This document shows positions 1 through 64,000 of a stretch of DNA of 64,000 bases, piece by piece (the stretch's first letter is position 1; each line of letters starts with the position of its first letter). The translations under genes and the position numbers were made by a program. The notes below the pieces were generated by a model that did no database searches, was not told where the DNA came from, and saw only the letters and a list, made by a program, of their open reading frames with translations. The stretch is taken from assembly GCF_019977235.1 (NCBI RefSeq), contig NZ_AP024646.1, positions 1,426,001 through 1,490,000 of the forward strand. The letters run 5' to 3'. The DNA is from Arthrobacter sp. StoSoilB5 (GTDB lineage Bacteria; Actinomycetota; Actinomycetes; Actinomycetales; Micrococcaceae).

Positions 1-1
1 C

Positions 2-796
2 TGCGGCAACTGCTTTGCCCTCTGTTGCACTGCCCTCGGATTTGCCCGCTCGGCTGATTTCGCAATCGATAAGCCTGCTGCCTCGGCCTGCCCGAACATG
101 GCCAGCGACTTTTCCTGCACCATCCATCAACGTTTGCGGCCAAGGGGATTCAGTGGGTGCACTGTTTTTGACTGCTTCGGCGCCGGCCAAGTGGTTTCCC
201 AACTCACGTTCGGGGGCACGAGTTGGGTTCAGGACCCACTGTCCAAATCTTCGATGTTTGCTGTCTTCAAGGTCGTCAAGCAACTCCATGAAATGCTGTG
301 GTACTTATCGGAAGCACAGCAACGCGCATTCGATCCCGAGCTGGCGGCCACGGCCGGTCAGTTGTCCTCTGACATAGAAACCACGGCAGGAGGCGACGCG
401 TCCGCGGTCCTGGCCGCCGACGTCGAGCGTTTACACGCCGGGGTGCGTGCGCTGCTGATGGAGGTCAGCGCGGAGGTACGGGCCTCGTATGGGGCTGAGG
501 GTCGTGAAAGGTTCGACGGCGGCATCCACCCAGGTGCCGACCTCATGGGCACCAACCTGGCCGGGCGACGATTATGCGGCTCGGATCTTCGCGGTGCCTA
601 CCTCATAGGGGCAAACCTGGAGCACAGCGACCTAACCGCGGCGGACCTCCTGGGTGCCGACCTGCGGGATACCCGTCTCCACGGCGCCAATCTCGCCAAG
701 ACCCTCTACGTCACCCAACCGCAAATCAACGCCGCCCAAGGAAACTTCGAAACGCGCCTACCCGAAAGGCTCATCACGCCAGCCCACTGGCACTAG
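2..796 (+). CDS. Pentapeptide-repeat protein with Cys-rich N-terminus (5' end outside window)
   Basis: The reading frame is open from base 2, so the true start lies upstream of the window. The visible N-terminal part is cysteine-rich (CGNCFALCC, then single Cys in ACPN, FSC, GCTVFDC), which suggests a metal or Fe-S binding segment like that of YkgJ-type proteins; this is inference. The motif CTVFDCFGAGQ follows. After a helical middle region, the C-terminal third holds about ten A(D/N)LxG-type pentapeptides (GADLMGTNLAG through RLHGANLAKTL), expected to form a right-handed quadrilateral beta helix. An internal ATG at 98 could be mistaken for the start, but the conserved Cys motifs lie before it, so that would be a truncation. 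The role is unknown. The gene converges on the RDD gene. Confidence 0.85.
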   Translation, partial: CGNCFALCCTALGFARSADFAIDKPAASACPNMASDFSCTIHQRLRPRGFSGCTVFDCFGAGQVVSQLTFGGTSWVQDPLSKSSMFAVFKVVKQLHEMLWYLSEAQQRAFDPELAATAGQLSSDIETTAGGDASAVLAADVERLHAGVRALLMEVSAEVRASYGAEGRERFDGGIHPGADLMGTNLAGRRLCGSDLRGAYLIGANLEHSDLTAADLLGADLRDTRLHGANLAKTLYVTQPQINAAQGNFETRLPERLITPAHWH

Positions 797-828
797 GAAC
801 ATAACGATGGCCGCAGCCGGGCGTCGTC

Positions 829-1632
829 TCAGCCCTGTGTGAAGGGCAGCCTGCGCAGCCTTTCGCCGACGGCGGCGTTGCGCTGTTCGGCCGTGCGAAG
901 GCGGGCAAGCTCGCGGTTGCGCCGCTCGCCGAGGACCGCCCCTATGTAGTCCTCGGGGATGGTTCCGGCGGGCGGCGGAGGTGCGACATAGTTGGCAAGC
1001 TCGGTGGCCAGCGCCGCAGCCATCCTGATGCGTGAGGATGGTGCCATGAGGTATGCCTGCTGGACGAAGGTCCCGGCCCTGCGGGCTGTGGCGTCGGGAA
1101 CCCTGCCAATGTCCGCCATGGATACCCACGGTTGAAGGTACGGCGGAGCACCAGGAATGATCCTCGGCGTGGAAGGGACGCGCTGCCGGAGCGAGTAGGT
1201 TCCGGCAACGACGTCGCCGAGGCGCTTGGACTTGGCGTTGAAGAGCGCCACGGCAATGGCGAGGCCACCGAAAGTCATGTAGATCTCAAGGAACCCGAGC
1301 AGCCCACGAATGACCGCGTGGCGGAATCTGATGGAACCGCCGTCGTCCCGGACCACACGCAGCCCGGCCGCGAGTTTCCCCAGTGAGCGCCCCCGAGTGA
1401 GTGTCTCCACTGCCACGGGAACGATGACGAAGGAGAAAACGACGCAAGCCAGGATCATGGCCCGTATGGCCGCTTCATCGAGGTCGCGGGCCGCCGAGAA
1501 GATCAGGATGATCAGGAGGATCAGTAGCAGGACGTTGGCAATGACGTCCAGAATGAGCCCCAGCGCGCGGGCAGCGAAGGATGCCGGGCGCAACTCCAGG
1601 ACAACTGCCTCGCCTGTGATGATAGAACTCAA
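829..1632 (-). CDS. RDD family membrane protein
   Basis: Membrane protein of about 267 aa with an RDD domain. The first membrane helix carries the conserved Arg and Asp (RALGLILDV), a second hydrophobic segment follows (ACVVFSFVIVPVAVE), and then comes the family signature TRGRSLGKLAAGLRVV. The C-terminal third is soluble, with a Pro-rich stretch. The start is uncertain: a TTG at 1632 gives the family-like beginning LSSIITGEAVVLE, an in-frame ATG at 1680 would add 16 residues, and still longer forms would overlap the divergent spoIIM-like gene. RDD proteins are poorly characterised; some are linked to ion transport. The divergent pairing with a SpoIIM/DUF95 gene is common in actinobacteria and suggests a linked envelope role. 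Confidence 0.85.
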   Translation of the reverse strand: MSSIITGEAVVLELRPASFAARALGLILDVIANVLLLILLIILIFSAARDLDEAAIRAMILACVVFSFVIVPVAVETLTRGRSLGKLAAGLRVVRDDGGSIRFRHAVIRGLLGFLEIYMTFGGLAIAVALFNAKSKRLGDVVAGTYSLRQRVPSTPRIIPGAPPYLQPWVSMADIGRVPDATARRAGTFVQQAYLMAPSSRIRMAAALATELANYVAPPPPAGTIPEDYIGAVLGERRNRELARLRTAEQRNAAVGERLRRLPFTQG

Positions 1633-1731
1633 GGTCCCCCCGTGCGTAGCACTCGCGGCGGGCGCACACCGTGCCCGCATCAACGAGTCTAAGCTGTGCT
1701 CAGCGCGGCGGACAGGAGCTAGGGTGGTGGC

Positions 1732-2727
1732 GTGGACATCGATGCCTTTTCGGCCGTGCATGGGGACAAATGGTCGCGGCTCACTTTCCTGGCGCATAAG
1801 CGGCGGCTCACTGGAGCCGAGGCCGACGAATTATTGCGCCTGTACCAGACTGTCTCCGCGCATTTGTCCTTGATCCGCTCTGTGGCTCCCGAGACGGCCT
1901 TGTCATCATCGCTCTCTGCCGCACTTGCCCAGGCACGGACCAGATTCACCGGGGCGCGTTCGAACTTCATGGAAGACCTCGCGCGCTTCTTTGTCATCGC
2001 ACTGCCCGCGGCGTTTTACAGGCTCCGATGGCTGACGGTTTGGTGTGGGGTTTTCTTCGTGCTGGTTGGTGGCGCGTATGCCCTTTGGATCGGGACGTCG
2101 CCTGAGGCGCTGCGGGCCGCTTTTGGCAGCGATGACAGGGTGCGTCAGTACATCGAAGACGATTTCATCGACTACTACTCAGAGAACCCGGCAGCGTCCT
2201 TTGCAGGCGCGGTCTGGACCAACAACGCCTGGATTTCCGCCCAAGCCGTGGCATTCGGAATTACGGGGTTTTGGGTGCCCATGATTCTCTTCCTCAACGC
2301 CCAAGGCGTCGGGGTAGCCGCCGGGGTGTTTGCCGCGGCGGGAAAGCTGGATGTCTTCTTCAGCTACATCCTTCCGCATGGCCTCATGGAACTCACCGCA
2401 GTGTTCATCGCCTGCGCAGCCGGATTGAAGATTTTCTGGTCGATGGTCAGGCCTGGACCCAGGACCCGGATGCAGGCCGTCGCCGACGAAGGACGTTCGC
2501 TCATTACGGTTGCACTCGGCTTGGTCCTGGTACTCCTCATCTCGGGCGTGGTGGAAGCGTTCGTGACGCCAAGCCTCCTGCCGGTTTGGGTGAAGATCGC
2601 GATTGGGGCACTGGTCCTGGCTGGCTATTGGACGTACACGTTGGTCCTTGGTGGACGTTCATTCCGCTCCGGTGCCACGGGCGACCTGGATAGCCACGAC
2701 GCTGGATACCGTGGGATTGCTGCCTAG
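1732..2727 (+). CDS. Stage II sporulation protein M (SpoIIM/DUF95) family membrane protein
   Basis: 331-aa integral membrane protein starting at a GTG. An approximately 80-residue cytoplasmic N-terminal region comes before the first membrane helix (LTVWCGVFFVLVGGAYALW). Further helices follow, with the DUF95 signature around residues 205-232 (FFSYILPHGLMELTAVF) and a C-terminal pair of helices. In endospore formers SpoIIM belongs to the DMP peptidoglycan-degrading complex. In non-sporulating actinobacteria the family usually sits beside RDD, MoxR and DUF58 genes, and its function is unknown. Here it is divergent from an RDD gene, while the MoxR/DUF58/transglutaminase set lies about 8 kb away. 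Confidence 0.9.
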   Translation: MDIDAFSAVHGDKWSRLTFLAHKRRLTGAEADELLRLYQTVSAHLSLIRSVAPETALSSSLSAALAQARTRFTGARSNFMEDLARFFVIALPAAFYRLRWLTVWCGVFFVLVGGAYALWIGTSPEALRAAFGSDDRVRQYIEDDFIDYYSENPAASFAGAVWTNNAWISAQAVAFGITGFWVPMILFLNAQGVGVAAGVFAAAGKLDVFFSYILPHGLMELTAVFIACAAGLKIFWSMVRPGPRTRMQAVADEGRSLITVALGLVLVLLISGVVEAFVTPSLLPVWVKIAIGALVLAGYWTYTLVLGGRSFRSGATGDLDSHDAGYRGIAA

Positions 2728-2881
2728 GGGCAACACGCCCGCACCTTACAGTTACGTTTCGATCTTGCTGTAGGCGGGGTGGCTCCTCGTCTCCGCGCAA
2801 ACCCGGACTGTAGGCTCGAATGCAGACAAGAGTGCCGGCAGCATGGTTGAGCCGGTTGATGCCTACGGAAGTGAAACCGCT

Positions 2882-3997
2882 GTGAGCGACAAGAGCCCAA
2901 AACCACAAGATCCGGAGACGGACGTCCATGAGGACCCTGACGAGCCGGCCTTCGACTGGATGAAGCCCAAGGCACCGGGTGGTTCTTCTGCTGCGTCCCC
3001 AGCCCCCGTACCGGTTCAGCCAGAGAGCCGGGCTGACCGGAAGGCTGCCGAGGCTGCGGACACTGAGCCGGAGCCACCGCTTTTCGCTGAGACAGTGGCC
3101 GATGCGCCCGCAGCTCGCCAACCGTCGCACTATTCGGAACCGTTGCCGACGTCGGCCCTTCAGGTTCGTCCGCCAGCGGACGAGGTCGCACGGCGCAATG
3201 CCGAACGCGAACAGGCGGCGAAGGTCAAGCCGATCGGCCCCCGCATTTTCCAGGTGCTGCTGGCGGTCTTCTTCCCGGTGATCCTGCTGGTCCTGGCTGT
3301 CCGGGCAGTTACCAGCCCCCTGTTCCTGTGGGTCGAATACAACCGTCCTGGTTTCCCTGGAGACGGCTACGGTTTCAGCACGGACGATCGCATGACCTAT
3401 GGCTCCTATGCCGTGGACTACTTGAGCAACTGGTCAGGGCCGCGGTATTTGGGTGGGCTGGTCAACCAGGACGGGGCCAAGCTTTTCAAAGACAGCGAAG
3501 TCTCGCACATGGCGGACGTGAAGCTCGTCATTTTGACATCGTTTGGTGCCGGCCTGCTGCTCATCCTCCTGAGCATCATTGCCATTGTCTACTTGCGTAA
3601 ACGCAGTGAAGGCGGCGTTCGGCGCGGGCTCTTCGCCGGGTCCATCGTCACGCTGGTCATCATCATTGGCCTTGCCGTGTTGGCAGCCCTGAGCTGGCAG
3701 CAGTTCTTCACGGAATTCCACCGGATCTTCTTCGCCAACGGCACGTGGACGTTCTCCCTGGAAGACACCCTCATCCGCCTCTTCCCGGGACAGTTCTGGG
3801 TGGACGCAGGAATCGTGATCGGAGCGCTGGTGTTCCTGTCTGCGACGGTTACGTTCATCCTCACCTGGCCCACGCGCCGTCGCCGAGGGTTGGAGCCCAA
3901 GCCAGCGGCCGATGACGACGAGTCATCCTCGACAGAGACCGACGACCAAGGCGATGCAGTCGGTCTCCGCAAGGACACCGCCGAAACCGTCGGATAA
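2882..3997 (+). CDS. DUF1461 / TIGR01906-type integral membrane protein
   Basis: About 371 aa from the GTG at 2882, which has GGAAG ten bases upstream; an in-frame ATG at 2843 has no clear ribosome binding site. Roughly the first 100 residues are a disordered, acidic, Pro/Ala-rich cytoplasmic region. A membrane helix follows (FQVLLAVFFPVILLVLAVRA), then an extracytoplasmic loop with YLSNWSG and the family motif SEVSHMADVK, and three more helices. The C-terminal tail is charged (DDDESSSTETDD). The 1-4-helix topology with the HMxDVK motif matches the DUF1461 family, whose function is unknown. A strong hairpin follows the stop codon. Confidence 0.75.
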   Translation: MSDKSPKPQDPETDVHEDPDEPAFDWMKPKAPGGSSAASPAPVPVQPESRADRKAAEAADTEPEPPLFAETVADAPAARQPSHYSEPLPTSALQVRPPADEVARRNAEREQAAKVKPIGPRIFQVLLAVFFPVILLVLAVRAVTSPLFLWVEYNRPGFPGDGYGFSTDDRMTYGSYAVDYLSNWSGPRYLGGLVNQDGAKLFKDSEVSHMADVKLVILTSFGAGLLLILLSIIAIVYLRKRSEGGVRRGLFAGSIVTLVIIIGLAVLAALSWQQFFTEFHRIFFANGTWTFSLEDTLIRLFPGQFWVDAGIVIGALVFLSATVTFILTWPTRRRRGLEPKPAADDDESSSTETDDQGDAVGLRKDTAETVG

Positions 3998-4008
3998 CGA
4001 ACCGCTGA

Positions 4009-4048
4009 ACGGACACGATGCCCCTGCACTCGGGCTTCGTGTCCGTTT
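4009..4048. terminator. Probable bidirectional terminator
   Basis: A perfect 10-bp inverted repeat, ACGGACACGA (4009-4018) and TCGTGTCCGT (4037-4046), with additional partial pairing outside it (CTGAAC / GTTCAG). It lies between the convergent DUF1461 and fadD-like genes. The T-run is short. Confidence 0.6.
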
Positions 4049-4088
4049 CTGCGTTCAGGGACAAGTCCTGGCGGCGATGCAGGTGCCG

Positions 4089-5921
4089 CTACTTTTCGTA
4101 AAGCTTCTCCACCAGTGAGGAGAAGTCTTTAACCACCGCGGCCCGCTTGAGCTTGAGCGACGGCGTCAAGTGGCCGGATTCGACGCTGAGATCTGCGGTG
4201 ATAAAACCAAATTTACGGATGGATTCAGCTGAGGACACCAGAGTGTTGGCTTCGTCCACCGCCAACTGAATGGCCGCACGCACGTGCTCGTCCCTCGCGG
4301 CTTCACCGGGGGACATGAGCTCACGCTTGTGCTCGGCGCACCAGTCTGCGAGCCCTTCTGGATCCAGGGCCACCAGCGCTGCGACGAACGGCCTGCCGTC
4401 GCCCACCACCACGGCCTGTCCCACTAGCCGGTGCTCCCTAAGTTTCTCTTCAAGGGGACCCGGAGCAACGTTCTTGCCGCCGGCCGTGACCAACAGGTCT
4501 TTCTTCCTGCCTGTGATGGTCAGGAACCCGTCCGGATCGAGCTCGCCGAGGTCTCCTGTGCGGAAGAAGCCGTCCACGAAAGCCTCAGCATTGGCGTCCT
4601 CGTTCTTGTGGTAGCCCTTGAACACACCGATTCCCTTGACCAACACCTCGCCATCCGTTGCCACACGGATGGTGGTGCCAGGCAACGGAATGCCAACGGT
4701 CCCAATCCGGGACATGCTTGGCGTGTTGACCGTGCAAGGCGCAGTGGTTTCAGTCAAGCCGTAGCCCTCAAGGACAGGGATCCCCGCGCCGTGGAAGAAA
4801 TGGTTCACCCGGAGGCTGAGCGGGCTGGCACCGGACACGGTGTACCCAACGGCACCGCCAAACACCTCCCGCACCTTGGGGTAGAGGAGCTTGTTGAATG
4901 CCGAGTGCTTGAGGCCCAGGAACCAACCCGGACCGGGTCCCTCCCCGCGCTGGGCGAGGTCTACCGCCGTCGAATATTCCACCGCGGTTTCTGACGCTGC
5001 GGCGAACAGCCCGGACTTACCTGACATGGCTGCTTTGTGTCCGGCCCCTGCGTAGACCTTTTCGAAGATACGGGGAACTGCCAGCAGGAATGTGGGTTTG
5101 AACGCGCCGAGATCCGCCATGAGTCCGTTGGCGCCGGAGCTATGGCCCAACGTGATGCCGGCGGTGAGGCAGACCACCTGAACTGCCCTCGCCAGGACGT
5201 GCGCCAACGGTAGGAACATCAACGTACGCGCGCCGTGCTGCATCAGCAGTTCGGGAAGGAACGGGATGACGTTCCGGGCAACGAGCACGAAGTTGCCGTG
5301 GGTGATTTCGCAGCCCTTGGGTTTGCCGGTTGTGCCGGAGGTATAGACGATCGAGGCGACGTCGGACAGGTTTGCGGCGCTGCGCTGACGCTCCAGTTCC
5401 GCATCCATGATGCCAATTCCGACGGCGGCGAGGCTGGTCAGGTTGGGGGCCTCGCCGTCGTGCTCCATACGGATGATCGTCACGGGGTCCTCACCCAACG
5501 CCGTCGACTTCTCAACCAAGGCGTGAACGAGGTCAGCTTTCGACGTATCTTCCACAAAGATCCGCCGGGCACCGGAATCGGCAAGGATCCATTCGATCTG
5601 GCCTGCCGACGAGGTTTCATAAATGGGCACGGTAACTCCGCCAGCCATCCAGATGGCGAAATCCACCAAGGTCCATTCGAAGCTTGAATGGGAGAGCACA
5701 GCAACAGGATCGCCGGGATTGACGCCACCTGCGATCAGGCCCTTGGCCAGTGCCTGGACGTCGGCGAGGAAGCGTGCGGCAGGCACGTTGAGCCAGCCAT
5801 TTGCTGTCTTATGGGCGTAAAGGTTGCCGAACGGGTCCTTGGCGCATCGTTCCAGAAGGAGGTCCGTCACGTTGGTTGTCTCGTCGGCCTCGACCAGAAG
5901 CTCCGTGCTTGCCTCCCTCAC
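4089..5921 (-). CDS. Long-chain acyl-CoA synthetase (AMP-dependent ligase)
   Basis: 610-aa ANL-superfamily ligase expected to activate a fatty acid to acyl-AMP and then acyl-CoA in the cytoplasm. Visible motifs are the P-loop-like A3 motif YTSGTTGKPKG, the linker-region GYGLTETTA (A5), FFRTGDLGELDPDGFL (A7) and GRKKDLLVTAGGKNVAP (A8). The C-terminal lysine lies in LTPSLKLKRAAV (A10). Length and motifs fit FadD15-type enzymes. The GTG start has an excellent AGGAGG eight bases upstream. Only about 10 bp separate it from the upstream mannosyltransferase, so the two are probably co-transcribed. Whether this reflects a lipid-linked role or only co-expression cannot be told. Confidence 0.93.
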   Translation of the reverse strand: MREASTELLVEADETTNVTDLLLERCAKDPFGNLYAHKTANGWLNVPAARFLADVQALAKGLIAGGVNPGDPVAVLSHSSFEWTLVDFAIWMAGGVTVPIYETSSAGQIEWILADSGARRIFVEDTSKADLVHALVEKSTALGEDPVTIIRMEHDGEAPNLTSLAAVGIGIMDAELERQRSAANLSDVASIVYTSGTTGKPKGCEITHGNFVLVARNVIPFLPELLMQHGARTLMFLPLAHVLARAVQVVCLTAGITLGHSSGANGLMADLGAFKPTFLLAVPRIFEKVYAGAGHKAAMSGKSGLFAAASETAVEYSTAVDLAQRGEGPGPGWFLGLKHSAFNKLLYPKVREVFGGAVGYTVSGASPLSLRVNHFFHGAGIPVLEGYGLTETTAPCTVNTPSMSRIGTVGIPLPGTTIRVATDGEVLVKGIGVFKGYHKNEDANAEAFVDGFFRTGDLGELDPDGFLTITGRKKDLLVTAGGKNVAPGPLEEKLREHRLVGQAVVVGDGRPFVAALVALDPEGLADWCAEHKRELMSPGEAARDEHVRAAIQLAVDEANTLVSSAESIRKFGFITADLSVESGHLTPSLKLKRAAVVKDFSSLVEKLYEK

Positions 5922-5931
5922 GATCTTCCTC

Positions 5932-7791
5932 CTAGATCCACGACGGCATCCACATTCTCATCCGCCACTCCTGGTAGCTGATGACTTCGGCAGTAAGCAC
6001 TGGGTAGAAGAACGCAGTTGCCAGCACGGCCAGCACCACCACCAGGCCCACCACGTACAGTCCGGACCTCCGCCGCCAGGGAGGATCGCTGCTGCGGCCC
6101 AGCACCAACCCCAGGACATAAGTCAGGGCAAGCACGAGGAACGGTTCAAAGGAAACTGCGTAGAAGATGAACATGGTGCGTTCCGGGTACATGAACCACG
6201 GCAGATATCCAGCCGCGATTCCGGCCAGGATGGCCCCGGCACGCCAATCCCGGCGGCCCGCCCACCAGAAGAGCAGGATCACCAGGGCGATGGTGCCACC
6301 CCACCACACGATGGGGTTTCCTACGGGAAGGATGGCCGAGGAACAGGTCTCGGCAAGGCAGCCAGGAGTGCCCTGCTTGGGTGATTGGTAATAGAACGAG
6401 GTAGGCCTACCCATGAGCAGCCAGGTCCAGGGGCTGGACTCGTACGGGTGGTCGGCACTGAGGCCCTGGTGGAACTTGTACGCCTCAAAATGGTAATGCG
6501 CCAGGGAGCGCACGGAATTGGGCAGCCAATCCCATCCAGGCGCCGGGTTGGTGGCCGCCCACTGGCGGTAGTAGGCGTCCTTGGAAAGGAACCAGCCGGT
6601 CCACGTGGCCACGTACGTGACGGCCGCGACAGGGACGATGGTCAGGAAAGCCGGTATGCCGTCCTTGAGGATTGCGGCGCTGGTCCAGCTGCGGATTCCG
6701 GCGATGCGGCGGGCGCTCATGTCCCAGAAGACGGTCAACAAGCCGAAGGCCGCGACAAAAAACAGCGCAGACCATTTGGTGCCGACAGCCAGGCCGAGGC
6801 AAAGCCCGGCAAGCAGGCGCCACCAGCGCATCCCCAGCCAGGGGCCAGCCAACAGTTGTGCGCGCGTAGGGCGGCCATCGGGTGTTGAAGCCGCTTGGGC
6901 GGCTAGCCTGGAAGCAAGGCGACGCCGGCCGTCGTCGCGGTCCAACAGCAACGCGCCGAAGGCGGCAAGGATCCAGAACGCAAGGAAGATATCCAATAGG
7001 GACGTTCGCGACAAAACCAGGTGGTGGCCGTCAACCGCGAGCAGCAATCCGGCCACTGCGGCAAGGGTATGGGAGCGGAAGAGCTTCAGCGCGATGAGCG
7101 AGACAAGGAAGACCGTGAGCGTCCCGGTCAATGCGGCTCCGAAACGCCAGCCGAAAGGATTGTCCGCCCCGAACAACCACATACCGAACGTGATCATCCA
7201 TTTCCCTACCGGAGGATGAACCACGTACTCGGGGGTATTGAGCAGGATCCCGGGATTGCCGGCATTGAAGGAATCATTGGCGTTGGCAGGCCAGCTGCGT
7301 TCATATCCGCTGATGAGGTACGAATACGCGTCCTTGACGTAGTACGTCTCGTCGAACACCAGGCTGTGCGGGACCTCAAGACGGAAGAAACGCAGGATTC
7401 CGCCGATCACGGCGGTGATGGCGGGGATCAGCCAGAACCACAATCGCAACGACGCCGGGTAGTCCCGCCAGGTTTGGATCCCGCCGATCAGGCGCGACGT
7501 GAGGGCGCCAACCGTGTAGGCCTTGGTGGGGCTGGCAATCCAGTGGTGGCCTTCCAGCCCGCGTCCGGAATTCAGCTTCCCGTTACTGCCAGCTGCAGCG
7601 CCCTGTCCGGAGGGAGGCCGCCAGGACGTGGTTGACTTGGGCCCGGGTGTTTTGGACATGGTTGTCCGGGCCACGTTTGATGTGACGGGCTCAGCGGAGC
7701 CATCGGTTGCCGCCACGTTCGCGGCTCCGGCTGGTAATGCCGACGCTGCGGGAGTTCCGGAATCGGTGGTGGGAACGGGGGACTGGCTCAC
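5932..7791 (-). CDS. Dolichyl/polyprenyl-phosphate-mannose protein O-mannosyltransferase (GT39, Pmt)
   Basis: 619-aa GT-C fold membrane enzyme that should transfer mannose from polyprenyl-phosphate-mannose to Ser/Thr of exported proteins. The first extracytoplasmic loop carries the catalytic motif VFDETYYVKDAYSYL. Other family landmarks are VHPPVGKWMI, the many hydrophobic helices and the C-terminal EWRMRMWMPSWI, typical of actinobacterial Pmt such as Rv1002c. About 100 residues of low-complexity Pro/Ser/Thr/Gly sequence precede the first helix. It starts at a GTG just divergent from rsmI, the same arrangement as in mycobacteria. The acyl-CoA ligase gene follows directly. Confidence 0.92.
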   Translation of the reverse strand: MSQSPVPTTDSGTPAASALPAGAANVAATDGSAEPVTSNVARTTMSKTPGPKSTTSWRPPSGQGAAAGSNGKLNSGRGLEGHHWIASPTKAYTVGALTSRLIGGIQTWRDYPASLRLWFWLIPAITAVIGGILRFFRLEVPHSLVFDETYYVKDAYSYLISGYERSWPANANDSFNAGNPGILLNTPEYVVHPPVGKWMITFGMWLFGADNPFGWRFGAALTGTLTVFLVSLIALKLFRSHTLAAVAGLLLAVDGHHLVLSRTSLLDIFLAFWILAAFGALLLDRDDGRRRLASRLAAQAASTPDGRPTRAQLLAGPWLGMRWWRLLAGLCLGLAVGTKWSALFFVAAFGLLTVFWDMSARRIAGIRSWTSAAILKDGIPAFLTIVPVAAVTYVATWTGWFLSKDAYYRQWAATNPAPGWDWLPNSVRSLAHYHFEAYKFHQGLSADHPYESSPWTWLLMGRPTSFYYQSPKQGTPGCLAETCSSAILPVGNPIVWWGGTIALVILLFWWAGRRDWRAGAILAGIAAGYLPWFMYPERTMFIFYAVSFEPFLVLALTYVLGLVLGRSSDPPWRRRSGLYVVGLVVVLAVLATAFFYPVLTAEVISYQEWRMRMWMPSWI

Positions 7792-7855
7792 CCGCCCATG
7801 CTACCTTTCCATCCTTACTGCGGCGTTGAACTGCGCGCGGCATTAGGCTTGGCAG

Positions 7856-8785
7856 GTGGAAGAACAACGTAGCACCCCGGATGAGACCTGCTTTGACGAT
7901 GCATCGGCGGTCGATGAACTGGACGCCGGTGCCAACACCAGCCCGACGGCAGCAATCGGCAGGATTGTGCTTGCTGCCACGCCCATCGGCAACGTGGGCG
8001 ATGCATCCTCCCGCTTGATCGAACTCTTGGCCACCTCGGACATCGTTGCCGCGGAGGACACCCGCCGCCTGCATCGGCTCGTCCAGGCCTTGGGCGTGGA
8101 GGTGTCCGGGCGCGTCATCAGCTACCACGAACATAACGAGGTAGCCAAGACCGGTGAACTGCTGGAGTATGTGCGGGCCGGCAAAACCATCCTGATGGTC
8201 AGCGACGCCGGAATGCCCGCAGTCTCGGACCCCGGCTTCCGCTTGGTGGAAGGCGCTGTTGCCGCTGGCCTGACTGTTACGGCCGTGCCGGGACCTTCCG
8301 CTGTGCTGACAGCCCTTGCTCTCTCCGGGTTGCCAACAGACCGCTTCTGCTTCGAAGGGTTCCTGCCACGCAAGTCAGGGGAGAGGAATTCCCGCCTCGC
8401 GGAGTTGGCTAACGAGCGCCGCACCATGGTCTTCTTCGAGGCCCCGCACCGGCTTGAAGTGATGCTACGGGCATTGCATGAGCGCTTTGGCGCGGAACGC
8501 CGGGTGGCTGTTTGCCGTGAACTGACCAAAACCTACGAGGAAGTCATCCGCGGAACGCTGCGTGAGCTCCTGGAATGGGCAGAAAACAACGAGGTTCGCG
8601 GTGAAATCGCCGTTGTTGTGGGTGGCGCGCCCGAGCAAGCTCCCGGCAAGCCGGAAGACCACGTTGCAGCCGTGAACGAGCTCATCTCCCAAGGCATCCG
8701 CTTGAAGGAAGCCGTCGCCGCCGTGGCAGATGACGCCCGCATCAGCAAGCGCGAACTGTACTCGGCGGTGCTTGCAGCACGCTGA
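7856..8785 (+). CDS. rsmI: 16S rRNA (cytidine1402-2'-O)-methyltransferase RsmI
   Basis: 309-aa SAM-dependent tetrapyrrole-methylase-fold enzyme that 2'-O-methylates C1402 in the decoding centre of 16S rRNA. Motifs include LAATPIGNVGDAS near the N-terminus, AAEDTRRLHRL, LMVSDAGMPAVSDPG and VPGPSAVLTALALSGLP, followed by FEGFLPRKSGER and YEEVIRGTL. About 30 acidic residues precede the usual family start, so a start nearer the conserved core is possible; the annotated start is a GTG. The gene is divergent from the O-mannosyltransferase gene, with only about 64 bp between them. Confidence 0.93.
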   Translation: MEEQRSTPDETCFDDASAVDELDAGANTSPTAAIGRIVLAATPIGNVGDASSRLIELLATSDIVAAEDTRRLHRLVQALGVEVSGRVISYHEHNEVAKTGELLEYVRAGKTILMVSDAGMPAVSDPGFRLVEGAVAAGLTVTAVPGPSAVLTALALSGLPTDRFCFEGFLPRKSGERNSRLAELANERRTMVFFEAPHRLEVMLRALHERFGAERRVAVCRELTKTYEEVIRGTLRELLEWAENNEVRGEIAVVVGGAPEQAPGKPEDHVAAVNELISQGIRLKEAVAAVADDARISKRELYSAVLAAR

Positions 8786-8792
8786 TCGTCCC

Positions 8793-8806
8793 TGTGCAGA
8801 TGCACA
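8793..8806. promoter_or_regulatory. Operator-like dyad upstream of the aldehyde dehydrogenase gene
   Basis: Perfect dyad TGTGCA-GA-TGCACA directly after rsmI and about 140 bp upstream of the dehydrogenase gene. Its size and spacing resemble a transcription-factor site, but no regulator can be assigned. Confidence 0.35.
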
Positions 8807-8855
8807 AATTGGGACCCTTATGGCAGTGCGCGAAGGCGTAGACACTGATTCTCGC

Positions 8856-8875
8856 GTGGCAGTACCGTGGCAGTA
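8856..8875 (+). repeat. Short direct repeats GTGGCAGTA upstream of the dehydrogenase gene
   Basis: Two copies of GTGGCAGTA start at 8856 and 8867, with an 11-bp period (one helical turn). A third partial copy, TGGCAGT, starts at 8821. They sit 70-125 bp upstream of the gene and could be activator or repressor half-sites. Confidence 0.35.
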
Positions 8876-8945
8876 ATTCAAGCCAATTCTGGCAAGGAAC
8901 CCTAGTGGTGCAACCCTCCAAAGCACCCAAGACGAAGGAGTCGCC

Positions 8946-10427
8946 ATGACTGTCACGGTTGAACGCGAAAGCGAACTGCTGGCTTCCGTTCCCACCGGCC
9001 TGCTGATCAACGGTCAGTGGCGCCCGGCAGGATCCGGAAAGACTTTTGATGTTGAGGACCCGGCCACGGGCAAGGTCCTGCTCAGCATCTCCGACGCCGG
9101 TGCTGAAGACGGTGCCGCGGCCTTGGATGCCGCCGCTGCCGCACAGGCTGACTGGGCCCGCACAGCGCCCCGCGAACGCGGCGAGATCCTGCGCCGTGCC
9201 TTCGAACTGGTGACCGAGCGTGCCGAAGACTTTGCCCTGCTCATGACCCTGGAAATGGGCAAGCCGCTGGCTGAGGCCCGCGGCGAAGTAACCTACGGCG
9301 CCGAGTTCCTGCGCTGGTTCTCCGAGGAAGCTGTGCGCGTTTCCGGCCGTTACTCCGCAGCGCCGGACGGCAAGAACCGCCTGCTCGTGCAGAAGAAGCC
9401 GGTTGGACCCTGCCTGCTCATCACACCGTGGAACTTCCCGCTGGCCATGGCCACCCGCAAGGTAGCCCCGGCCGTCGCCGCAGGTTGCACCATGGTGCTC
9501 AAGCCCGCCAACCTGACCCCGCTGACCAGCCTGCTGTTCGCCCAGGTCATGCAGGAAGCCGGCCTGCCCGCCGGTGTCCTGAACGTCATCCAGACCTCCA
9601 CGGCCGGTGCCGTCACCGGCCCGCTGATCAAGGATGACCGCCTCCGCAAGATCTCCTTCACCGGCTCCACTCCCGTTGGCCAGGCACTCATCCGCGAAGC
9701 TGCGGACAAGGTCCTTCGCACCTCCATGGAACTCGGTGGCAATGCCCCGTTCGTCGTCTTCGAGGACGCCGATCTGGACAAGGCCGTCGAAGGCGCCATC
9801 GCCGCGAAGATGCGCAACATGGGCGAGGCCTGCACCGCAGCAAACCGCTTCATTGTGCACGAGTCCATCGCCGATTCCTTCGCTGAGAAGTTCGCCGCGA
9901 AGATCGGCTCCCTCACCACGGCCCGCGGTACTGAGCCGGAGTCCAAGGTTGGTCCGCTGATCGACGGCAAGGCCCGCGATGGCGTGCACGCCCTCGTCAC
10001 CGAAGCCGTAGCAGGAGGTGCCACAGCAGTCACCGGTGGTGCCGCCGTCGACGGTCCCGGCTACTTCTACCAGCCCACCGTGCTGAAGAACGTCGCCGCC
10101 GACTCCCGCATCCTGCAGGAAGAAATCTTCGGACCGGTGGCCCCGATCGTCACGTTCTCCACCGAGGACGACGCGATCCGCCTGGCCAACAACACCGAAT
10201 ACGGCCTGGTTGCCTACGTCTTCACCAAGGACCTCAACCGTGGCCTCCGGGTCAGCGAGAAACTCGAGACCGGCATGCTCGGCCTCAACGCCGGCGTCAT
10301 CTCCAACGCTGCGGCACCGTTTGGTGGCGTCAAGCAGTCGGGCCTGGGCCGCGAAGGCGGCTCCGAAGGCATCGAAGAGTACCTCTACACCCAGTACGTA
10401 GGTATCGCGGACCCGTACGCCGACTAA
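8946..10427 (+). CDS. gabD: NAD(P)+-dependent succinate-semialdehyde dehydrogenase family protein
   Basis: 493-aa aldehyde dehydrogenase superfamily member. It carries LLITPWNFPLAMATRK, the cofactor-binding FTGSTPVGQAL, the general base motif MELGGNAPFVVFEDADLD and the nucleophile motif NMGEACTAANRF. The EEIFGPVAPI and GGVKQSGLGREGG motifs near the C-terminus are typical of the GabD/SSADH class. It is expected to oxidise succinate semialdehyde to succinate in GABA or related degradation; the exact aldehyde substrate cannot be read from sequence. The ATG start has AAGGAG at an ideal distance. The gene stands alone between a possible operator region and a strong terminator. Confidence 0.88.
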   Translation: MTVTVERESELLASVPTGLLINGQWRPAGSGKTFDVEDPATGKVLLSISDAGAEDGAAALDAAAAAQADWARTAPRERGEILRRAFELVTERAEDFALLMTLEMGKPLAEARGEVTYGAEFLRWFSEEAVRVSGRYSAAPDGKNRLLVQKKPVGPCLLITPWNFPLAMATRKVAPAVAAGCTMVLKPANLTPLTSLLFAQVMQEAGLPAGVLNVIQTSTAGAVTGPLIKDDRLRKISFTGSTPVGQALIREAADKVLRTSMELGGNAPFVVFEDADLDKAVEGAIAAKMRNMGEACTAANRFIVHESIADSFAEKFAAKIGSLTTARGTEPESKVGPLIDGKARDGVHALVTEAVAGGATAVTGGAAVDGPGYFYQPTVLKNVAADSRILQEEIFGPVAPIVTFSTEDDAIRLANNTEYGLVAYVFTKDLNRGLRVSEKLETGMLGLNAGVISNAAAPFGGVKQSGLGREGGSEGIEEYLYTQYVGIADPYAD

Positions 10428-10477
10428 CCTACCCAGAATCCCGTCCACCGCTCTCGCAACAAGAACGGTAGACACCA

Positions 10478-10530
10478 GCAAAGGGCCCGGCCCCGGAATG
10501 AACCACACGTTCCGGAGCCGGGCCCTTTGC
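10478..10530. terminator. Strong bidirectional terminator
   Basis: A perfect 14-bp inverted repeat, GCAAAGGGCCCGGC (10478-10491) and GCCGGGCCCTTTGC (10517-10530), with an inner CCGGAA/TTCCGG pair. It gives A-rich and T-rich flanks for both strands and serves the convergent dehydrogenase and transglutaminase genes. Confidence 0.85.
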
Positions 10531-10554
10531 TGTTCCCGCCGGGCTTTGGCGGTG

Positions 10555-13092
10555 TCAACGGCGTTGCGGAAGCAGGCCCCTCAGTGCGCGCCAGGATCTG
10601 GCGATGCCGTGCCCCGTCCGCCGGAAAAGCGTCCCTATAGCGCGGAACGGGGCACCCAGTGCATGGAACCACCGGCGCATGAGCGAGGGCGGCAGCCAGT
10701 TGGCGCGGAAGCGAACCAGCCAGCTGGCGTTGTTCCGCAACGATTCACGCACGACGGCGACCCTGGCCGCCGCTGGCGAGGCCGCCTCCATGGGGCGGCC
10801 ATAACGTTGCCGTTCGAAGTCCGCGGTGAGTGACGTAACGGCGGCATGTGCGGCGTCGTCGAGACCTCCGGCCTCGCCCAGGACCGAACTTGAACGGAGA
10901 CGGGCAGAAAAATGCCTCGGCGTTTCACTGGGCGTGGACGGCACACCAAAGTCCGTGGCGAGGTCCTGCAACTCCGCCCAAGCGAGGGCGGCGGAGTCGT
11001 GCTGACCCGGGGACGCGGCCTGCGGTGATGCGGCGTCCGGTGACAGGGCATCAGGTGATCCGCGGTCCGCTGGTTTCTTGGGGTTGAGCCGGCGGCGTCG
11101 CAGGACCACCCTGCTAAGCCTCGGCGAACAAAGGAAAGCCGCGAGCAACAGCACTGCCGCAATCGTGGCAATGACAGTTGGCAGAGGGTCGCTTGCACCA
11201 GAGCCAGCGGTTGGCGTGTCGCCTCCTGGCAGCGGAACGGAGCTCGGGGCAGGCGTCACTGAGGTGCCCGGCACGTCTTTCTCGTCAGCATTGGTGCTCA
11301 GGCTGCCGGGGACCGAGGACTCCGTGGCATATTCCGGAACAACGCCGCGCGAGGGGGTGGGCTCAAACGGCACCCATCCCAGTCCTTCAAAGTAGAGCTC
11401 GGGCCACGCATGGGCATCGCGGGCGTCTACCTCATACTCGGGGAAGGACCCCTGGCCAACCAAAGCTACGGTTTCGCCTGTCAGGCGGCCCGGTGCATAG
11501 CCCACAGCGATGCGGCTGGGGATGCCTTCCACGCGTGCCATGACCGCCATGGCGGAGGAGAAATGGACGCAGTAGCCGCTCTTGACCGCCAGGAAGTCCG
11601 CCAGAACGGACAAACCGTTGCCGTCATACCCGTTTTGCACCGGAGCCTGTAGGGAATACGTGAATTCACTGGAGCGAAGGTATTTCTGGATGGCCAGCGC
11701 CTTTGCATAGTTGCTGCCTGCCGAAGCCGTGACTTGTTCCGCGGTCTGGCGCACAATGCTTGGAAGGTTCCCCGGGACGCGGAGGAAGTCTTCCGAAACG
11801 GATCGGGGCTGACCCGTGGCTTGCGACAAGGCCTGTGCAGTGATCCTGGGCGCCGCTGAGAAGACCACATACCGTTGGGCCAGCGTGCTCGTCTCGGTGC
11901 TCATGATGCTGAGGGTTGCAGGATCCCACGTCCAACGGCCATTGAGGCCATTGACAGATACGGGGGCGAACGGCGCCGGTAGGTAAGGGCTGGTGAACAA
12001 GCCCGCGTTGATCGACGTCACCGCGTTCACGACTTCACCTTGAATGGAATAACCCGGCTCTATCCGGTCCACCCCTGCGCGCCGTATGGCAGAGCGGTCA
12101 TCCGGCGCCCACGTTTCGCCGTCAAAGTGGTCAATGGTGACGGACCTCAGGTAAGTGGCTGCGCTGGAGCTGGTGGAGTACGTGATGCGTCCGGACCCCG
12201 TGGGACTGCGCAGGCTGTTACCCAGCGTGATCATCGGATTGAGGCCGTTCGAGGTACCCCAGGGACTCAACCGCGAACCTTGCGGAAAGGTACCGGTTTC
12301 GAAGCCGGGAATTGCCAGCGGAACAACCAAAGCGAGTCCCAGAGCCAGTGCCCCCGTCACCAGGGAGCGCCTGATTTGGCCCGAACTTCGCGGGGCTCCG
12401 GACTGCAGCCTCGCGTCGGGGGCGAACCACTGGCTGCACCCAAGGATGAGCAGATATCCCACCGTGGCCCCAACGAAGCCTGCGACTCCTACACTTTGCG
12501 GTTTGATGGTTGCCGGAACCACCATGACGGCAAGGAGACCGATTCCGCTGGCTGCCGGCATCGAGAGCGGGACGGCCAACGCGTCGATCAGGATCACCAG
12601 TAGTCCCAGGCATGCGCAGGTGACGAATACGATCCCCGCATTGGGGGCAACCGGAGCGCTCTCGGACACAACAGTCTCAGCGGCCCGCTTGATGAGCCGA
12701 CCCACCGCCCCAAAGGTGCCGGTGGTAGGAATGAAGCCCAGGAAGCTGTCCTGCCGGCAGAACGTGAAAGTGAGTATCCCGGCCAACGCTGCCAAAGCAC
12801 CCAAGGTGGCAAGCAACGGTTGGATACGGAGGGTCCGCAGGATTGCCAGTGTCAGGGCAACAGCCACAACCGTCGTGATCAGCGGCATGAACCAGGCCCA
12901 GCCCCTGAACACTCCATTCAGGGATAGGGCTGCACCCAGAATGGCAACGGCCACGGAGCCCGCCATGATCCACGGGTAGAGTCCGGGTGCCTGTGGCCGT
13001 TGCGGCGGCGGACTGACGGCTCCGCCTGCACCTTGCCGGGATGGGTCGCCCGGGTACGTTGTGGGGGACCCCCGATGGGAGGTGGCGGTCAT
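10555..13092 (-). CDS. TgpA-type membrane transglutaminase-like protein (DUF3488 + TGc + DUF4129)
   Basis: 845-aa membrane protein. About six N-terminal helices (residues 38-250, DUF3488 type) precede a large extracytoplasmic region that contains a transglutaminase-like core. Its catalytic Cys lies in SGYCVHFSSAM and its His in DARDAHAWPELYF. The third position reads GWVPFEPTP, so Glu stands where many transglutaminases have Asp. A single helix (IATIAAVLLLAAFLCS) and an approximately 200-residue cytoplasmic tail (DUF4129-like) follow. The family is tied to envelope remodelling; TgpA is essential in Pseudomonas, but its substrate is unknown. The gene overlaps the upstream DUF58 gene by 4 bp and ends the MoxR-DUF58-TgpA operon. 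Confidence 0.92.
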   Translation of the reverse strand: MTATSHRGSPTTYPGDPSRQGAGGAVSPPPQRPQAPGLYPWIMAGSVAVAILGAALSLNGVFRGWAWFMPLITTVVAVALTLAILRTLRIQPLLATLGALAALAGILTFTFCRQDSFLGFIPTTGTFGAVGRLIKRAAETVVSESAPVAPNAGIVFVTCACLGLLVILIDALAVPLSMPAASGIGLLAVMVVPATIKPQSVGVAGFVGATVGYLLILGCSQWFAPDARLQSGAPRSSGQIRRSLVTGALALGLALVVPLAIPGFETGTFPQGSRLSPWGTSNGLNPMITLGNSLRSPTGSGRITYSTSSSAATYLRSVTIDHFDGETWAPDDRSAIRRAGVDRIEPGYSIQGEVVNAVTSINAGLFTSPYLPAPFAPVSVNGLNGRWTWDPATLSIMSTETSTLAQRYVVFSAAPRITAQALSQATGQPRSVSEDFLRVPGNLPSIVRQTAEQVTASAGSNYAKALAIQKYLRSSEFTYSLQAPVQNGYDGNGLSVLADFLAVKSGYCVHFSSAMAVMARVEGIPSRIAVGYAPGRLTGETVALVGQGSFPEYEVDARDAHAWPELYFEGLGWVPFEPTPSRGVVPEYATESSVPGSLSTNADEKDVPGTSVTPAPSSVPLPGGDTPTAGSGASDPLPTVIATIAAVLLLAAFLCSPRLSRVVLRRRRLNPKKPADRGSPDALSPDAASPQAASPGQHDSAALAWAELQDLATDFGVPSTPSETPRHFSARLRSSSVLGEAGGLDDAAHAAVTSLTADFERQRYGRPMEAASPAAARVAVVRESLRNNASWLVRFRANWLPPSLMRRWFHALGAPFRAIGTLFRRTGHGIARSWRALRGLLPQRR

Positions 13093-14657
13093 CGTGGCAC
13101 CGCCGCTCCGCGCCGAACGTCCATGGCCGCGCTCGCAGCAACCACTATGCCGCCTTCGTCAAAGCTGGACCACGCTGCCGTCAGTGGCGTCTTCGACGTG
13201 ACGGAGACAGCCTTCCAGCCGCCTTGCCTCAACGTTTCCAGGATCTCGTCATTGTTGCGGGGCTCGTTGTTTCCTGACTCGTTGTTGCGTGATCCGCTGT
13301 TTCCGGGCGGGTCCAGGACCACCAGGGCGAAGGCATTGGCGCCGTAGCCGGCCGCTGGGGCAAGCGCCTTGGCCTCGGCCAAAGTCAGATGGCCGAGCAA
13401 GGCAAGGAGTGGGCCGCGCAAACGATGTGCGGCGAGCTTGTCCATGAGGCGATCCTCGAAGACGGAATCAACATTTTCCTGACCGGGGATCTCCGAAGCC
13501 CCACTATGCCGGTTAGGTGTGGAACCGGTGGGATCAGGGGAGCGCAGGGCGTGCCCTGAAGTGTTTTGTCCGGCCCGTTGGTGTTCAGGGCGTTGGTGTT
13601 CAGCCCTGTGGTGGTCAACCCAGTGGTGTCTTGGACCGCTCAGCTCAATGGCGGCCAGCCCTTCGGCGATGGCATGAAGGCCGCCGACGCCATTGAACTC
13701 TTCCACGCCCGGGTCCGGCGCCGACCGCGAGCGGATGAATGCGGGGCTGCCGTAGGCATCCAGAAGGCGCAGCGAGTAGTTCCGTTCGGCCAAGTGCGCG
13801 CTGATGGACATCGCCGCTGTCACAGCCCACTCGAAATTGGGGCTCGTCACCAGGTCCGAGTCGTCGTCGTGCAGTCCGAAAACAGAGCCGCTGCTGGACG
13901 CGAAGGCTGCGAAGCGTTGGTCAAGGATGATGGTGGCCTCCGGTGTGGTCACGGATTCCTCCTGGCGCACCATGAGCTGTCCGTGCCGCGCCGTGGCGGG
14001 CCAGTGGACGCGGCGCATGGGATCCCCATGCCGGTATTCACGCGTCATGATGTCGTCGTCGCTGGGGTTCGCCCTGATCCGGGTGGCTGTTACGCCGTCG
14101 TTGCCACGCGCCCCGGCGAGTCCCGTTACGGGAAGTTCGACGGCGGCCGGCGTCACGGTGAGGAGGTCGCCGTCGTCGATGGAATGGCGCCGCAGCGACA
14201 AGCCGAACGGGTCGCTGAACTCGGCGGTGACGGGGCCGATGCGGAATTGGCCCCGCTTGCCGGACCGCAGATGGTATTCGTAGCGGCTGGTACCGCCTGT
14301 TGCTGAGCGCGCCGGGAACCGGAAAGCCGGCGGATCGCCGAACCGCGGAGGCAACTGCTCCTCCATGATCACGTGGCCGGTGGAGAACGTGGAGCGGGCA
14401 ACTGCCAGCCGAACAGTAGTCGCGGTGGACGTTTCAACCGTGGAGGGATTGAACTCCCGATACACCTGGAACTTGGGTTTCAGCACCCGGACGCCAGCCA
14501 GCGCAACCAACGGAAGGATCAACAAGAAAACGGCCAGCGTCAGGAGATCACGCCTGCCCATGATGTGCGCGGAGACCAGCGAAACCACCCCGGCGGCGAG
14601 CAATCCCCATCCGCGGCTGGTGAACAAATGCTTGGGGAGCCGATCCACGAGCGCCAT
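13089..14657 (-). CDS. DUF58 domain-containing membrane-anchored protein
   Basis: 522-aa protein with two closely spaced N-terminal helices (GLLAAGVVSLVSAHI and LLTLAVFLLILPLVALAG), a beta-rich middle region, and the DUF58 signature MTREYRHGDPMRRVHWPATA followed by LMVRQEE around residues 205-235. DUF58 proteins resemble von Willebrand A domains and work with MoxR ATPases as chaperone-like pairs. Two low-complexity inserts interrupt the C-terminal half: a His/Gln/Glu-rich stretch (HHRAEHQRPEHQRAG) and an Asn-rich stretch (GNNEPRNN). Both come from short tandem DNA repeats, look like recent expansions, and are unlikely to be essential. The ATG has AGGAGA eight bases upstream. Confidence 0.92.
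   Translation of the reverse strand: MALVDRLPKHLFTSRGWGLLAAGVVSLVSAHIMGRRDLLTLAVFLLILPLVALAGVRVLKPKFQVYREFNPSTVETSTATTVRLAVARSTFSTGHVIMEEQLPPRFGDPPAFRFPARSATGGTSRYEYHLRSGKRGQFRIGPVTAEFSDPFGLSLRRHSIDDGDLLTVTPAAVELPVTGLAGARGNDGVTATRIRANPSDDDIMTREYRHGDPMRRVHWPATARHGQLMVRQEESVTTPEATIILDQRFAAFASSSGSVFGLHDDDSDLVTSPNFEWAVTAAMSISAHLAERNYSLRLLDAYGSPAFIRSRSAPDPGVEEFNGVGGLHAIAEGLAAIELSGPRHHWVDHHRAEHQRPEHQRAGQNTSGHALRSPDPTGSTPNRHSGASEIPGQENVDSVFEDRLMDKLAAHRLRGPLLALLGHLTLAEAKALAPAAGYGANAFALVVLDPPGNSGSRNNESGNNEPRNNDEILETLRQGGWKAVSVTSKTPLTAAWSSFDEGGIVVAASAAMDVRRGAAVPR
13251..13305. repeat. Degenerate about 15-bp repeats inside the DUF58 gene (Asn-rich insert)
   Basis: Tandem degenerate units of the CTCGTTGTTKCSKGA type encode an Asn-rich low-complexity stretch near the C-terminus of the DUF58 protein. 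They stay in frame. Confidence 0.5.
13577..13621. repeat. 15-bp tandem repeat inside the DUF58 gene (His/Gln-rich insert)
   Basis: Two near-identical adjacent units, GTTGGTGTTCAGGGC (13577) and GTTGGTGTTCAGCCC (13592), plus a diverged third unit at 13607. On the minus strand they encode five-residue repeats of HQRPE/HQRAG type, so copy-number changes would keep the frame. Confidence 0.65.
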
Positions 14658-14669
14658 TCGGGCTGTCTC

Positions 14670-15761
<1,092 letters not shown>

Positions 15762-15920
15762 GGATTGCCCTTCAGCCGTGGCCAACGCCGCTGTCGGCCG
15801 CCTGTCCGTTCCAGACTACCCAGACTTTGGCCGTCCCTGACATAGTGCTCAGGGGAATTTATGTGCCAACTGGAATTTGTCCGGGAGCATGGGGGACTGC
15901 AGTCCGATTAAGGTGGGAAC

Positions 15921-16817
15921 ATGTGCAATTCCCTCGCCCCGTCTCCCTATCGCGCGTCCCCCGGCGCATCAGAAGCAGCGGATTCCCGCAAAGAGTACCC
16001 GCCGGCGCCGGAACCGCTGCCCGTCCCGGTGATGGACAACCACACACACCTGGATTTCCGGCACGGACTGATCGAGGTGAGCGTAGCGGACGCTATGGAC
16101 TCCGCGGAGGCTGTTGGTGTCCAAGGGGCGATCCAGGTGGGCTGTGACCTGGAATCCTCCCGCTTCACCGTAGAGGCAGTGGAAGCCGATGCCCGTTTAC
16201 TGGGCGCCGTTGCCATCCATCCCAACGACGCACCTGTCTACGCTGGCCGTGGGGAACTGGAATCGGCGCTCGCAGAGATCGAGGCACTGGCTGGACACCC
16301 TCGGATCCGTGCCATCGGCGAGACGGGCTTGGACTTCTTCCGAACCCGCGGTGAGGGCCTGACCCATCAGCGGTATTCCTTCCGGAGGCACATCGACATC
16401 GCCAAGCGGCTTGGCCTCACGCTGCAGATCCACGACCGCGACGCACACGATGACGTTGTGCAGGTATTGAGGGAGGAAGGGGCCCCGGAACGGGTGGTTT
16501 TCCATTGCTTCTCCGGTGATGAGGAGCTGGCCCGCATTTGCAATGACAACGGCTGGTACATGTCTTTTGCCGGGACAATGACGTTCAAGAATGCCGGCAA
16601 CCTCCGGGCAGCGTTGGGGATCGCAGAGCCCAGCCGCATCCTGGTGGAAACGGATTCGCCATTCCTCACGCCGCACCCGCACCGTGGCCGGCCAAATGCG
16701 AGCTATATGGTGCCGTACACCGTCCGGTCCATGGCGGAAGTGACAAAAGATGACCTTTCGGAACTATGCGCCAGATTGGCTGAAAATACCGTGAATGCCT
16801 ACGGATCGTGGGCCTGA
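15921..16817 (+). CDS. TatD family metal-dependent hydrolase (DNase)
   Basis: 298-aa TIM-barrel metallohydrolase. It shows the metal-binding MDNHTHLDFRHG (HxH), the carboxylate motif AIGETGLDFFRTR, LQIHDRDAHDDVV, VVFHCFSGDEE and the C-terminal ETDSPFLTPHPHRGRPN. TatD enzymes are Mg-dependent 3'-5' exonucleases; some members act as D-aminoacyl-tRNA deacylases. About 35 residues precede the conserved barrel start. The order tatD-rpf-rsmA-ispE is conserved in actinobacteria and matches the arrangement here. Confidence 0.92.
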   Translation: MCNSLAPSPYRASPGASEAADSRKEYPPAPEPLPVPVMDNHTHLDFRHGLIEVSVADAMDSAEAVGVQGAIQVGCDLESSRFTVEAVEADARLLGAVAIHPNDAPVYAGRGELESALAEIEALAGHPRIRAIGETGLDFFRTRGEGLTHQRYSFRRHIDIAKRLGLTLQIHDRDAHDDVVQVLREEGAPERVVFHCFSGDEELARICNDNGWYMSFAGTMTFKNAGNLRAALGIAEPSRILVETDSPFLTPHPHRGRPNASYMVPYTVRSMAEVTKDDLSELCARLAENTVNAYGSWA

Positions 16818-17112
16818 GCGCCGGCTTTCGCACCCCATATGACGCTGTGACGTTGAATACCCGGTATGTAGAATTCTTGGTCCGTTTATAACGGATCGGT
16901 TACTGTGTACAACAAGTAGCCGGGGTCGGGGAAGGCCTTCGGACAACTGGTCCGGATCCGTCCGGACTCTTTAGTTGAATGTATTTGGCGGCGCAGATGC
17001 CGGCAGCAGAGGGTGGGACCAGGCTTTTTTGCCTGGCCCCTCAGTTTTGCGGCTGGCATTAATTTTTTGCGCTTTTCCCCGTGCCCGGACGGTCTGAGAG
17101 TTATGGGCAATC
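16818..17112 (+). promoter_or_regulatory. Long leader region of the Rpf gene
   Basis: About 295 bp without a convincing gene between tatD and rpf. It contains a small dyad CCGTT-TAT-AACGG (16882-16894), a possible promoter (TTGGTC at 16877 and TACTGT at 16901, spacer 18), GC-rich self-complementary stretches (TCCGGATCCGTCCGGA near 16960) and a stable hairpin at 17015-17040, before an A/T-rich stretch ahead of the start. Rpf genes in several actinobacteria have structured leaders. I could not match this one to the c-di-AMP riboswitch consensus by eye. Confidence 0.45.
17015..17040 (+). terminator. Hairpin in the Rpf leader (terminator or attenuator)
   Basis: GGGACCAGGC and GCCTGGCCCC pair with one A-C mismatch around a T6 loop and are followed by TCAGTTTTGC. 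It could end tatD transcription, or act as an attenuator about 75 bp ahead of the Rpf start. Confidence 0.5.
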
Positions 17113-18258
17113 GTGATCAAGTTCTTCACAACGGATGGCAAGTTCAGCTTTCTCAAAGTCGGTGCCCAGTTGCTGGTTGTTGCAGCACTGGTGGTCGGTG
17201 TAGTTGCCTTCGTCGGCAACAACAAGACAATCACCCTGAACGTTGATGGCAAGGTGAGCTCCATCCAGACCTTCGGCGGCACAGTTGACCAAGTGGTCAA
17301 AGCAGCCAAGGTCGAGCTGAAGGATGCAGACCGCGTTTCCCCGGACCTTGATGCCCAGGTGGAAAACGGCTCAGTCGTCAATATCAACCTCGCCAAGGCC
17401 GTCTCCATCGAATTGGACGGCGCCCGCAAGACAGTCAACACCAACGCCCCGGACGTCGCCGGCCTGGTGAGTGAACTGGGAGTGGCGAGTTCTTCCGAAA
17501 TCTCCCAGCCGAAGGACGCCTCCCTGGCTGTCACGGGCTCGTTCGTTTCGATCTCCACCCCAAAGACGATCAGCTTGGTGGCTGACGGCAAGGACACCAG
17601 CACCACCACCACCGCGCCGGACGTCGCCACCGTCCTGAAGGATGCCGGAGTCACCTTGGGTGTCAGCGACCGCGTCTCCCAGCCCGGCAACGCTCCGGTC
17701 ATCCAGGACATGGTGATCAAGGTCTCCCGCGTGGACACCAGCAAGACCGCGGAAGCTACCGAGGAAATGCCCTTCGAAAGCGTTAGCACCGATAGTGCCG
17801 AGCTCTACAAGGGCGATGAGAAAGTAACCCAAAAGGGCGTTGCAGGTTCGGTTGTGAAGACCTTCAAGCTTGTCCTGGTGGATGGTCGTGAAGCGTCCCG
17901 CACCCTTGTATCGAGCAATGTCACTACCCAGCCTGTCACCGAGAAGATCGCCGTCGGAACCAAAGCCCGGCCCGTAACTGCTGCGAAGGCTGCCACCTCC
18001 AGTGGTCCCACCGGCGCCCCGAACGAGGCCATGTGGGACAGGATCGCCCAGTGTGAGTCGGGCGGAAACTGGTCCATTAACTCCGGCAACGGTTACTACG
18101 GCGGCCTGCAGTTCTCCAGCCCCACGTGGTTGGCCAACGGGGGCGGCGCCTACGCCCCCACCGCCAACCTTGCGACCAAAGCACAGCAGATCGAAATCGC
18201 TAACCGCCTCTACGCCAAGAACGGCCTCAGCGACTGGGGCTGCGCACACGCAGCCTGA
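17113..18258 (+). CDS. Resuscitation-promoting factor (RpfB-like: DUF348 x3, G5, Rpf domain)
   Basis: 381-aa secreted or membrane-anchored muralytic protein. One N-terminal helix (VGAQLLVVAALVVGVVAFVG) is followed by three ubiquitin-like DUF348 repeats (roughly residues 36-215; each contains a (N/S)(T/I)xAPDVAxxLxxxGV-type unit). A G5 domain follows (SVSTDSAELYKGDEKV through LVSSNVTTQPV), then a short linker and the C-terminal Rpf lysozyme-like domain. That domain has the catalytic Glu in AQCESGGNWSINSGNGYYGG and conserved Cys residues that can form a disulfide (QCESGG and DWGCAHAA). Rpf proteins cleave peptidoglycan and promote exit from dormancy. The architecture equals RpfB of mycobacteria. 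The gene starts at a GTG with a long leader, and rsmA follows after about 26 bp. Confidence 0.94.
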   Translation: MIKFFTTDGKFSFLKVGAQLLVVAALVVGVVAFVGNNKTITLNVDGKVSSIQTFGGTVDQVVKAAKVELKDADRVSPDLDAQVENGSVVNINLAKAVSIELDGARKTVNTNAPDVAGLVSELGVASSSEISQPKDASLAVTGSFVSISTPKTISLVADGKDTSTTTTAPDVATVLKDAGVTLGVSDRVSQPGNAPVIQDMVIKVSRVDTSKTAEATEEMPFESVSTDSAELYKGDEKVTQKGVAGSVVKTFKLVLVDGREASRTLVSSNVTTQPVTEKIAVGTKARPVTAAKAATSSGPTGAPNEAMWDRIAQCESGGNWSINSGNGYYGGLQFSSPTWLANGGGAYAPTANLATKAQQIEIANRLYAKNGLSDWGCAHAA

Positions 18259-18284
18259 CCCCGCACAGACGATACGATACCTAG

Positions 18285-19166
18285 GTGACTGAACCGAATT
18301 CCGAACCCGCCGCCGTCGTGCCTTTGATGGGCGCCACAGACATCCGACGGTTAGCCGAGGAAATCGGTGTACGCCCAACCAAGACGTTGGGCCAGAACTT
18401 TGTCATCGATGGAAATACCATCCGCAGGATTGTCTCGGCAGCCAATATCGACGCCGAGGAAACCGTACTTGAGGTGGGCCCGGGCCTTGGCTCGCTGACG
18501 CTCGGGCTGCTGGATGCGGCGAGAACCGTGGTCGCCGTCGAGATTGATCCCGTGCTGGCCAGGAAGCTTCCCGAGACCGTTCGTGCATGGCGTCCCGAAG
18601 CTGAAGACAATTTCCACCTGGTCCTCTCGGACGCCATGAAGGTCACGGAGCTGCCAGTACAACCGACAGCACTGGTGGCCAACCTTCCCTACAACGTGGC
18701 TGTCCCCGTGGTGCTGCATTTGCTGCAGCACTTCCCGAGCCTGCAGCATGGCCTGGTCATGGTGCAGGACGAGGTCGCAGACCGCCTTGCAGCGACCCCG
18801 GGAAGCAAGATCTACGGCGTGCCCTCGGTGAAGGCTGCGTGGTACGGGCACATGCGCAAGGCCGGCGTGATCGGCATGAACGTGTTTTGGCCGGCTCCGA
18901 AAATCCATTCAGGGCTCGTTGCCTTTACGCGCCATGACCCTCCCGCCACGCACGCCACCCGCGAGCAAGTGTTTGCCGTGATTGACGCCGCCTTCGCGCA
19001 GCGCCGCAAGACACTCCGCGCAGCACTGGCCGGCTGGGCGGGCAGCGCAGCCGAGGCCGAGCGGTGCCTCGTGGCCGCAGGCGTCGATCCCACAGCCCGG
19101 GGTGAGGTCCTGGACATCTCTGCTTACGTCCGGATTGCCGAAGCCCGCCACCCAGCGGACGCATGA
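18285..19166 (+). CDS. rsmA: 16S rRNA dimethyladenosine transferase RsmA/KsgA
   Basis: 293-aa SAM-dependent methyltransferase that dimethylates A1518 and A1519 of 16S rRNA. Motifs: [18 protein letters not shown], the SAM-binding [25 protein letters not shown], and the catalytic [15 protein letters not shown] (NLPY), then the substrate-binding C-terminal domain with [16 protein letters not shown]. It starts at GTG 18285. Its stop overlaps the ispE start by 4 bp (ATGA), which suggests translational coupling. Confidence 0.95.
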
Positions 19167-20155
19167 GTCCGAACACCCGCAAACCCAGCAGCCTGCCATA
19201 CGTAGGTGATCGTTTCCATGCCAGGACTGTCCGGGTCAAGGCGCCGGGGAAGATCAACGTTTCGCTGAGTGTGGGTCCGTTGCGCCCTGACGGCTATCAC
19301 TCCGTGGCAAGCGTCTACCTTGCCGTTTCCCTGTATGAGGAGGTGGCGGCCACCAGCACCGAGGCTGAGGGAATTACGGTTAGCATCAGCCCCAACAGCA
19401 CGCTGGACCTGGACGGCGTCGATATTCCCCTGGACGAACGGAACCTCGCCTACAAGGCAGCAGCCATCATGGCCGAGTTATCCGAGAATCCAACCGGCGT
19501 CCATCTGGAAATCACCAAACGCGTGCCCGTCGCCGGAGGCATGGGTGGGGGTTCCGCCGACGCCGCAGCCACGTTGCTTGCGTGCGATGCGCTCTGGAAC
19601 AGCGGCCTTTCCCGTGAGGAACTCGCCCACCTGGCAGCCGAATTGGGCGCTGACGTGCCGTTCTCGCTGCTGGGCGGGACCGCCGTCGGGCTCGGTGTTG
19701 GCGACAAACTGTCGCCCGCGCTGGCGAAGGCCCAAATGGACTGGGTACTGGTATTCGCAGACTACGGACTGTCCACGCCCGACGTTTTCCGTACCCTCGA
19801 CGGACTCCGCGACTCCGAAGGCGTGGAAGTCCCGGAACCCGTGGACGTGGACCCCACTATCCTCCAAGCGCTCCGCCATGGCGATCCCGAGACACTCAGC
19901 AGGGTGTTGATCAACGACCTCCAGCGTGCATCCATCGCGCTGGCCCCACAGCTCCGCGATACCATCGGCTTGGGTGAAGCCCGGGGCGCACTGGCCGGCA
20001 TGGTGTCCGGCTCCGGACCCACCATCGCACTACTCGCCAGGGACTCGGTGTCCGCCAGTGTCCTCGCTGAAGAGCTGACCCACCGAGGCCACACTGCACT
20101 TGCCGTCCACGGCCCCGTGCCCGGTGCCCGGATCATCTCCGATACCCTCCTTTAG
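19163..20155 (+). CDS. ispE: 4-diphosphocytidyl-2-C-methyl-D-erythritol kinase IspE
   Basis: 330-aa GHMP kinase of the non-mevalonate isoprenoid pathway; it phosphorylates CDP-methylerythritol. Visible are [22 protein letters not shown] near the N-terminus (broken in the middle by family-typical variation), the glycine-rich ATP loop [19 protein letters not shown], and the C-terminal motif [16 protein letters not shown]. About 20 N-terminal residues precede the conserved core. The start overlaps the rsmA stop by 4 bp. Confidence 0.95.
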
Positions 20156-20190
20156 TAGCTCCGCATTCCAGCAGTAGAAAGTAGTACCCA

Positions 20191-22023
20191 TTGGCCCACC
20201 TGCTTGGCGGCGAAAACCTCACCGTTTCGTTCGCGACCCGCACTGTCCTCGACGGCGTCACCCTCGGTTTGGAGGATGGCGACCGCATCGGCATGGTCGG
20301 CCGCAATGGTGACGGAAAATCAACCCTCATGCGGTTGCTCGCCTTGCGCTCGACGCCCGACTCAGGCCGCGTCACCAAACGTGGGGACGTCAACGTCGGC
20401 TACCTCGACCAAGGCGACGTGCTCGACGGCGACCTGACAGTTGGCGCTGCGATTGTCGGCGACCGCGCGGACCACGAATGGGCAGCCAACGCAAAGATCC
20501 GCGAAGTCATGGGCGGGCTGGTTGGCGATGTTGATTGGCACGCCAACGTCCATGCGCTCTCCGGCGGCCAGAAGCGGCGTGTTGCACTGGCCAAGCTCCT
20601 CATCGAAGACCACGACGTCATCATGCTGGACGAACCCACCAACCACCTCGACGTCGAAGGCGTCGCCTGGCTGGCCAAGCACCTCAAGACGCGTTGGCGC
20701 GCCAACCAAGGCGCGTTCCTGGTGGTCACCCACGATCGCTGGTTCCTTGATGAAGTCTGCAACTACACCTGGGAAGTCCACGACGCCATGGTGGACATGT
20801 TCGACGGCGGATACGCCGCCTACGTTTTGGCGCGGGCAGAGCGCGACCGCATGGCCGCCGTCGTCGAAGGTAAACGCCAGCAGCTCGTCAAAAAGGAACT
20901 TGCCTGGCTGAGGCGGGGCGCCCCCGCCCGTACTGCCAAGCCGAAGTTCCGTATCGAAGCTGCCAACGACCTCATCGCCGACGTGCCGGATCCCCGCGAC
21001 TCCGTAGCCCTCAGCAAGATGGCAACCGCGCGCCTGGGCAAGGACGTGCTGGACCTCGAGAACGTGACCCTTGATTTTATCGACGGGGAGGACGGGCAGA
21101 AACTATTCGACAACATCACCCTGCGCCTGGCGCCGGGCGAAAGACTTGGCCTCGTGGGCGTCAACGGAGCCGGCAAGTCCACGCTGCTCAAGCTCCTCAA
21201 CGGCGAAATCCAGCCCACGTCAGGGAAAGTCAAACGCGGCAAGACCGTGGTCACCGCCGTGCTCACCCAGGATGTGAAGGAACTCGACGACGTCTCGGAC
21301 TTGCGCGTCATCGAGGTCATTGAGCGCGAAAAACGGTCTTTCAGCGTTGGCGGTAAGGAATTCACGGCTGGACAGCTGGTGGAGCAGCTCGGGTTCACCA
21401 AGGAAAAGCAGTGGACACCCGTCAGCGATCTCTCAGGTGGTGAGCGCCGCCGGCTCCAACTCCTTCGTCTGCTGGTGGGGGAGCCCAATGTGCTCATGCT
21501 CGACGAGCCCACCAACGACCTCGATACCGATACCCTTGCCGCCGTCGAAGACGTCCTTGACGGCTGGCCCGGAACCCTCGTAGTGGTCAGCCACGACCGC
21601 TATCTTCTGGAGCGCGTTACGGACAACCAGATGGCCCTGCTGGGCGACGGCAAACTCCGCGGCTTGCCGGGTGGCGTGGACCAGTACCTTGAACTGCGCG
21701 AAGCGGCACTGGCTTCCGGCGCTGTAGGTGGGGGATCCGGCGCACCGACTTCTGCCAACGGATCTTCTTCTTCGGCTGCTGCTCCGTCCGGCGCCAGCGA
21801 GGCCGAAAAGCGTGAAGCCCGCAAGGACCTTAACAGGATCGACCGCCAACTGGGCAAACTTGCCCAGCAGGAGGAAAAGCTGCACACCCAAATGGCCGCG
21901 AAATCCGAGTCCGGGGACTTCGACGCATTGGGCGAACTCAACGCCAAGCTGCAGGAACTGCTGGACGAGAAAGAGGGCCTGGAGCTTGAATGGCTCGAGG
22001 CCGCGGAAATCCTCGGCGAATAG
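20191..22023 (+). CDS. ABC-F family ATP-binding protein
   Basis: 610 aa with a TTG start. Two ABC ATPase domains lack membrane segments. Domain 1 has Walker A GRNGDGKST, signature LSGGQKRRVALAKLL and Walker B VIMLDEPTNHLDVEG. Domain 2 has GVNGAGKST, LSGGERRRLQLLRLL and VLMLDEPTNDLDTDT. The two are joined by a charged linker. A Ser/Ala-rich stretch and a C-terminal coiled coil (EAEKREARKDLNRIDRQLGK onward) resemble Uup. ABC-F proteins act on the ribosome, in translation or antibiotic resistance, or on nucleic acid. The Uup-like C-terminus makes a housekeeping role more likely than a resistance role. Confidence 0.92.
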   Translation: MAHLLGGENLTVSFATRTVLDGVTLGLEDGDRIGMVGRNGDGKSTLMRLLALRSTPDSGRVTKRGDVNVGYLDQGDVLDGDLTVGAAIVGDRADHEWAANAKIREVMGGLVGDVDWHANVHALSGGQKRRVALAKLLIEDHDVIMLDEPTNHLDVEGVAWLAKHLKTRWRANQGAFLVVTHDRWFLDEVCNYTWEVHDAMVDMFDGGYAAYVLARAERDRMAAVVEGKRQQLVKKELAWLRRGAPARTAKPKFRIEAANDLIADVPDPRDSVALSKMATARLGKDVLDLENVTLDFIDGEDGQKLFDNITLRLAPGERLGLVGVNGAGKSTLLKLLNGEIQPTSGKVKRGKTVVTAVLTQDVKELDDVSDLRVIEVIEREKRSFSVGGKEFTAGQLVEQLGFTKEKQWTPVSDLSGGERRRLQLLRLLVGEPNVLMLDEPTNDLDTDTLAAVEDVLDGWPGTLVVVSHDRYLLERVTDNQMALLGDGKLRGLPGGVDQYLELREAALASGAVGGGSGAPTSANGSSSSAAAPSGASEAEKREARKDLNRIDRQLGKLAQQEEKLHTQMAAKSESGDFDALGELNAKLQELLDEKEGLELEWLEAAEILGE

Positions 22024-22101
22024 TTGTTGCGTCGCGGCTCGGTGACTGCTCTGCCGCCGGGCTCGGCGGCGAAAGAAGGGCGCGCATCCTCCGCGTTTCA
22101 G

Positions 22102-22220
22102 GTTGCTCTCTCACTTCCAACGGGCTTCTAAGGGTTGCTCTCTCACATCCAACCGGCTTTTAGGCGTTGCTCTCTCACATCCAACCGGCTTTTAGGCGTT
22201 GCTCTCTCATTTCCACGGCG
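22102..22220 (+). repeat. Left array: four 32-bp tandem repeats (GTTGCTCTCTCACATCCAAC type)
   Basis: Units begin at 22102, 22134, 22166 and 22198, an exact 32-bp period. The consensus core is GTTGCTCTCTCACATCCAAC followed by CGGCTTTTAGGC; units 2 and 3 are nearly identical, and units 1 and 4 are diverged. The core itself has GTTG...CAAC ends. The array starts 78 bp after the ABC-F stop. Inverted copies of the same core form the right array at 22672-22815. The units abut directly, without spacers. Confidence 0.9.
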
Positions 22221-22436
22221 TGATATCCGAGGCTCCCGCATTGACAGGCCACATCCCGGCGCGACTGGGGTATGACGTCGCCACCCCGCTTTTTTGTTGC
22301 TGGCCAGCGACGGAATAGCGGGCCATCGACGTGGCCAGGGCTGTTATGCGGTGCGTTGAGCCTGTTCCCAATCAGAGACGTGGCTTGTAGCCTCGGCAAA
22401 TGTCTGAGGTCGAGGCCCAAGAGGTTGCAGCCCAGG

Positions 22437-22679
22437 ATGTCCCGCGGGGGCTTTCGCTTTCAGTTTGTCCTGTGGTCGACCTGGACTGCCCTGCAGATGG
22501 TGATCGTAGGCACTAGGCTCGTCCTTCGAGGTACGTGGGATGCCGTGGACTACGTGTCCCTCACAGCAATGATCCTCGGCCTAACGTTCCTCAGCTTCCT
22601 TTTGCACATTCGTCGTAAAGACGGCCATTTCCGGAATGGGGAAGAGGCAAAGCGCGCGACGTTTAAGGGTGTCATGTGA
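22437..22679 (+). CDS. Small putative membrane protein between the repeat arrays
   Basis: 80-aa ORF from the ATG at 22437, with AAGAGG upstream. It has one or two hydrophobic segments (VLWSTWTALQMVIVGTRLVL and VSLTAMILGLTFLSFLLHI), a positively charged HIRRKDG after the second, and a charged tail (NGEEAKRATFKGVM). The frame is open further upstream (to 22272), but that part looks non-coding. It lies exactly between two inverted arrays of 32-bp repeats, and its stop codon falls inside the first unit of the right array. No family was recognised. It could be a genuine cargo gene or a chance ORF. Confidence 0.5.
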   Translation: MSRGGFRFQFVLWSTWTALQMVIVGTRLVLRGTWDAVDYVSLTAMILGLTFLSFLLHIRRKDGHFRNGEEAKRATFKGVM

Positions 22680-22815
22680 GTGAGGGTTGGCTGAGACGGG
22701 CCGGGATGTGAGAGAGCGTCAGGCAGGAGGCGTTCGGATGTGAGAGAGCGTCGGGCAAGGGCGTTCGGATGTGAGAGAGCGTCGGCTAAGAAGCGTTCGG
22801 ATGTGAGGGAGCGTC
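22672..22815 (-). repeat. Right array: five 31-32-bp repeats in inverted orientation (GGATGTGAGAGAGCGTC type)
   Basis: Units begin at 22672 (diverged), 22704, 22736, 22767 and 22799, with a period of 32, 32, 31 and 32 bp. The core GGATGTGAGAGAGCGTC is the reverse complement of the left-array core. The second half of each unit varies but tends to end in GCGTTC. The first unit contains the stop of the 80-aa ORF and the last contains the stop codon of the TetR gene. Confidence 0.9.
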
Positions 22816-23488
22816 AGGCGTCGGATCGCAGCTCTGGTTCTTTCTGCAGGCCTGTGAGTCCGTTCCAGGCCAGGTTCACCAGGTGCGCGGCTACTACGCG
22901 CTTGTCCGGCTCACGGCTGTCCAGCCACCATTGGCCTGTCATGGCCACCATTCCAACGAGCATCTGCGCGTACATGGCACCGTCTGCGGCACTGAATCCG
23001 CGGCGGGCGAATTCATCGGAGAGCAGGTGTTCCACGCGGGCAGTGACGTGGGACAGCAGCGTGGAGAAGGCGCCCTCGGGTTGGGAGGGCGGGGCATCGC
23101 GCATGAGGATTCGGAACCCGTCAGTGCGGTCTTCGATGTAGCCAAGGAGTGCCAATGCCGCACGTTCGACCAGGACGCGGGGTTTGGCATCGGTGCTCAA
23201 TGCCTCGGTGATTGAGTCCAGGAGGATCCGGAATTCGGTCTCGACAACCTGCCGGTAGAGGCCTTCCTTGGATCCGAAATGCTCGTAGATAACTGGTTTG
23301 GAAACGCCCGCCGAGGCGGCGATTTCCTCGATCGTGGTGCCGTCCAGGCCTTTGGCCGCGAAGAGTGCCCGGCCAATGCCGATGAGCTGGGAGCGGCGCT
23401 GGTGTCCCGTCATCCTCAACCGCACGGGGCGGTCTGCCAGAGGCTCGAAGGCGGCTGCGGGCCGGGGAAGTTCAGTGCGCTTGCTCAC
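22814..23488 (-). CDS. TetR/AcrR family transcriptional regulator
   Basis: About 224 aa from the GTG at 23488. The N-terminal TetR helix-turn-helix reads RRSQLIGIGRALFAAKGLDG, then TTIEEIAASAGVSKPVIYEHFGSKEGLY, with the classic recognition helix. The C-terminal ligand-binding and dimerisation domain is all-helical and typical of regulators with a TetR_C-like domain (ALLGYIEDRTDGFRILMRD). Longer forms starting further upstream would add a Gly/Pro-rich stretch unlikely to be real. No obvious target gene adjoins it on the same strand; the nearest neighbours are the ABC-F gene and tRNA-Gln. Its last codons lie inside the right 32-bp repeat array. Confidence 0.9.
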   Translation of the reverse strand: MSKRTELPRPAAAFEPLADRPVRLRMTGHQRRSQLIGIGRALFAAKGLDGTTIEEIAASAGVSKPVIYEHFGSKEGLYRQVVETEFRILLDSITEALSTDAKPRVLVERAALALLGYIEDRTDGFRILMRDAPPSQPEGAFSTLLSHVTARVEHLLSDEFARRGFSAADGAMYAQMLVGMVAMTGQWWLDSREPDKRVVAAHLVNLAWNGLTGLQKEPELRSDA

Positions 23489-23676
23489 GTGTCCATCATG
23501 CCCTAAGCCGCCCCGCGGCTGGTCGGAAAGGGCCGTAACAGGGCATCCGGAGACCCGTCGCAGCGGGTCAAGTCGCGAACCATGCAAAGGTCATGGCAAA
23601 CTAGATTCTTGTGTGTGCATCCCGGTGATCCGGGAAACCGTCAGGCCCTGCCGCCTGGGGGTGCCAGCATGCACGG

Positions 23677-23748
23677 TCCGCTCTGGTGTAATGGCAGCAC
23701 CCCGGCCTTTGGAGCCGTGGAGTATAGGTTCGAATCCTATGGGCGGAA
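23677..23748 (+). tRNA. tRNA-Gln(TTG)
   Basis: A 72-nt cloverleaf can be folded by eye: acceptor TCCGCTC/GGGCGGA (one T-G pair), D stem GTGT/GCAC, anticodon loop CTTTGGA giving anticodon TTG, and T stem ATAGG/CCTAT with loop TTCGAAT. The discriminator base is A. CCA is not encoded. One C-T mismatch closes the outer end of the anticodon stem. The gene lies just upstream of glmU, as in other actinobacteria. Confidence 0.95.
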
Positions 23749-23872
23749 CGGTCGGAAAATGCGCTCCACTCTGTACCTGGAACAGCTCGAACGGTGCCTG
23801 GGTCCATAGTTGGGATGGCAGCATTCCGAAGCCGGGTCACCCGGGATAAAACCGAGCAAGGAGAGCCAGTAC

Positions 23873-25372
23873 GTGAGCCCCGAAACCACCGGTCCCGCAG
23901 CAGTCATCGTCTTGGCTGCAGGTGCCGGGACGCGAATGAAGTCGCGGACTCCCAAGATTCTCCATGAAATCGGCGGCCTCTCCATGGTGGGCCACGCCCT
24001 CCTCGCCGCCCGCTCCATCAAACCCCTGAAGCTTGCCCTTGTTGTCCGGCACGAACGCGACCGCGTGGCAGAACACGTGTCCGCGCTGGACCCCGAAGCC
24101 CTGATTGTCGACCAGGACGAGATCCCGGGCACAGGACGCGCGGTGGAGGTTGCCCTCAAGGCACTTGACGCCGAAGCGGAACTCACCGGAACTGTTGTGG
24201 TCACCTACGGGGACGTGCCCTTGCTGACCGGCGAATTGCTGGGCGAGCTCGTGGCCACCCATGAAGCCCAGCGCAACGCAGTGACGGTGCTAACCGCGGT
24301 ATTGGACGACGCCGCGGGCTACGGCCGCATCCTGCGTGCCGAGGACGGCACTGTTACCGGCATTCGCGAGCACAAGGACGCAAGCGAAGCTGAGCACACC
24401 ATCCTCGAGGTCAACTCCGGCATCTACGCCTTCGACGCCGCCGTGCTCCGCACCGCGCTGGCCAAGGTCACCACTGACAACGCACAGGGCGAGATGTACC
24501 TCACTGACGTCCTGGGCTTGGCGCGCGACGCCGGTGGCCGGGTTGCCGCCGTCGTGACCCAAGACCGCTGGCAGGTTGAGGGCGCCAACGACCGCATCCA
24601 GCTTTCCGCGCTCGGCGCCGAGCTTAATCGCCGCATCGTCGAGTCCTGGATGCGGGCGGGCGTCACTGTAGTGGATCCGTCCACCACATGGGTCGACTCC
24701 ACCGTGAGGCTCGATGAAGACGTCCGCTTGCTGCCCAACACGCAACTGCACGGTTCCACCACTGTGGCGAGGGACGCCGTCGTGGGTCCTGACACAACAC
24801 TGACCGACGTCAACGTGGGCGAAGGCGCCAAGGTGACCCGCACTCATGGCTCGGGTTCCACCATCGGAGCCGGTGCAAGCGTTGGACCGTTCACGTACCT
24901 CCGCCCGGGAACGGTGCTGGGGGAAACCGGCAAGATCGGTGCCTTCTACGAAACCAAGAATGTGACCATCGGCCGCGGTTCCAAGTTGTCCCACCTCGGG
25001 TACGCGGGTGACGCTGAAATTGGCGAGGACACCAACATCGGCTGTGGCAACATCACTGCCAATTACGACGGCGAGAAGAAGCACCGCACGGTGATCGGCT
25101 CGGGTGTGCGGACTGGTTCAAACACCGTTTTTGTAGCTCCCGTGACAGTCGGTGATGGCGCTTACAGCGGCGCCGGTGCCGTCATCCGCAATGATGTCCC
25201 CCCAGGAGCCCTGGCCGTTAGCTTGGCCGCCCAGCGAAACTCCGAAGGCTGGGTGCTGGCCAACCGCCCCGGCACCGCCTCAGCGAAGCTGGCCCAAGCC
25301 GCGCAGGAATCCCTGCTGACCCCCGCCTCCACATCCTCACAATCTCCAGCAACCACAGAAGAGGGCAAATAG
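23873..25372 (+). CDS. glmU: Bifunctional UDP-N-acetylglucosamine pyrophosphorylase / glucosamine-1-phosphate N-acetyltransferase GlmU
   Basis: 499 aa from GTG 23873, which has AAGGAG nine bases upstream. The N-terminal uridyltransferase domain has VLAAGAGTRMKSRTPKILHE and VTYGDVPLLTGELLG. The C-terminal left-handed beta helix carries hexapeptides (VGPFTYLRPGTVLGETGKIG, VEITK-like ETKNVTIG, GYAGDAEIGEDTNIGCGNIT) and acetyltransferase residues around NYDGEKKHRTVIG. The enzyme makes UDP-GlcNAc for peptidoglycan and other glycans from GlcN-1-P. The tail after the helix is Ala/Ser-rich. prs begins 2 bp after the stop, so the two form an operon. Confidence 0.96.
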   Translation: MSPETTGPAAVIVLAAGAGTRMKSRTPKILHEIGGLSMVGHALLAARSIKPLKLALVVRHERDRVAEHVSALDPEALIVDQDEIPGTGRAVEVALKALDAEAELTGTVVVTYGDVPLLTGELLGELVATHEAQRNAVTVLTAVLDDAAGYGRILRAEDGTVTGIREHKDASEAEHTILEVNSGIYAFDAAVLRTALAKVTTDNAQGEMYLTDVLGLARDAGGRVAAVVTQDRWQVEGANDRIQLSALGAELNRRIVESWMRAGVTVVDPSTTWVDSTVRLDEDVRLLPNTQLHGSTTVARDAVVGPDTTLTDVNVGEGAKVTRTHGSGSTIGAGASVGPFTYLRPGTVLGETGKIGAFYETKNVTIGRGSKLSHLGYAGDAEIGEDTNIGCGNITANYDGEKKHRTVIGSGVRTGSNTVFVAPVTVGDGAYSGAGAVIRNDVPPGALAVSLAAQRNSEGWVLANRPGTASAKLAQAAQESLLTPASTSSQSPATTEEGK

Positions 25373-25374
25373 GC

Positions 25375-26355
25375 ATGAGCGAAATTACCGCACACGGCGA
25401 GAAGAAATTGATTCTCGCCGCCGGAAGGGCACATCCGGAGTTGGCGCAGGAAATCGCGAAGGAGCTGGAGACCGAGCTCCTGCCCATCGACGCCTATGAC
25501 TTCGCCAACGGGGAGATCTACGTCCGTTCCGCTGAGAGTGTCCGCGGCACCGATGCCTTCGTCATCCAGGCACACCCGGCACCGCTGAACAACTGGCTCA
25601 TGGAGCAGTTGATCATGATCGACTCCCTCAAGCGCGCCTCTGCCAAGAGGATCACGGTTGTTTCGCCGTTCTACCCCTACTCGCGCCAGGACAAGAAGGG
25701 CCGCGGCCGCGAGCCCATCTCCGCCCGTCTGGTAGCGGACCTGTACAAGACCGCCGGCGCGGACCGCATCATGTCCGTGGACCTGCACACTTCCCAGATC
25801 CAGGGCTTCTTTGACGGCCCGGTTGACCACCTGATGGCCATCCCGCTGCTTGCGGACTACATCCGCACCAAGGTGGAGGCGGACAACATCACTGTTGTTT
25901 CGCCGGACACCGGCCGCGTCCGCGTCGCCGAGCAGTGGGCGGAACGCCTGGGCGGTGCCCCGCTGGCATTTGTTCACAAGAGCCGCGACCTTACCGTTCC
26001 CAACCAGGCGGTGTCCAAGACCGTTGTTGGCCAGGTTGAAGGCCGCACCTGCGTGCTCATCGACGACATGATCGATACCGGTGGAACCATCTCCGGCGCC
26101 GTCCAGGTCCTGAAGAACGCCGGTGCCAAGGACGTCATCATCGCCTGCACCCACGCCGTTTTCTCGGATCCGGCAGCGCAGCGCCTGGCCGAATCCGGCG
26201 CACGCGAAGTGGTTGTCACCAACACCCTGCCCATCCCGGCCGAGAAGCGCTTCCCGCAGCTCACGGTGTTGTCGATCGCACCTTTGATCGCGCGCGCCAT
26301 TCGTGAAGTGTTCGACGACGGTTCGGTCACCAGCCTCTTCGACGGCAAGGCCTGA
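25375..26355 (+). CDS. prs: Ribose-phosphate pyrophosphokinase (PRPP synthetase)
   Basis: 326-aa class I enzyme that makes PRPP from ribose-5-phosphate and ATP. It has the N-terminal LILAAGRAHPELAQEIAKEL, the flexible-loop motif YSRQDKKGRGREPISARLVA, MSVDLHTSQIQGFFDGPVDH, and the PRPP-binding loop CVLIDDMIDTGGTISGAVQ. Its length fits the family. It lies 2 bp after glmU, a conserved pairing that links UDP-GlcNAc and PRPP supply. A strong terminator follows. Confidence 0.96.
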   Translation: MSEITAHGEKKLILAAGRAHPELAQEIAKELETELLPIDAYDFANGEIYVRSAESVRGTDAFVIQAHPAPLNNWLMEQLIMIDSLKRASAKRITVVSPFYPYSRQDKKGRGREPISARLVADLYKTAGADRIMSVDLHTSQIQGFFDGPVDHLMAIPLLADYIRTKVEADNITVVSPDTGRVRVAEQWAERLGGAPLAFVHKSRDLTVPNQAVSKTVVGQVEGRTCVLIDDMIDTGGTISGAVQVLKNAGAKDVIIACTHAVFSDPAAQRLAESGAREVVVTNTLPIPAEKRFPQLTVLSIAPLIARAIREVFDDGSVTSLFDGKA

Positions 26356-26373
26356 CGCCGGACTACTGACAAG

Positions 26374-26415
26374 ACGGGCCATCCGCAGCCTCCGGGCGTG
26401 CGGGTGGCCCGTTTT
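26374..26415 (+). terminator. Rho-independent terminator after prs
   Basis: Inverted repeat ACGGGCCATCCGCA (26374) and TGCGGGTGGCCCGT (26399-26412), with one T-G pair, followed by a TTTT run. Confidence 0.85.
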
Positions 26416-26658
26416 CAGTTATGGCGGTATCCACTGGTAAACTCTTGGGGATACCTTGGCGAGGGAGAGCACATCCGGTGCGCGTTTTGAACCGGAATTG
26501 CGGGTCTCCGTTATCGACTGGGTCTGCATCTCCTTCGACACAGGCGGGCTTGCTGCTGGGCAGCAACGATCGCCGGGCGTAGAAGGTCCACAGACCTCCG
26601 CCCTTGCTGATCGACTTGTCCGGAGTTTCCCGGACGCCACAGTAATCAAGGAGTACAC
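26416..26658 (+). promoter_or_regulatory. Upstream region of rplY
   Basis: About 240 bp between the prs terminator and the rplY start, with no supported gene. It must hold the rplY promoter. A weak candidate is TTGAAC near 26485 with TTATCG about 18 bases downstream. AAGGAG precedes the ATG. An open frame crosses the region but runs into rplY in another frame and looks spurious. Confidence 0.35.
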
Positions 26659-27234
26659 ATGTCTGAGCAGAAGCTCACCGCAGAACTGCGCACCGAATTC
26701 GGCAAGGGTTTTGCCCGCCGTGCACGCATGGCCGGCCAGATCCCTGCCGTCATCTACGGTCACGGCGCAGAGCCGATCCACATCAACCTGCCTGGCCGCG
26801 CCACCACGCTGGCTGTCCGCGTTTCCAACGCCCTGCTGGCAATCGACGTCGACGGCGAGCAGCACCTGACGCTCGTCAAGGACATCCAGCGCGACCCGGT
26901 TAAGCAGATCATCGAGCACGTTGACCTCCAGACCGTCCAGGCTGGCGAGAAGGTTACCGTCGACATCGCCATCCACGTTTCCGGTGAAGTTGTTCCGGGT
27001 GCTGTTGCCAGCCTCGAAGCCACCACGGTTTCCCTTGAGGCCGAGGCAACCCACGTTCCCACCGCCGTCGAGGTTGACATCGAAGGCCGCAAGGCTGGCG
27101 AGAACATCCACGCATCGGACCTGGTCCTGCCGAAGGGTTCCACCCTGCTCACCGAAGGTGACACCCTGGTGGTCCGCATCTCCGAGACCGCTGCTGAAGC
27201 CGAAGAAGAAACCACCGCAGCAGCGGCTGAGTAG
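26659..27234 (+). CDS. rplY: 50S ribosomal protein L25 / general stress protein Ctc
   Basis: 191 aa. The N-terminal L25 5S-rRNA-binding domain has LTAELRTEFGKGFARRARMA and GQIPAVIYGHG. The C-terminal TL5/Ctc beta domain has VKQIIEHVDLQTVQAGEKV and GRKAGENIHASDLVLPKGST. The acidic Ala/Glu-rich tail is common in actinobacteria. It binds 5S rRNA in the large subunit. The ATG has AAGGAG at good spacing. It lies directly upstream of pth, a conserved rplY-pth pairing, but a terminator separates them. Confidence 0.95.
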   Translation: MSEQKLTAELRTEFGKGFARRARMAGQIPAVIYGHGAEPIHINLPGRATTLAVRVSNALLAIDVDGEQHLTLVKDIQRDPVKQIIEHVDLQTVQAGEKVTVDIAIHVSGEVVPGAVASLEATTVSLEAEATHVPTAVEVDIEGRKAGENIHASDLVLPKGSTLLTEGDTLVVRISETAAEAEEETTAAAAE

Positions 27235-27266
27235 TCTTTTGACTATGTGAGGCAAACGCCTTTTGA

Positions 27267-27303
27267 GTGGCCGGGTACCCCTTGGGTCCCGGCCACTTTC
27301 TTC
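27267..27303 (+). terminator. Rho-independent terminator after rplY
   Basis: GTGGCCGGGTACCC (27267-27280) pairs with GGGTCCCGGCCAC (27284-27296) with one bulge, and is followed by TTTCTTCTT. Confidence 0.85.
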
Positions 27304-27404
27304 TTCTGTCCCACGCATCCGCGATGTCGACCCCCGGGCCACAGAGATTCCCTGACCCTGTTCGCCTGACCTGATTCCCTGACCCGATTCCCTAGGATGA
27401 GACC

Positions 27405-27989
27405 ATGACTGACACCTGGCTGATAGTTGGCCTCGGCAACCCCGGCAGTGAGTACAGCAACAACCGGCACAACGTGGGCCAGATGGTGCTGGACGAGTTG
27501 GCCTCGCGCGTGGGCGGCAAGTTCAAGACCCATAAAGCGAGGGCGCAGGTGGTGGAGGGCCGGCTGGGAATTGGCGGCCCCCGCGTAGTGCTGGCCAAGC
27601 CGATGACTTACATGAACGTCTCCGGTGGTCCAGTGGCGGGCTTGAGTAAATTCTTCGACATTGCGCCGGATCACGTGATTGCCGTCCACGATGAGATTGA
27701 TATCCCGTTCAACACGGTCAAACTCAAGATAGGTGGCGGCGAGGGGGGCCATAACGGCCTCCGCGATATCTCCAAGGCGCTGGCAACAAAGGACTATCTG
27801 CGCGTCCGCGTAGGGGTGGGCCGGCCTCCTGGCCGTATGGATACCGCGGACTTTGTCCTCCGGGATTTTGCGACGGCGGAGAAGAAGGAACTGCCATTTC
27901 TGCTGGACGAGGCGGCCGACGCCGTCGAACTGCTCATGAATGAGGGGCTGTTGGCGGCCCAGCAAAAGCATCATGCCGCAAGAGCTTGA
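27405..27989 (+). CDS. pth: Peptidyl-tRNA hydrolase
   Basis: 194-aa monofunctional Pth that releases tRNA from peptidyl-tRNA dropped off the ribosome. Motifs are [20 protein letters not shown] with catalytic His22, the [13 protein letters not shown] signature, the catalytic-Asp region [10 protein letters not shown], and [17 protein letters not shown]. Its length matches the family. It lies downstream of rplY. A short 11-bp tandem repeat follows the stop. Confidence 0.95.
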
Positions 27990-27997
27990 GCAAATCT

Positions 27998-28025
27998 TGA
28001 GGAAAGCCTGAGGAAAGCCTGAGGA
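27998..28025 (+). repeat. 11-bp tandem repeat (TGAGGAAAGCC)
   Basis: TGAGGAAAGCC starts at 27998 and 28009, and a partial third copy starts at 28020. It lies between pth and the first LAL regulator. It may be a simple slippage repeat or clustered binding sites. Confidence 0.6.
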
Positions 28026-28130
28026 TTCGAGGCGCCCTTAGCCCTACAAACTGTCGGCGCCCGGCGGTAGTGTGCATGGTACGCAGGTAAGCGGTGGGGG
28101 ACTGTCGCGGATGTGTAGCGAAGGATGCGA

Positions 28131-30872
28131 ATGTCGGCGGAGTTGCTAAACAGAGGCGGTGGAGGCGCAGCAAAGGCTGCGGCTCCGGACCTTGTGGGCG
28201 GTCCATCCGATCGGCAGACATGGTCCTTGCTGGCCAGGAGCCAGGATCTTTCCCGTGCTACCAAGCACCTTGAGTCGCCTGATTCGTACGGTGTGGTGCT
28301 CACTGGCGAACGGGGCATCGGCAAATCGGGCTTGGCCCGGGCGGTAGTTTCCTCGCTTGGCCCCAAGATTCACAGCCTGCAATTGCGCAACACGGTTGCC
28401 AACGGCCAAACTCCCTATGGTTGCCTCGGATTCCTCTTGGCGAGGCTGCCGTCCGAGGCCGTCAGTTCGCCCACGGGCATTCTGCACGCGATTACTTCCC
28501 TGATCCGGGCTGAAGCCGCAGGCCGCGAGACTGTTTTCATCGTTGACAATGCCGGCGGCATGGATCCCATGAGCACTGGCGTACTGCTGAACCTGATGGC
28601 CACTGGCACGGCAAAGGTCATTGCAACCGTTCAACGTTCCAGCGACCTCCCGGCCGATTTTCACCGGCTGGTCCTTGAGGAGCAACTGGGCGAAGTCCAC
28701 CTCAACACGCTCAGTGAAGAACAGACGAAGCAAGTTCTCGGTTCAGTACTGGGGCACTACGTCTCATCGACGCTCGTGGGTTCACTCCACTCCGCAGTCG
28801 GCGGGAATCCGATGCTCCTGCATGCGCTATTGGACGAGCAACGCCATTCCGGCAATCTCGTCCTCAACGATTCCGTTTGGACGCTCAGGGACCGTATCAA
28901 GCTTGAAGGCGCCACGGTTGTGGAGGACTTTGTCCGTTCCAGGCTCGCGCGCGAACCGCAGGCCAACCGGACCGTCGTTGAGATCCTGGCCTGCGCGCAG
29001 CGCGCAACACTCGTGGACCTTGCCGCCATCTTCGGCACGGAAGTGCTTGTAGAGATGGAGGAATCCGGGCTGCTTAGCGTAGACCGGGCCGGGGAGCACT
29101 GGGTTTCCCTCCGCGACGCATACGTGGGTGAGGTTGTCCGGGGTTGGCTGAGTACCCGGCGCCGGCGAGAGCTGCGGTTAATGCTTCTTGGACCCAAAGA
29201 GCCGGAGTTGGGTGGGTTGGCTCCACAGGACCTGCTGAGCTACGCCGCGTGGATGCATGCGTGCGAGGATGAGCCCCCACCATCGCCCGCGCACGCCCTC
29301 GCAGCCGGACGGGCTGCGCTGGATGATTACGATCCCAACTTCGCCATCCAGTGCACACTCTCACTGGACCCGAAGGACGCCGAATGGGTGCCGGGGCAGC
29401 GCCTGAAGTCAGCGGCCTACCTCATGTTGGACCTGCCCCTGCACGCGGCCCAGGCTTTGGATGAAGTGTCCGAGGCGCACATAGCCGCCTTGGACCCTGT
29501 GGAGTTTGCTGAAGTAACAGCGGCGAAGTGCCAGGCGATGACGTGGATTGACGGCCGCTCGGCAATGGTGCCCGGAGTGATCGCCGCCGGGAGTGAAACC
29601 CTGGAAGCCATGGTTTCGAACCCGGAGAAATACCCGCCGGAGACCATAATGAGGGCCCGGAACCGGCTCCTCCTTTGCAACTATGAATACCAGACGTACA
29701 TGGGCGAGTACGCCGACGTAATCGATGACTTGGAAGGTGAACTGGCCAAGGACCCGGCCGAGGACCGTGAACACTGGCTCAAGTCCGCCTTTTGCCTCAT
29801 TGAAGCCCGCTGCATCATGGGCCGGGAACTGGAAGCGCAGCAACTGGCACGCACCGTGTCCCGGCAGCTGGGGAACAATGACAGGCCAGCGCAGTTGGAG
29901 GAGTCTTTCGCGCGGCATGCTTTCCAGGTGCTGCTGCTGTCCGGACAATGGCGCAAATGCATCGAGCTCATGCGGCGCGCACCCTCCACACCTTCCCGCC
30001 TCCAGTACCGGGGTGCTATCACCGAACTGGGCGTGGGCCTGTCCTATGCTTACGCTGGAAAGCCCTCTTGCGCGATCGAGCCGTTGCGTTCCGCCGTCGC
30101 CCAGCTTGAGCTCCGCCCGGCCATGAACATGGTCAAGGTTGCCTACGCTGCTACCGCCTTTGCCTATGCCCAGCTGGGGAACTCGCTGGAAGCCGGACGG
30201 TACCTTGACCTGTACCGGACATGCCGGGGTGCTGGAAACTATTTCTCCGAGTCCGTTGCCGAGTTTTGCGCCGAAATGGCAGGCCGCTGGATGGGGGACC
30301 CGGAAGTCAAACAGCGGCTTCTGGCCAGGGTCCATCAGGACATTGCCAAACGACGCTTCACAACCGCCGGCATCTGCCTCTTCGGCGCCACCGTGGAGGG
30401 CACGGATGCAGAGTACAAATTGCTGGAAGAGATTGCCGGAAACCGCCAAGGCCCATTGGCTGGGATTTCCCGTGATCTTGCTCGGGGATCATTGAGCAGG
30501 AGTTCCCGCTCTCTTTTGGCTGCCGCCGATGCCGCGGCTGCACTGGATTTGTTGGTTGTCGAAGCCAGGTGTGTGGCCATGGCCTTGGACTTTGCGCGGG
30601 ATGCCGGTGAAACCACCGCGGCCAGGACCGCGCAGCTTAGGCTTGAGCGTCTGGAACAATCGGTCTCGGCGTTGCCGATCCAACCACGGAGCGACGCGCC
30701 GGTGTTGACCGAGCGCGAACGGCAAATTGCCAAACTGGCTGGAAAGGGTGTCAGCAATCGTGAAATCGCTATGGATATTGGGGTGTCTGTGCGGACCGTT
30801 GAGGGACACCTATATCAAGTATTTACCAAGCTCGGCGTCTCATCGCGAGGCGAGCTCAATGGCCTCCTGTGA
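28131..30872 (+). CDS. LAL-type LuxR family regulator with STAND-like ATPase domain (paralogue 1)
   Basis: About 913 aa from ATG 28131; GAAGG sits six bases upstream, so the in-frame ATG at 28125 is less likely. The N-terminal ATPase domain has Walker A VVLTGERGIGKSGLARAVV and a Walker B-like TVFIVDNAGGMDPMSTGVLL. A long helical, TPR-like middle region follows. The C-terminal LuxR helix-turn-helix covers about the last 60 residues (LTERERQIAKLAGKGVSNRE, then IAMDIGVSVRTVEGHLYQVF). LAL (MalT-type) proteins are ATP-dependent activators triggered by small molecules. Inducer and targets are unknown. It is the first of three related genes in a row. Confidence 0.92.
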   Translation: MSAELLNRGGGGAAKAAAPDLVGGPSDRQTWSLLARSQDLSRATKHLESPDSYGVVLTGERGIGKSGLARAVVSSLGPKIHSLQLRNTVANGQTPYGCLGFLLARLPSEAVSSPTGILHAITSLIRAEAAGRETVFIVDNAGGMDPMSTGVLLNLMATGTAKVIATVQRSSDLPADFHRLVLEEQLGEVHLNTLSEEQTKQVLGSVLGHYVSSTLVGSLHSAVGGNPMLLHALLDEQRHSGNLVLNDSVWTLRDRIKLEGATVVEDFVRSRLAREPQANRTVVEILACAQRATLVDLAAIFGTEVLVEMEESGLLSVDRAGEHWVSLRDAYVGEVVRGWLSTRRRRELRLMLLGPKEPELGGLAPQDLLSYAAWMHACEDEPPPSPAHALAAGRAALDDYDPNFAIQCTLSLDPKDAEWVPGQRLKSAAYLMLDLPLHAAQALDEVSEAHIAALDPVEFAEVTAAKCQAMTWIDGRSAMVPGVIAAGSETLEAMVSNPEKYPPETIMRARNRLLLCNYEYQTYMGEYADVIDDLEGELAKDPAEDREHWLKSAFCLIEARCIMGRELEAQQLARTVSRQLGNNDRPAQLEESFARHAFQVLLLSGQWRKCIELMRRAPSTPSRLQYRGAITELGVGLSYAYAGKPSCAIEPLRSAVAQLELRPAMNMVKVAYAATAFAYAQLGNSLEAGRYLDLYRTCRGAGNYFSESVAEFCAEMAGRWMGDPEVKQRLLARVHQDIAKRRFTTAGICLFGATVEGTDAEYKLLEEIAGNRQGPLAGISRDLARGSLSRSSRSLLAAADAAAALDLLVVEARCVAMALDFARDAGETTAARTAQLRLERLEQSVSALPIQPRSDAPVLTERERQIAKLAGKGVSNREIAMDIGVSVRTVEGHLYQVFTKLGVSSRGELNGLL

Positions 30873-30910
30873 GTCGAGGAGTGTAGTTTCCGTCCACCGG
30901 GTGCGTGCCC

Positions 30911-33571
30911 ATGCAGGCTGAGTACCTTGTTGGCAGGGAAGCCGAGTTGGACCTTGCGACTGAAATATTGAGGCAGGAGGGCGCTGGCGCCGTACTGCTC
31001 CTTGCCGATCCCGGCATCGGTAAAACGGCCATGGCAGCGGAGATCGCCGCCCGTTTAGCCAACGAAATGGTGGTGATGCGGATCCATGGAAGTCCCGCGC
31101 TGTCCACTGTTCCTTTCGGTGTCCTGGCACCCTATCTCCTGGACCTGCCCGTGGAACAGGCCACTTCGCCCGTGGCTATCCTCCGCGAATTTTGGTCCCA
31201 GTTCGAAAAACGGCGTGGAAGCGAAGGCGCCCGGCTCCTGCTGGTAGTGGACGACGCCCATGACCTGGACGAGGCCAGCACCCAGATTCTGGCCGAGTTG
31301 GTGACGGCCGGCTGGGCGCGGCTGGTGGCCACCAGCAGGCCAAGGCCCGGGCTACCCCCTGCCCTCCTTCAGCTGTGGTACGACGGCCTGGCGGAGCGGC
31401 TGGAACTCCATCCCCTCGAAAAAGAAACAGTTACTGAGTTGGCCGCGAAAACCTTGGGCGGGGCGGTCATGGCCAGCACGGCAGAAGTTTTGCATTCTGT
31501 TTCTGAAGGCAACCCCCTGTTGCTCCGTTGCCTCCTGGAGGATTCGAAGGCTGACGGGAACCTCGTGCGTCGAAATGGCGTGTGGTTCCTGACGAGGGCC
31601 CTCTCAGGCACTGGCGAGGGCCTCTCCGAAGTGGTACGGAACAGGGTACTGCGAACCAGCGAGGCCGAACGGGAGGCCATGTACGTGATTGCCTTGTCCG
31701 AACCCGTCCCGGCCGCTGTGCTGGACGCGCTTGTTGGCAGGGATACGCTCCGGTCCCTGATGGACAACAGGCTCGTGATCTCCAGCAACGGCGCTGGCAG
31801 CCCCCTGAAAATGTGGCACCCGATGTACGGCGAGGCCCTTCGCCATATTGTTTCGCCCGCCCGCAGCCTCCAGATCCGCCAGCGTATGGTGCAGCATCTG
31901 CCCGCGGAGCCATCCACAGCGGAGGGCCTGCTCCGAATGGTGAGCTGGGCGCTGGACTGTGGTGCCGACGTCGACGACGAACAGCTGCTGCGGGCGGCGT
32001 TCCTCGCCGCAAAACTGCTCCAGAATCCGCTTGCCTTGGCGGCGGCCGCCAAGGTCCGTTCGGAAGCGCTGCGTCCACGTGCCCGTGCCGTCATGGCAAT
32101 GGTCAAATACAACGACGGCGACTACCGCAGTGCCGTGCAGTTGCTCGAGGAAGATGCCGGGTTCCTGGACGCGGACCCGTCGGGGCCCCTGGGTGCAGGA
32201 CTGTTGTGGGGCGCTGCCCGGTCAGCGATGGGGGACAGCTCAGGTGAGATCCTGGCTGATGCGCATTCTGCCGCCGACGCCCTGGTGGCTGGCCGCGCGG
32301 CCGAGGATCCTGCGGTCCAGCAAATCAGACGCCATGCAGCAGCCTTGGAATTGGCGGCGTTGGCCCATGACGGCCGCTATGGGGAACTTCGCGGGGGACT
32401 GGGCGCGTTCCAGGTCGGTCTTGGCCCGGACGAGCCTGATTTCGTCATGAACCAGCTCTTCCTATTGGCCATGCAGTGCGAACTCCTGATGGTCGAAGGG
32501 CAGGCCGTGCAGGCCTTGGAGATGGGCCGCGAAGCCCTGGTGTTGCTGGATGAACACAACGACGACCTCCTGTACTTCACCGATTTCATCCTGGTCCGCT
32601 ATGCCTTGGCCGCGCTGGAATCGGGGGATTGGGCGGCTGCCGAGACCGCACTGAACCGATATGCCGCGAGTTCTGCCATGGGGCTCATTACGTTCGGCGG
32701 AGACGTGCAGGCCCTCAAAGGACTGTCCTTGCTCAGGCAGGGACGTTTGGAACAGGCCGGTGCGCTGCTGATTCCCGCGGTGGAGGCCCTCCGTGTGAAG
32801 GACCCGCAGAGGCTGCGCCGCCTGGGTAACGCGCTGGCGTTTTATGCGGCTGCGAGATCCGGAAACAACGAGCTCGCCCAGCGATTGTCCGCGGACCTGG
32901 GCGTCCCTGCCGCTGGCGGCGCCTATGTAGAAGCGCTGGCTGAACTCTTTACCCTGGCCGCCAAGGAGCATTTGAACAGGGGAACAGGCCTGGAGAAGCT
33001 GCGGAGCCTGCCCGATTCCACGCATCTGCATCAACTGCCGGGCGTCCTGCTCCAGAACCTGGTCCTCAGGGCAGAGCTGGGAGACCTGCAGGCAATGGAA
33101 GCCATCCAGGAAACTGCGTCTTCGATGGCTGGGGCGTGGGCCAGCGGCTGGCACATGCTGGCGACTGCCCAGATGGGCGGCGCCGGCGATGCGTTCGTTA
33201 ACGCCGGCAACCTGTTGGCGGCCGGGGGCATGCCCGGGCCGGCGGCGGCCGCCTTCGACAAAGCCGCCATCGCCTTCGATGCCGAGGGTAAACGGCCGGA
33301 GGCACGGCAGGCGGCCGTGTTGCGGGACGTCAGCGAGGCCAGTCTGGGCGACGCGCAGCTTCACGATCCCCATACCGAGGTGGACCGTTCCGTGCCCTTG
33401 ACCCGGCGGGAGCAGGATATTGTGGCGCTGGCCGTTTCCGGACTCACTGACCGGCAGATCGCCGAGAAACTTATGGTCTCCGTCCGAACTGTGGAGGGCC
33501 ACTTGTATCGCAGTTATGCGAAGCTGGGCATCCGCCGGCGCGAAGATCTCGGAGCTGCTGTCCGCAATTGA
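30911..33571 (+). CDS. LAL-type LuxR family regulator with STAND-like ATPase domain (paralogue 2)
   Basis: About 886 aa; ATG 30911 is chosen, and the in-frame GTG at 30905 is an alternative. The N-terminal EYLVGREAELDLATEILRQE and Walker A LLADPGIGKTAMAAEIA are followed by Walker B LLLVVDDAHDLDEASTQIL, a long alpha-helical repeat region, and a C-terminal LuxR HTH (PLTRREQDIVALAVSGLTDR, then QIAEKLMVSVRTVEGHLYRS). It starts only about 40 bp after paralogue 1, in the same direction, and is likely co-transcribed with it. The N-terminal domain resembles paralogues 1 and 3, consistent with tandem duplication. Confidence 0.92.
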   Translation: MQAEYLVGREAELDLATEILRQEGAGAVLLLADPGIGKTAMAAEIAARLANEMVVMRIHGSPALSTVPFGVLAPYLLDLPVEQATSPVAILREFWSQFEKRRGSEGARLLLVVDDAHDLDEASTQILAELVTAGWARLVATSRPRPGLPPALLQLWYDGLAERLELHPLEKETVTELAAKTLGGAVMASTAEVLHSVSEGNPLLLRCLLEDSKADGNLVRRNGVWFLTRALSGTGEGLSEVVRNRVLRTSEAEREAMYVIALSEPVPAAVLDALVGRDTLRSLMDNRLVISSNGAGSPLKMWHPMYGEALRHIVSPARSLQIRQRMVQHLPAEPSTAEGLLRMVSWALDCGADVDDEQLLRAAFLAAKLLQNPLALAAAAKVRSEALRPRARAVMAMVKYNDGDYRSAVQLLEEDAGFLDADPSGPLGAGLLWGAARSAMGDSSGEILADAHSAADALVAGRAAEDPAVQQIRRHAAALELAALAHDGRYGELRGGLGAFQVGLGPDEPDFVMNQLFLLAMQCELLMVEGQAVQALEMGREALVLLDEHNDDLLYFTDFILVRYALAALESGDWAAAETALNRYAASSAMGLITFGGDVQALKGLSLLRQGRLEQAGALLIPAVEALRVKDPQRLRRLGNALAFYAAARSGNNELAQRLSADLGVPAAGGAYVEALAELFTLAAKEHLNRGTGLEKLRSLPDSTHLHQLPGVLLQNLVLRAELGDLQAMEAIQETASSMAGAWASGWHMLATAQMGGAGDAFVNAGNLLAAGGMPGPAAAAFDKAAIAFDAEGKRPEARQAAVLRDVSEASLGDAQLHDPHTEVDRSVPLTRREQDIVALAVSGLTDRQIAEKLMVSVRTVEGHLYRSYAKLGIRRREDLGAAVRN

Positions 33572-34035
33572 CGGCAGAGCCGATTGAGTAGCCCTCGAGG
33601 CCCCCAAGCACCACTTGTGTGCGGTAGCGCACCGATTACCACCAATCAATGGAGTAACCCGCGTCCCATCCCGGCCGGGACCAAGTAGTGCCCCATCAGG
33701 GGACTGAGTACAACAGAGTATCGGGGCCCAAAAACCGCCCTACTAATCGAGTACCGATTACTGGTGTTCTGATTTCTGCCACGCGGTTAACTGATCTTGG
33801 AAGGACGGTAAGCCCCAAGCATCCCCGGAATTCCAAATCGAAATACCGCATCGGTGGTCTCTTTGAGCCGGTGCTCCGGCCGCCGAGAGGCGGTCCGGCC
33901 CTGTACGAAGCCGGCGGCGACAGAGTCTTCTGAGACCGAGACTCTCCCCCCAGCCGTCGCCGGCTTCTAGGCCAGGGATCCCGCAAAATCGCGGAAGCCG
34001 AAACCCTCCCGGACCAAGGGACTGCTGCTATTGGA
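33572..34035 (+). other. 464-bp structured intergenic region between LAL paralogues 2 and 3
   Basis: No gene is supported here. The region contains at least two strong inverted repeats. One hairpin, at 33876-33898, pairs CCGGCCGCC with GGCGGTCCGG around GAGA with one bulged T. A longer one, at 33907-33967, pairs GAAGCCGGC(GGC)GAC with GTCGCCGGCTTC and has an inner AGAGTC/GACTCT stem. No T-run follows, so a simple terminator is less likely than a leader structure or a small RNA. The gene downstream has GGAG five bases before its ATG. Confidence 0.55.
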
Positions 34036-34041
34036 GTGCGC

Positions 34042-36480
34042 ATGTTGCCGGACCCCTGGCTGGACGAAGAGACTGTCACAGTCGGGCTGAGACCATCAAC
34101 ATTCCCGGACCGGAAGCAGATCCTGGATCTGATCCTTTCGGCAGTACCCTCTCCTTCCACCAACGGCATAGTCGTGATCGGAGACAGGGGATCGGGAAAG
34201 AGCCACCTGTTGCTCTCCGTCAAAGCAGGGCTCCCGGACTCTCTGGACGTCCGGACATTCGCCGGAAAACCGGAACTCCAAACAACCGTCTATGGTGCGT
34301 TGAGCGCGGCAGTGGAGCCTGCCGGCGAACAAACTGCGCTCCCGGGACTTCACGTCCTCCGGGCGCTGACACGGAGCCTCGGTCCCGCGGAATACCTGTA
34401 CACACCACCACTGGCACGGCGTCGAAGCAAGCGGCACCCTGAACCAAAGCGGCCCCCACTGGTCCTCCTCGTGGATGACATCCACTACGTCGACCCTGCG
34501 TCCCTGGCGGTCTTGCTCCAGCTGATGCCGGGATTCGGCGCCACCCTGGTAGCTACGGCCGACAGTCGCCGCCCCCTTCCGCCAGACCTGTACCAGTTGT
34601 GGGAAGACGGCTTCCTAGAGCAGTACTTCCTGGCTCCCTTCACGTTCAGTGAGGCTCAGGCTTTGTGCGAGGACGTACTGGGCGGAAAGGTCCAACGGCG
34701 TGCCAGCAGCCTTCTGGCGGCGATGTGCGGGTTCAACGTGGGACTCCTTTGCCTTGCAATCCAGGATGCACGCAACGCCCACCTCCTGGTAGAGCGCGAC
34801 GGTTACTGGACCATCGATGTTCGGGCGCACTGCCAATGGCCTGGGGTGGTTGACCACGTCCGGGCCGACGTCTCACACCACGCTGCCGAGGAACTTAAGG
34901 CGTTGGAGGTCATCGCGCTCGCCGAGCCTCTGGCACTGGACGTTGTGGAACACAGTTTCGGCCAAAAGGCCGTGGAACACCTTCTCGCCTCTCACCACAT
35001 CAGGGTGCTTCCGGGCCGTCCGCCGCTTGTCCGGACGAGTTCGTGGCTCTGGGGCGAGGGCATCCGGCTATCCGTTCCCCACGTGCGGAGCACGGCGCTG
35101 CGGCTCGGCGTGGAGGAGCCCGGACTCACCCCGGATTCGGCCCCCGCTATGCTGCGGTGGATGACGTGGACCCTCGATTGCGGGCTCAGCCTCTCGGACG
35201 AACTCATCCTTGCCGCCGCTCCGGCCGCCGACAGGCCGTCGACCGCTGAGCTGGCCATCAGGGCTTCGGTGGGCGTCAAGGGTCCCGGCCACCGGGATCA
35301 AGCCAGGATGCTCCGTGCCAGGGCGCTCATTGCCGGGGGCAAGCTCAAAGAGGCCACACCGGAGCTGCGGGAGCTGGTTGGCCCAGGATCACAGCCCGAG
35401 GTGCAGGCCGACGCTGCACGCCGCTTGATGGCCCTGAGCCTTCTGGGTGCGGCGACCGCCATGCCGGTAAGGCCCGACGGCGGAGCTGACGAGCCGGAGG
35501 AACCGTCGGATCCAGCGGCGCGGGTCATGTGGAATGTCCACCAAGCCGAACAACTCCTTCTTTCCGGAGATGCGCCCAAAGCGCTGGGGAAGTCTGGCGC
35601 TGCCATGGCCGCCATCAACTCAGATCCTGCACTGGAGATGTTCCGGCCGGGCGTCCTGCTCCGCCACGTGGTCTGCCTGCGGCACAATCTGTCGTGGAGC
35701 CAGGTGGACTCGCTCCTGGATTGCCCCTGGGCCTACGCAGTGCCGGCGCACCTGGCTTGGTGCCTGGATGTAGCGCGGGGGTATGCGCAGCTCAGCCAGG
35801 GGCTCCCGCGGGCTGCGTTGCGAACGCTGGAACCTGTAGTAGCTGAACTGCACGACGCCGGCCTGGCGCCGGTTCTGCGGCTGGCATCGGCGCTGCTGGC
35901 GTACTCAGAGGCGCAGTGTGGTGATTTGGAGCAGGCCATGGCCAGAGTGGAGCAGAGTCAAGCAGCCCACGCAGGCCTCACGGACGAGGGCCTTTTGCCC
36001 CAGCTAAGCGCCCTGTTCGTGGCGGCGGCGCAGGACAGGGTTTCGGGCAAGCCTGGCCACTTGTTTTCGGTGGCTGAGGTGTTCCATGACAGGCAAAGTC
36101 CTTTGATGGAGGCTGAGGCATTGGCACTCATGACGCTCAACGCAAGCACTTCCGCCGTCGACGACCTCGTGGTGCAGCGCCGCCTTGGCGAGCTTGCCGC
36201 CTCGATGCAGGGGGCTGGCGCGGCGGCGATGGGAACCTTCGCATCCGCTTTGCTGGGTAACGACCCCAAGTCGCTTGAGTCCGCTGGCAAGAGCCTCTCC
36301 GGAGAGCGGCAATTCGCGCAGGCTGCCCTCTGTTACGCCCGTGCGGCCAGCGGCTACGAAGAACGGACCCGGAGCGCGGCGAGCCGCCGCGCGTCGACCC
36401 TCATGGAGCGGTTGCACAGCGCCTTCGATAGCGACGTTGCTCCGCCGCTGGGATGGCTGCCCGGTACTGCAGGCCACTGA
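34042..36480 (+). CDS. STAND/LAL-like ATPase without LuxR HTH (paralogue 3)
   Basis: About 812 aa from ATG 34042; GGAG lies five bases upstream, and GTG 34036 is an alternative. Walker A is IVVIGDRGSGKSHLLLSV and Walker B is PPLVLLVDDIHYVDPASLA, followed by an arginine/sensor-like VATADSRRPLPPDLYQLW. The latter closely parallels TSRPRPGLPPALLQLWYDG of paralogue 2. A winged-helix-like middle and an alpha-helical TPR-like region follow. The protein ends ...WLPGTAGH with no LuxR HTH where paralogues 1 and 2 have theirs, and I see no HTH remnant between its stop and sufS. It may act as a partner or antagonist of the two regulators (inference). Confidence 0.88.
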   Translation: MLPDPWLDEETVTVGLRPSTFPDRKQILDLILSAVPSPSTNGIVVIGDRGSGKSHLLLSVKAGLPDSLDVRTFAGKPELQTTVYGALSAAVEPAGEQTALPGLHVLRALTRSLGPAEYLYTPPLARRRSKRHPEPKRPPLVLLVDDIHYVDPASLAVLLQLMPGFGATLVATADSRRPLPPDLYQLWEDGFLEQYFLAPFTFSEAQALCEDVLGGKVQRRASSLLAAMCGFNVGLLCLAIQDARNAHLLVERDGYWTIDVRAHCQWPGVVDHVRADVSHHAAEELKALEVIALAEPLALDVVEHSFGQKAVEHLLASHHIRVLPGRPPLVRTSSWLWGEGIRLSVPHVRSTALRLGVEEPGLTPDSAPAMLRWMTWTLDCGLSLSDELILAAAPAADRPSTAELAIRASVGVKGPGHRDQARMLRARALIAGGKLKEATPELRELVGPGSQPEVQADAARRLMALSLLGAATAMPVRPDGGADEPEEPSDPAARVMWNVHQAEQLLLSGDAPKALGKSGAAMAAINSDPALEMFRPGVLLRHVVCLRHNLSWSQVDSLLDCPWAYAVPAHLAWCLDVARGYAQLSQGLPRAALRTLEPVVAELHDAGLAPVLRLASALLAYSEAQCGDLEQAMARVEQSQAAHAGLTDEGLLPQLSALFVAAAQDRVSGKPGHLFSVAEVFHDRQSPLMEAEALALMTLNASTSAVDDLVVQRRLGELAASMQGAGAAAMGTFASALLGNDPKSLESAGKSLSGERQFAQAALCYARAASGYEERTRSAASRRASTLMERLHSAFDSDVAPPLGWLPGTAGH

Positions 36481-36559
36481 CGTGCTGTACGGCACATCTC
36501 CAGGGACGTCGCACCGTGGGATAATTGAGTGTCCCTGAAGGATTTCCAAGGAGCGCCCC

Positions 36560-37885
36560 TTGACAGTCGTATCAACTCCCGCCTCACTGCAGCAGTCCGT
36601 GCCCGCCATGGACAACGCGGAGGTGTTGCGGATCCGGAACGACTTCCCCGTCCTGGACCAACTGGTCAACGGCAAGCCGCTGATCTATCTAGATTCCGGC
36701 GCGACCTCGCAGAACCCCTTGAGCGTGATCGAGGCCGAGCAGGAGTTCTACGAACAACGCAACGCCGCCGTGCACCGTGGCGCCCACCAACTCGCGGTGA
36801 GCGCGACTGAGGTCTTTGAGGACGCACGCCAGACTGTCGCGGACTTCATTGGCGCGCAGTACGAGGAAACCGTGTGGACCTCCAACGCCACAGAGGGTCT
36901 CAACCTCATCAGCTATGCACTGTCCAACGCCGCTTTGTGGGCTGCGCAGGGCCGTGGCAGCTCAGCGTTGAAGGAGCTGGCCATTGGTCCGGGCGACGAA
37001 ATCGTGGTCACGGAGATGGAGCACCACGCCAACCTGATCCCATGGCAGGAGCTCGCTTTCCGGACCGGCGCCACGCTCAAGTACATTCCCATTACGGACG
37101 ACGGCTCGCTCCGGCTCGATGCCGCGGCAGACATTGTGGGGGAGCGGACCCGCCTGCTGGCTTTCACCCATGCCTCCAACGTCCTGGGCACCATCAATCC
37201 GGTACCGGACCTTGTGGCCCTGGCCCGGCGCGTGGGTGCCTTGGTGGTCCTTGATGCCTGCCAGTCGGTGCCTCACATGCCCATTGACGTCAAGGACCTG
37301 GACGTGGACTTCGCGGTGTTCTCGGGCCACAAGATGCTGGCCCCCACTGGCGTCGGCGTCCTGTACGGCAAGCAGGAACTCCTGGACGTCCTGCCGCCGT
37401 TCCTTACAGGCGGCTCCATGATCACTACGGTCACTATGGAACGGGCCGAATACTTGCCGGCTCCGCAACGCTTCGAAGCCGGAACCCAGCGCATCTCCCA
37501 GGCGGTTGCTTTGGCCACCGCCATCAACTATCTGTCCGAAACGGGGATCGACCGCATCCATGCCTGGGAAACCACGCTTGGCCAGCGCCTGGTCAAGGGC
37601 CTTGAAGGCATCGACGGTATCCGCGTCGTGGGTCCTGCCTCCGGCGCGGAACGGATCGGACTGGCCGCCTTCGACGTCGCCGGTGTCCACGCCCACGACG
37701 TCGGGCAGTTCCTTGACGATCGCGGCATCGCCGTTCGTGTTGGCCACCATTGCGCCCAGCCGCTGCACCGCCGTTTGGGGCTGACCGCTACTACGCGCGC
37801 AAGTACGTACCTTTACAACACCACGGATGACGTCGATGCATTCCTTGACGCCGTGTCTGGCGTTCGGGCCTATTTCCAGGCCTGA
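36560..37885 (+). CDS. sufS: Cysteine desulfurase SufS
   Basis: 441-aa class V aminotransferase-fold, PLP-dependent enzyme that removes sulfur from cysteine for Fe-S assembly. Visible motifs: LIYLDSGATSQNPLSVIEA, the HHANLIPWQ motif typical of group II desulfurases, the PLP lysine in FSGHKMLAPTGVGVLYG, FEAGTQRISQAV, and the catalytic Cys in AVRVGHHCAQPLH. It starts at TTG with AAGGAG six bases upstream. sufU follows within about 60 bp. Confidence 0.95.
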   Translation: MTVVSTPASLQQSVPAMDNAEVLRIRNDFPVLDQLVNGKPLIYLDSGATSQNPLSVIEAEQEFYEQRNAAVHRGAHQLAVSATEVFEDARQTVADFIGAQYEETVWTSNATEGLNLISYALSNAALWAAQGRGSSALKELAIGPGDEIVVTEMEHHANLIPWQELAFRTGATLKYIPITDDGSLRLDAAADIVGERTRLLAFTHASNVLGTINPVPDLVALARRVGALVVLDACQSVPHMPIDVKDLDVDFAVFSGHKMLAPTGVGVLYGKQELLDVLPPFLTGGSMITTVTMERAEYLPAPQRFEAGTQRISQAVALATAINYLSETGIDRIHAWETTLGQRLVKGLEGIDGIRVVGPASGAERIGLAAFDVAGVHAHDVGQFLDDRGIAVRVGHHCAQPLHRRLGLTATTRASTYLYNTTDDVDAFLDAVSGVRAYFQA

Positions 37886-37945
37886 CCCCTGCTGCTGCTA
37901 CACCGCAGCGGCTCCCACAAACTTCCACGAACGGTAACCAGCACC

Positions 37946-38398
37946 ATGAGTCTTGACCAGCTGTACCAGCAGATCATCCTGGACCACTCCAAGCAGCGCC
38001 ACGGCAGCGGGCTCGCGGACACGGAAGCACCCACGGGCACGTCAACCGGACAATCGCACCAGCTCAACCCGGTCTGCGGGGACGAGGTCACCCTTCGCCT
38101 GGCAGTTGCCGATGGAACGGTCAAGCAGATCAGCTGGGATGGCGCAGGCTGTTCCATCTCCATGGCCTCGGCCTCCGTGCTGACTGACCTGGGCGAGGGA
38201 ATGTCGGTTGAAGAACTTCACGCGGTGATCGACAACTTCCGTGAGGTGCTCCGCTCGCGTGGAAAGGTGCAGGCAGATCCGGAGATTCTGGGGGACGCCG
38301 CGGCATTCGAAGGCGTGGCGCGCTACGCCGCCCGGGTCAAATGCGCCATGATTTCGTGGGTCGCCGCCGAGGACGCGCTGAACCAGGCAACGGCTTAG
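37946..38398 (+). CDS. sufU: SufU family Fe-S cluster assembly / sulfur-transfer protein
   Basis: 150-aa protein that accepts sulfur from SufS, using zinc in the U-type family. Its Cys ligands lie in LNPVCGDEVTL, GAGCSISMASASV and ARVKCAMISW. It forms an operon with sufS; other suf genes are not in the window. It is convergent with nhaA. Confidence 0.95.
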   Translation: MSLDQLYQQIILDHSKQRHGSGLADTEAPTGTSTGQSHQLNPVCGDEVTLRLAVADGTVKQISWDGAGCSISMASASVLTDLGEGMSVEELHAVIDNFREVLRSRGKVQADPEILGDAAAFEGVARYAARVKCAMISWVAAEDALNQATA

Positions 38399-38414
38399 CC
38401 TTCTCAGAGCAGCC

Positions 38415-38429
38415 CCGCGCTAGGCGCGG
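38415..38429. terminator. Short hairpin at the sufU/nhaA convergence
   Basis: CCGCGC-TAG-GCGCGG is a perfect 6-bp stem; it spans the nhaA stop codon (38420-38422), which lies across the left arm and loop. Without T-runs it is only a weak terminator candidate. Confidence 0.3.
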
Positions 38430-39718
38430 TCAAAGACGTCAGGTACGCCGTCGCCGTCGTCGTCCCTTTGCTCTTCTGCCTGAACCAGGCGGTACCGCCG
38501 GTTCCGGGCCCGGAGCACGACGGCGGCCAGCAGCGCCGCGATCAGGGAACCTGCGAGGATAGCCACCTTGGCGTGGTCGTTGTGCGCAGATCCGGTGCCG
38601 AAGCTTAGCTCGCCGATCAACAGCGAGACGGTGAATCCGATCCCGGCCAGCAGCGCCAGTCCAAAGAGATCGATCCACGCAATGCTGGAATCCAGGCTTG
38701 CACGGGTGGTTTTGGTGACCAGGAACGTGGTGCCAAAGACGCCCACGGCCTTGCCCAGCACAAAAGCCGCGACAATTCCCACGGCAACCGGATCGCTGAG
38801 CGCGGCCCCCATACCCGCCACGCCGCCCAGCGCCACTCCGGCGGAGAAGAAGGCGAAGACGGGCACCGCGAACCCGGCGGAGAAGGGACGCAAGCGGTGT
38901 TCGAAGTGCTCGGCCAGGCCCTCGGCCGGTTCGCCCTTCTTGCCGCTGGCGAACACTGGGACGGCGAAGCCCAGGAGGACTCCCGCAACGGTGGCGTGGA
39001 TTCCCGAGGCATGGATGAAACCCCAGGTGGCAAGGGCCAACGGGAGCAGAAGATACCAGTTACGGATTCGCTTCTGGACCAGGAAGGTGAAGAGCGCCAG
39101 CGGAACCAAGGCGGCCAGGAGCATAAGGGGCTGGATTCCGGAGGAGTAGAAGAAAGCAATGATGCCGATGGCGATGAGGTCATCCACCACGGCGAGAGTC
39201 AGCAGGAAAGTCCGGAGTGCCGCCGGAAGGTGCGTGTTGATCACGGCGAGTACTGCCAAGGCAAAGGCGATGTCCGTTGCCGTGGGGATGGCCCAACCCT
39301 TGAGTGTCTCCGAGGCGGAGCCGAGGTTGAAAAGGACGTAGATCAGGGCGGGGATAACAACTCCACCAACGGCTGCAGCTACGGGGACGACGGCGCGCGC
39401 AGGTTTACGAAGTTCTCCGGCGACGAATTCGCGCTTGAGTTCAAGGCCTGCGAGGAAGAAGAACACAGCCAGCAGGCCGTCGGAGGCCCAATGGCCAAGG
39501 CTTAGCTGCAGATGCCAAGGCTCGTAGCCGATCTTGACGTCGCGCAGGGCGAAGTAAGCATCGGCGGCGGGGGAGTTGGCCCAGATCAGTGCGATGACCG
39601 TGGCGGCCAGAAGGAGGGCGCCGCCCACGGTCTCTGTGCGGAGGATCGAGAGGATGCGGCGATACTCGGGGTAGCTGGAGCGGCTGAAAACAGTGGTGGT
39701 CATGGGTTGTTTGGCCAC
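38420..39718 (-). CDS. nhaA: Na+/H+ antiporter NhaA
   Basis: 432-aa, roughly 12-helix transporter. The NhaA signatures [58 protein letters not shown] and the ion-binding pair in [20 protein letters not shown] (DD) are visible. It exchanges Na+ or Li+ for H+ for pH and sodium homeostasis. The charged C-terminal tail ([20 protein letters not shown]) contains a DxDxDG-type acidic motif that might bind a cation. The GTG start has CAGGAG upstream. Confidence 0.95.
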
Positions 39719-39805
39719 GGAAGCTCCTGTGGGTCGAGTGGTCGAAAGACGGACATCGCAAAGACACCGCCGACCAGACTTCCCGGCACACCAAAGCCCA
39801 TTCTA

Positions 39806-39871
39806 CCCAAGTGAGTCGCAGCAGTGCGCGTTATGAGCTCTCAAAACGCGCACTGCTGCGACTCAGTTGGG
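39806..39871. repeat. 27-bp imperfect palindrome (REP-like) upstream of nhaA
   Basis: GAGTCGCAGCAGTGCGCGTT (39813-39832) and its exact reverse complement (39845-39864) are 20-bp perfect arms around a 12-nt loop. Outer bases CCCAA and TTGGG extend the stem to 27 bp with one mismatch. It lies between the nhaA start side and the SCO4848-like gene. Its position fits a REP/palindromic-unit element or a terminator for the preceding minus-strand gene. Confidence 0.8.
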
Positions 39872-39877
39872 AGAAAC

Positions 39878-40099
39878 CTAGGAAACGAGGCCTGCAATTC
39901 CGATCGCCGCCGTCGCGAGTCCCAGCACCATGGAAATGGAGACCAGGACGACGTGCACCGTGAGGAACCTGGTGGCCTTGCCAGCGGCGTCGCGGGCCCG
40001 GGGGTCCTTCATGACGCGCTTGAGGAACTGCGGCCACACAACCAGGGACCAGACGCCGGCAACGATCAGGACCCAGCCCAGGATGGCAGGGAGCTGCAC
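39878..40099 (-). CDS. SCO4848-like small membrane protein
   Basis: 73-aa protein with two helices (ILGWVLIVAGVWSLVVWPQF and LVSISMVLGLATAAIGIAGL) and a short basic middle (KDPRARDAAGKATRFL). It matches the actinobacterial SCO4848 family by eye; its function is unknown. The GTG start lies 1 bp after the DUF2505 stop, so it is in the same operon. Confidence 0.8.
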   Translation of the reverse strand: MQLPAILGWVLIVAGVWSLVVWPQFLKRVMKDPRARDAAGKATRFLTVHVVLVSISMVLGLATAAIGIAGLVS

Positions 40100-40100
40100 G

Positions 40101-40598
40101 CTAGTGGCTTTCGAGCCAGGCCTGCGCCTGCTGCGACTGGATGTTCAGGGCCTTGCCAACCATCGGCTCTGCAGCATCGGCGATCTTGCCGCCAAGGAAT
40201 GGAACCGACGAGGAAACATTGCCCTCAAGTTCGATCCGGGTGTTCCCGCCTTCGGCTACGAGGCGCTGGACTGCAGTGACATCAAGCGGAGCGCCGGAGA
40301 CCTTAAGGGCAATCTTGCTGGCGCGGGAGCCGTCGGCTGCCGGTGCCTCCCACTGCTCGGTCTGCGTGACGGTCAGGCTCTCGCCGACGAACTTGCGGGC
40401 GATATCCGGCAAACGGGTGGTGGGCAGCGTACGAACCGTGGTGGTGCTGAAAGCGCCGGCAGTGTCGCCGTCGATCGTGAACGATTCCAGGGAGCCGCCC
40501 ACCAGTTCGCTCGTGTGACGCAGGAAGTCTTCGTCGACAAATACGGCCGCAACGCGGTCAACGCTGTGCGGCAGGGTGGTGGATGCACTCAGGGCCAT
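40101..40598 (-). CDS. DUF2505 domain-containing protein
   Basis: 165-aa soluble protein with SRPBCC/START-like character: N-terminal ALSASTTLPHSVDRVAAVF, DEDFLRHTSELVGG, and a C-terminal helix with EPMVGKALNIQSQQAQAWL. DUF2505 proteins are actinobacterial and uncharacterised. The ATG has GGAGG four bases upstream. The SCO4848-like gene follows directly. Confidence 0.85.
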   Translation of the reverse strand: MALSASTTLPHSVDRVAAVFVDEDFLRHTSELVGGSLESFTIDGDTAGAFSTTTVRTLPTTRLPDIARKFVGESLTVTQTEQWEAPAADGSRASKIALKVSGAPLDVTAVQRLVAEGGNTRIELEGNVSSSVPFLGGKIADAAEPMVGKALNIQSQQAQAWLESH

Positions 40599-40648
40599 GG
40601 GTCCTCCGTGGATATGTTGGTGGTGAAGCTCTTTTAGCTCCCAACATC

Positions 40649-42169
40649 CTACGGGGTGTCCGTGGCCACGCCAGAACCCTTCTTCTGTTCCTGCTCCTGA
40701 AGGGTCATTGCCGCCGCGGAAATGTTCCGCGCCATCGACGGGAAAATAATCCCATGGAACGGGTAGACACCCAGCCAGTAAAGCCTGCCCGCCAAGCCGC
40801 GTGGAAAGAAAATGGCGCGCTGCTTGTAAAGGCTCCCGCCGCCGTCGGGCTCCACTGACAACTCAAGCCAGGCGCGCCCGGGAGCCCGCATCTCGGCCCG
40901 CAGCCGCAGCAAATGCCCGCGGTCTATGGCTTCCACCCGCCACCAGTCCACCACTTCGCCGCTGGCCAGCTTCTTTGGATGCCTGCGCCCCCTCAACAGG
41001 CCCGCGCCGCCGGTGAGCTTGTCCAGCCAACCACGGACCCGCCACGCCAGCGGAAGCGAATACCAGCCGTTCTTGCCCCCAATGCCCTCAATGACCGTCC
41101 AGACATGCTCAGGCATCGCGTCGCTATGGAAGGTCCGCTCGTCCAGGAATACCTTGTAACCCGCCCAGTCGGGATCGCTGGGGAGAGGATCGGCGTCGAC
41201 GCCTGCGTTTGCCCACGTGGTCTCCACCTGGCCGTCCCTCTCCTTGCCCAGCGCCAAGGCGACGGCACGACGGTACGGCGTCAGGCCGCCGTCGGGCTGT
41301 GGAATGTAATCGTCGACGTCGTGCTCCCGCGACACTGCGTCGTGCTGCAGTGACTGCACCAGCGGCAAGGACATGGACAGCGGAATAGGCGTGACCAGCG
41401 CGACCCACAGGCCCGCGAGCTTGGGTGCCGGAACCGGAAGGGCGATCACCAAACGGCGGGGCAGCCCCCGCTCCACGGCGTACTCGTTCATCATGTCCTT
41501 GTACTTCAGGACGTCACGTGAACCGATGTCGAAAGTCCGGTTCAGGCGATCCGGCAGCGTCGCAGCAGCCACCAGGTAGTGCAGCACGTCCCGGACAGCG
41601 ATGGCTTCGATGCGGTTATTAACCCAGCTGGGTGCCGGCATGACGGGCAGGGTATCGGCCAAATGACGGATCATCTCGAACGACGCCGAACCCGAACCGA
41701 TCACCACGCCGGCCTGGAACACGATGGAGTCCACCGGCGATTCGAGGAAGACCCGTCCCACCGTCTCGCGGGAACGCATGTGCGTGGAGAGCTCCGTGTT
41801 CTCCGGGTGCAGGCCGCCGAGGTAGACGATCCTGTTGACGTTGGCACGCGTGGCTGCATCTGCCACGAGCCGCGCCATGGATTCTTCCTTGGCCTCGAAA
41901 CCACTGCCGGAAGCCATGGAATGGACCAGGTAATACAGCACATCCACGTCCCTGAGCGCCTGTTCCAGGCTTCCAGCGTCAGAAAGGGAGTCCTTAATGA
42001 TCTCGACGTCGCGGTGCCAGGGAACGTCGGCGATCTTCTGCGGCGAGCGGACCACCACCTTCACCCGGTGGCCAGCCTCAAGTAGCCGGGGGACCAAGCG
42101 GCCTCCAATGTAACCGGTGGCGCCCGTGACGAGGACGGTCTTGGAAGGCTGGCCTGGGGATGACTGCAA
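40649..42169 (-). CDS. SDR family NAD(P)-dependent oxidoreductase with DUF2867 C-terminus
   Basis: About 506 aa. The N-terminal Rossmann fold has VLVTGATGYIGGRLVPRLLE and VKVVVRSPQ. The catalytic Tyr-type motif of SDRs is not obvious (the region reads VYLGGLHPENTELSTHMRSR), as in atypical SDRs. The C-terminal half (from about DYIPQPDGGLTPYRRAVALA) is DUF2867-like. Start: TTG 42169 has AGGAG four bases upstream and gives about 12 residues before the nucleotide-binding motif; ATG 42217 and ATG 42280 are alternatives. The last would overlap the mfd start. The gene is divergent from mfd. Confidence 0.88.
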   Translation of the reverse strand: MQSSPGQPSKTVLVTGATGYIGGRLVPRLLEAGHRVKVVVRSPQKIADVPWHRDVEIIKDSLSDAGSLEQALRDVDVLYYLVHSMASGSGFEAKEESMARLVADAATRANVNRIVYLGGLHPENTELSTHMRSRETVGRVFLESPVDSIVFQAGVVIGSGSASFEMIRHLADTLPVMPAPSWVNNRIEAIAVRDVLHYLVAAATLPDRLNRTFDIGSRDVLKYKDMMNEYAVERGLPRRLVIALPVPAPKLAGLWVALVTPIPLSMSLPLVQSLQHDAVSREHDVDDYIPQPDGGLTPYRRAVALALGKERDGQVETTWANAGVDADPLPSDPDWAGYKVFLDERTFHSDAMPEHVWTVIEGIGGKNGWYSLPLAWRVRGWLDKLTGGAGLLRGRRHPKKLASGEVVDWWRVEAIDRGHLLRLRAEMRAPGRAWLELSVEPDGGGSLYKQRAIFFPRGLAGRLYWLGVYPFHGIIFPSMARNISAAAMTLQEQEQKKGSGVATDTP

Positions 42170-42278
42170 AGGAACTCCTGCGGCTGGAGGGAGGGGTAGG
42201 CTGGAATGACCCGGCATTCGTTCGAATTTCCGGGCATTTGTGTTGCCTGCCCTTGGACCCACCCTAGGAGTTTCAGCC

Positions 42279-45200
42279 ATGAGCCTCAACGGTCTGCGCC
42301 GTGCACTGGCGGAGGACAAGACTTTTGCGCGCGTCCGAACTGAGGCTCAGCGGCCCTTTTCGGCCCGGAGTACGGACTACCAGATCAGTGCCCCTACAGG
42401 GATGCGGGCTGTGTTGCTGGCAGAAATGGCCGATGCCCTGGCCACACAAAGTTCAGAGGCCGGCAGTTCCCCTGTTGTCCTCGCGGTCACCGCCACCGGG
42501 CGTGAGGCCGAGGACCTGACGGCGGCCCTCGCCTCGTACCTGCCCGCGGAGTCTGTGGCCACCTTCCCCAGTTGGGAAACCCTCCCGCATGAGCGGCTCT
42601 CGCCGCGCTCGGACACCGTGGGACGGCGGCTCTCCGTCCTGCGCCGCCTGACCCACCCTGAAACCTCGACGGCGGCACCGTTGCGTGTGGTGGTTGCCCC
42701 GGTTCGCGCCGTGGTCCAGCCCATTGTTGCCGGCTTGGGGGACCTGGTTCCCGTCACGCTGCAGGTAGGACAGGAACGCTCCTTCACAGATGTAGTCCGG
42801 GCACTCTCCGACGCCGCCTATGCACGGGTTGACATGGTGACGCACCGCGGCGAATTCGCAGTCCGCGGCGGCATCCTGGACGTTTTCCCACCCACCGAGG
42901 ACCACCCCATCCGTGTGGAGTTCTTCGGCGATGAAGTTGACCAGATGCGCTGGTTCGCCGTGGCCGACCAGCGCTCGCTGTCCGCGCCCGGGATCCACCA
43001 CCCCACGGAACTGCACGCGCCGCCTTGCCGCGAAATCCTGATCACGCCCTCCGTCATGTCGCGTGCTGCCAAACTCAAAGCCGATATGCCGGCTGCGGCA
43101 GACATGCTGGAGAAGATCGCCGGGGGCATCGCCGTTGAAGGCATGGAGTCCTTGGCCCCGGTGCTGGTGGATGCCATGGTGCCGTTCGTGGACCAGCTTC
43201 CGGCCGGCTCCCTGGGCGTGGTCATCGAACCGGAAAAGGTGCGCACCCGCGCCCACGACCTCGCTGCTACCAACGAAGAGTTTCTGGAAGCTGCTTGGTC
43301 CACCGCGTCCGACGGCGGTTCCGCGCCCCTTGACCTGTCCTCCCAGGCATCCACTGACTTGCACGCCGCGAGTTTCCGTTCGCTGACCGACACCCGATCT
43401 GCCGCCCTGGAACACGGCGTGTCCTGGTGGTCCATCACCTCGCTCGCAACGGACGAGGACCTGGTGCTGGACATCGACGTCCTGAACCTGCATGCCCGCG
43501 AACCGCGCGGTTACCAGGGCGAGGTCGCCGAAATGCTGGAGTTCATTGGCTCACGCGTCCGCGAGCAGTGGCGTTTGGTAGTTGTTACGGACGGTCCGGG
43601 ACCAGCCCAGCGCCTGGTTGAACTGTTCCACGATGCCGACATCCCCTGTGCACGCGTGGACTCGCTGGATAAGGATCCGCAGCCGGGCATCATCGAGGTG
43701 ACCACTGCCGCCGTCGGACGTGGTTTTGTCCTGGACGGCCTCAAACTGGGCCTTTTGACCGAAGCGGACCTGCTGGGCCGCGCCACCGCAAGTTCCACCA
43801 AGGATATGCGGCGAATGCCATCCAAACGGCGGAATGCCGTGGACCCCCTGCAATTGCACGCAGGTGACTTTGTGGTGCATGAGCAGCATGGAATCGGCCG
43901 GTTCGTGGAGCTCATCCAGCGCAAGGTGACAGGTACGTCGTCGTCCGATGCCGGGCTGCGTGAGTACCTGGTGCTGGAGTATGCAGCTTCCAAGCGCGGT
44001 GCTCCCGGGGACCGCCTGTTTGTTCCTACGGACCAACTGGACCAGGTCACCCGCTACGTCGGCGGGGACACACCAGCGCTTAGCAAGATGGGCGGCGCTG
44101 ACTGGGCGAGTACCAAGTCCAAGGCACGCAAGGCCGTCAAGGAGATCGCTGGAGAGCTGATCCGGCTCTACTCCGCCCGGATGGCATCCCGCGGACACGC
44201 CTTCGCTCCGGACACTCCGTGGCAGCGCGAACTCGAGGAAGCCTTCCCCTATGTGGAAACCCCGGACCAGCTGACCACCATCAACGAGGTCAAAGCGGAC
44301 ATGGAGCGGGAAATCCCCATGGACCGCCTGGTTTCCGGCGACGTCGGCTATGGCAAGACCGAGATTGCGGTTCGCGCTGCTTTCAAAGCCGTCCAGGACG
44401 GCAAGCAGGTGGCGGTCCTGGTGCCCACCACACTGTTGGCCCAGCAGCACTACGAGACTTTCACCGAGCGCTTCTCCGGATTCCCGCTGCGGGTAAAACC
44501 CCTTTCGCGGTTCCAAAGCGGCAAGGAAGCCAAGGAAACAGCCGAAGGCGTCAAGAGCGGCGCGGTGGATGTTGTGATTGGTACGCACCGGTTGCTGTCC
44601 AAGGACTTTGAGTTCAAGGACCTGGGATTGGTGATCGTGGATGAAGAGCAGCGCTTTGGTGTGGAACACAAGGAAGCGCTGAAAAAGATGCGAACCAACG
44701 TGGACGTCCTGGCCATGAGTGCCACACCGATTCCCCGTACTTTGGAAATGTCCTTGACGGGCATCCGGGAGACATCCACCTTGGCAACCCCGCCGGAGGA
44801 ACGCCATCCGGTCTTGACCTACGTGGGTCCGTACACGAACAAGCAGACGTCGGCAGCCATCCGCCGTGAGCTCATGCGCGAAGGGCAGGTTTTCTTCGTG
44901 CACAACCGCGTGTCCTCGATCGAACGTATCGCCGCGCAGATCCGCGAGCTGGTGCCCGAGGCAAGGGTGGAAGTGGCGCACGGCCAGATGTCCGAGAGCC
45001 GCCTTGAGAAGATCATTGTGGACTTCTGGGAGAAACGGTTCGACGTGCTGGTCTGCACCACCATCATCGAGACCGGGCTGGACATCTCCAACGCCAACAC
45101 ACTGATTGTGGATGGTGCCGACAAGTATGGACTTTCGCAGCTCCACCAGCTCCGTGGCCGTGTTGGTCGTGGCCGTGAACGCGCCTACGCCTACTTCCTG

Positions 45201-45911
45201 TACCCGTCCGAGAAGCCGTTGGGCGAGGTGGCGCTGGAACGGCTCAAGGCTGTGGCGGCGCACAACGAACTCGGCGCCGGCATGCAGCTGGCCATGAAGG
45301 ATCTCGAAATCCGCGGTGCGGGCAACCTGCTGGGTGGGGAGCAGTCCGGCCACATCCAGGGCGTGGGCTTCGACCTTTACATCCGGCTCGTTGGTGAAGC
45401 TGTTGCCGAGTACCGCGGGGAGGCCGAGGAGAAGGCCGCCGAGATGAAGATCGAACTGCCCGTCAACGCCCATCTGCCGCATGATTACGTGCCCGGTGAG
45501 AGGCTGCGCCTGGAGGCCTACCGGAAGCTGGCCGCCGCGGTGACCAATGAAGCCATTGACGAGGTCCTCGCTGAACTCGTGGACCGTTACGGTGAGCCGC
45601 CCTTGCCGGCGCAGAACCTCATCGCCGTGGCCCGCTTCCGGGTGGGGGCCCGCGAAGCCGGCCTGTCCGACGTCGCGCTCCAAGGCAACTTCATCCGCTT
45701 CTCGCCAGCGCAATTGCCCGAGTCCAAGACCATGCGCCTGAACCGCATGTACCCGGGTTCCCAGGTCAAGCCTGCCCTGGATGCTGTCCTGATCCCCAAG
45801 CCCAAAACAGCCAGGATCGGCGGCCGTGATCTCCAGGACGCCGAGATCCTCGAATGGGCCAACGGCGTGATCTCCGCGATTTTCGCGGATGTTGCGGTAA
45901 AGGCAGGCTAA
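42279..45911 (+). CDS. mfd: Transcription-repair coupling factor Mfd
   Basis: 1210 aa from ATG 42279, with AGGAG eight bases upstream. N-terminal UvrB-like region, an RNA-polymerase interacting domain (DPLQLHAGDFVVHEQHGIG), then the SF2 motor: Walker A VSGDVGYGKTEIAVRAAF, motif II VDEEQRFGVEHKE, motif III MSATPIPRTLEMS and motif VI QLRGRVGRGRERA. TRCF C-terminal domain follows. It removes stalled RNA polymerase and recruits UvrA. Length and motif order fit the family; the next gene starts after 4 bp. Confidence 0.95.
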   Translation: MSLNGLRRALAEDKTFARVRTEAQRPFSARSTDYQISAPTGMRAVLLAEMADALATQSSEAGSSPVVLAVTATGREAEDLTAALASYLPAESVATFPSWETLPHERLSPRSDTVGRRLSVLRRLTHPETSTAAPLRVVVAPVRAVVQPIVAGLGDLVPVTLQVGQERSFTDVVRALSDAAYARVDMVTHRGEFAVRGGILDVFPPTEDHPIRVEFFGDEVDQMRWFAVADQRSLSAPGIHHPTELHAPPCREILITPSVMSRAAKLKADMPAAADMLEKIAGGIAVEGMESLAPVLVDAMVPFVDQLPAGSLGVVIEPEKVRTRAHDLAATNEEFLEAAWSTASDGGSAPLDLSSQASTDLHAASFRSLTDTRSAALEHGVSWWSITSLATDEDLVLDIDVLNLHAREPRGYQGEVAEMLEFIGSRVREQWRLVVVTDGPGPAQRLVELFHDADIPCARVDSLDKDPQPGIIEVTTAAVGRGFVLDGLKLGLLTEADLLGRATASSTKDMRRMPSKRRNAVDPLQLHAGDFVVHEQHGIGRFVELIQRKVTGTSSSDAGLREYLVLEYAASKRGAPGDRLFVPTDQLDQVTRYVGGDTPALSKMGGADWASTKSKARKAVKEIAGELIRLYSARMASRGHAFAPDTPWQRELEEAFPYVETPDQLTTINEVKADMEREIPMDRLVSGDVGYGKTEIAVRAAFKAVQDGKQVAVLVPTTLLAQQHYETFTERFSGFPLRVKPLSRFQSGKEAKETAEGVKSGAVDVVIGTHRLLSKDFEFKDLGLVIVDEEQRFGVEHKEALKKMRTNVDVLAMSATPIPRTLEMSLTGIRETSTLATPPEERHPVLTYVGPYTNKQTSAAIRRELMREGQVFFVHNRVSSIERIAAQIRELVPEARVEVAHGQMSESRLEKIIVDFWEKRFDVLVCTTIIETGLDISNANTLIVDGADKYGLSQLHQLRGRVGRGRERAYAYFLYPSEKPLGEVALERLKAVAAHNELGAGMQLAMKDLEIRGAGNLLGGEQSGHIQGVGFDLYIRLVGEAVAEYRGEAEEKAAEMKIELPVNAHLPHDYVPGERLRLEAYRKLAAAVTNEAIDEVLAELVDRYGEPPLPAQNLIAVARFRVGAREAGLSDVALQGNFIRFSPAQLPESKTMRLNRMYPGSQVKPALDAVLIPKPKTARIGGRDLQDAEILEWANGVISAIFADVAVKAG

Positions 45912-45915
45912 CCGA

Positions 45916-46725
45916 ATGATGGGAGGACACCACGCCGCGTCGGGAGCCGCGGCGTGGATCGCTATTGCCTCGACCGGCCCCTACGCGTTGGGCTGGTATC
46001 CGCTGGATTCCACCGGCATCCTGATCGGAGCCATGGCGACGGCGGGTACCGCCTTGGTGTGCGACTGGGACCACCGGCACAGCACCATAGCGAATTCGCT
46101 TCCACCGCTTTCCAACGTCATTGCGGTGGGCATTGAGAAAGCCAGCGGAGGGCACCGGCAAGGGACACACTCACTTCTGGGAGCCTCTGCCTTTGTGGTG
46201 CTGGCTGCCATGGCAGCTCAATTCCAGATGGTTACGCCGGTAGGAAAGCTCTCGGTCGGCGCTGGTTTGCTGTGCATGTTCATGATCAACCTGGCGGCCA
46301 AGGCTTTGAATCTGTTTCCCAAATCCGGCTGGATCACCAACTGGCTCTTCGCCGTGGTGATGGCTGGACTCGTGACCTGGTTCGCACCCGATCAGTGGGG
46401 GTGGCTCCCGCTGTCAATGCTGGCGGGCGTCGCCGTTCACATCGTGGGAGACATGATTACCGTGGGCGGGGTACCGCTGTTGTGGCCCATCGTGATCAAA
46501 CCACCTAAATTCCTGCGCAAATCGCTGATCAGCGGCATTTGGAGGGCCAACGGCGCTTTCTCGATTCCCCTGTTGGGCAGGGCCGGCTCGCGGCGGGAGT
46601 GGCTGGTCCTGATACCCGTCAGCGGTTACGCCATGGTGGGCATGGGGGCTGCGGCATGGGCCCTGGCCCAGGAGCACTGGCCAGGAGTCCTGGCGGCGTT
46701 GGGCGGCGTGATCCAAGCCCGGTGA
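45916..46725 (+). CDS. YdjM-like (DUF457) membrane metal-dependent hydrolase
   Basis: 269-aa protein with several helices and the His/Asp-rich motifs of the YdjM/DUF457 group: MMGGHHAASGAAAWIAIAS at the start, TALVCDWDHRHSTIANSLPP, GGHRQGTHSLLG, and HIVGDMITVGGVPLLWP. The family is annotated as metal-dependent hydrolases; biochemical data are scarce. It begins 4 bp after mfd and may be co-transcribed with it. Confidence 0.85.
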   Translation: MMGGHHAASGAAAWIAIASTGPYALGWYPLDSTGILIGAMATAGTALVCDWDHRHSTIANSLPPLSNVIAVGIEKASGGHRQGTHSLLGASAFVVLAAMAAQFQMVTPVGKLSVGAGLLCMFMINLAAKALNLFPKSGWITNWLFAVVMAGLVTWFAPDQWGWLPLSMLAGVAVHIVGDMITVGGVPLLWPIVIKPPKFLRKSLISGIWRANGAFSIPLLGRAGSRREWLVLIPVSGYAMVGMGAAAWALAQEHWPGVLAALGGVIQAR

Positions 46726-46774
46726 TCCGGACGCCAAGTTCGCGTCATGACTGAGGACTTGTACCCACTTCCTT

Positions 46775-46806
46775 TACGAGAAAACGAACTTTGACGTTTT
46801 CACGTA
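46775..46806. promoter_or_regulatory. 12-bp inverted repeat upstream of the surface-glycan operon
   Basis: TACGAGAAAACG (46775-46786) and CGTTTTCACGTA (46795-46806) pair with one mismatch around 8 bases. The repeat ends 3 bp before the GGAGG and 19 bp before the GTG of the first glycosyltransferase, and is A/T-rich for this genome. It could be an operator overlapping the promoter (TTGACG at 46791) or an RNA hairpin masking the ribosome binding site. Confidence 0.5.
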
Positions 46807-46825
46807 TACGGAGGTTTAGATAGCC

Positions 46826-47617
46826 GTGCTCCACTCACGCAGTATGAACAACGGCGGCAGGGGAGGCTTTCAGGCCCGGCGACACGCGGATTCACTGCGG
46901 CGTTCCCTGGTTGATCTTGAAGTCATTATTCCGGCCTATAACGAGGCCGGAAGGATTCCCAATACCCTGTTGCAGGCCATCGATTTCCTGGCAAGCCAGC
47001 CCTGGTCTTCCCGGATTGTGGTGGTAGATAACGGCAGCGTTGACGAAACCGGTGCTGTAGTACGTCGTATTTCGGGCGAGGCAGGAAGCAGCGTCCCGAT
47101 TTCCGTGATCGGATGTTCCCGTCGTGGCAAAGGGGCAGCTGTTCGCCGGGGCCTCCTGAGCGGTACGTCACGTTTCACCGGGTTCTTCGATGCCGATCTG
47201 GCCACCCCCTTGGAAACGCTGACTGCTGCCATGTCCCACCTCGAAGAGGGTGCTGCAGCAGTTATTGCCTCGCGCCACGCGCCAGGTTCCACCCTTGTCC
47301 GGCCGCAACAACTGGGAAGGCGCATAGGCGGTAAAGCTTTCCGCACACTGACCAAGTCCAAGGTGAAGGGCATCTTCGATACCCAGTGCGGCTTCAAATT
47401 TTTCGAACGGGACTCGCTCACCGCCGCTATGGTCCAATGCCGCGCTACGGGGTTTGCTTTCGATGTGGAGCTTCTTCTGAGGTTGCAACACCAAGGGGCC
47501 AGAATCATCGAATTGCCTGTCGCCTGGACAGACGGAGAAGCGTCAACGTTCCGGCCCTTCCAAGACGGAATCGCCAGTTTTGCGTCCGTACTTCAACTAG
47601 AGAAATCGATCCTATGA
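46826..47617 (+). CDS. Family 2 glycosyltransferase (polyprenyl-phosphate sugar transferase-like)
   Basis: 263-aa GT-A fold enzyme: EVIIPAYNEAGRIPNTLLQA, VVVDNGSVDETGAVV, GKGAAVRRGLL and the DxD-type FFDADLATPLETL. The C-terminal part (IFDTQCGFKFFERDSL, FAFDVELLLRLQHQG) resembles dolichyl-phosphate beta-glucosyltransferases. It has no membrane helices. It is expected to load a sugar onto polyprenyl phosphate, which would suit the GT-C enzyme encoded downstream. GTG start with GGAGG 11 bases upstream; it is the first gene of the operon and overlaps the next gene by 4 bp. Confidence 0.9.
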   Translation: MLHSRSMNNGGRGGFQARRHADSLRRSLVDLEVIIPAYNEAGRIPNTLLQAIDFLASQPWSSRIVVVDNGSVDETGAVVRRISGEAGSSVPISVIGCSRRGKGAAVRRGLLSGTSRFTGFFDADLATPLETLTAAMSHLEEGAAAVIASRHAPGSTLVRPQQLGRRIGGKAFRTLTKSKVKGIFDTQCGFKFFERDSLTAAMVQCRATGFAFDVELLLRLQHQGARIIELPVAWTDGEASTFRPFQDGIASFASVLQLEKSIL

Positions 47618-49044
47618 CCAGTGCTTTCCCATTGTCCTCAGCACACCTTGCTGGGAAGCACGTACTTATCCTGAACTGGCGCGACGTCGGGCATTCCCAA
47701 GCCGGGGGCGCCGAGCAGTATATGCACGAGATCTCCCGCAGGTGGGTAGCGGCCGGGGCCAAAGTCACGTGGTTTACCGGGCGTGAAATGAACCAGCCCG
47801 CGGAGGACGTCATCGACGATATCCGGATACTGCGCGCTGGTGGTCCCCTGGCCATCTACGCCCATGCAGCGCTCAAGCTCGTGCGCAGAGGCCGTCATTT
47901 TGATGCCGTGGTGGATTGCCAGAACGGAATCCCCTTCTTCTCGCCACTCTTCGTGCCAGGCGGGACACCCATCATTCAATTGATCCATCACGTTCACCAA
48001 GAGCAATTCCGCAGCCGGTTCTCTCCGCCGTTGGCTGCCCTTGGCCGTTTCCTTGAAAGCAGAGGCGCAAAAGCCGTCTATGGCCAGCGGGCCATTGTTG
48101 CCGTCTCACCGTCCACGCGGTTGGAACTCCGCAAGCTTGGGTTCTCCGGACCAATTCACGTCGTACCCAACGGTACTATCGACGTTCCGGAACAGGTCGG
48201 CCCCAGGGCTCCCGAGCCCACCATTACCGTGGTCAGCCGTTTGGTGCCGCACAAACGACTTGATTTGTTGCTGGGCCAGATTGCTGTTGTCGCCAGCCGT
48301 ATTCCCGATCTGCGGGTGGAAATCGTTGGCGACGGGCCCGAAAGAGCCCGGCTACAGCAACTCGCCATGGACATGGGGCTCAGCCATATCGTGACTTTCC
48401 ACGGTTACCAGCCCAACGAGGTCCGCAACAGCCTCTTGAACCGGGCATGGATGACCACTTCCACGTCGGCGTCAGAGGGCTGGGGATGTTCAGTGATCGA
48501 GGCGGCCGCCTGGGGCGTTCCATGCCTTGCACTGCGTGTTCCAGGCATCCGGGACTCCGTAGTGGACGGCAGTACAGGATGGCTTGTGGATACCCCTAAG
48601 GAATTTGGGCGCGCCATAGTAGCCGCCCTGGAGAAATTGGCCTCACATCAGGCATCGCAGGAGTTCTCTGCACGATGCCAGGAGTGGGCACGATGCTTCA
48701 CCTGGGACCGGAGTTCGGACCTTCTGGCTGGTGTGGTCCTTGAAGAGTCACAGCGTCTGGAGACCCTTGGTAGCGGCAGTCCGCGCTCCGATATGTCCAC
48801 ACTGGTGCGTTTCGAATTACCGCCCGGGGCCGACCTTCGGGTCATCCTGCGTCCAACGGATGAAGTGTGGGCGGACGACGGACAGGTCTCAGTACTGATG
48901 AAAGGCCGGGACGAGTTCGAAGCCTTCGCTGTCTTGAAGCAGATTGGGGTGGACGCAGCAGACTTGCAGCCAGCGGGGCGGAGCGACCTGCTCGCCGGAC
49001 CCGGAAGGGTCTCTATGCCCGCCCACGCCGTTGATGGCTTCTAG
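47614..49044 (+). CDS. Family 4 glycosyltransferase with C-terminal extension
   Basis: 476-aa GT-B fold enzyme. The N-terminal domain has LILNWRDVGHSQAGGAEQYM; the C-terminal domain has TVVSRLVPHKRLDLLL, VEIVGDGPERARL and the donor-binding E-x7-E region ASEGWGCSVIEAAAWGVP. After the usual GT4 end (near residue 370) it carries about 90 extra residues (LVRFELPPGADLRVILRPTD, EAFAVLKQIGVDAADLQPAG) that I do not recognise. The start codon overlaps the GT2 stop (ATGA). The gene overlaps the next gene by 11 bp. Confidence 0.9.
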   Translation: MTSAFPLSSAHLAGKHVLILNWRDVGHSQAGGAEQYMHEISRRWVAAGAKVTWFTGREMNQPAEDVIDDIRILRAGGPLAIYAHAALKLVRRGRHFDAVVDCQNGIPFFSPLFVPGGTPIIQLIHHVHQEQFRSRFSPPLAALGRFLESRGAKAVYGQRAIVAVSPSTRLELRKLGFSGPIHVVPNGTIDVPEQVGPRAPEPTITVVSRLVPHKRLDLLLGQIAVVASRIPDLRVEIVGDGPERARLQQLAMDMGLSHIVTFHGYQPNEVRNSLLNRAWMTTSTSASEGWGCSVIEAAAWGVPCLALRVPGIRDSVVDGSTGWLVDTPKEFGRAIVAALEKLASHQASQEFSARCQEWARCFTWDRSSDLLAGVVLEESQRLETLGSGSPRSDMSTLVRFELPPGADLRVILRPTDEVWADDGQVSVLMKGRDEFEAFAVLKQIGVDAADLQPAGRSDLLAGPGRVSMPAHAVDGF

Positions 49045-52000
49045 GGCGCATCCGGCGCCGACTGCCCGGGGGCGGGAGCGTTCCCCGGAACGGACATCCG
49101 GACGGGGAGGCAAAGTAGGGGAAGACAGCGTTTTCCTGGCCATGTCGGCCGGGGTGGTGGGCGTGGTCAGTTACGCCTGCAGTTTGCTCATGGCCAACAT
49201 GCTGCCCACTACGGACTACACGCACTTCGCGTCGGCCGCGATGCTGATGGGAATCGTAGGGATTGTCGCTTCAGCACTGGTTCCGCTTCCTTTGTCCCAC
49301 GTAGTCGCTGTTAGTCCTGAAGGTTCCGAGGAACGCAAGGATGGCATGGCCTTCTCGGTTTTTGTGTCATGTATAGCCGGGGCAGTCGCAGCCGCAGCGA
49401 CGGGAATGGTGACATTGGCCTTTGCCACACCGGCGCTGGCAGGAGCCGTAGCGTTGGGTTCCTTTGCCATCTTCATCGTGACGGCACCCTCGGGATGGTT
49501 GCAGGGCGAGCTGCGTTTCACGTGGGTTGCCCTGACAAACATCGGCGAAGTTGTCCTCAGGCTCGGGTTCAGCGCGTTGGTGATTGTCCTGGCGTGGGGT
49601 GCGGGGGGAGCAGTCCTTGGGTTTGCTGTGGGCTCGGTAGCTCCCCTCGCCGTCCCGCTTTCCTTCTATCGGGACCTGCACTGGCGTCCGCGGGTCCTGC
49701 TGGATAAATGGCGGTGGGCGGAGACAATCGAGATCGCGTCGGTGCTGTGCGTGGTTTCCATACTGGTTGGCATCGATGTTGTGGTGGTTGGGTTCCTGGA
49801 CGAAGGATCGTCCGCGGCAGCAGGGTTCCAGGCATTGGCATCGATTGCCAAGGGGCCGGTGTACGTGGCGGCCGGTACTGCCTTGGTGGTTTTTCCCTTG
49901 CTGCGCACGTCAGGCGCGGACGTACGCCGGATCCTTGGAGCCGCCTTCACGTCCTTTGGGCAGTTGGCGTTGGTGGCCTTCGTCATCATCGCTACCGCCC
50001 CTCACATGCTGGCCGGGCTGATTGTGCCGGAAAAGTATCACGGCTCCCTGGAGCTGTTGCCGTGGCTGGCGGTGGCAGGCCTTGGCTACGCCGTGCTGAT
50101 GGTACTGTCAACAGTCCTTCTCGCGGTGAGGGCCTACCGGCGATGCCAGATGGGCCTTGCCATCGCTTGCCTTCTGGTGGTGGGCGGTCTATGGGCCGGC
50201 TGGCATGTGAACGCTGTTGCCGGCATGGCTGTGGGTTCAGCTGCAGGCTCCGTGCTGGCATCCTTGGTACTGGCCTACATCGCTCATCCAGTCCTTGCCG
50301 CCACGGCCCGACCGGGAACTGTGGCCTGGCGGTGGTTGGCCTACCCGGCCGGACTGATTGCGGTGCTGGGTGTGGCCAGCCAGATGCAGCCGTGGGTGTG
50401 GTTGCTTTTAGCATCCGGTGCGGGCCTTGCCGTGCTGGCTCATCAGCGCGGCTTATTGCCGGGCAGGAGCGTTGCCGGGATTCCCCGACGGCGGCTGGCT
50501 GGTGAAAGCGCGAGGAGCACCGGCCGACGGTCCAAGCAAAAAACCAGCCTCATGGACGTCATCGGCGCGTGGCGTATGCAGGGACTCCCGGGCACCTTGA
50601 TGATGTTCCTGGCTGTGGTTGCCGGAGCTTTCTGCGTTCGCGCCCTCGGTTTGGAACGGGGCTTTGAGCTCTGGGTAGATGAGTTGCTCTACGTGCGCTT
50701 GGGTGAGTCCGTCAGTGCCGGTCAATTTCCCACGCTCCCGGACGGGCCATTCTTCCTCCACCCGCCCGGCTACTTCATCCTCGAAGCCGCCGTGATCAAG
50801 CTGTTTGACGTCTCAGGCGAAATTGTGGACGTCCTGCTGCAGTTGCGATGGCTGAATGCCACGTTGGGGGCACTGACCGTGGGGCTGGGGTTTCTCCTTG
50901 TCAGGAGGCTTACTGGTACTGCCCCCGCGTGGTTCTGTGCTGTGCTTCTTGCGTTCGAGCCCTTCATTCTGCGCAACAACAGCCATGCCTTCCTCGAGAC
51001 CTCGGCAATGGCGGCTGTGCTCGCAGGGTTTTTGGTCCTGGTAGGAATGCCGGAACCCGCGAGGAAGCGTGCAGCTTTCCTGCGGTGGACGGTGGCCGGA
51101 TTGCTGTTGGGGTATGGCGTTCTGTGCAAGGACTTCTTCATCATCTGCACCATCGCCCCGGTCCTTGTTGCTGTGTTGTGGAAGGAAACCCTGCCCTGGC
51201 GCAAGGCAACGCTTGTGGTGGCCGCGACCGTCATTCCCTATGCTGCTTACCTTGCCGTAGTGGCTGTGCGGGAACAAATGCCGGGCTGGGTGTGGGCCAA
51301 AAGCAACGGGCTGGTGCGGATGTCCGGGGTTGAGAAGAGCACGGGCTTCACGGCAGAAGGCTCGCCGAGCATCCTGTCCCGTTTGATCGAGCAGAGCGGT
51401 CACTTCGGCACTAGTTATGTCCTCCTGGCGCTGTGTCCCGTGGCGGGACTCCTGCTGTGCTTCAGCCTTCATGCTGGCCGGCGGTTTATTGGACTGGCAG
51501 GGCTGGCTTTGGGTGCCGCGGGCGCTTACAGCGCTGTGTTCGGCACGTTCGAAGAGCAATACGGGTACGGCGTCATGGTGGCTGGCGCACTGTGTTCCGT
51601 GCTGGCGGTGGTGGAGCTCCAAGAGAGATATCCCAAGGGCCGCAGCGTCCTTGCCGTGTTCAGCATGTGCTTCGTTGCCTTGACGGTAATTCTCGGGATG
51701 CGCACTGCACTCACCGTGGACAATGGCTTTGCCGGCGCAAGGCAGTGGGTCAAAGCAAACTTGCCGGCAGATGCTCGGGTGAGCGTCACCAACAGCACTG
51801 CGGAGCTGATATTCATGGACGATGCCAGGTTCGGTATCTGGCCTTCGGCTCCCTTGATGAAAGAGCACGGAGCTGGTTACATCCTTACCCAGTCGCTGCC
51901 CACCAGCCAGGGATACGGCTATGCGAACCCCACTATGCTCGCCTGGCTGAAGGATCACGCCACTCCTGTTTTCACTTCCGAGGGGCCTACCAATGGTGAT

Positions 52001-52093
52001 ACGACGCTCTGGTTCGTGCATGAAGCTGACCTGGATGCTGCGGCATCGGCAAACATCGGGTTCCCGTCCAAAGACCATGGGACAGAACGGTAG
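49034..52093 (+). CDS. Flippase-like membrane domain fused to a GT-C (GT39/PMT_2-like) glycosyltransferase
   Basis: 1019-aa polytopic protein. Residues 1 to about 480 look like a polysaccharide flippase of the MOP superfamily: about 12 helices, from SVFLAMSAGVVGVVSYACSL through ATARPGTVAWRWLAYPAG. From about residue 505 a second membrane protein begins, with the GT-C first-loop motif FELWVDELLYVRLGES (Asp at about 549), LHPPGYFILEAAVIKL, many further helices and a soluble C-terminal domain with KANLPADARVSVTNS. I infer that one chain may both export a lipid-linked glycan and transfer a sugar outside the membrane. No frameshift separates the halves. The ATG overlaps the GT4 stop; the next GT4 starts 5 bp after. 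Confidence 0.85.
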   Translation: MASRAHPAPTARGRERSPERTSGRGGKVGEDSVFLAMSAGVVGVVSYACSLLMANMLPTTDYTHFASAAMLMGIVGIVASALVPLPLSHVVAVSPEGSEERKDGMAFSVFVSCIAGAVAAAATGMVTLAFATPALAGAVALGSFAIFIVTAPSGWLQGELRFTWVALTNIGEVVLRLGFSALVIVLAWGAGGAVLGFAVGSVAPLAVPLSFYRDLHWRPRVLLDKWRWAETIEIASVLCVVSILVGIDVVVVGFLDEGSSAAAGFQALASIAKGPVYVAAGTALVVFPLLRTSGADVRRILGAAFTSFGQLALVAFVIIATAPHMLAGLIVPEKYHGSLELLPWLAVAGLGYAVLMVLSTVLLAVRAYRRCQMGLAIACLLVVGGLWAGWHVNAVAGMAVGSAAGSVLASLVLAYIAHPVLAATARPGTVAWRWLAYPAGLIAVLGVASQMQPWVWLLLASGAGLAVLAHQRGLLPGRSVAGIPRRRLAGESARSTGRRSKQKTSLMDVIGAWRMQGLPGTLMMFLAVVAGAFCVRALGLERGFELWVDELLYVRLGESVSAGQFPTLPDGPFFLHPPGYFILEAAVIKLFDVSGEIVDVLLQLRWLNATLGALTVGLGFLLVRRLTGTAPAWFCAVLLAFEPFILRNNSHAFLETSAMAAVLAGFLVLVGMPEPARKRAAFLRWTVAGLLLGYGVLCKDFFIICTIAPVLVAVLWKETLPWRKATLVVAATVIPYAAYLAVVAVREQMPGWVWAKSNGLVRMSGVEKSTGFTAEGSPSILSRLIEQSGHFGTSYVLLALCPVAGLLLCFSLHAGRRFIGLAGLALGAAGAYSAVFGTFEEQYGYGVMVAGALCSVLAVVELQERYPKGRSVLAVFSMCFVALTVILGMRTALTVDNGFAGARQWVKANLPADARVSVTNSTAELIFMDDARFGIWPSAPLMKEHGAGYILTQSLPTSQGYGYANPTMLAWLKDHATPVFTSEGPTNGDTTLWFVHEADLDAAASANIGFPSKDHGTER

Positions 52094-52098
52094 AGATC

Positions 52099-53241
52099 AT
52101 GAGGGTTTTACATCTTGGGTTCGAAGACCCCGGCATGCCCGGCGCCGGTGGGGGAGCCGTGAGGACACACGAGATCGACCGTCGACTGGCTGCCAAAGGC
52201 TTCCGGATGACGGTACTGACCACCAGGTACCCCGGGTGGTCTGAACGCACGCAGGACGGCGTTCACTACGTGCCAATAGGAATAGGCCGCGGCGGGAACA
52301 GGCTGACCCGGCTTTTGGGCTATGTGTTTCTGCTGCCTCTTGAAGTGCACCGGCGCCGAGCTGCCGCTGATTTGGTGGTGGAGGACTTTTTCGCGCCCTT
52401 CTCCAGCATGGCTGCACCGCTCTGGACCACGCGCCCCACGGTTGGCCTGGTCCAGTGGTTGCATGCGCGCGAGAAGGCACGCCAATACGGGCTGCCGTTG
52501 CATTGGGTGGAACGGTGGGCTGTCCGGCGCTACCGGAGGATGATTGCAGTCTCGCAGGGAATCGCAGACCGCCTGAAGGCTATGAACCCGGACGTTCATG
52601 TGGACGTGATCGGTAACGGCGTGGATCCCGCAGCGTGGAAACCCGAACCCAAACCAGGTCAGGACGTCCTGTGCATAGGGCGCCTGGAATTCGGCGGCAA
52701 AGGTCTCGATCTGCTGTTGGCAGCCTGGGAAGAATGTGCCGGACGCGTCGATGGGCAGCTCCTGATTGCAGGTTCTGGCCCTGACGAAGCAAAGCTTCAC
52801 TCGGTCATTGAAGAGAGGGGCCTGTCTAACCGCGTACGACTCCTGGGGTGGCTCTCAGGGGAGCAGAAATTCCAGGCTATGAGTGAGGCGCGGCTCGTGG
52901 TGCTTCCATCCAGGCAGGAGACCTTTGGACTCGTGGCCATCGAGGCACTGGCTGTTGGAACTCCGGTCATTGCCTTCGATATCCCTTGCTTGAGGGAGAT
53001 TGTCCCCGACTCTGCAGGCTGGTTGGTTCCGCCGTTCGACGTCGACGCCTTTGCTGCGGAAATCGCTCGAAGATATCCGGAGGCCGGGCTGATGGAGATG
53101 GGGTCCCAAGGCAGGGCGTTTGCTTCCGGTTTCAACTGGGACCGGCTCGCTGAAATGCAGGCTGAGTCCTTCCGCGATGCTGTTGCTGAAGCCGCTCCAA
53201 GCGGACCCCATCCACCAGGAAGGTCTCCGCATGGCAATTGA
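52099..53241 (+). CDS. Family 4 glycosyltransferase
   Basis: 380-aa GT-B enzyme. N-terminal HLGFEDPGMPGAGGGAVRTH; acceptor region QWLHAREKARQYGLPLHWVE; VIGNGVDPAAWK; donor domain LCIGRLEFGGKGLDLLLAAW, LLIAGSGPDEAKLHS and the E-x7-E region PSRQETFGLVAIEALAVGTP. It starts 5 bp after the fusion gene and overlaps the PIG-L gene by 11 bp. Donor and acceptor sugars cannot be predicted. Confidence 0.9.
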   Translation: MRVLHLGFEDPGMPGAGGGAVRTHEIDRRLAAKGFRMTVLTTRYPGWSERTQDGVHYVPIGIGRGGNRLTRLLGYVFLLPLEVHRRRAAADLVVEDFFAPFSSMAAPLWTTRPTVGLVQWLHAREKARQYGLPLHWVERWAVRRYRRMIAVSQGIADRLKAMNPDVHVDVIGNGVDPAAWKPEPKPGQDVLCIGRLEFGGKGLDLLLAAWEECAGRVDGQLLIAGSGPDEAKLHSVIEERGLSNRVRLLGWLSGEQKFQAMSEARLVVLPSRQETFGLVAIEALAVGTPVIAFDIPCLREIVPDSAGWLVPPFDVDAFAAEIARRYPEAGLMEMGSQGRAFASGFNWDRLAEMQAESFRDAVAEAAPSGPHPPGRSPHGN

Positions 53242-54034
53242 GTCAAGAATCGAACGATCCTTGGCAGGGGGACGCCCCTGGCTGTTCCTGTCTGCGCACC
53301 TCGATGACGCCGTTTTGTCCTGTGGCGCGCTTATTGAGGCGCAGGCGCAGGAACGGGAGATCATAGTGGCGACTGTGTTCACGGAAGCTTCCCCTGCGCC
53401 TCACACCAGGGCCGCCCGCTCTTTCCTGCGCCAGTGCATGCTGGAGGATGGCGTGCAGTTGTTCGAGGCCCGTAAGGCAGAGGACATGGCTGTCCTGGAA
53501 GCCATGGGGGTACGGCCGGTTCATCTCGGTGCAGTGGATGCCTTGTTCCGCCGTCGAGTGTTGCCTCGGCTGGCCAGAGGCGCTGGCAACAAGCTTCTAC
53601 CGGAGCTTACCCACCGCTACTCGACGTATAGGTTCGACATTGCGCTGGGACGGATTGCGCGGGGAGACAAAACGCTCATCCGGCAACTCCAGGACGACGT
53701 CGCCGAGCTCATGGCTGCGACCAAGCCGGAGTTGCTCTTTTGTCCTGTAGGGGTGGGAAGCCACGTTGACCACCTCATCACTCGCAAGGCTGGGGAGGGC
53801 CACTCCGAAAACCTGGTCCTATACTCGGACTTTCCCTACGATTTGGTGTCGCAGCCGGACGCGGCAGAGTTGGCGCGGCTGGGGTACCAGCCTTGGATTT
53901 GGGAGGAAGGCTTGTCATCCAAGCACACCCGGATCAGGCAGTATTCCACGCAGGCGGACGGGTTGTTCCCCAGCGGTGACATTCCCATCAAGGCGGAAAC
54001 CTACTTTGTCCCTCATCCTTGGCTGAACAGTTAA
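53231..54034 (+). CDS. PIG-L family deacetylase
   Basis: 267-aa zinc-dependent N-acetylglucosamine-type deacetylase, probably acting on a GlcNAc-containing sugar or lipid-linked glycan. The zinc and catalytic motif reads LSAHLDDAVLSCGALI (a variant of AHPDDE with Asp at the Glu position), and the third ligand motif is GVGSHVDHLITR. ATG 53231 has GGAAGG seven bases upstream and overlaps the preceding GT4. It is the last gene of the glycan operon; a strong terminator follows. Confidence 0.88.
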   Translation: MAIESRIERSLAGGRPWLFLSAHLDDAVLSCGALIEAQAQEREIIVATVFTEASPAPHTRAARSFLRQCMLEDGVQLFEARKAEDMAVLEAMGVRPVHLGAVDALFRRRVLPRLARGAGNKLLPELTHRYSTYRFDIALGRIARGDKTLIRQLQDDVAELMAATKPELLFCPVGVGSHVDHLITRKAGEGHSENLVLYSDFPYDLVSQPDAAELARLGYQPWIWEEGLSSKHTRIRQYSTQADGLFPSGDIPIKAETYFVPHPWLNS

Positions 54035-54049
54035 GCCCTTCACAACAGC

Positions 54050-54077
54050 GATGGCCCGGGCGCATGCCCGGGCCATC
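54050..54077. terminator. Bidirectional terminator after the glycan operon
   Basis: Perfect 12-bp inverted repeat GATGGCCCGGGC-GCAT-GCCCGGGCCATC between the convergent PIG-L and small membrane-protein genes. Confidence 0.8.
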
Positions 54078-54094
54078 CCATATTGCGTGAAAGT

Positions 54095-54322
54095 TTAGCT
54101 TTCGCCAGCTGAGTCCGAGCGGCCAAGGATGGTTTGCGGAATCCAGAATGCGAGGGCGAACAGGCCCAAGCACACGGCCATGGGCCACGGGTTGTCCAGG
54201 CTGAGGAAGGACAGGGAGTAGATGGCGCCCAGGAACAGCACGATCACAATCAGGAACAGGACAATGCTTACGCCGAGGTTGTTCTCTTTTTCAATGGGCG
54301 CGCTTGTTGCGTTCTTGGACAT
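54095..54322 (-). CDS. Small two-helix membrane protein, function unknown
   Basis: 75 aa: a polar N-terminus, one helix (VSIVLFLIVIVLFLGAIYSL) and a second (PMAVCLGLFALAFWIPQTIL), with a short polar tail. The ATG has AGGAGG with good spacing, supporting expression. No family was recognised. It lies between the operon terminator and deoC. Confidence 0.75.
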   Translation of the reverse strand: MSKNATSAPIEKENNLGVSIVLFLIVIVLFLGAIYSLSFLSLDNPWPMAVCLGLFALAFWIPQTILGRSDSAGES

Positions 54323-54374
54323 TCATTCCTCCTCGGCCCCGCAGGGCTCAAAATCTGTGGCAGTCGCGGACGCC

Positions 54375-55067
54375 TCAGTAATCCGATGAACCCTGTTCAC
54401 CTTTGACAATGGCTATTCCGGAACTCGCTCCGATACGTGTTGCACCAGCAGCAATCATAGCCTGTGCGTCGGTCAGGGACCGCACTCCGCCGGACGCTTT
54501 GACCCCAACATCGGGCCCTACGGTCTTGCGCATCAAGGCAACATCCTCAACTGTTGCTCCGCCGCCATTGAATCCAGTGGAGGTCTTGACGAAGTCAGCC
54601 CCTGCTTCCACGGCGGCTTCGCAGGCAATGACCTTCTGTTCATCGGTCAACATGGACGTCTCGATGATGACCTTCAGGATGGCCTCGCCGGCGTGGACAG
54701 CTTCGGCGACGGCGGTGATGTCATCCACCAGGGCACCTTTGTCGTTCGCGCGGGCGGCCGCCATGTTGATCACCATGTCGATCTCATCCGCGCCGTCCAA
54801 AACGGCGCCTCGGGCTTCGAACGCTTTGACGTCGCTGGGCGTGGCGCCGAGGGGGAAACCGATAACCGAGCAGGTCAGTACTCCCGAGCCTTTAAGGGCC
54901 TTGGTTACAGTCTTGACCCAGATCGGATTGACGCAGACGGACTTGAATTTGTACTCCACCGCCTCGGCGCACACCTTCAAAACCTCAGCCTCGCTGGCCT
55001 CGGGCTTCAACAGCGTGTGGTCGATGTACGAGGCGATGCTTGCGGGCGCGACGGCTTCGTTGCTCAT
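54375..55067 (-). CDS. deoC: Deoxyribose-phosphate aldolase
   Basis: 230-aa class I aldolase that cleaves 2-deoxyribose-5-phosphate to glyceraldehyde-3-phosphate and acetaldehyde. Motifs: [47 protein letters not shown], the Schiff-base lysine in [18 protein letters not shown] and the second lysine in [18 protein letters not shown]. The ATG at 55067 has GGAAGG five bases upstream; a longer frame upstream is not needed. Confidence 0.95.
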
Positions 55068-55129
55068 GGGATCCTTCCGTGCCGGGCGTGGCCGGCCCGA
55101 TGGCCGCAGGGTTGTCACTGCCCGTCAAA

Positions 55130-55151
55130 GGACCATCTTGCCACATGGTCC
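55130..55151. promoter_or_regulatory. Inverted repeat upstream of deoC
   Basis: GGACCAT-CTTGCCAC-ATGGTCC, 7-bp perfect arms, lies 63 bp upstream of the deoC start and about 45 bp after the flavin oxidoreductase gene. It may be an operator of deoC or a weak terminator. Confidence 0.4.
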
Positions 55152-55195
55152 GATTGCCGGTCGGGGTTGTCCACATAGGCAAAGTGGGGCAACAG

Positions 55196-56080
55196 CTATG
55201 CTGCCATCGCGGCCTGCTGGCTGCTGCCCCGTGCCCCCAACAGCATCCCCGACGCGCACAGCATCGCGGAGGACTCGGCGGAGAGGAGAAGGCCCAGGCG
55301 AAGGCCGTCGCAGGAAGCGGCGTCGCCGATCGCCCAGATGCCCGGGACGGAGGTAGCGAGGTCGCGACCTACCGCGATGCCGCCGTCGGAAGCTATCTGG
55401 AGACCGGCGCTTTCGGCGAGCTCGGTACGCGCCGTACGTTCTTCGGCGAGGACCACGAGGTCGCCGTTCATGCTGCTGCCGTCTTCGAAAAGGATCCCGG
55501 TGGCAGGCAGGGCGGAATCGGGCACAAGGGTATCGACGTTGGAAGAAACGACGGCGGCAGGGCGGAGGGTGGTGCGGACGGGACGGACTCCGCGGGCCCG
55601 GAGCACGGCCTCTGCCTGCCCGGCCGCGGGACCATTGCCAACGAGGATTCCCAGCGGGCGTCGGCCGACGATCCGGGCCACGTCCTTGACCGCTTCGCCG
55701 ATGTTCGCGGCGTCGTCGATAGTGGAGTAGCTGAGGCTGGCTTCGGCACCGGAGACTGGCGGGAAGGTTGGCGCTGAACCCGTCGCGATCACGAGTTGGT
55801 CGTAGGAGAACTCCATGCCGTCCACGGTGGTGACGATCTTTGCCTGGGCGTCAATGAAGCTGGCGGCCTGCCCGAACCGGACCGAGACCTGCGGGAGTTC
55901 TGCCAGTTCCAGGAGGGCGTCGGGGCATTCGTCGCGATTGCTGAGCACAGTGATGGTGCCATCGAACCTGCGCTGTACTTCCTTGCGGGAGCCGGAGGCG
56001 CCACCGGCCAGCCGCCGCACCAAAGCCTGGGCCGCCGGACCTGCGCCTGCAATGACAATGTGAACGGGAGTGGAGGACAT
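55196..56080 (-). CDS. FAD/NAD(P)-dependent pyridine nucleotide oxidoreductase-like protein
   Basis: 294 aa, near the length of a two-dinucleotide-domain core. FAD-binding VIAGAGPAAQALVRRL near the N-terminus, LVIATGSAPTFPPVSG, the second Rossmann motif GILVGNGPAAGQAEAVLRAR (a variant with N and P in the Gly-rich loop) and the FAD-contacting VPGIWAIGDAASCDGLRLG. It has no CxxC redox motif, so it resembles the reductase part of nitrite or rubredoxin reductases rather than thioredoxin reductase. The substrate is unknown. It lies downstream of the seven-gene operon with a 143-bp gap and probably has its own promoter. Confidence 0.85.
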   Translation of the reverse strand: MSSTPVHIVIAGAGPAAQALVRRLAGGASGSRKEVQRRFDGTITVLSNRDECPDALLELAELPQVSVRFGQAASFIDAQAKIVTTVDGMEFSYDQLVIATGSAPTFPPVSGAEASLSYSTIDDAANIGEAVKDVARIVGRRPLGILVGNGPAAGQAEAVLRARGVRPVRTTLRPAAVVSSNVDTLVPDSALPATGILFEDGSSMNGDLVVLAEERTARTELAESAGLQIASDGGIAVGRDLATSVPGIWAIGDAASCDGLRLGLLLSAESSAMLCASGMLLGARGSSQQAAMAA

Positions 56081-56222
56081 GTTTGGCCCTTTCGCTGGCG
56101 TGACCTGTTGATCTTCAGCGTAGGGGCCCGGTTTTTCGCGGGTGTTTCCCCGTTGTTGCCATCTTTTGTAGATCCGTAGTGCGCTGTTTACCAGCCGGTA
56201 ATAACGTGGATCACAGTGGGGT

Positions 56223-57584
56223 TCAGTATCGTCCCAGCAACTCTCTTAATCCGTTGGCGGCGAAGCTGGCCACGGCCTCTGCCCGGTCAACGAAGCCGTG
56301 GGCACCAACTGGCTCCACCGATGCCAAAAGTCCTGCGGCGTCGGCCAGGCTCATGGTTAGCTCGGCTGTCAGGCTACCCGTACGCAAGCCGTTCACTTTC
56401 AATACTGCCCTGCGCGAGTCGGTCCACGCGTCCGGACCGGGATCGTCCCGCAAGGTGCGCGTCAAGGCCACGTCCTGCCACCCGCCGTCGAGCCTGATGC
56501 GTGCAAGGTATGTGACGTCGTGGCCTTGCGTCTCTACGTGGCCGCCGGAGAGGAAGATGCGGCCACCGAAGAGCGGGTGCTCCAGGAATCCCGTGAACTG
56601 CGGCGGCGCCCCGGACCCTGCCGTGGGCAGAATGACAGTGCCTTTGAACGTCAGGGGTGAGCCCTCCAGTTCGCTGCGCAGGGTGTCGTTGAAACGGACG
56701 CCCGCCGCTGGTTCGGTCATGGCGGTGCAGCTGGCGTCTTTCGGTACGCCGGCTGGCGTCATAGTGTCCAGGTACGCGCGGGCATCCCGATATCCCATGC
56801 CGATCAGGGTATCGGCGTCGATCCTGCCCAGGTAGAACTCGGGGTCCAGCGGAAGCGGATGCTCGGGGCGCACTACATGCAGCACAAACTCGCGTCCAGC
56901 CGCCCTCGCAGCCTCAAAATCTGCAAGGAGGGCTCCCATGGCGCTCATTTCGATCATGTGGACGTACTGCTCCAGGGGACCGTCGCCCCAATATGGCGAG
57001 TTGCCGATGCACCAAATCAGCCACACTTCCTCCGCTCCCCGACGCAGGGCTTCGGCTACGTTGGCGTCACGCATCCAGACGGCATCCGTCCAGATCTTCC
57101 CATCCCGGCGCAGAGGTGTCAGGAAGATGGGTAGTGACATTCCCGCGGCCATGAGCTCCGCATCAATCGCGGTGGCATCGATTGCGTGGCATTGCTTCCC
57201 GGTGAACTCCACCACGTTGAAGGAACCCTCGACGGCGCCCGGTTCCGCGGCGCGGCCGCGGATGGTCGCATCGTTGATGCCCAGGGTGGGAAAGACCTTG
57301 TTCAGGATGCCGTCGGCATCGCCTATAGCTGGCAGCGACCATGGGCCTTTGAGGTAGTCGCCGACGGGCAGCGCCGAGCCGAAGTCCTTGACGTCCACGC
57401 CGGACCACCGGGTACACATTTCTGCCGGCGAAACCCCGGACAGCAGCATCCCTGCCGTCAGGATCCCGCCGGAGCTGCCGTCAACATGCTGGAACTCGAG
57501 TCCTTCCTCGGCGAGCGCCCTCATGACGCCGGCCTGCCAGGCCACGCGCATTCCGCCACCTGCGAGCACCAAAGAACGCTTCAC
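56223..57584 (-). CDS. Patatin-like phospholipase
   Basis: 453 aa from GTG 57584, with GGAGG nine bases upstream. The patatin core has the oxyanion loop LVLAGGGMRVAWQAGVM (residues 5-21) and the nucleophile motif VDGSSGGILTAG (Ser38). The dyad Asp is probably Asp167 in KIWTDAVWMRDAN. The residues after about 270 form a separate, partly beta-rich C-terminal domain (FLEHPLFGGRIFLSGGHVET, MSLADAAGLLASVEP) of unknown role. Patatins hydrolyse acyl lipids. It is the last gene of the seven-gene operon; its start overlaps the preceding stop by 4 bp. Confidence 0.9.
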   Translation of the reverse strand: MKRSLVLAGGGMRVAWQAGVMRALAEEGLEFQHVDGSSGGILTAGMLLSGVSPAEMCTRWSGVDVKDFGSALPVGDYLKGPWSLPAIGDADGILNKVFPTLGINDATIRGRAAEPGAVEGSFNVVEFTGKQCHAIDATAIDAELMAAGMSLPIFLTPLRRDGKIWTDAVWMRDANVAEALRRGAEEVWLIWCIGNSPYWGDGPLEQYVHMIEMSAMGALLADFEAARAAGREFVLHVVRPEHPLPLDPEFYLGRIDADTLIGMGYRDARAYLDTMTPAGVPKDASCTAMTEPAAGVRFNDTLRSELEGSPLTFKGTVILPTAGSGAPPQFTGFLEHPLFGGRIFLSGGHVETQGHDVTYLARIRLDGGWQDVALTRTLRDDPGPDAWTDSRRAVLKVNGLRTGSLTAELTMSLADAAGLLASVEPVGAHGFVDRAEAVASFAANGLRELLGRY

Positions 57585-58090
57585 AGCGCGTTTCCTCCGG
57601 CCATACCCCCTCCGGCCATACCCCCACTGATCCGTCGCCAATAGACGAACAGGAGTACCGCCGTCGCGAGGTCAAAGAAGGCCACCAGGAGCGCTACGGG
57701 TGAGAAGACGCCGTTCAGTACCCCGATTCCGACGGCGCCGAACGCCCCTGCTTTCTGCAGTCCGGACCACAGCACCACCTCGGGAGAGGGCATGGCGTTG
57801 AGCAGGGTGTGGAGGAGCAGTCCGCCCACCACCACCATGAACATGCCCACGGTTCCGAAGAGTTGGCGCATTCCGGGCGTGGGGTCGGCGCCGATCAGTT
57901 GCAGGACCGTGCCGCCAAAGGGAACCTGCACGGCCCCGGTCAGGACTGTGATGATGGCGATTGCTGCCAGGATGGCGCGGAGGGGATCGGCGGCGGCCCA
58001 GGCCAGCACGCCGGGGCGGCGGGCCTGGTGGTGGGCCTGGTTGTGGGGCTGGTGGTGGGGAGCCGGCTGTGCTGGCTGATGTGCGGTCAT
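57581..58090 (-). CDS. Putative membrane protein of the lipid operon (gene 6)
   Basis: 169 aa. Polar, His/Gln/Pro-rich N-terminus (QPAPHHQPHNQAHHQ), then four hydrophobic segments (ILAAIAIITVLTGAVQV, TVGMFMVVVGGLLLHTLL, AFGAVGIGVLNGVFSPVALL, FFDLATAVLLFVYW) and a Gly/Met-rich tail (GGMAGGGMAGGNAL). No family was recognised. The start overlaps the upstream stop by 4 bp, and its own stop overlaps the patatin start by 4 bp. Confidence 0.8.
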   Translation of the reverse strand: MTAHQPAQPAPHHQPHNQAHHQARRPGVLAWAAADPLRAILAAIAIITVLTGAVQVPFGGTVLQLIGADPTPGMRQLFGTVGMFMVVVGGLLLHTLLNAMPSPEVVLWSGLQKAGAFGAVGIGVLNGVFSPVALLVAFFDLATAVLLFVYWRRISGGMAGGGMAGGNAL

Positions 58091-58569
58091 GCGAACGACT
58101 CCAGCAGGCGGCCGCGATCCACCAGCAGCCACACCATGGCTGCCCAGGTCAGCGTGGAGACGTAGAAACGGATGTCGTTGAGCATCATCCAGCGCTTCAG
58201 CAGGGAGCGCAGTTCAGAGTCGTCCGCGAAGTCGCCGCCCCGGATGCGCTTGTTGATGGGAATGATGATGCCTTGGCCAACCCAGGTCAGGACGATGATG
58301 CCCACCAAGCAGATGATGGCTGGAATGACGCGGATGGTGCCCCACTCGGACCACACCAGGATGCCGCCGGAGATGAACATGATGGGCACCACGATGGTGA
58401 AGAACTTGGTGGCCGCGCGGGTGGGGATCCCGAAGTGCATGTCCACGTTGTCGCGGGCCAGCGAGCGCCAGGTGGGGTACAGGAAGAACTTCAGGACCCA
58501 CATGGTGCCCACGTACATGGTTGCACCGAACAGGAAGTAGAGCGCGTTGATGAGGAGTAGCCAGGTCAT
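58087..58569 (-). CDS. Putative membrane protein of the lipid operon (gene 5)
   Basis: 160 aa with four hydrophobic segments (LLLINALYFLFGATMYVG, FFTIVVPIMFISGGILVW, IRVIPAIICLVGIIVLTWVG, FYVSTLTWAAMVWLLV) joined by charged loops. It somewhat resembles small DUF1772/anthrone-oxygenase-like four-helix proteins, but I cannot confirm this. It overlaps its neighbours by 4 bp at each end. Confidence 0.8.
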   Translation of the reverse strand: MTWLLLINALYFLFGATMYVGTMWVLKFFLYPTWRSLARDNVDMHFGIPTRAATKFFTIVVPIMFISGGILVWSEWGTIRVIPAIICLVGIIVLTWVGQGIIIPINKRIRGGDFADDSELRSLLKRWMMLNDIRFYVSTLTWAAMVWLLVDRGRLLESFA

Positions 58570-59549
58570 TGGACGCTTCCCGGAGTAGCGCGGGGTACGG
58601 CGCCGGAGCCTTCCGTCGCGGCAATCCGGCTCCGGTCCGGTGGGGCCAGCCATTCCTGGCCCTGGCCCAGGTTCACGACGCTGTCCAGCATGTCGCCTCC
58701 CCGAAGGGCTGCTGCATCGGATTCCGTGGGTGCCGTGAGGAACCAGGCTTCGTAGTGATCGTCAAGGACACCGTGGGCTTGCGGCAGCCAGGCGGTGAAG
58801 ACTGGTTTGCTTTCCACCTGCAGGTTCTTCAAAGGCTCGACGCCGGGCGCGTCACCGAGGATGAGGCGCGCCTTGGCCTGTGCTCCGAGGGCGATGTCCC
58901 CGATGGCTTCGAAGTAGATATCGGATTTCCAGAGCATGTTCCGGAAGACGCAGTAGTTTGAGGCTGCGAGCTTCAGGGGCAGGCCGAGGGGCTCGGGCCG
59001 TTCTATTTCGATGTAGCAACCCAGCCGGCCGTCCTTGTCGTACTGTGCTGACACCGTGGAATCGGTGACCACGAAGTCCAGGTTGGCCTGATGCTTGGGC
59101 ATGCCCCAGATTCCCTTGCCACCCTTGACCGAAACCTCTGAACTAACGGGCAGGTCCACAACGAACTGGCCCAGTTTGAAGGTTTTCTGGAAGATCAGGG
59201 GGAGGATGGGCGGGGCGGGCCTGCTGCCGTGGGTGATGGCTATGGCCAGCGAGTATTCGATGTACTTGCCAATGTCCGTGGACTTGTAATTGACCACTGT
59301 GACCACAAGCAGCCCTTTGCCGCCCAGGCTGAAGGGCCGCATTTCTGTGCCGGGGAGTGCGGCGGCCGCGGCTTTCTTGTTGATGGGGAAGGCCGCCATG
59401 AGCACGGGGGAGTCATCGGAATTGACTGGCATGACGTACTTGATGCCATCGGCGAGTGCGTGCTGGCCGCGGAGCCGTTCCTGGCGTCGGGGAACCGGGG
59501 ACGGCATGAGCTTGAGTAGTGGGGTTACCAGTTCGGTGAGTGTTTTCAT
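58566..59549 (-). CDS. Acetoacetate decarboxylase family protein
   Basis: 327 aa from ATG 59549. Central ADC-like fold with VSVKGGKGIWGMPKHQANLD, where the motif MPKH resembles the catalytic-lysine neighbourhood of acetoacetate decarboxylases, and ASNYCVFRNMLWKSDIYF. Many ADC-fold proteins do not decarboxylate acetoacetate but form Schiff bases with other keto compounds. A longer N-terminal open frame looks spurious. It overlaps the hydrolase upstream and gene 5 downstream by 4 bp each. In this context a beta-keto product of the GMC enzyme is a plausible substrate (inference). Confidence 0.82.
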   Translation of the reverse strand: MKTLTELVTPLLKLMPSPVPRRQERLRGQHALADGIKYVMPVNSDDSPVLMAAFPINKKAAAAALPGTEMRPFSLGGKGLLVVTVVNYKSTDIGKYIEYSLAIAITHGSRPAPPILPLIFQKTFKLGQFVVDLPVSSEVSVKGGKGIWGMPKHQANLDFVVTDSTVSAQYDKDGRLGCYIEIERPEPLGLPLKLAASNYCVFRNMLWKSDIYFEAIGDIALGAQAKARLILGDAPGVEPLKNLQVESKPVFTAWLPQAHGVLDDHYEAWFLTAPTESDAAALRGGDMLDSVVNLGQGQEWLAPPDRSRIAATEGSGAVPRATPGSVQ

Positions 59550-60601
59550 GAATTCGGCTCCTTGGTTCCGTTGAGCTCCTGGACAATGACCGGGAAGGTG
59601 TCCTGCCATGCATGATCGCCGAAGAAGACGTCCAGATGCCCGTAGCCGGGGATGAGGTGGAGGGAGTCCTTCCCAGGCCTGTGCTTTTGGAAGAATTCGA
59701 ACGTGCGTTGTTGGCTTTCGGGAAGGAAACATAGGTTGTCCATCCCGGCAATGAACGCGAACCGTGCATCTGTTTGGGGAGCCTCGGCCACAAAGTTCTC
59801 CGGTAGTTCCGGATGGTTTCCGGCAGCCACCATGTGGCCGGCTTTGATGCTGCGGCCCATCTCCTCGAAGAACGTCACGGGAACCTCGGCGAACTCACCG
59901 CTGAGCCATTGGTGAGTGGCGTCGTCGAGGTTTTCGTGCGCCCAAAGGGCCGGGCGGCCACTGCCGTAGGTGAAGCTGACCATCTTGCAGACGATGTTGT
60001 CGCACTCGCGGTGCGTGGCTTTGACCAGGCCCCGGATGGCCCTTGTGAAGTAGCCCTGCGATTTATAGCCCCACGCCGGGGACAAGTAGGGAGTGAAGAC
60101 CTTGACCACAGGCGTCAGGTAGTCGATCTTGAGCCGGGAGAACGCCGGCACCACGGGATGCAGGGATACGGCGTTTGAGACGATCGTGTCCACCTGGGGC
60201 AGCAGCCCGGCCACCGCGGACATGGTGAACGACGTTGATCCCTGGCAGTGGATGACGGCTTTCATCGTTTCCGCGCCGGTGGCGTTGAGGACGTGCTCGA
60301 CGGCGGCAGGATGGTCGTACACGGCGGCGTCGGCGAGCGTCCAGGAGAGGGGATCGAGGTCGATGGATGCCCGCCAGTTCAGCATCCACACGTCCCATCC
60401 GTCCTCCAGCAGGACGTCCACTATGGTGGTCCGGACAGGAGGCCGGAACAGCTCTGCCCGGACTCCGGAACCGTGGACCAGCATGACCGGCCCTTTGGTC
60501 ACCTCCACCGGCGACGTCACATGGACCAGGCTCAAAGGGGTGTTGTCCCGGGCACGGAACGGGATGACGTCGGTCCGGTGCTCGGCACGGGTGATGATCA
60601 T
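59546..60601 (-). CDS. Alpha/beta hydrolase (PHA-synthase/lipase-like fold)
   Basis: 351 aa. Oxyanion motif GPVMLVHGSGVRAELFRPPV, DVWMLNWRASIDLD, nucleophile elbow KAVIHCQGSTSFTMSAV (Ser122) and catalytic His in LIPGYGHLDVFFGDHA. The Cys-Gln-Gly-Ser elbow resembles the PHA-synthase and steroid-linked hydrolases that occur beside or fused to GMC oxidoreductases. It overlaps the metallophosphoesterase and ADC-like genes by 4 bp each. Confidence 0.88.
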   Translation of the reverse strand: MIITRAEHRTDVIPFRARDNTPLSLVHVTSPVEVTKGPVMLVHGSGVRAELFRPPVRTTIVDVLLEDGWDVWMLNWRASIDLDPLSWTLADAAVYDHPAAVEHVLNATGAETMKAVIHCQGSTSFTMSAVAGLLPQVDTIVSNAVSLHPVVPAFSRLKIDYLTPVVKVFTPYLSPAWGYKSQGYFTRAIRGLVKATHRECDNIVCKMVSFTYGSGRPALWAHENLDDATHQWLSGEFAEVPVTFFEEMGRSIKAGHMVAAGNHPELPENFVAEAPQTDARFAFIAGMDNLCFLPESQQRTFEFFQKHRPGKDSLHLIPGYGHLDVFFGDHAWQDTFPVIVQELNGTKEPNS

Positions 60602-62625
60602 GGTGCGGTTCCTTTCCGCATGATGGTGATGGGTTCTTCAAGCAGCCGTACGGTTGGCAGGCCGGATTCCGGAACCAGCCGCGCGCCGTCGTCGTTCTGT
60701 GCCAGCTGCCAATCGCGGCAGACTGTGTCCACCACCAGCGGGTAGACAGTCAGGTTGCCGTCATCGGCGAGGTGGAGGCGCAGGAATCCCTTATGGTCTT
60801 CGATGGATTGGCCGGACATTTTCCATGTGGACACCTCCCCGCTGGGCGTCGCCAGGATGAACAGCGCGAAGGCCTCACTGCCAAGTGCCCAGCCACCCAG
60901 GTACACCAGCGCCAGCGCCAAGAGCAGGATCACGACGTCCGGCCACCCGTTTGGCCAGGGAAGCAGGATCACGACGGCGGAACTCACCGCGAGTGCGGAC
61001 AGTTGGTAAAGGGTGCCCCGGGTGAAGACCACGATGCCTGCCTTGGACAGCCCGAGCAGTCGTGCCAGGAGCGATACGACTGCAAGCACGATCGGCACCA
61101 CAAGGATCAGGACAACGACGAGGAGCAGGGTGTTCCCACGGGTCAGGCTACGCAGGCTGTCCACAAAAGACTCCCCACGGAACGCGCTGAAGACTGTCCA
61201 GAGCGTCACTGCGGCGACCACGTGGACGATGCCCAGGGACAAGCCGAAGCCAGGGTTGCGGATGGGGAGCCAATACTGCGAGAAGGGGTTCGCGAGCCGT
61301 GGACCGAGCAAGTGGGAGTCGGCCTGGTCCGGGTAGAGGGTGGGCATTCGCGTGAAGTGGCGTGTTGTGGGTGGTGCTTGATCCTGGCCACGGTGGGAGT
61401 TTTCGGGCTCGGTGATGCTGGAGGACAAGCCCTGTGCATTCGCGTGGCCGGGAAGGATGAGGTGTTCGGGGAGCCAATGTGCATCTGAGAGATACGCACC
61501 GCCCAGGCCGCAGGTGATCATCTGCGTTCTCGCTGGATCCGGTGGGAGGTTTTGTGTGCCCTGTTTGTCGGCGTTCTTTCCGTCAGGGAATGATCGTTCC
61601 TCGTAGCGGGAATAGTGGTGGAGATCGCCGGTGAGCCACAGCCGCACGTTTGCGCCTGTGGCCTCGAACAAGCCCGTCTCGGGATTGAACCGGCGGCGCA
61701 GGTAGTCCTGCTCGAAGAAGTTCACCTGCCGGAACTCATTGGGCCCTGGTTGATCCGCGTCGACCCAAAAAGGGGCGGCGACGCACAGGATGATGGCGTC
61801 TCCGGGTTGGAGCTGCAGCGTGACGTTCCTATAGAAGTAGTCCAATTGAGGTTCATCGATGTACTGCCCCAACTGGCTGTCCAGGCCCAGGATCCACCAA
61901 CCGGGGGTGCCATCCTGCCGTTCGCCGGAAACCTCCGTGGGCGATTGACCTGTGAGCCTGACCGCGAAGTAGCTGCGGGTCTGGATGGTCCGCCAGCCCC
62001 CGATGCTCCGTTGCCGCGTGAACATCCGGATGAACGAGGTCAGGCCGTCGTACCAGTCGTGGTTGCCTGGGAGCGCGAGCATGACGGGTGTGGGATTGTG
62101 CTTGGTGGGCAACGCCATCCGGTAGGGCCCTGCCATCCGATTCTGGTAGGCAGCCGGTGAGGCAACGGGGTAGACCTCATCTCCTCCGAGGACCAGGACC
62201 CTGCCGCGGGGGAGCTCGTGGCCGTCAACCGTTAGCTTGTCCTGGGCGAGCAGCAAAGCGACGGAGTAGGTTGCGTCGAATCCGTCTCCCAGGTCTGCGG
62301 TGAAATCGAGCCACAACTCGGTGGGGCCTGGAGGCCCGCCGGCGCTTGTAGGGCGTGATGCCGCGAGCTCCCCGGGCGACGGGAGCCCGCGGCTTGTGAC
62401 CGGCGGCTGGGCCGGTTGGCCGGGGACGGGGAGTTTGTCCAGGCGTAAAGGATCAGCCGGAAAACTGCCCTCGAGTTCCCTTTTGTCACCGAAGTCCGCG
62501 AACACAGTCGCTGCCATGACTTTCAATGCCGTCCTTGCCAGCGACATCGGCGAGAGCCAACGAACCGCAGCCTGGGGGGTGAAGCCCAGGGCAACACGGT
62601 GCCTCGCAAGCTCCCAGCTCTTCAT
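60598..62625 (-). CDS. Membrane-anchored metallophosphoesterase
   Basis: 675 aa from ATG 62625. The calcineurin-like core shows LWLDFTADLGDGFDATYSV, VLVLGGDEVYPVAS, VMLALPGNHDWYDGLTSF (GNHD) and RLWLTGDLHHYSRYE (GDLHH). After about residue 430 come four to five hydrophobic helices (SLGIVHVVAAVTLWTVFSAF, LLLVVVLILVVPIVLAVVSL and others) and a small C-terminal soluble part. Metallophosphoesterases of this length with C-terminal helices are seen in actinobacteria; substrate unknown, possibly a lipid or nucleotide phosphate. Overlaps the GMC and hydrolase genes by 4 bp each. Confidence 0.88.
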   Translation of the reverse strand: MKSWELARHRVALGFTPQAAVRWLSPMSLARTALKVMAATVFADFGDKRELEGSFPADPLRLDKLPVPGQPAQPPVTSRGLPSPGELAASRPTSAGGPPGPTELWLDFTADLGDGFDATYSVALLLAQDKLTVDGHELPRGRVLVLGGDEVYPVASPAAYQNRMAGPYRMALPTKHNPTPVMLALPGNHDWYDGLTSFIRMFTRQRSIGGWRTIQTRSYFAVRLTGQSPTEVSGERQDGTPGWWILGLDSQLGQYIDEPQLDYFYRNVTLQLQPGDAIILCVAAPFWVDADQPGPNEFRQVNFFEQDYLRRRFNPETGLFEATGANVRLWLTGDLHHYSRYEERSFPDGKNADKQGTQNLPPDPARTQMITCGLGGAYLSDAHWLPEHLILPGHANAQGLSSSITEPENSHRGQDQAPPTTRHFTRMPTLYPDQADSHLLGPRLANPFSQYWLPIRNPGFGLSLGIVHVVAAVTLWTVFSAFRGESFVDSLRSLTRGNTLLLVVVLILVVPIVLAVVSLLARLLGLSKAGIVVFTRGTLYQLSALAVSSAVVILLPWPNGWPDVVILLLALALVYLGGWALGSEAFALFILATPSGEVSTWKMSGQSIEDHKGFLRLHLADDGNLTVYPLVVDTVCRDWQLAQNDDGARLVPESGLPTVRLLEEPITIMRKGTAP

Positions 62626-64000
62626 CTGCGTGGCCGCAGTGGGCTCCGTAGCGGGAACGGAATCCGTTTGAGGCCCCGTCCGTACACCTGCCACAACTCA
62701 CCGGCGAACAGTTTCATGAAGGACGCCAAACCCGCAGCCGGGGCCGGGCCCTCGGCACGGAACGTGGTCAGTTGCTTGGCGAAGTCGAGCGGGCGGATGT
62801 ACAGAATGCCAGCACCGAAGACGTCCTCCCCGCCTTGCTCATCTACGCCAGGCGTTTCCGACGGCGGAACGTGGCCCCGCAGGATCGTCGCGTAAAGCGT
62901 GGTGGTGTCTTGCCAGACGTCCAGTCCTGCCTCGTTATGAATCAGCTTGTACCCGGTAAACGTGAACGGTGTCCCGCCCGGGTCCCGTAGCCACAATCGG
63001 TACAGCATGCGCCTGGCTGGCCTGCCATCATCGGAAACGTCCTCCACAAAAAGGTTGAACCAGCCTCGTTCCACCGGCATCCGGCCACCGAAGTAATCTG
63101 CCAGGACATACCCCTCCGCCTTCGCCGGGTGGCTCAGGTCCTCCACGAACCTATCCATGTCCGCGGCGGTAATCGTTAGCTCGAACATGATCTTCCGGCC
63201 CCGGTCCCTGCCCAGGCTTCGCCCCTTCTCCGGATCGCTGAATCCGGGACTGAACCAGCCGTGCATCTGCTCGGTGAACCGCACAGACGTCCGCGTGTCT
63301 GTTGCCGCCGGTTGCTGGTCTCGGGGTTGCGGCAACCCCAAACCACGGCTCCTGGTTCCCTCAGCCGGGACATCAGCGACGCCGCTCGCGGGCCGCTCCT
63401 CCTGCGCGCCCTTGCCTTTGGTAGCGTCGGGCGCCAACTCGCGGGGAACTGACGGATGGGTGCCGGCATCAGTCAGGTCGCCGGCACCAGCAGCATCAGC
63501 GGGGCTGATTCCCCTGTGTGCGGCACTGTGGGTGCTCTCAAGGATGTGCGCGCAGGTGCGTTCGGCGAAGGCGGAAATGGTCAGCGACGGGTTGGCGCCT
63601 ACAGGACCCGGCATCGCTGCGCCGTCCACCACGAACAGGCCGGGATATCCGAATACCTCGCCGTATGAGTCACACACCGCCTCGCCCGGATGCCGGCCGG
63701 ACGGCGCGCCGCCAATGGGGTGGACCGTGATGACGCGCTTGGCCCACCACAGGGGATTGTCGATGAAGTCCCCGTCGAGGTCCTTGGCGATCTCGGACAT
63801 CGTTCCGCGGACGCGTCCGAAGTAGTCCTTGGAGGTCGCCATGGTCCACGCGATGGCGAGCCTTCCGTCGCGAAGGGTCATGACGCCGTCGGGGATATCC
63901 CGTCCCATCCCAAGCAGCGGCACCGAACTGGAGGACAGGCGCCCATCACCCAGTGCGGCGGCGAGGTCGGCAGAAACGTTGGAGCGCCCGGCGTCGAACA
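62622..64000 (-). CDS. GMC family oxidoreductase with long C-terminal domain (5' end outside window)
   Basis: The frame is open to the window end; its start lies beyond base 64000. The visible 459 codons hold the C-terminal part of a cholesterol-oxidase-like GMC flavoenzyme: VTVHPIGGAPSGRHPGEAVC (active-site His region), GYPGLFVVDGAAMPGPVGAN and PSLTISAFAERTCAHIL. A Pro/Ala-rich linker follows, then an approximately 200-residue beta-rich domain (MFELTITAADMDRFVEDLSH, KLIHNEAGLDVWQDTTTLYA, MKLFAGELWQVYGRGLKRI) that I do not recognise. Similar architectures in actinobacteria and myxobacteria are annotated as cholesterol oxidase. It is the first visible gene of the operon and overlaps the metallophosphoesterase gene by 4 bp. 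Confidence 0.88.
   Translation of the reverse strand, partial: FDAGRSNVSADLAAALGDGRLSSSSVPLLGMGRDIPDGVMTLRDGRLAIAWTMATSKDYFGRVRGTMSEIAKDLDGDFIDNPLWWAKRVITVHPIGGAPSGRHPGEAVCDSYGEVFGYPGLFVVDGAAMPGPVGANPSLTISAFAERTCAHILESTHSAAHRGISPADAAGAGDLTDAGTHPSVPRELAPDATKGKGAQEERPASGVADVPAEGTRSRGLGLPQPRDQQPAATDTRTSVRFTEQMHGWFSPGFSDPEKGRSLGRDRGRKIMFELTITAADMDRFVEDLSHPAKAEGYVLADYFGGRMPVERGWFNLFVEDVSDDGRPARRMLYRLWLRDPGGTPFTFTGYKLIHNEAGLDVWQDTTTLYATILRGHVPPSETPGVDEQGGEDVFGAGILYIRPLDFAKQLTTFRAEGPAPAAGLASFMKLFAGELWQVYGRGLKRIPFPLRSPLRPRR

Follow-up and report, generated by a model that had tools for sequence, protein, structure and literature searches.

The seven minus-strand genes listed in Table 1 are shown, as far as genome comparisons can tell, to make up a tightly coupled, conserved unit common to Actinomycetota, Bacteroidota and Pseudomonadota (with fewer genes in the last of these), and they almost certainly form a functional unit, referred to below as the cassette. 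Every recognised enzyme encoded there belongs to a known superfamily, and the cassette as a whole is filed as a variant of a lipid-metabolism operon; what we consider its best overall explanation, an intracellular, membrane-associated lipid pathway arising from the coupled unit, is in our estimation an even bet. The holding together, across phyla, of four enzyme superfamilies and three poorly annotated parts offers a handle on such a lipid pathway, and two likely annotations are called into question along the way: that of a “hydrolase” with a Cys nucleophile and that of a “metallophosphoesterase” with altered ligands.

Operon Layout

The window, i.e., the whole stretch of 64,000 nucleotides that was analysed, covers bases 1,426,001-1,490,000 of a 5.30-Mb single-contig genome. 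In its minus-strand sequence, all six junctions of the seven-gene block are 4-bp ATGA or GTGA start/stop overlaps, just as a previous sequence-only reading of this DNA had proposed, versus 1/20 of the same-strand neighbour pairs in the rest of the window (a baseline taken from this window with a rough gene caller). Among the relatives having the same gene order (19 loci), 100/114 junctions are likewise 4-bp overlaps, which bears out the earlier view of a tightly coupled unit; in Actinomycetota, including cultured Arthrobacter and Paenarthrobacter strains, the genes mostly overlap. Extension of the sequence past base 64000, which that reading had suggested, placed the start of the GMC gene, the first of the seven, 1,282 nt outside the window and thus outside of what had been seen previously. 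The block may share a transcript with the closest same-strand frames on either side, from which it is separated by 148 bp (upstream, at GMC) and 142 bp (downstream, at PAT).

Table 1. Features of the seven-gene cassette (positions are those of the window unless stated otherwise).
Feature	Position	Strand	Basis or remark
GMC oxidoreductase of 886 aa, similar to cholesterol oxidases, first of the seven genes	62622..64000, 5' end beyond the window at genome base 1,491,282	-	PF05199 match, solved relatives, His521 and Asn564
XD, beta-barrel domain at the C-terminus of the GMC protein (residues 643-886)	62625..63356	-	No match in Pfam scan; present on other cassette proteins of relatives
MPE, purple-acid-phosphatase-like domain with altered metal-ligand set and hydrophobic C-terminal stretches	60598..62625	-	
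ABH, protein with an alpha/beta-hydrolase fold and the residues Cys119 (nucleophile), Asn289 and His322	59546..60601	-	
ADC, acetoacetate-decarboxylase-fold protein with Lys152 in WGMPKH	58566..59549	-	
MEM1, small membrane protein, borderline Anthrone_oxy	58087..58569	-	
MEM2, small membrane protein	57581..58090	-	No match in Pfam scan
PAT, patatin-like acyl hydrolase with Ser/Asp dyad, ending in a short, divergent copy of XD (residues 291-453)	56223..57584	-	
4-bp overlaps	62622-62625, 60598-60601, 59546-59549, 58566-58569, 58087-58090, 57581-57584	-	

Conservation of the Gene Set

Two anchors were used for the neighbourhood comparison, and the same strains may occur in both of the resulting sets. 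The first was an MPE alignment, with which named genomes were scanned and the best 80 of 288 confirmed loci kept: all seven genes are present in 13 of these 80 (L014-L022, L024, L027, L068 and L077, the last being the complete set of Aquiflexum), 31 of the best 80 have GMC close to MPE, and the remaining MPE genes (49 of the best 80 of 288) have no other cassette genes beside them and share 30-39% identity with the window's MPE, some of these solitary loci ending at contig ends. A Rhodocyclales locus from the same scan (L090) has six genes, with MEM1 missing at the locus.

The second anchor, the ADC-like gene, was searched for in species genomes of the family, the phylum and two further taxa, and its carriage proved to be rare (9/245 genomes in the family, the own genome plus one strong match among 246 genomes of the phylum, two strong matches among 247 genomes of the class of Aquiflexum and two matches among 299 genomes of the phylum of the Rhodocyclales genome). 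The ADC-anchored set consists of 11 strong matches, none of them from the two anchor genomes or the window's own; six matches from the class of Aquiflexum (E 5.5e-22 to 8.5e-16) and a partial match in G281 were left out. Nine of these 11 loci hold all seven genes (one of the nine comes from the class of Aquiflexum, Bacteroidota), one holds six (L114, lacking MPE, which was not found elsewhere in that draft genome either) and one holds three (L118). The sequence-only reading had offered rare adjacency elsewhere as a possible refutation; this failed, for the genes stay together in 9/11 ADC-anchored loci as well as in Aquiflexum. Since L118 keeps only ABH, ADC and PAT together, with a 1,156-aa GMC-XD frame elsewhere in its genome and no MPE found throughout it, GMC and MPE may be dispensable for the core of the cassette.

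The GMC Protein and Its Additional Domain

The GMC protein matches PF05199 at 51.8 bits (Pfam cut-off 24.6) and falls below the cut-off of 23 for the N-terminal GMC model PF00732 (20.5 bits). The solved structures nearest to it are cholesterol oxidases (105 bits; e.g., 4u2l and 1coy), with which it shares the FAD motif, the HPxGG His (His521) and the NPxxTI Asn (Asn564), all three aligned to 4u2l; both residues are conserved in 11/11 sequences and are presumably the active-site residues of cholesterol oxidase. Unlike those enzymes, however, the window's protein carries the added XD, has no export signal as judged by hydropathy and is encoded in a seven-gene unit. Assignment as a cholesterol oxidase proper was rejected (195.8 bits versus the NCBIfam NF058674 equivalog cut-off of 850).

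The mobile XD was, like the GMC gene start, outside the view of the earlier reading. It is found after GMC or after the patatin (L023, L025, L090, L118, L119), before ABH (L028, L029, L078, L086, L088), within a single GMC-XD-ABH frame (L075) and as a free-standing protein (L067, L070, L081), with L067 also having a GMC-ABH fusion. The C-terminus of the window's PAT is a short divergent copy of XD by profile comparison (probability 83, E 9e-6), a copy that goes undetected on that patatin when the XD profile is used by itself, and the L119 patatin scores 77 bits against both the XD and the divergent-copy profiles. The predicted structure of XD is a strand-rich barrel followed by a C-terminal helix (pLDDT 88, pTM 0.82), for which Foldseek returned nothing significant among solved structures (best E 0.03), so that lipid binding by XD is a guess; that it acts as a shared docking module is possible, at somewhat less than even chances. 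XD, which has no Pfam match, can also serve as a marker for the pathway in further genomes.

The fusions bear directly on whether these are merely co-transcribed genes with separate housekeeping roles, as might be suspected from the relatives of MPE and GMC that are found away from the cassette. This we hold to be very improbable, given the same set across phyla, the shared mobile domain and the gene fusions, which largely refute it.

ABH and the Sterol and Polyester Alternatives

The best matches of the ABH profile, which aligns to gastric lipase 1hlg over almost its whole length (64 bits), are gastric and acid lipases, followed by PHA synthases. ABH keeps the catalytic His of gastric lipase and of lysosomal acid lipase/cholesteryl ester hydrolase, whereas all of the ABH sequences examined have a Cys instead of the Ser nucleophile and an Asn instead of the Asp (HCxGS in 35/35, and in 19/19 of a smaller set; Asn at the acid position in 35/35 by a loose motif). 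With Cys replacing the GHSxG Ser and Asn the catalytic Asp in the 1hlg alignment, an acid lipase-type serine hydrolase was rejected as an identity for ABH, and the previous description of the cassette as including “two acyl or ester hydrolases” does not hold as written.

These affinities are what would favour sterol or steroid-ester degradation, in which ABH and PAT would split esters, GMC would oxidise the 3-hydroxyl in the manner of cholesterol oxidase and ADC would decarboxylate a 3-keto-4-carboxylate: among solved structures, cholesterol oxidases are nearest to GMC and the two lipases are nearest to ABH, and relatives of 3-ketosteroid dehydrogenase (KstD) scoring below the cut-off of 788 (284-574 bits) occur in six more carriers. 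Yet GMC stays far below the cholesterol oxidase cut-off, ABH lacks the lipase Ser and Asp, hydropathy gives no export signal (no N-terminal hydrophobic segment was found on GMC, ABH, ADC or PAT), and KstD exceeds its cut-off in only 1/20 carriers, the best score in the window's genome being 33 bits; as the KstD model at E 0.001 matches 20/20 carriers and 14/14 controls, only the cut-off is informative here. Squalene-hopene cyclase is above cut-off in 4/20 carriers, strongly in two (470 and 452 bits) and marginally in two (26.9), and matches 2/14 controls. A sterol role is thus not supported by the 20 carrier genomes and is quite unlikely, the “sterol-like” chemistry suggested earlier being reduced to a resemblance.

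The making or breaking of a polyhydroxyalkanoate-like or other hydroxy-acid polyester, with ABH as a Cys synthase or depolymerase and GMC and ADC handling 3-hydroxy acids, would agree with the ABH profile matches to PHA synthases (34.8 bits) and PHB depolymerase PhaZ7 (19-20 bits), and with the alpha/beta fold and Cys nucleophile that ABH has and that we take PHA synthase (PhaC) to use. Unlike PhaC, however, ABH has Asn where the catalytic Asp would be expected, and the seven genes include no phasin or other granule protein, PHA gene or CoA enzyme; this alternative, too, we regard as improbable. Assignment of ABH as a class III PHA synthase was rejected (18.6 bits versus the TIGR01836 cut-off of 365.3).

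The ADC and PAT Proteins

ADC is a clear member of the acetoacetate decarboxylase family PF06314 (57.6 bits, Pfam cut-off 29.8), having a Lys (Lys152) at what we assume to be the position of the Schiff-base lysine of the clostridial enzyme; a sequence search for a related solved ADC structure found none. This Lys is present in 26/26 sequences (12/12 in a smaller set), and, unlike PF06314 at large, the tightly conserved group found alongside the cassette has its own WGMPKH motif with a His following the Lys (25 sequences; WGMPKY in L109).

PAT matches PF01734 at 87.2 bits (cut-off 27.7) and shares with these patatin-like phospholipases the Ser motif (GSSGG in the window's protein) and the Asp, the cassette patatins differing from them in ending in XD or divergent XD. 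The Ser is found in 26/27 sequences (in L027 it lies in a different frame), and the motif reads AASGG in L017. None of the seven proteins (0/7) matches the PADLOC anti-phage defence models; the Aquiflexum patatin scores 18-19 bits against two NCBIfam anti-phage lipase models with cut-offs of 400 and 200.

MPE and the Small Membrane Proteins

MPE has a fold of the purple acid phosphatase type and scores below the Pfam cut-off of 21.5 for the calcineurin-like phosphoesterases (PF00149, 15.3 bits). Among 48 sequences, its motifs are DxG (46/48), GDxxY (47/48, Asp and Tyr 48/48), GNHD (48/48) and GDxH (48/48), and no conserved His was found in the fourth motif; the full ligand set of purple acid phosphatases is, by our assumption, DxG, GDxxY, GNH(D/E), VxxH and GHxH. 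Compared with purple acid phosphatases and Plasmodium GAP50, MPE thus lacks the fourth-motif His, has GDxH for GHxH and has helices inserted ahead of its final strands. Because one expected metal-site His is absent and an Asp replaces another, MPE may, on these motifs, lack phosphatase function.

Three MEM1 homologues score 26.0, 26.6 and 15.0 bits against Anthrone_oxy (PF08592), the first two coming close to the cut-off of 27.3, which would be in line with a small biosynthetic cluster whose natural product is an oxygenated aromatic or ketone and in which MEM1 is anthrone-oxygenase-like. The chances of such a cluster seem slim: all three of the MEM1 proteins scanned are below the cut-off, and the seven genes include neither a synthase nor a carrier protein.

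Proposed Pathway

Going back to the membrane-associated lipid pathway, the enzyme families present suggest that the substrate is probably a lipid, and we infer that the pathway is intracellular, at the inner face of the membrane; hydropathy places hydrophobic segments in MPE, MEM1 and MEM2. The patatin would use its Ser/Asp pair for freeing an acyl chain or lipid, ABH would hold the acyl group as a Cys119 thioester and then transfer or condense rather than hydrolyse it, the GMC flavoenzyme would turn a secondary hydroxyl next to a carboxylate into a beta-keto acid, and the ADC-fold enzyme would decarboxylate that acid to a ketone via a Schiff base on Lys152. MPE, as a membrane metallophosphoesterase, might remove or exchange a phosphate head group, MEM1 and MEM2 might hold or oxygenate the lipid, and the XD barrel, moved among GMC, patatin and alpha/beta proteins, could be the common docking or lipid-holding module. 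GMC is put before ADC because an oxidised alcohol beta to a carboxylate suits a Schiff-base decarboxylase; this route from an alcohol through a beta-keto acid to a ketone, a chemical argument from enzyme families, is rather doubtful. We tentatively put forward an old pathway spanning phyla in which a patatin, a Cys-His-Asn ABH and a decarboxylase-fold enzyme that uses a Schiff base would act on a single membrane lipid intermediate held by XD, the product being a lipid ketone or a lipid modified in another way. The sequence-only reading knew of no described pathway with this exact gene set, and a keyword search of the open literature at the level of titles and abstract beginnings (subscription papers and preprints being outside its scope) likewise returned no description of the cassette.

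Gene Order and Age

The Bacteroidota and Rhodocyclales loci have the order ABH-ADC-MEM1-MEM2-PAT-MPE-GMC (L090 without MEM1), and MPE takes first place in Solirubrobacteraceae L068. A midpoint-rooted tree of ADC, ABH and PAT, in which several rows are long-branched, separates Actinomycetota from Pseudomonadota plus Bacteroidota with a support of 99/99, and an old cassette retained by few lineages would suit this tree better than a recent spread. Pairwise divergences of eight domains over 16 loci correlate at r 0.85-0.98, shared ancestry being part of that correlation.

An extra eighth gene, for which the window has no space, lies between MEM2 and PAT in L068, L077, L117 and L119. Its product in Aquiflexum (L077) matches DUF4345 (43.8 bits, cut-off 26.5), and the small proteins of the other three loci are similar to it by eye.

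Cassette composition and upstream region

The interval between MEM2 (small membrane protein) and PAT (patatin) holds an additional small gene in four distant cassettes (L068, Solirubrobacteraceae; L077, Aquiflexum; L117; L119), those of L068, L117 and L119 resembling, as judged by eye, the gene of L077, and the window has no space for such a gene because its MEM2 and PAT overlap. At L118 the cassette comprises three genes only, encoding an alpha/beta-hydrolase-fold protein, an acetoacetate-decarboxylase-fold protein (ADC) and a patatin with the barrel domain XD (ABH-ADC-PAT-XD); a GMC oxidoreductase-XD frame is present elsewhere in that genome, in which the metallophosphoesterase (MPE) was sought and not found. 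Among the best 80 of 288 MPE-anchored loci, 49 (L030 onward), for the most part from Micromonosporaceae, have MPE on its own, away from any cassette and with surroundings that resemble a housekeeping region, and their proteins form a distinct MPE group (30-39% identity).

Upstream of GMC, the GGACAGA ... GTGGGAACAT block, possibly a promoter or operator, is retained with minor changes in most of 16 aligned Micrococcaceae loci, L114 being more divergent than the others. In StoSoilB13 the ADC gene is carried by a replicon of 1.35 Mb, which is catalogued as a plasmid.

Coordinates of the features discussed
Feature	Location	Remark
GGACAGA ... GTGGGAACAT block	genome 1,491,360-1,491,387 (L006:11360-11387)	78-105 nt upstream of GMC ATG
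Extra small gene, DUF4345	L077:8190-8594	between MEM2 and PAT
ADC gene, Arthrobacter sp. StoSoilB13	NZ_AP024648.1:1027992-1028975	96% identical
PAT, Microbacterium saccharophilum cassette	L027:14345-16028	patatin divided between two frames
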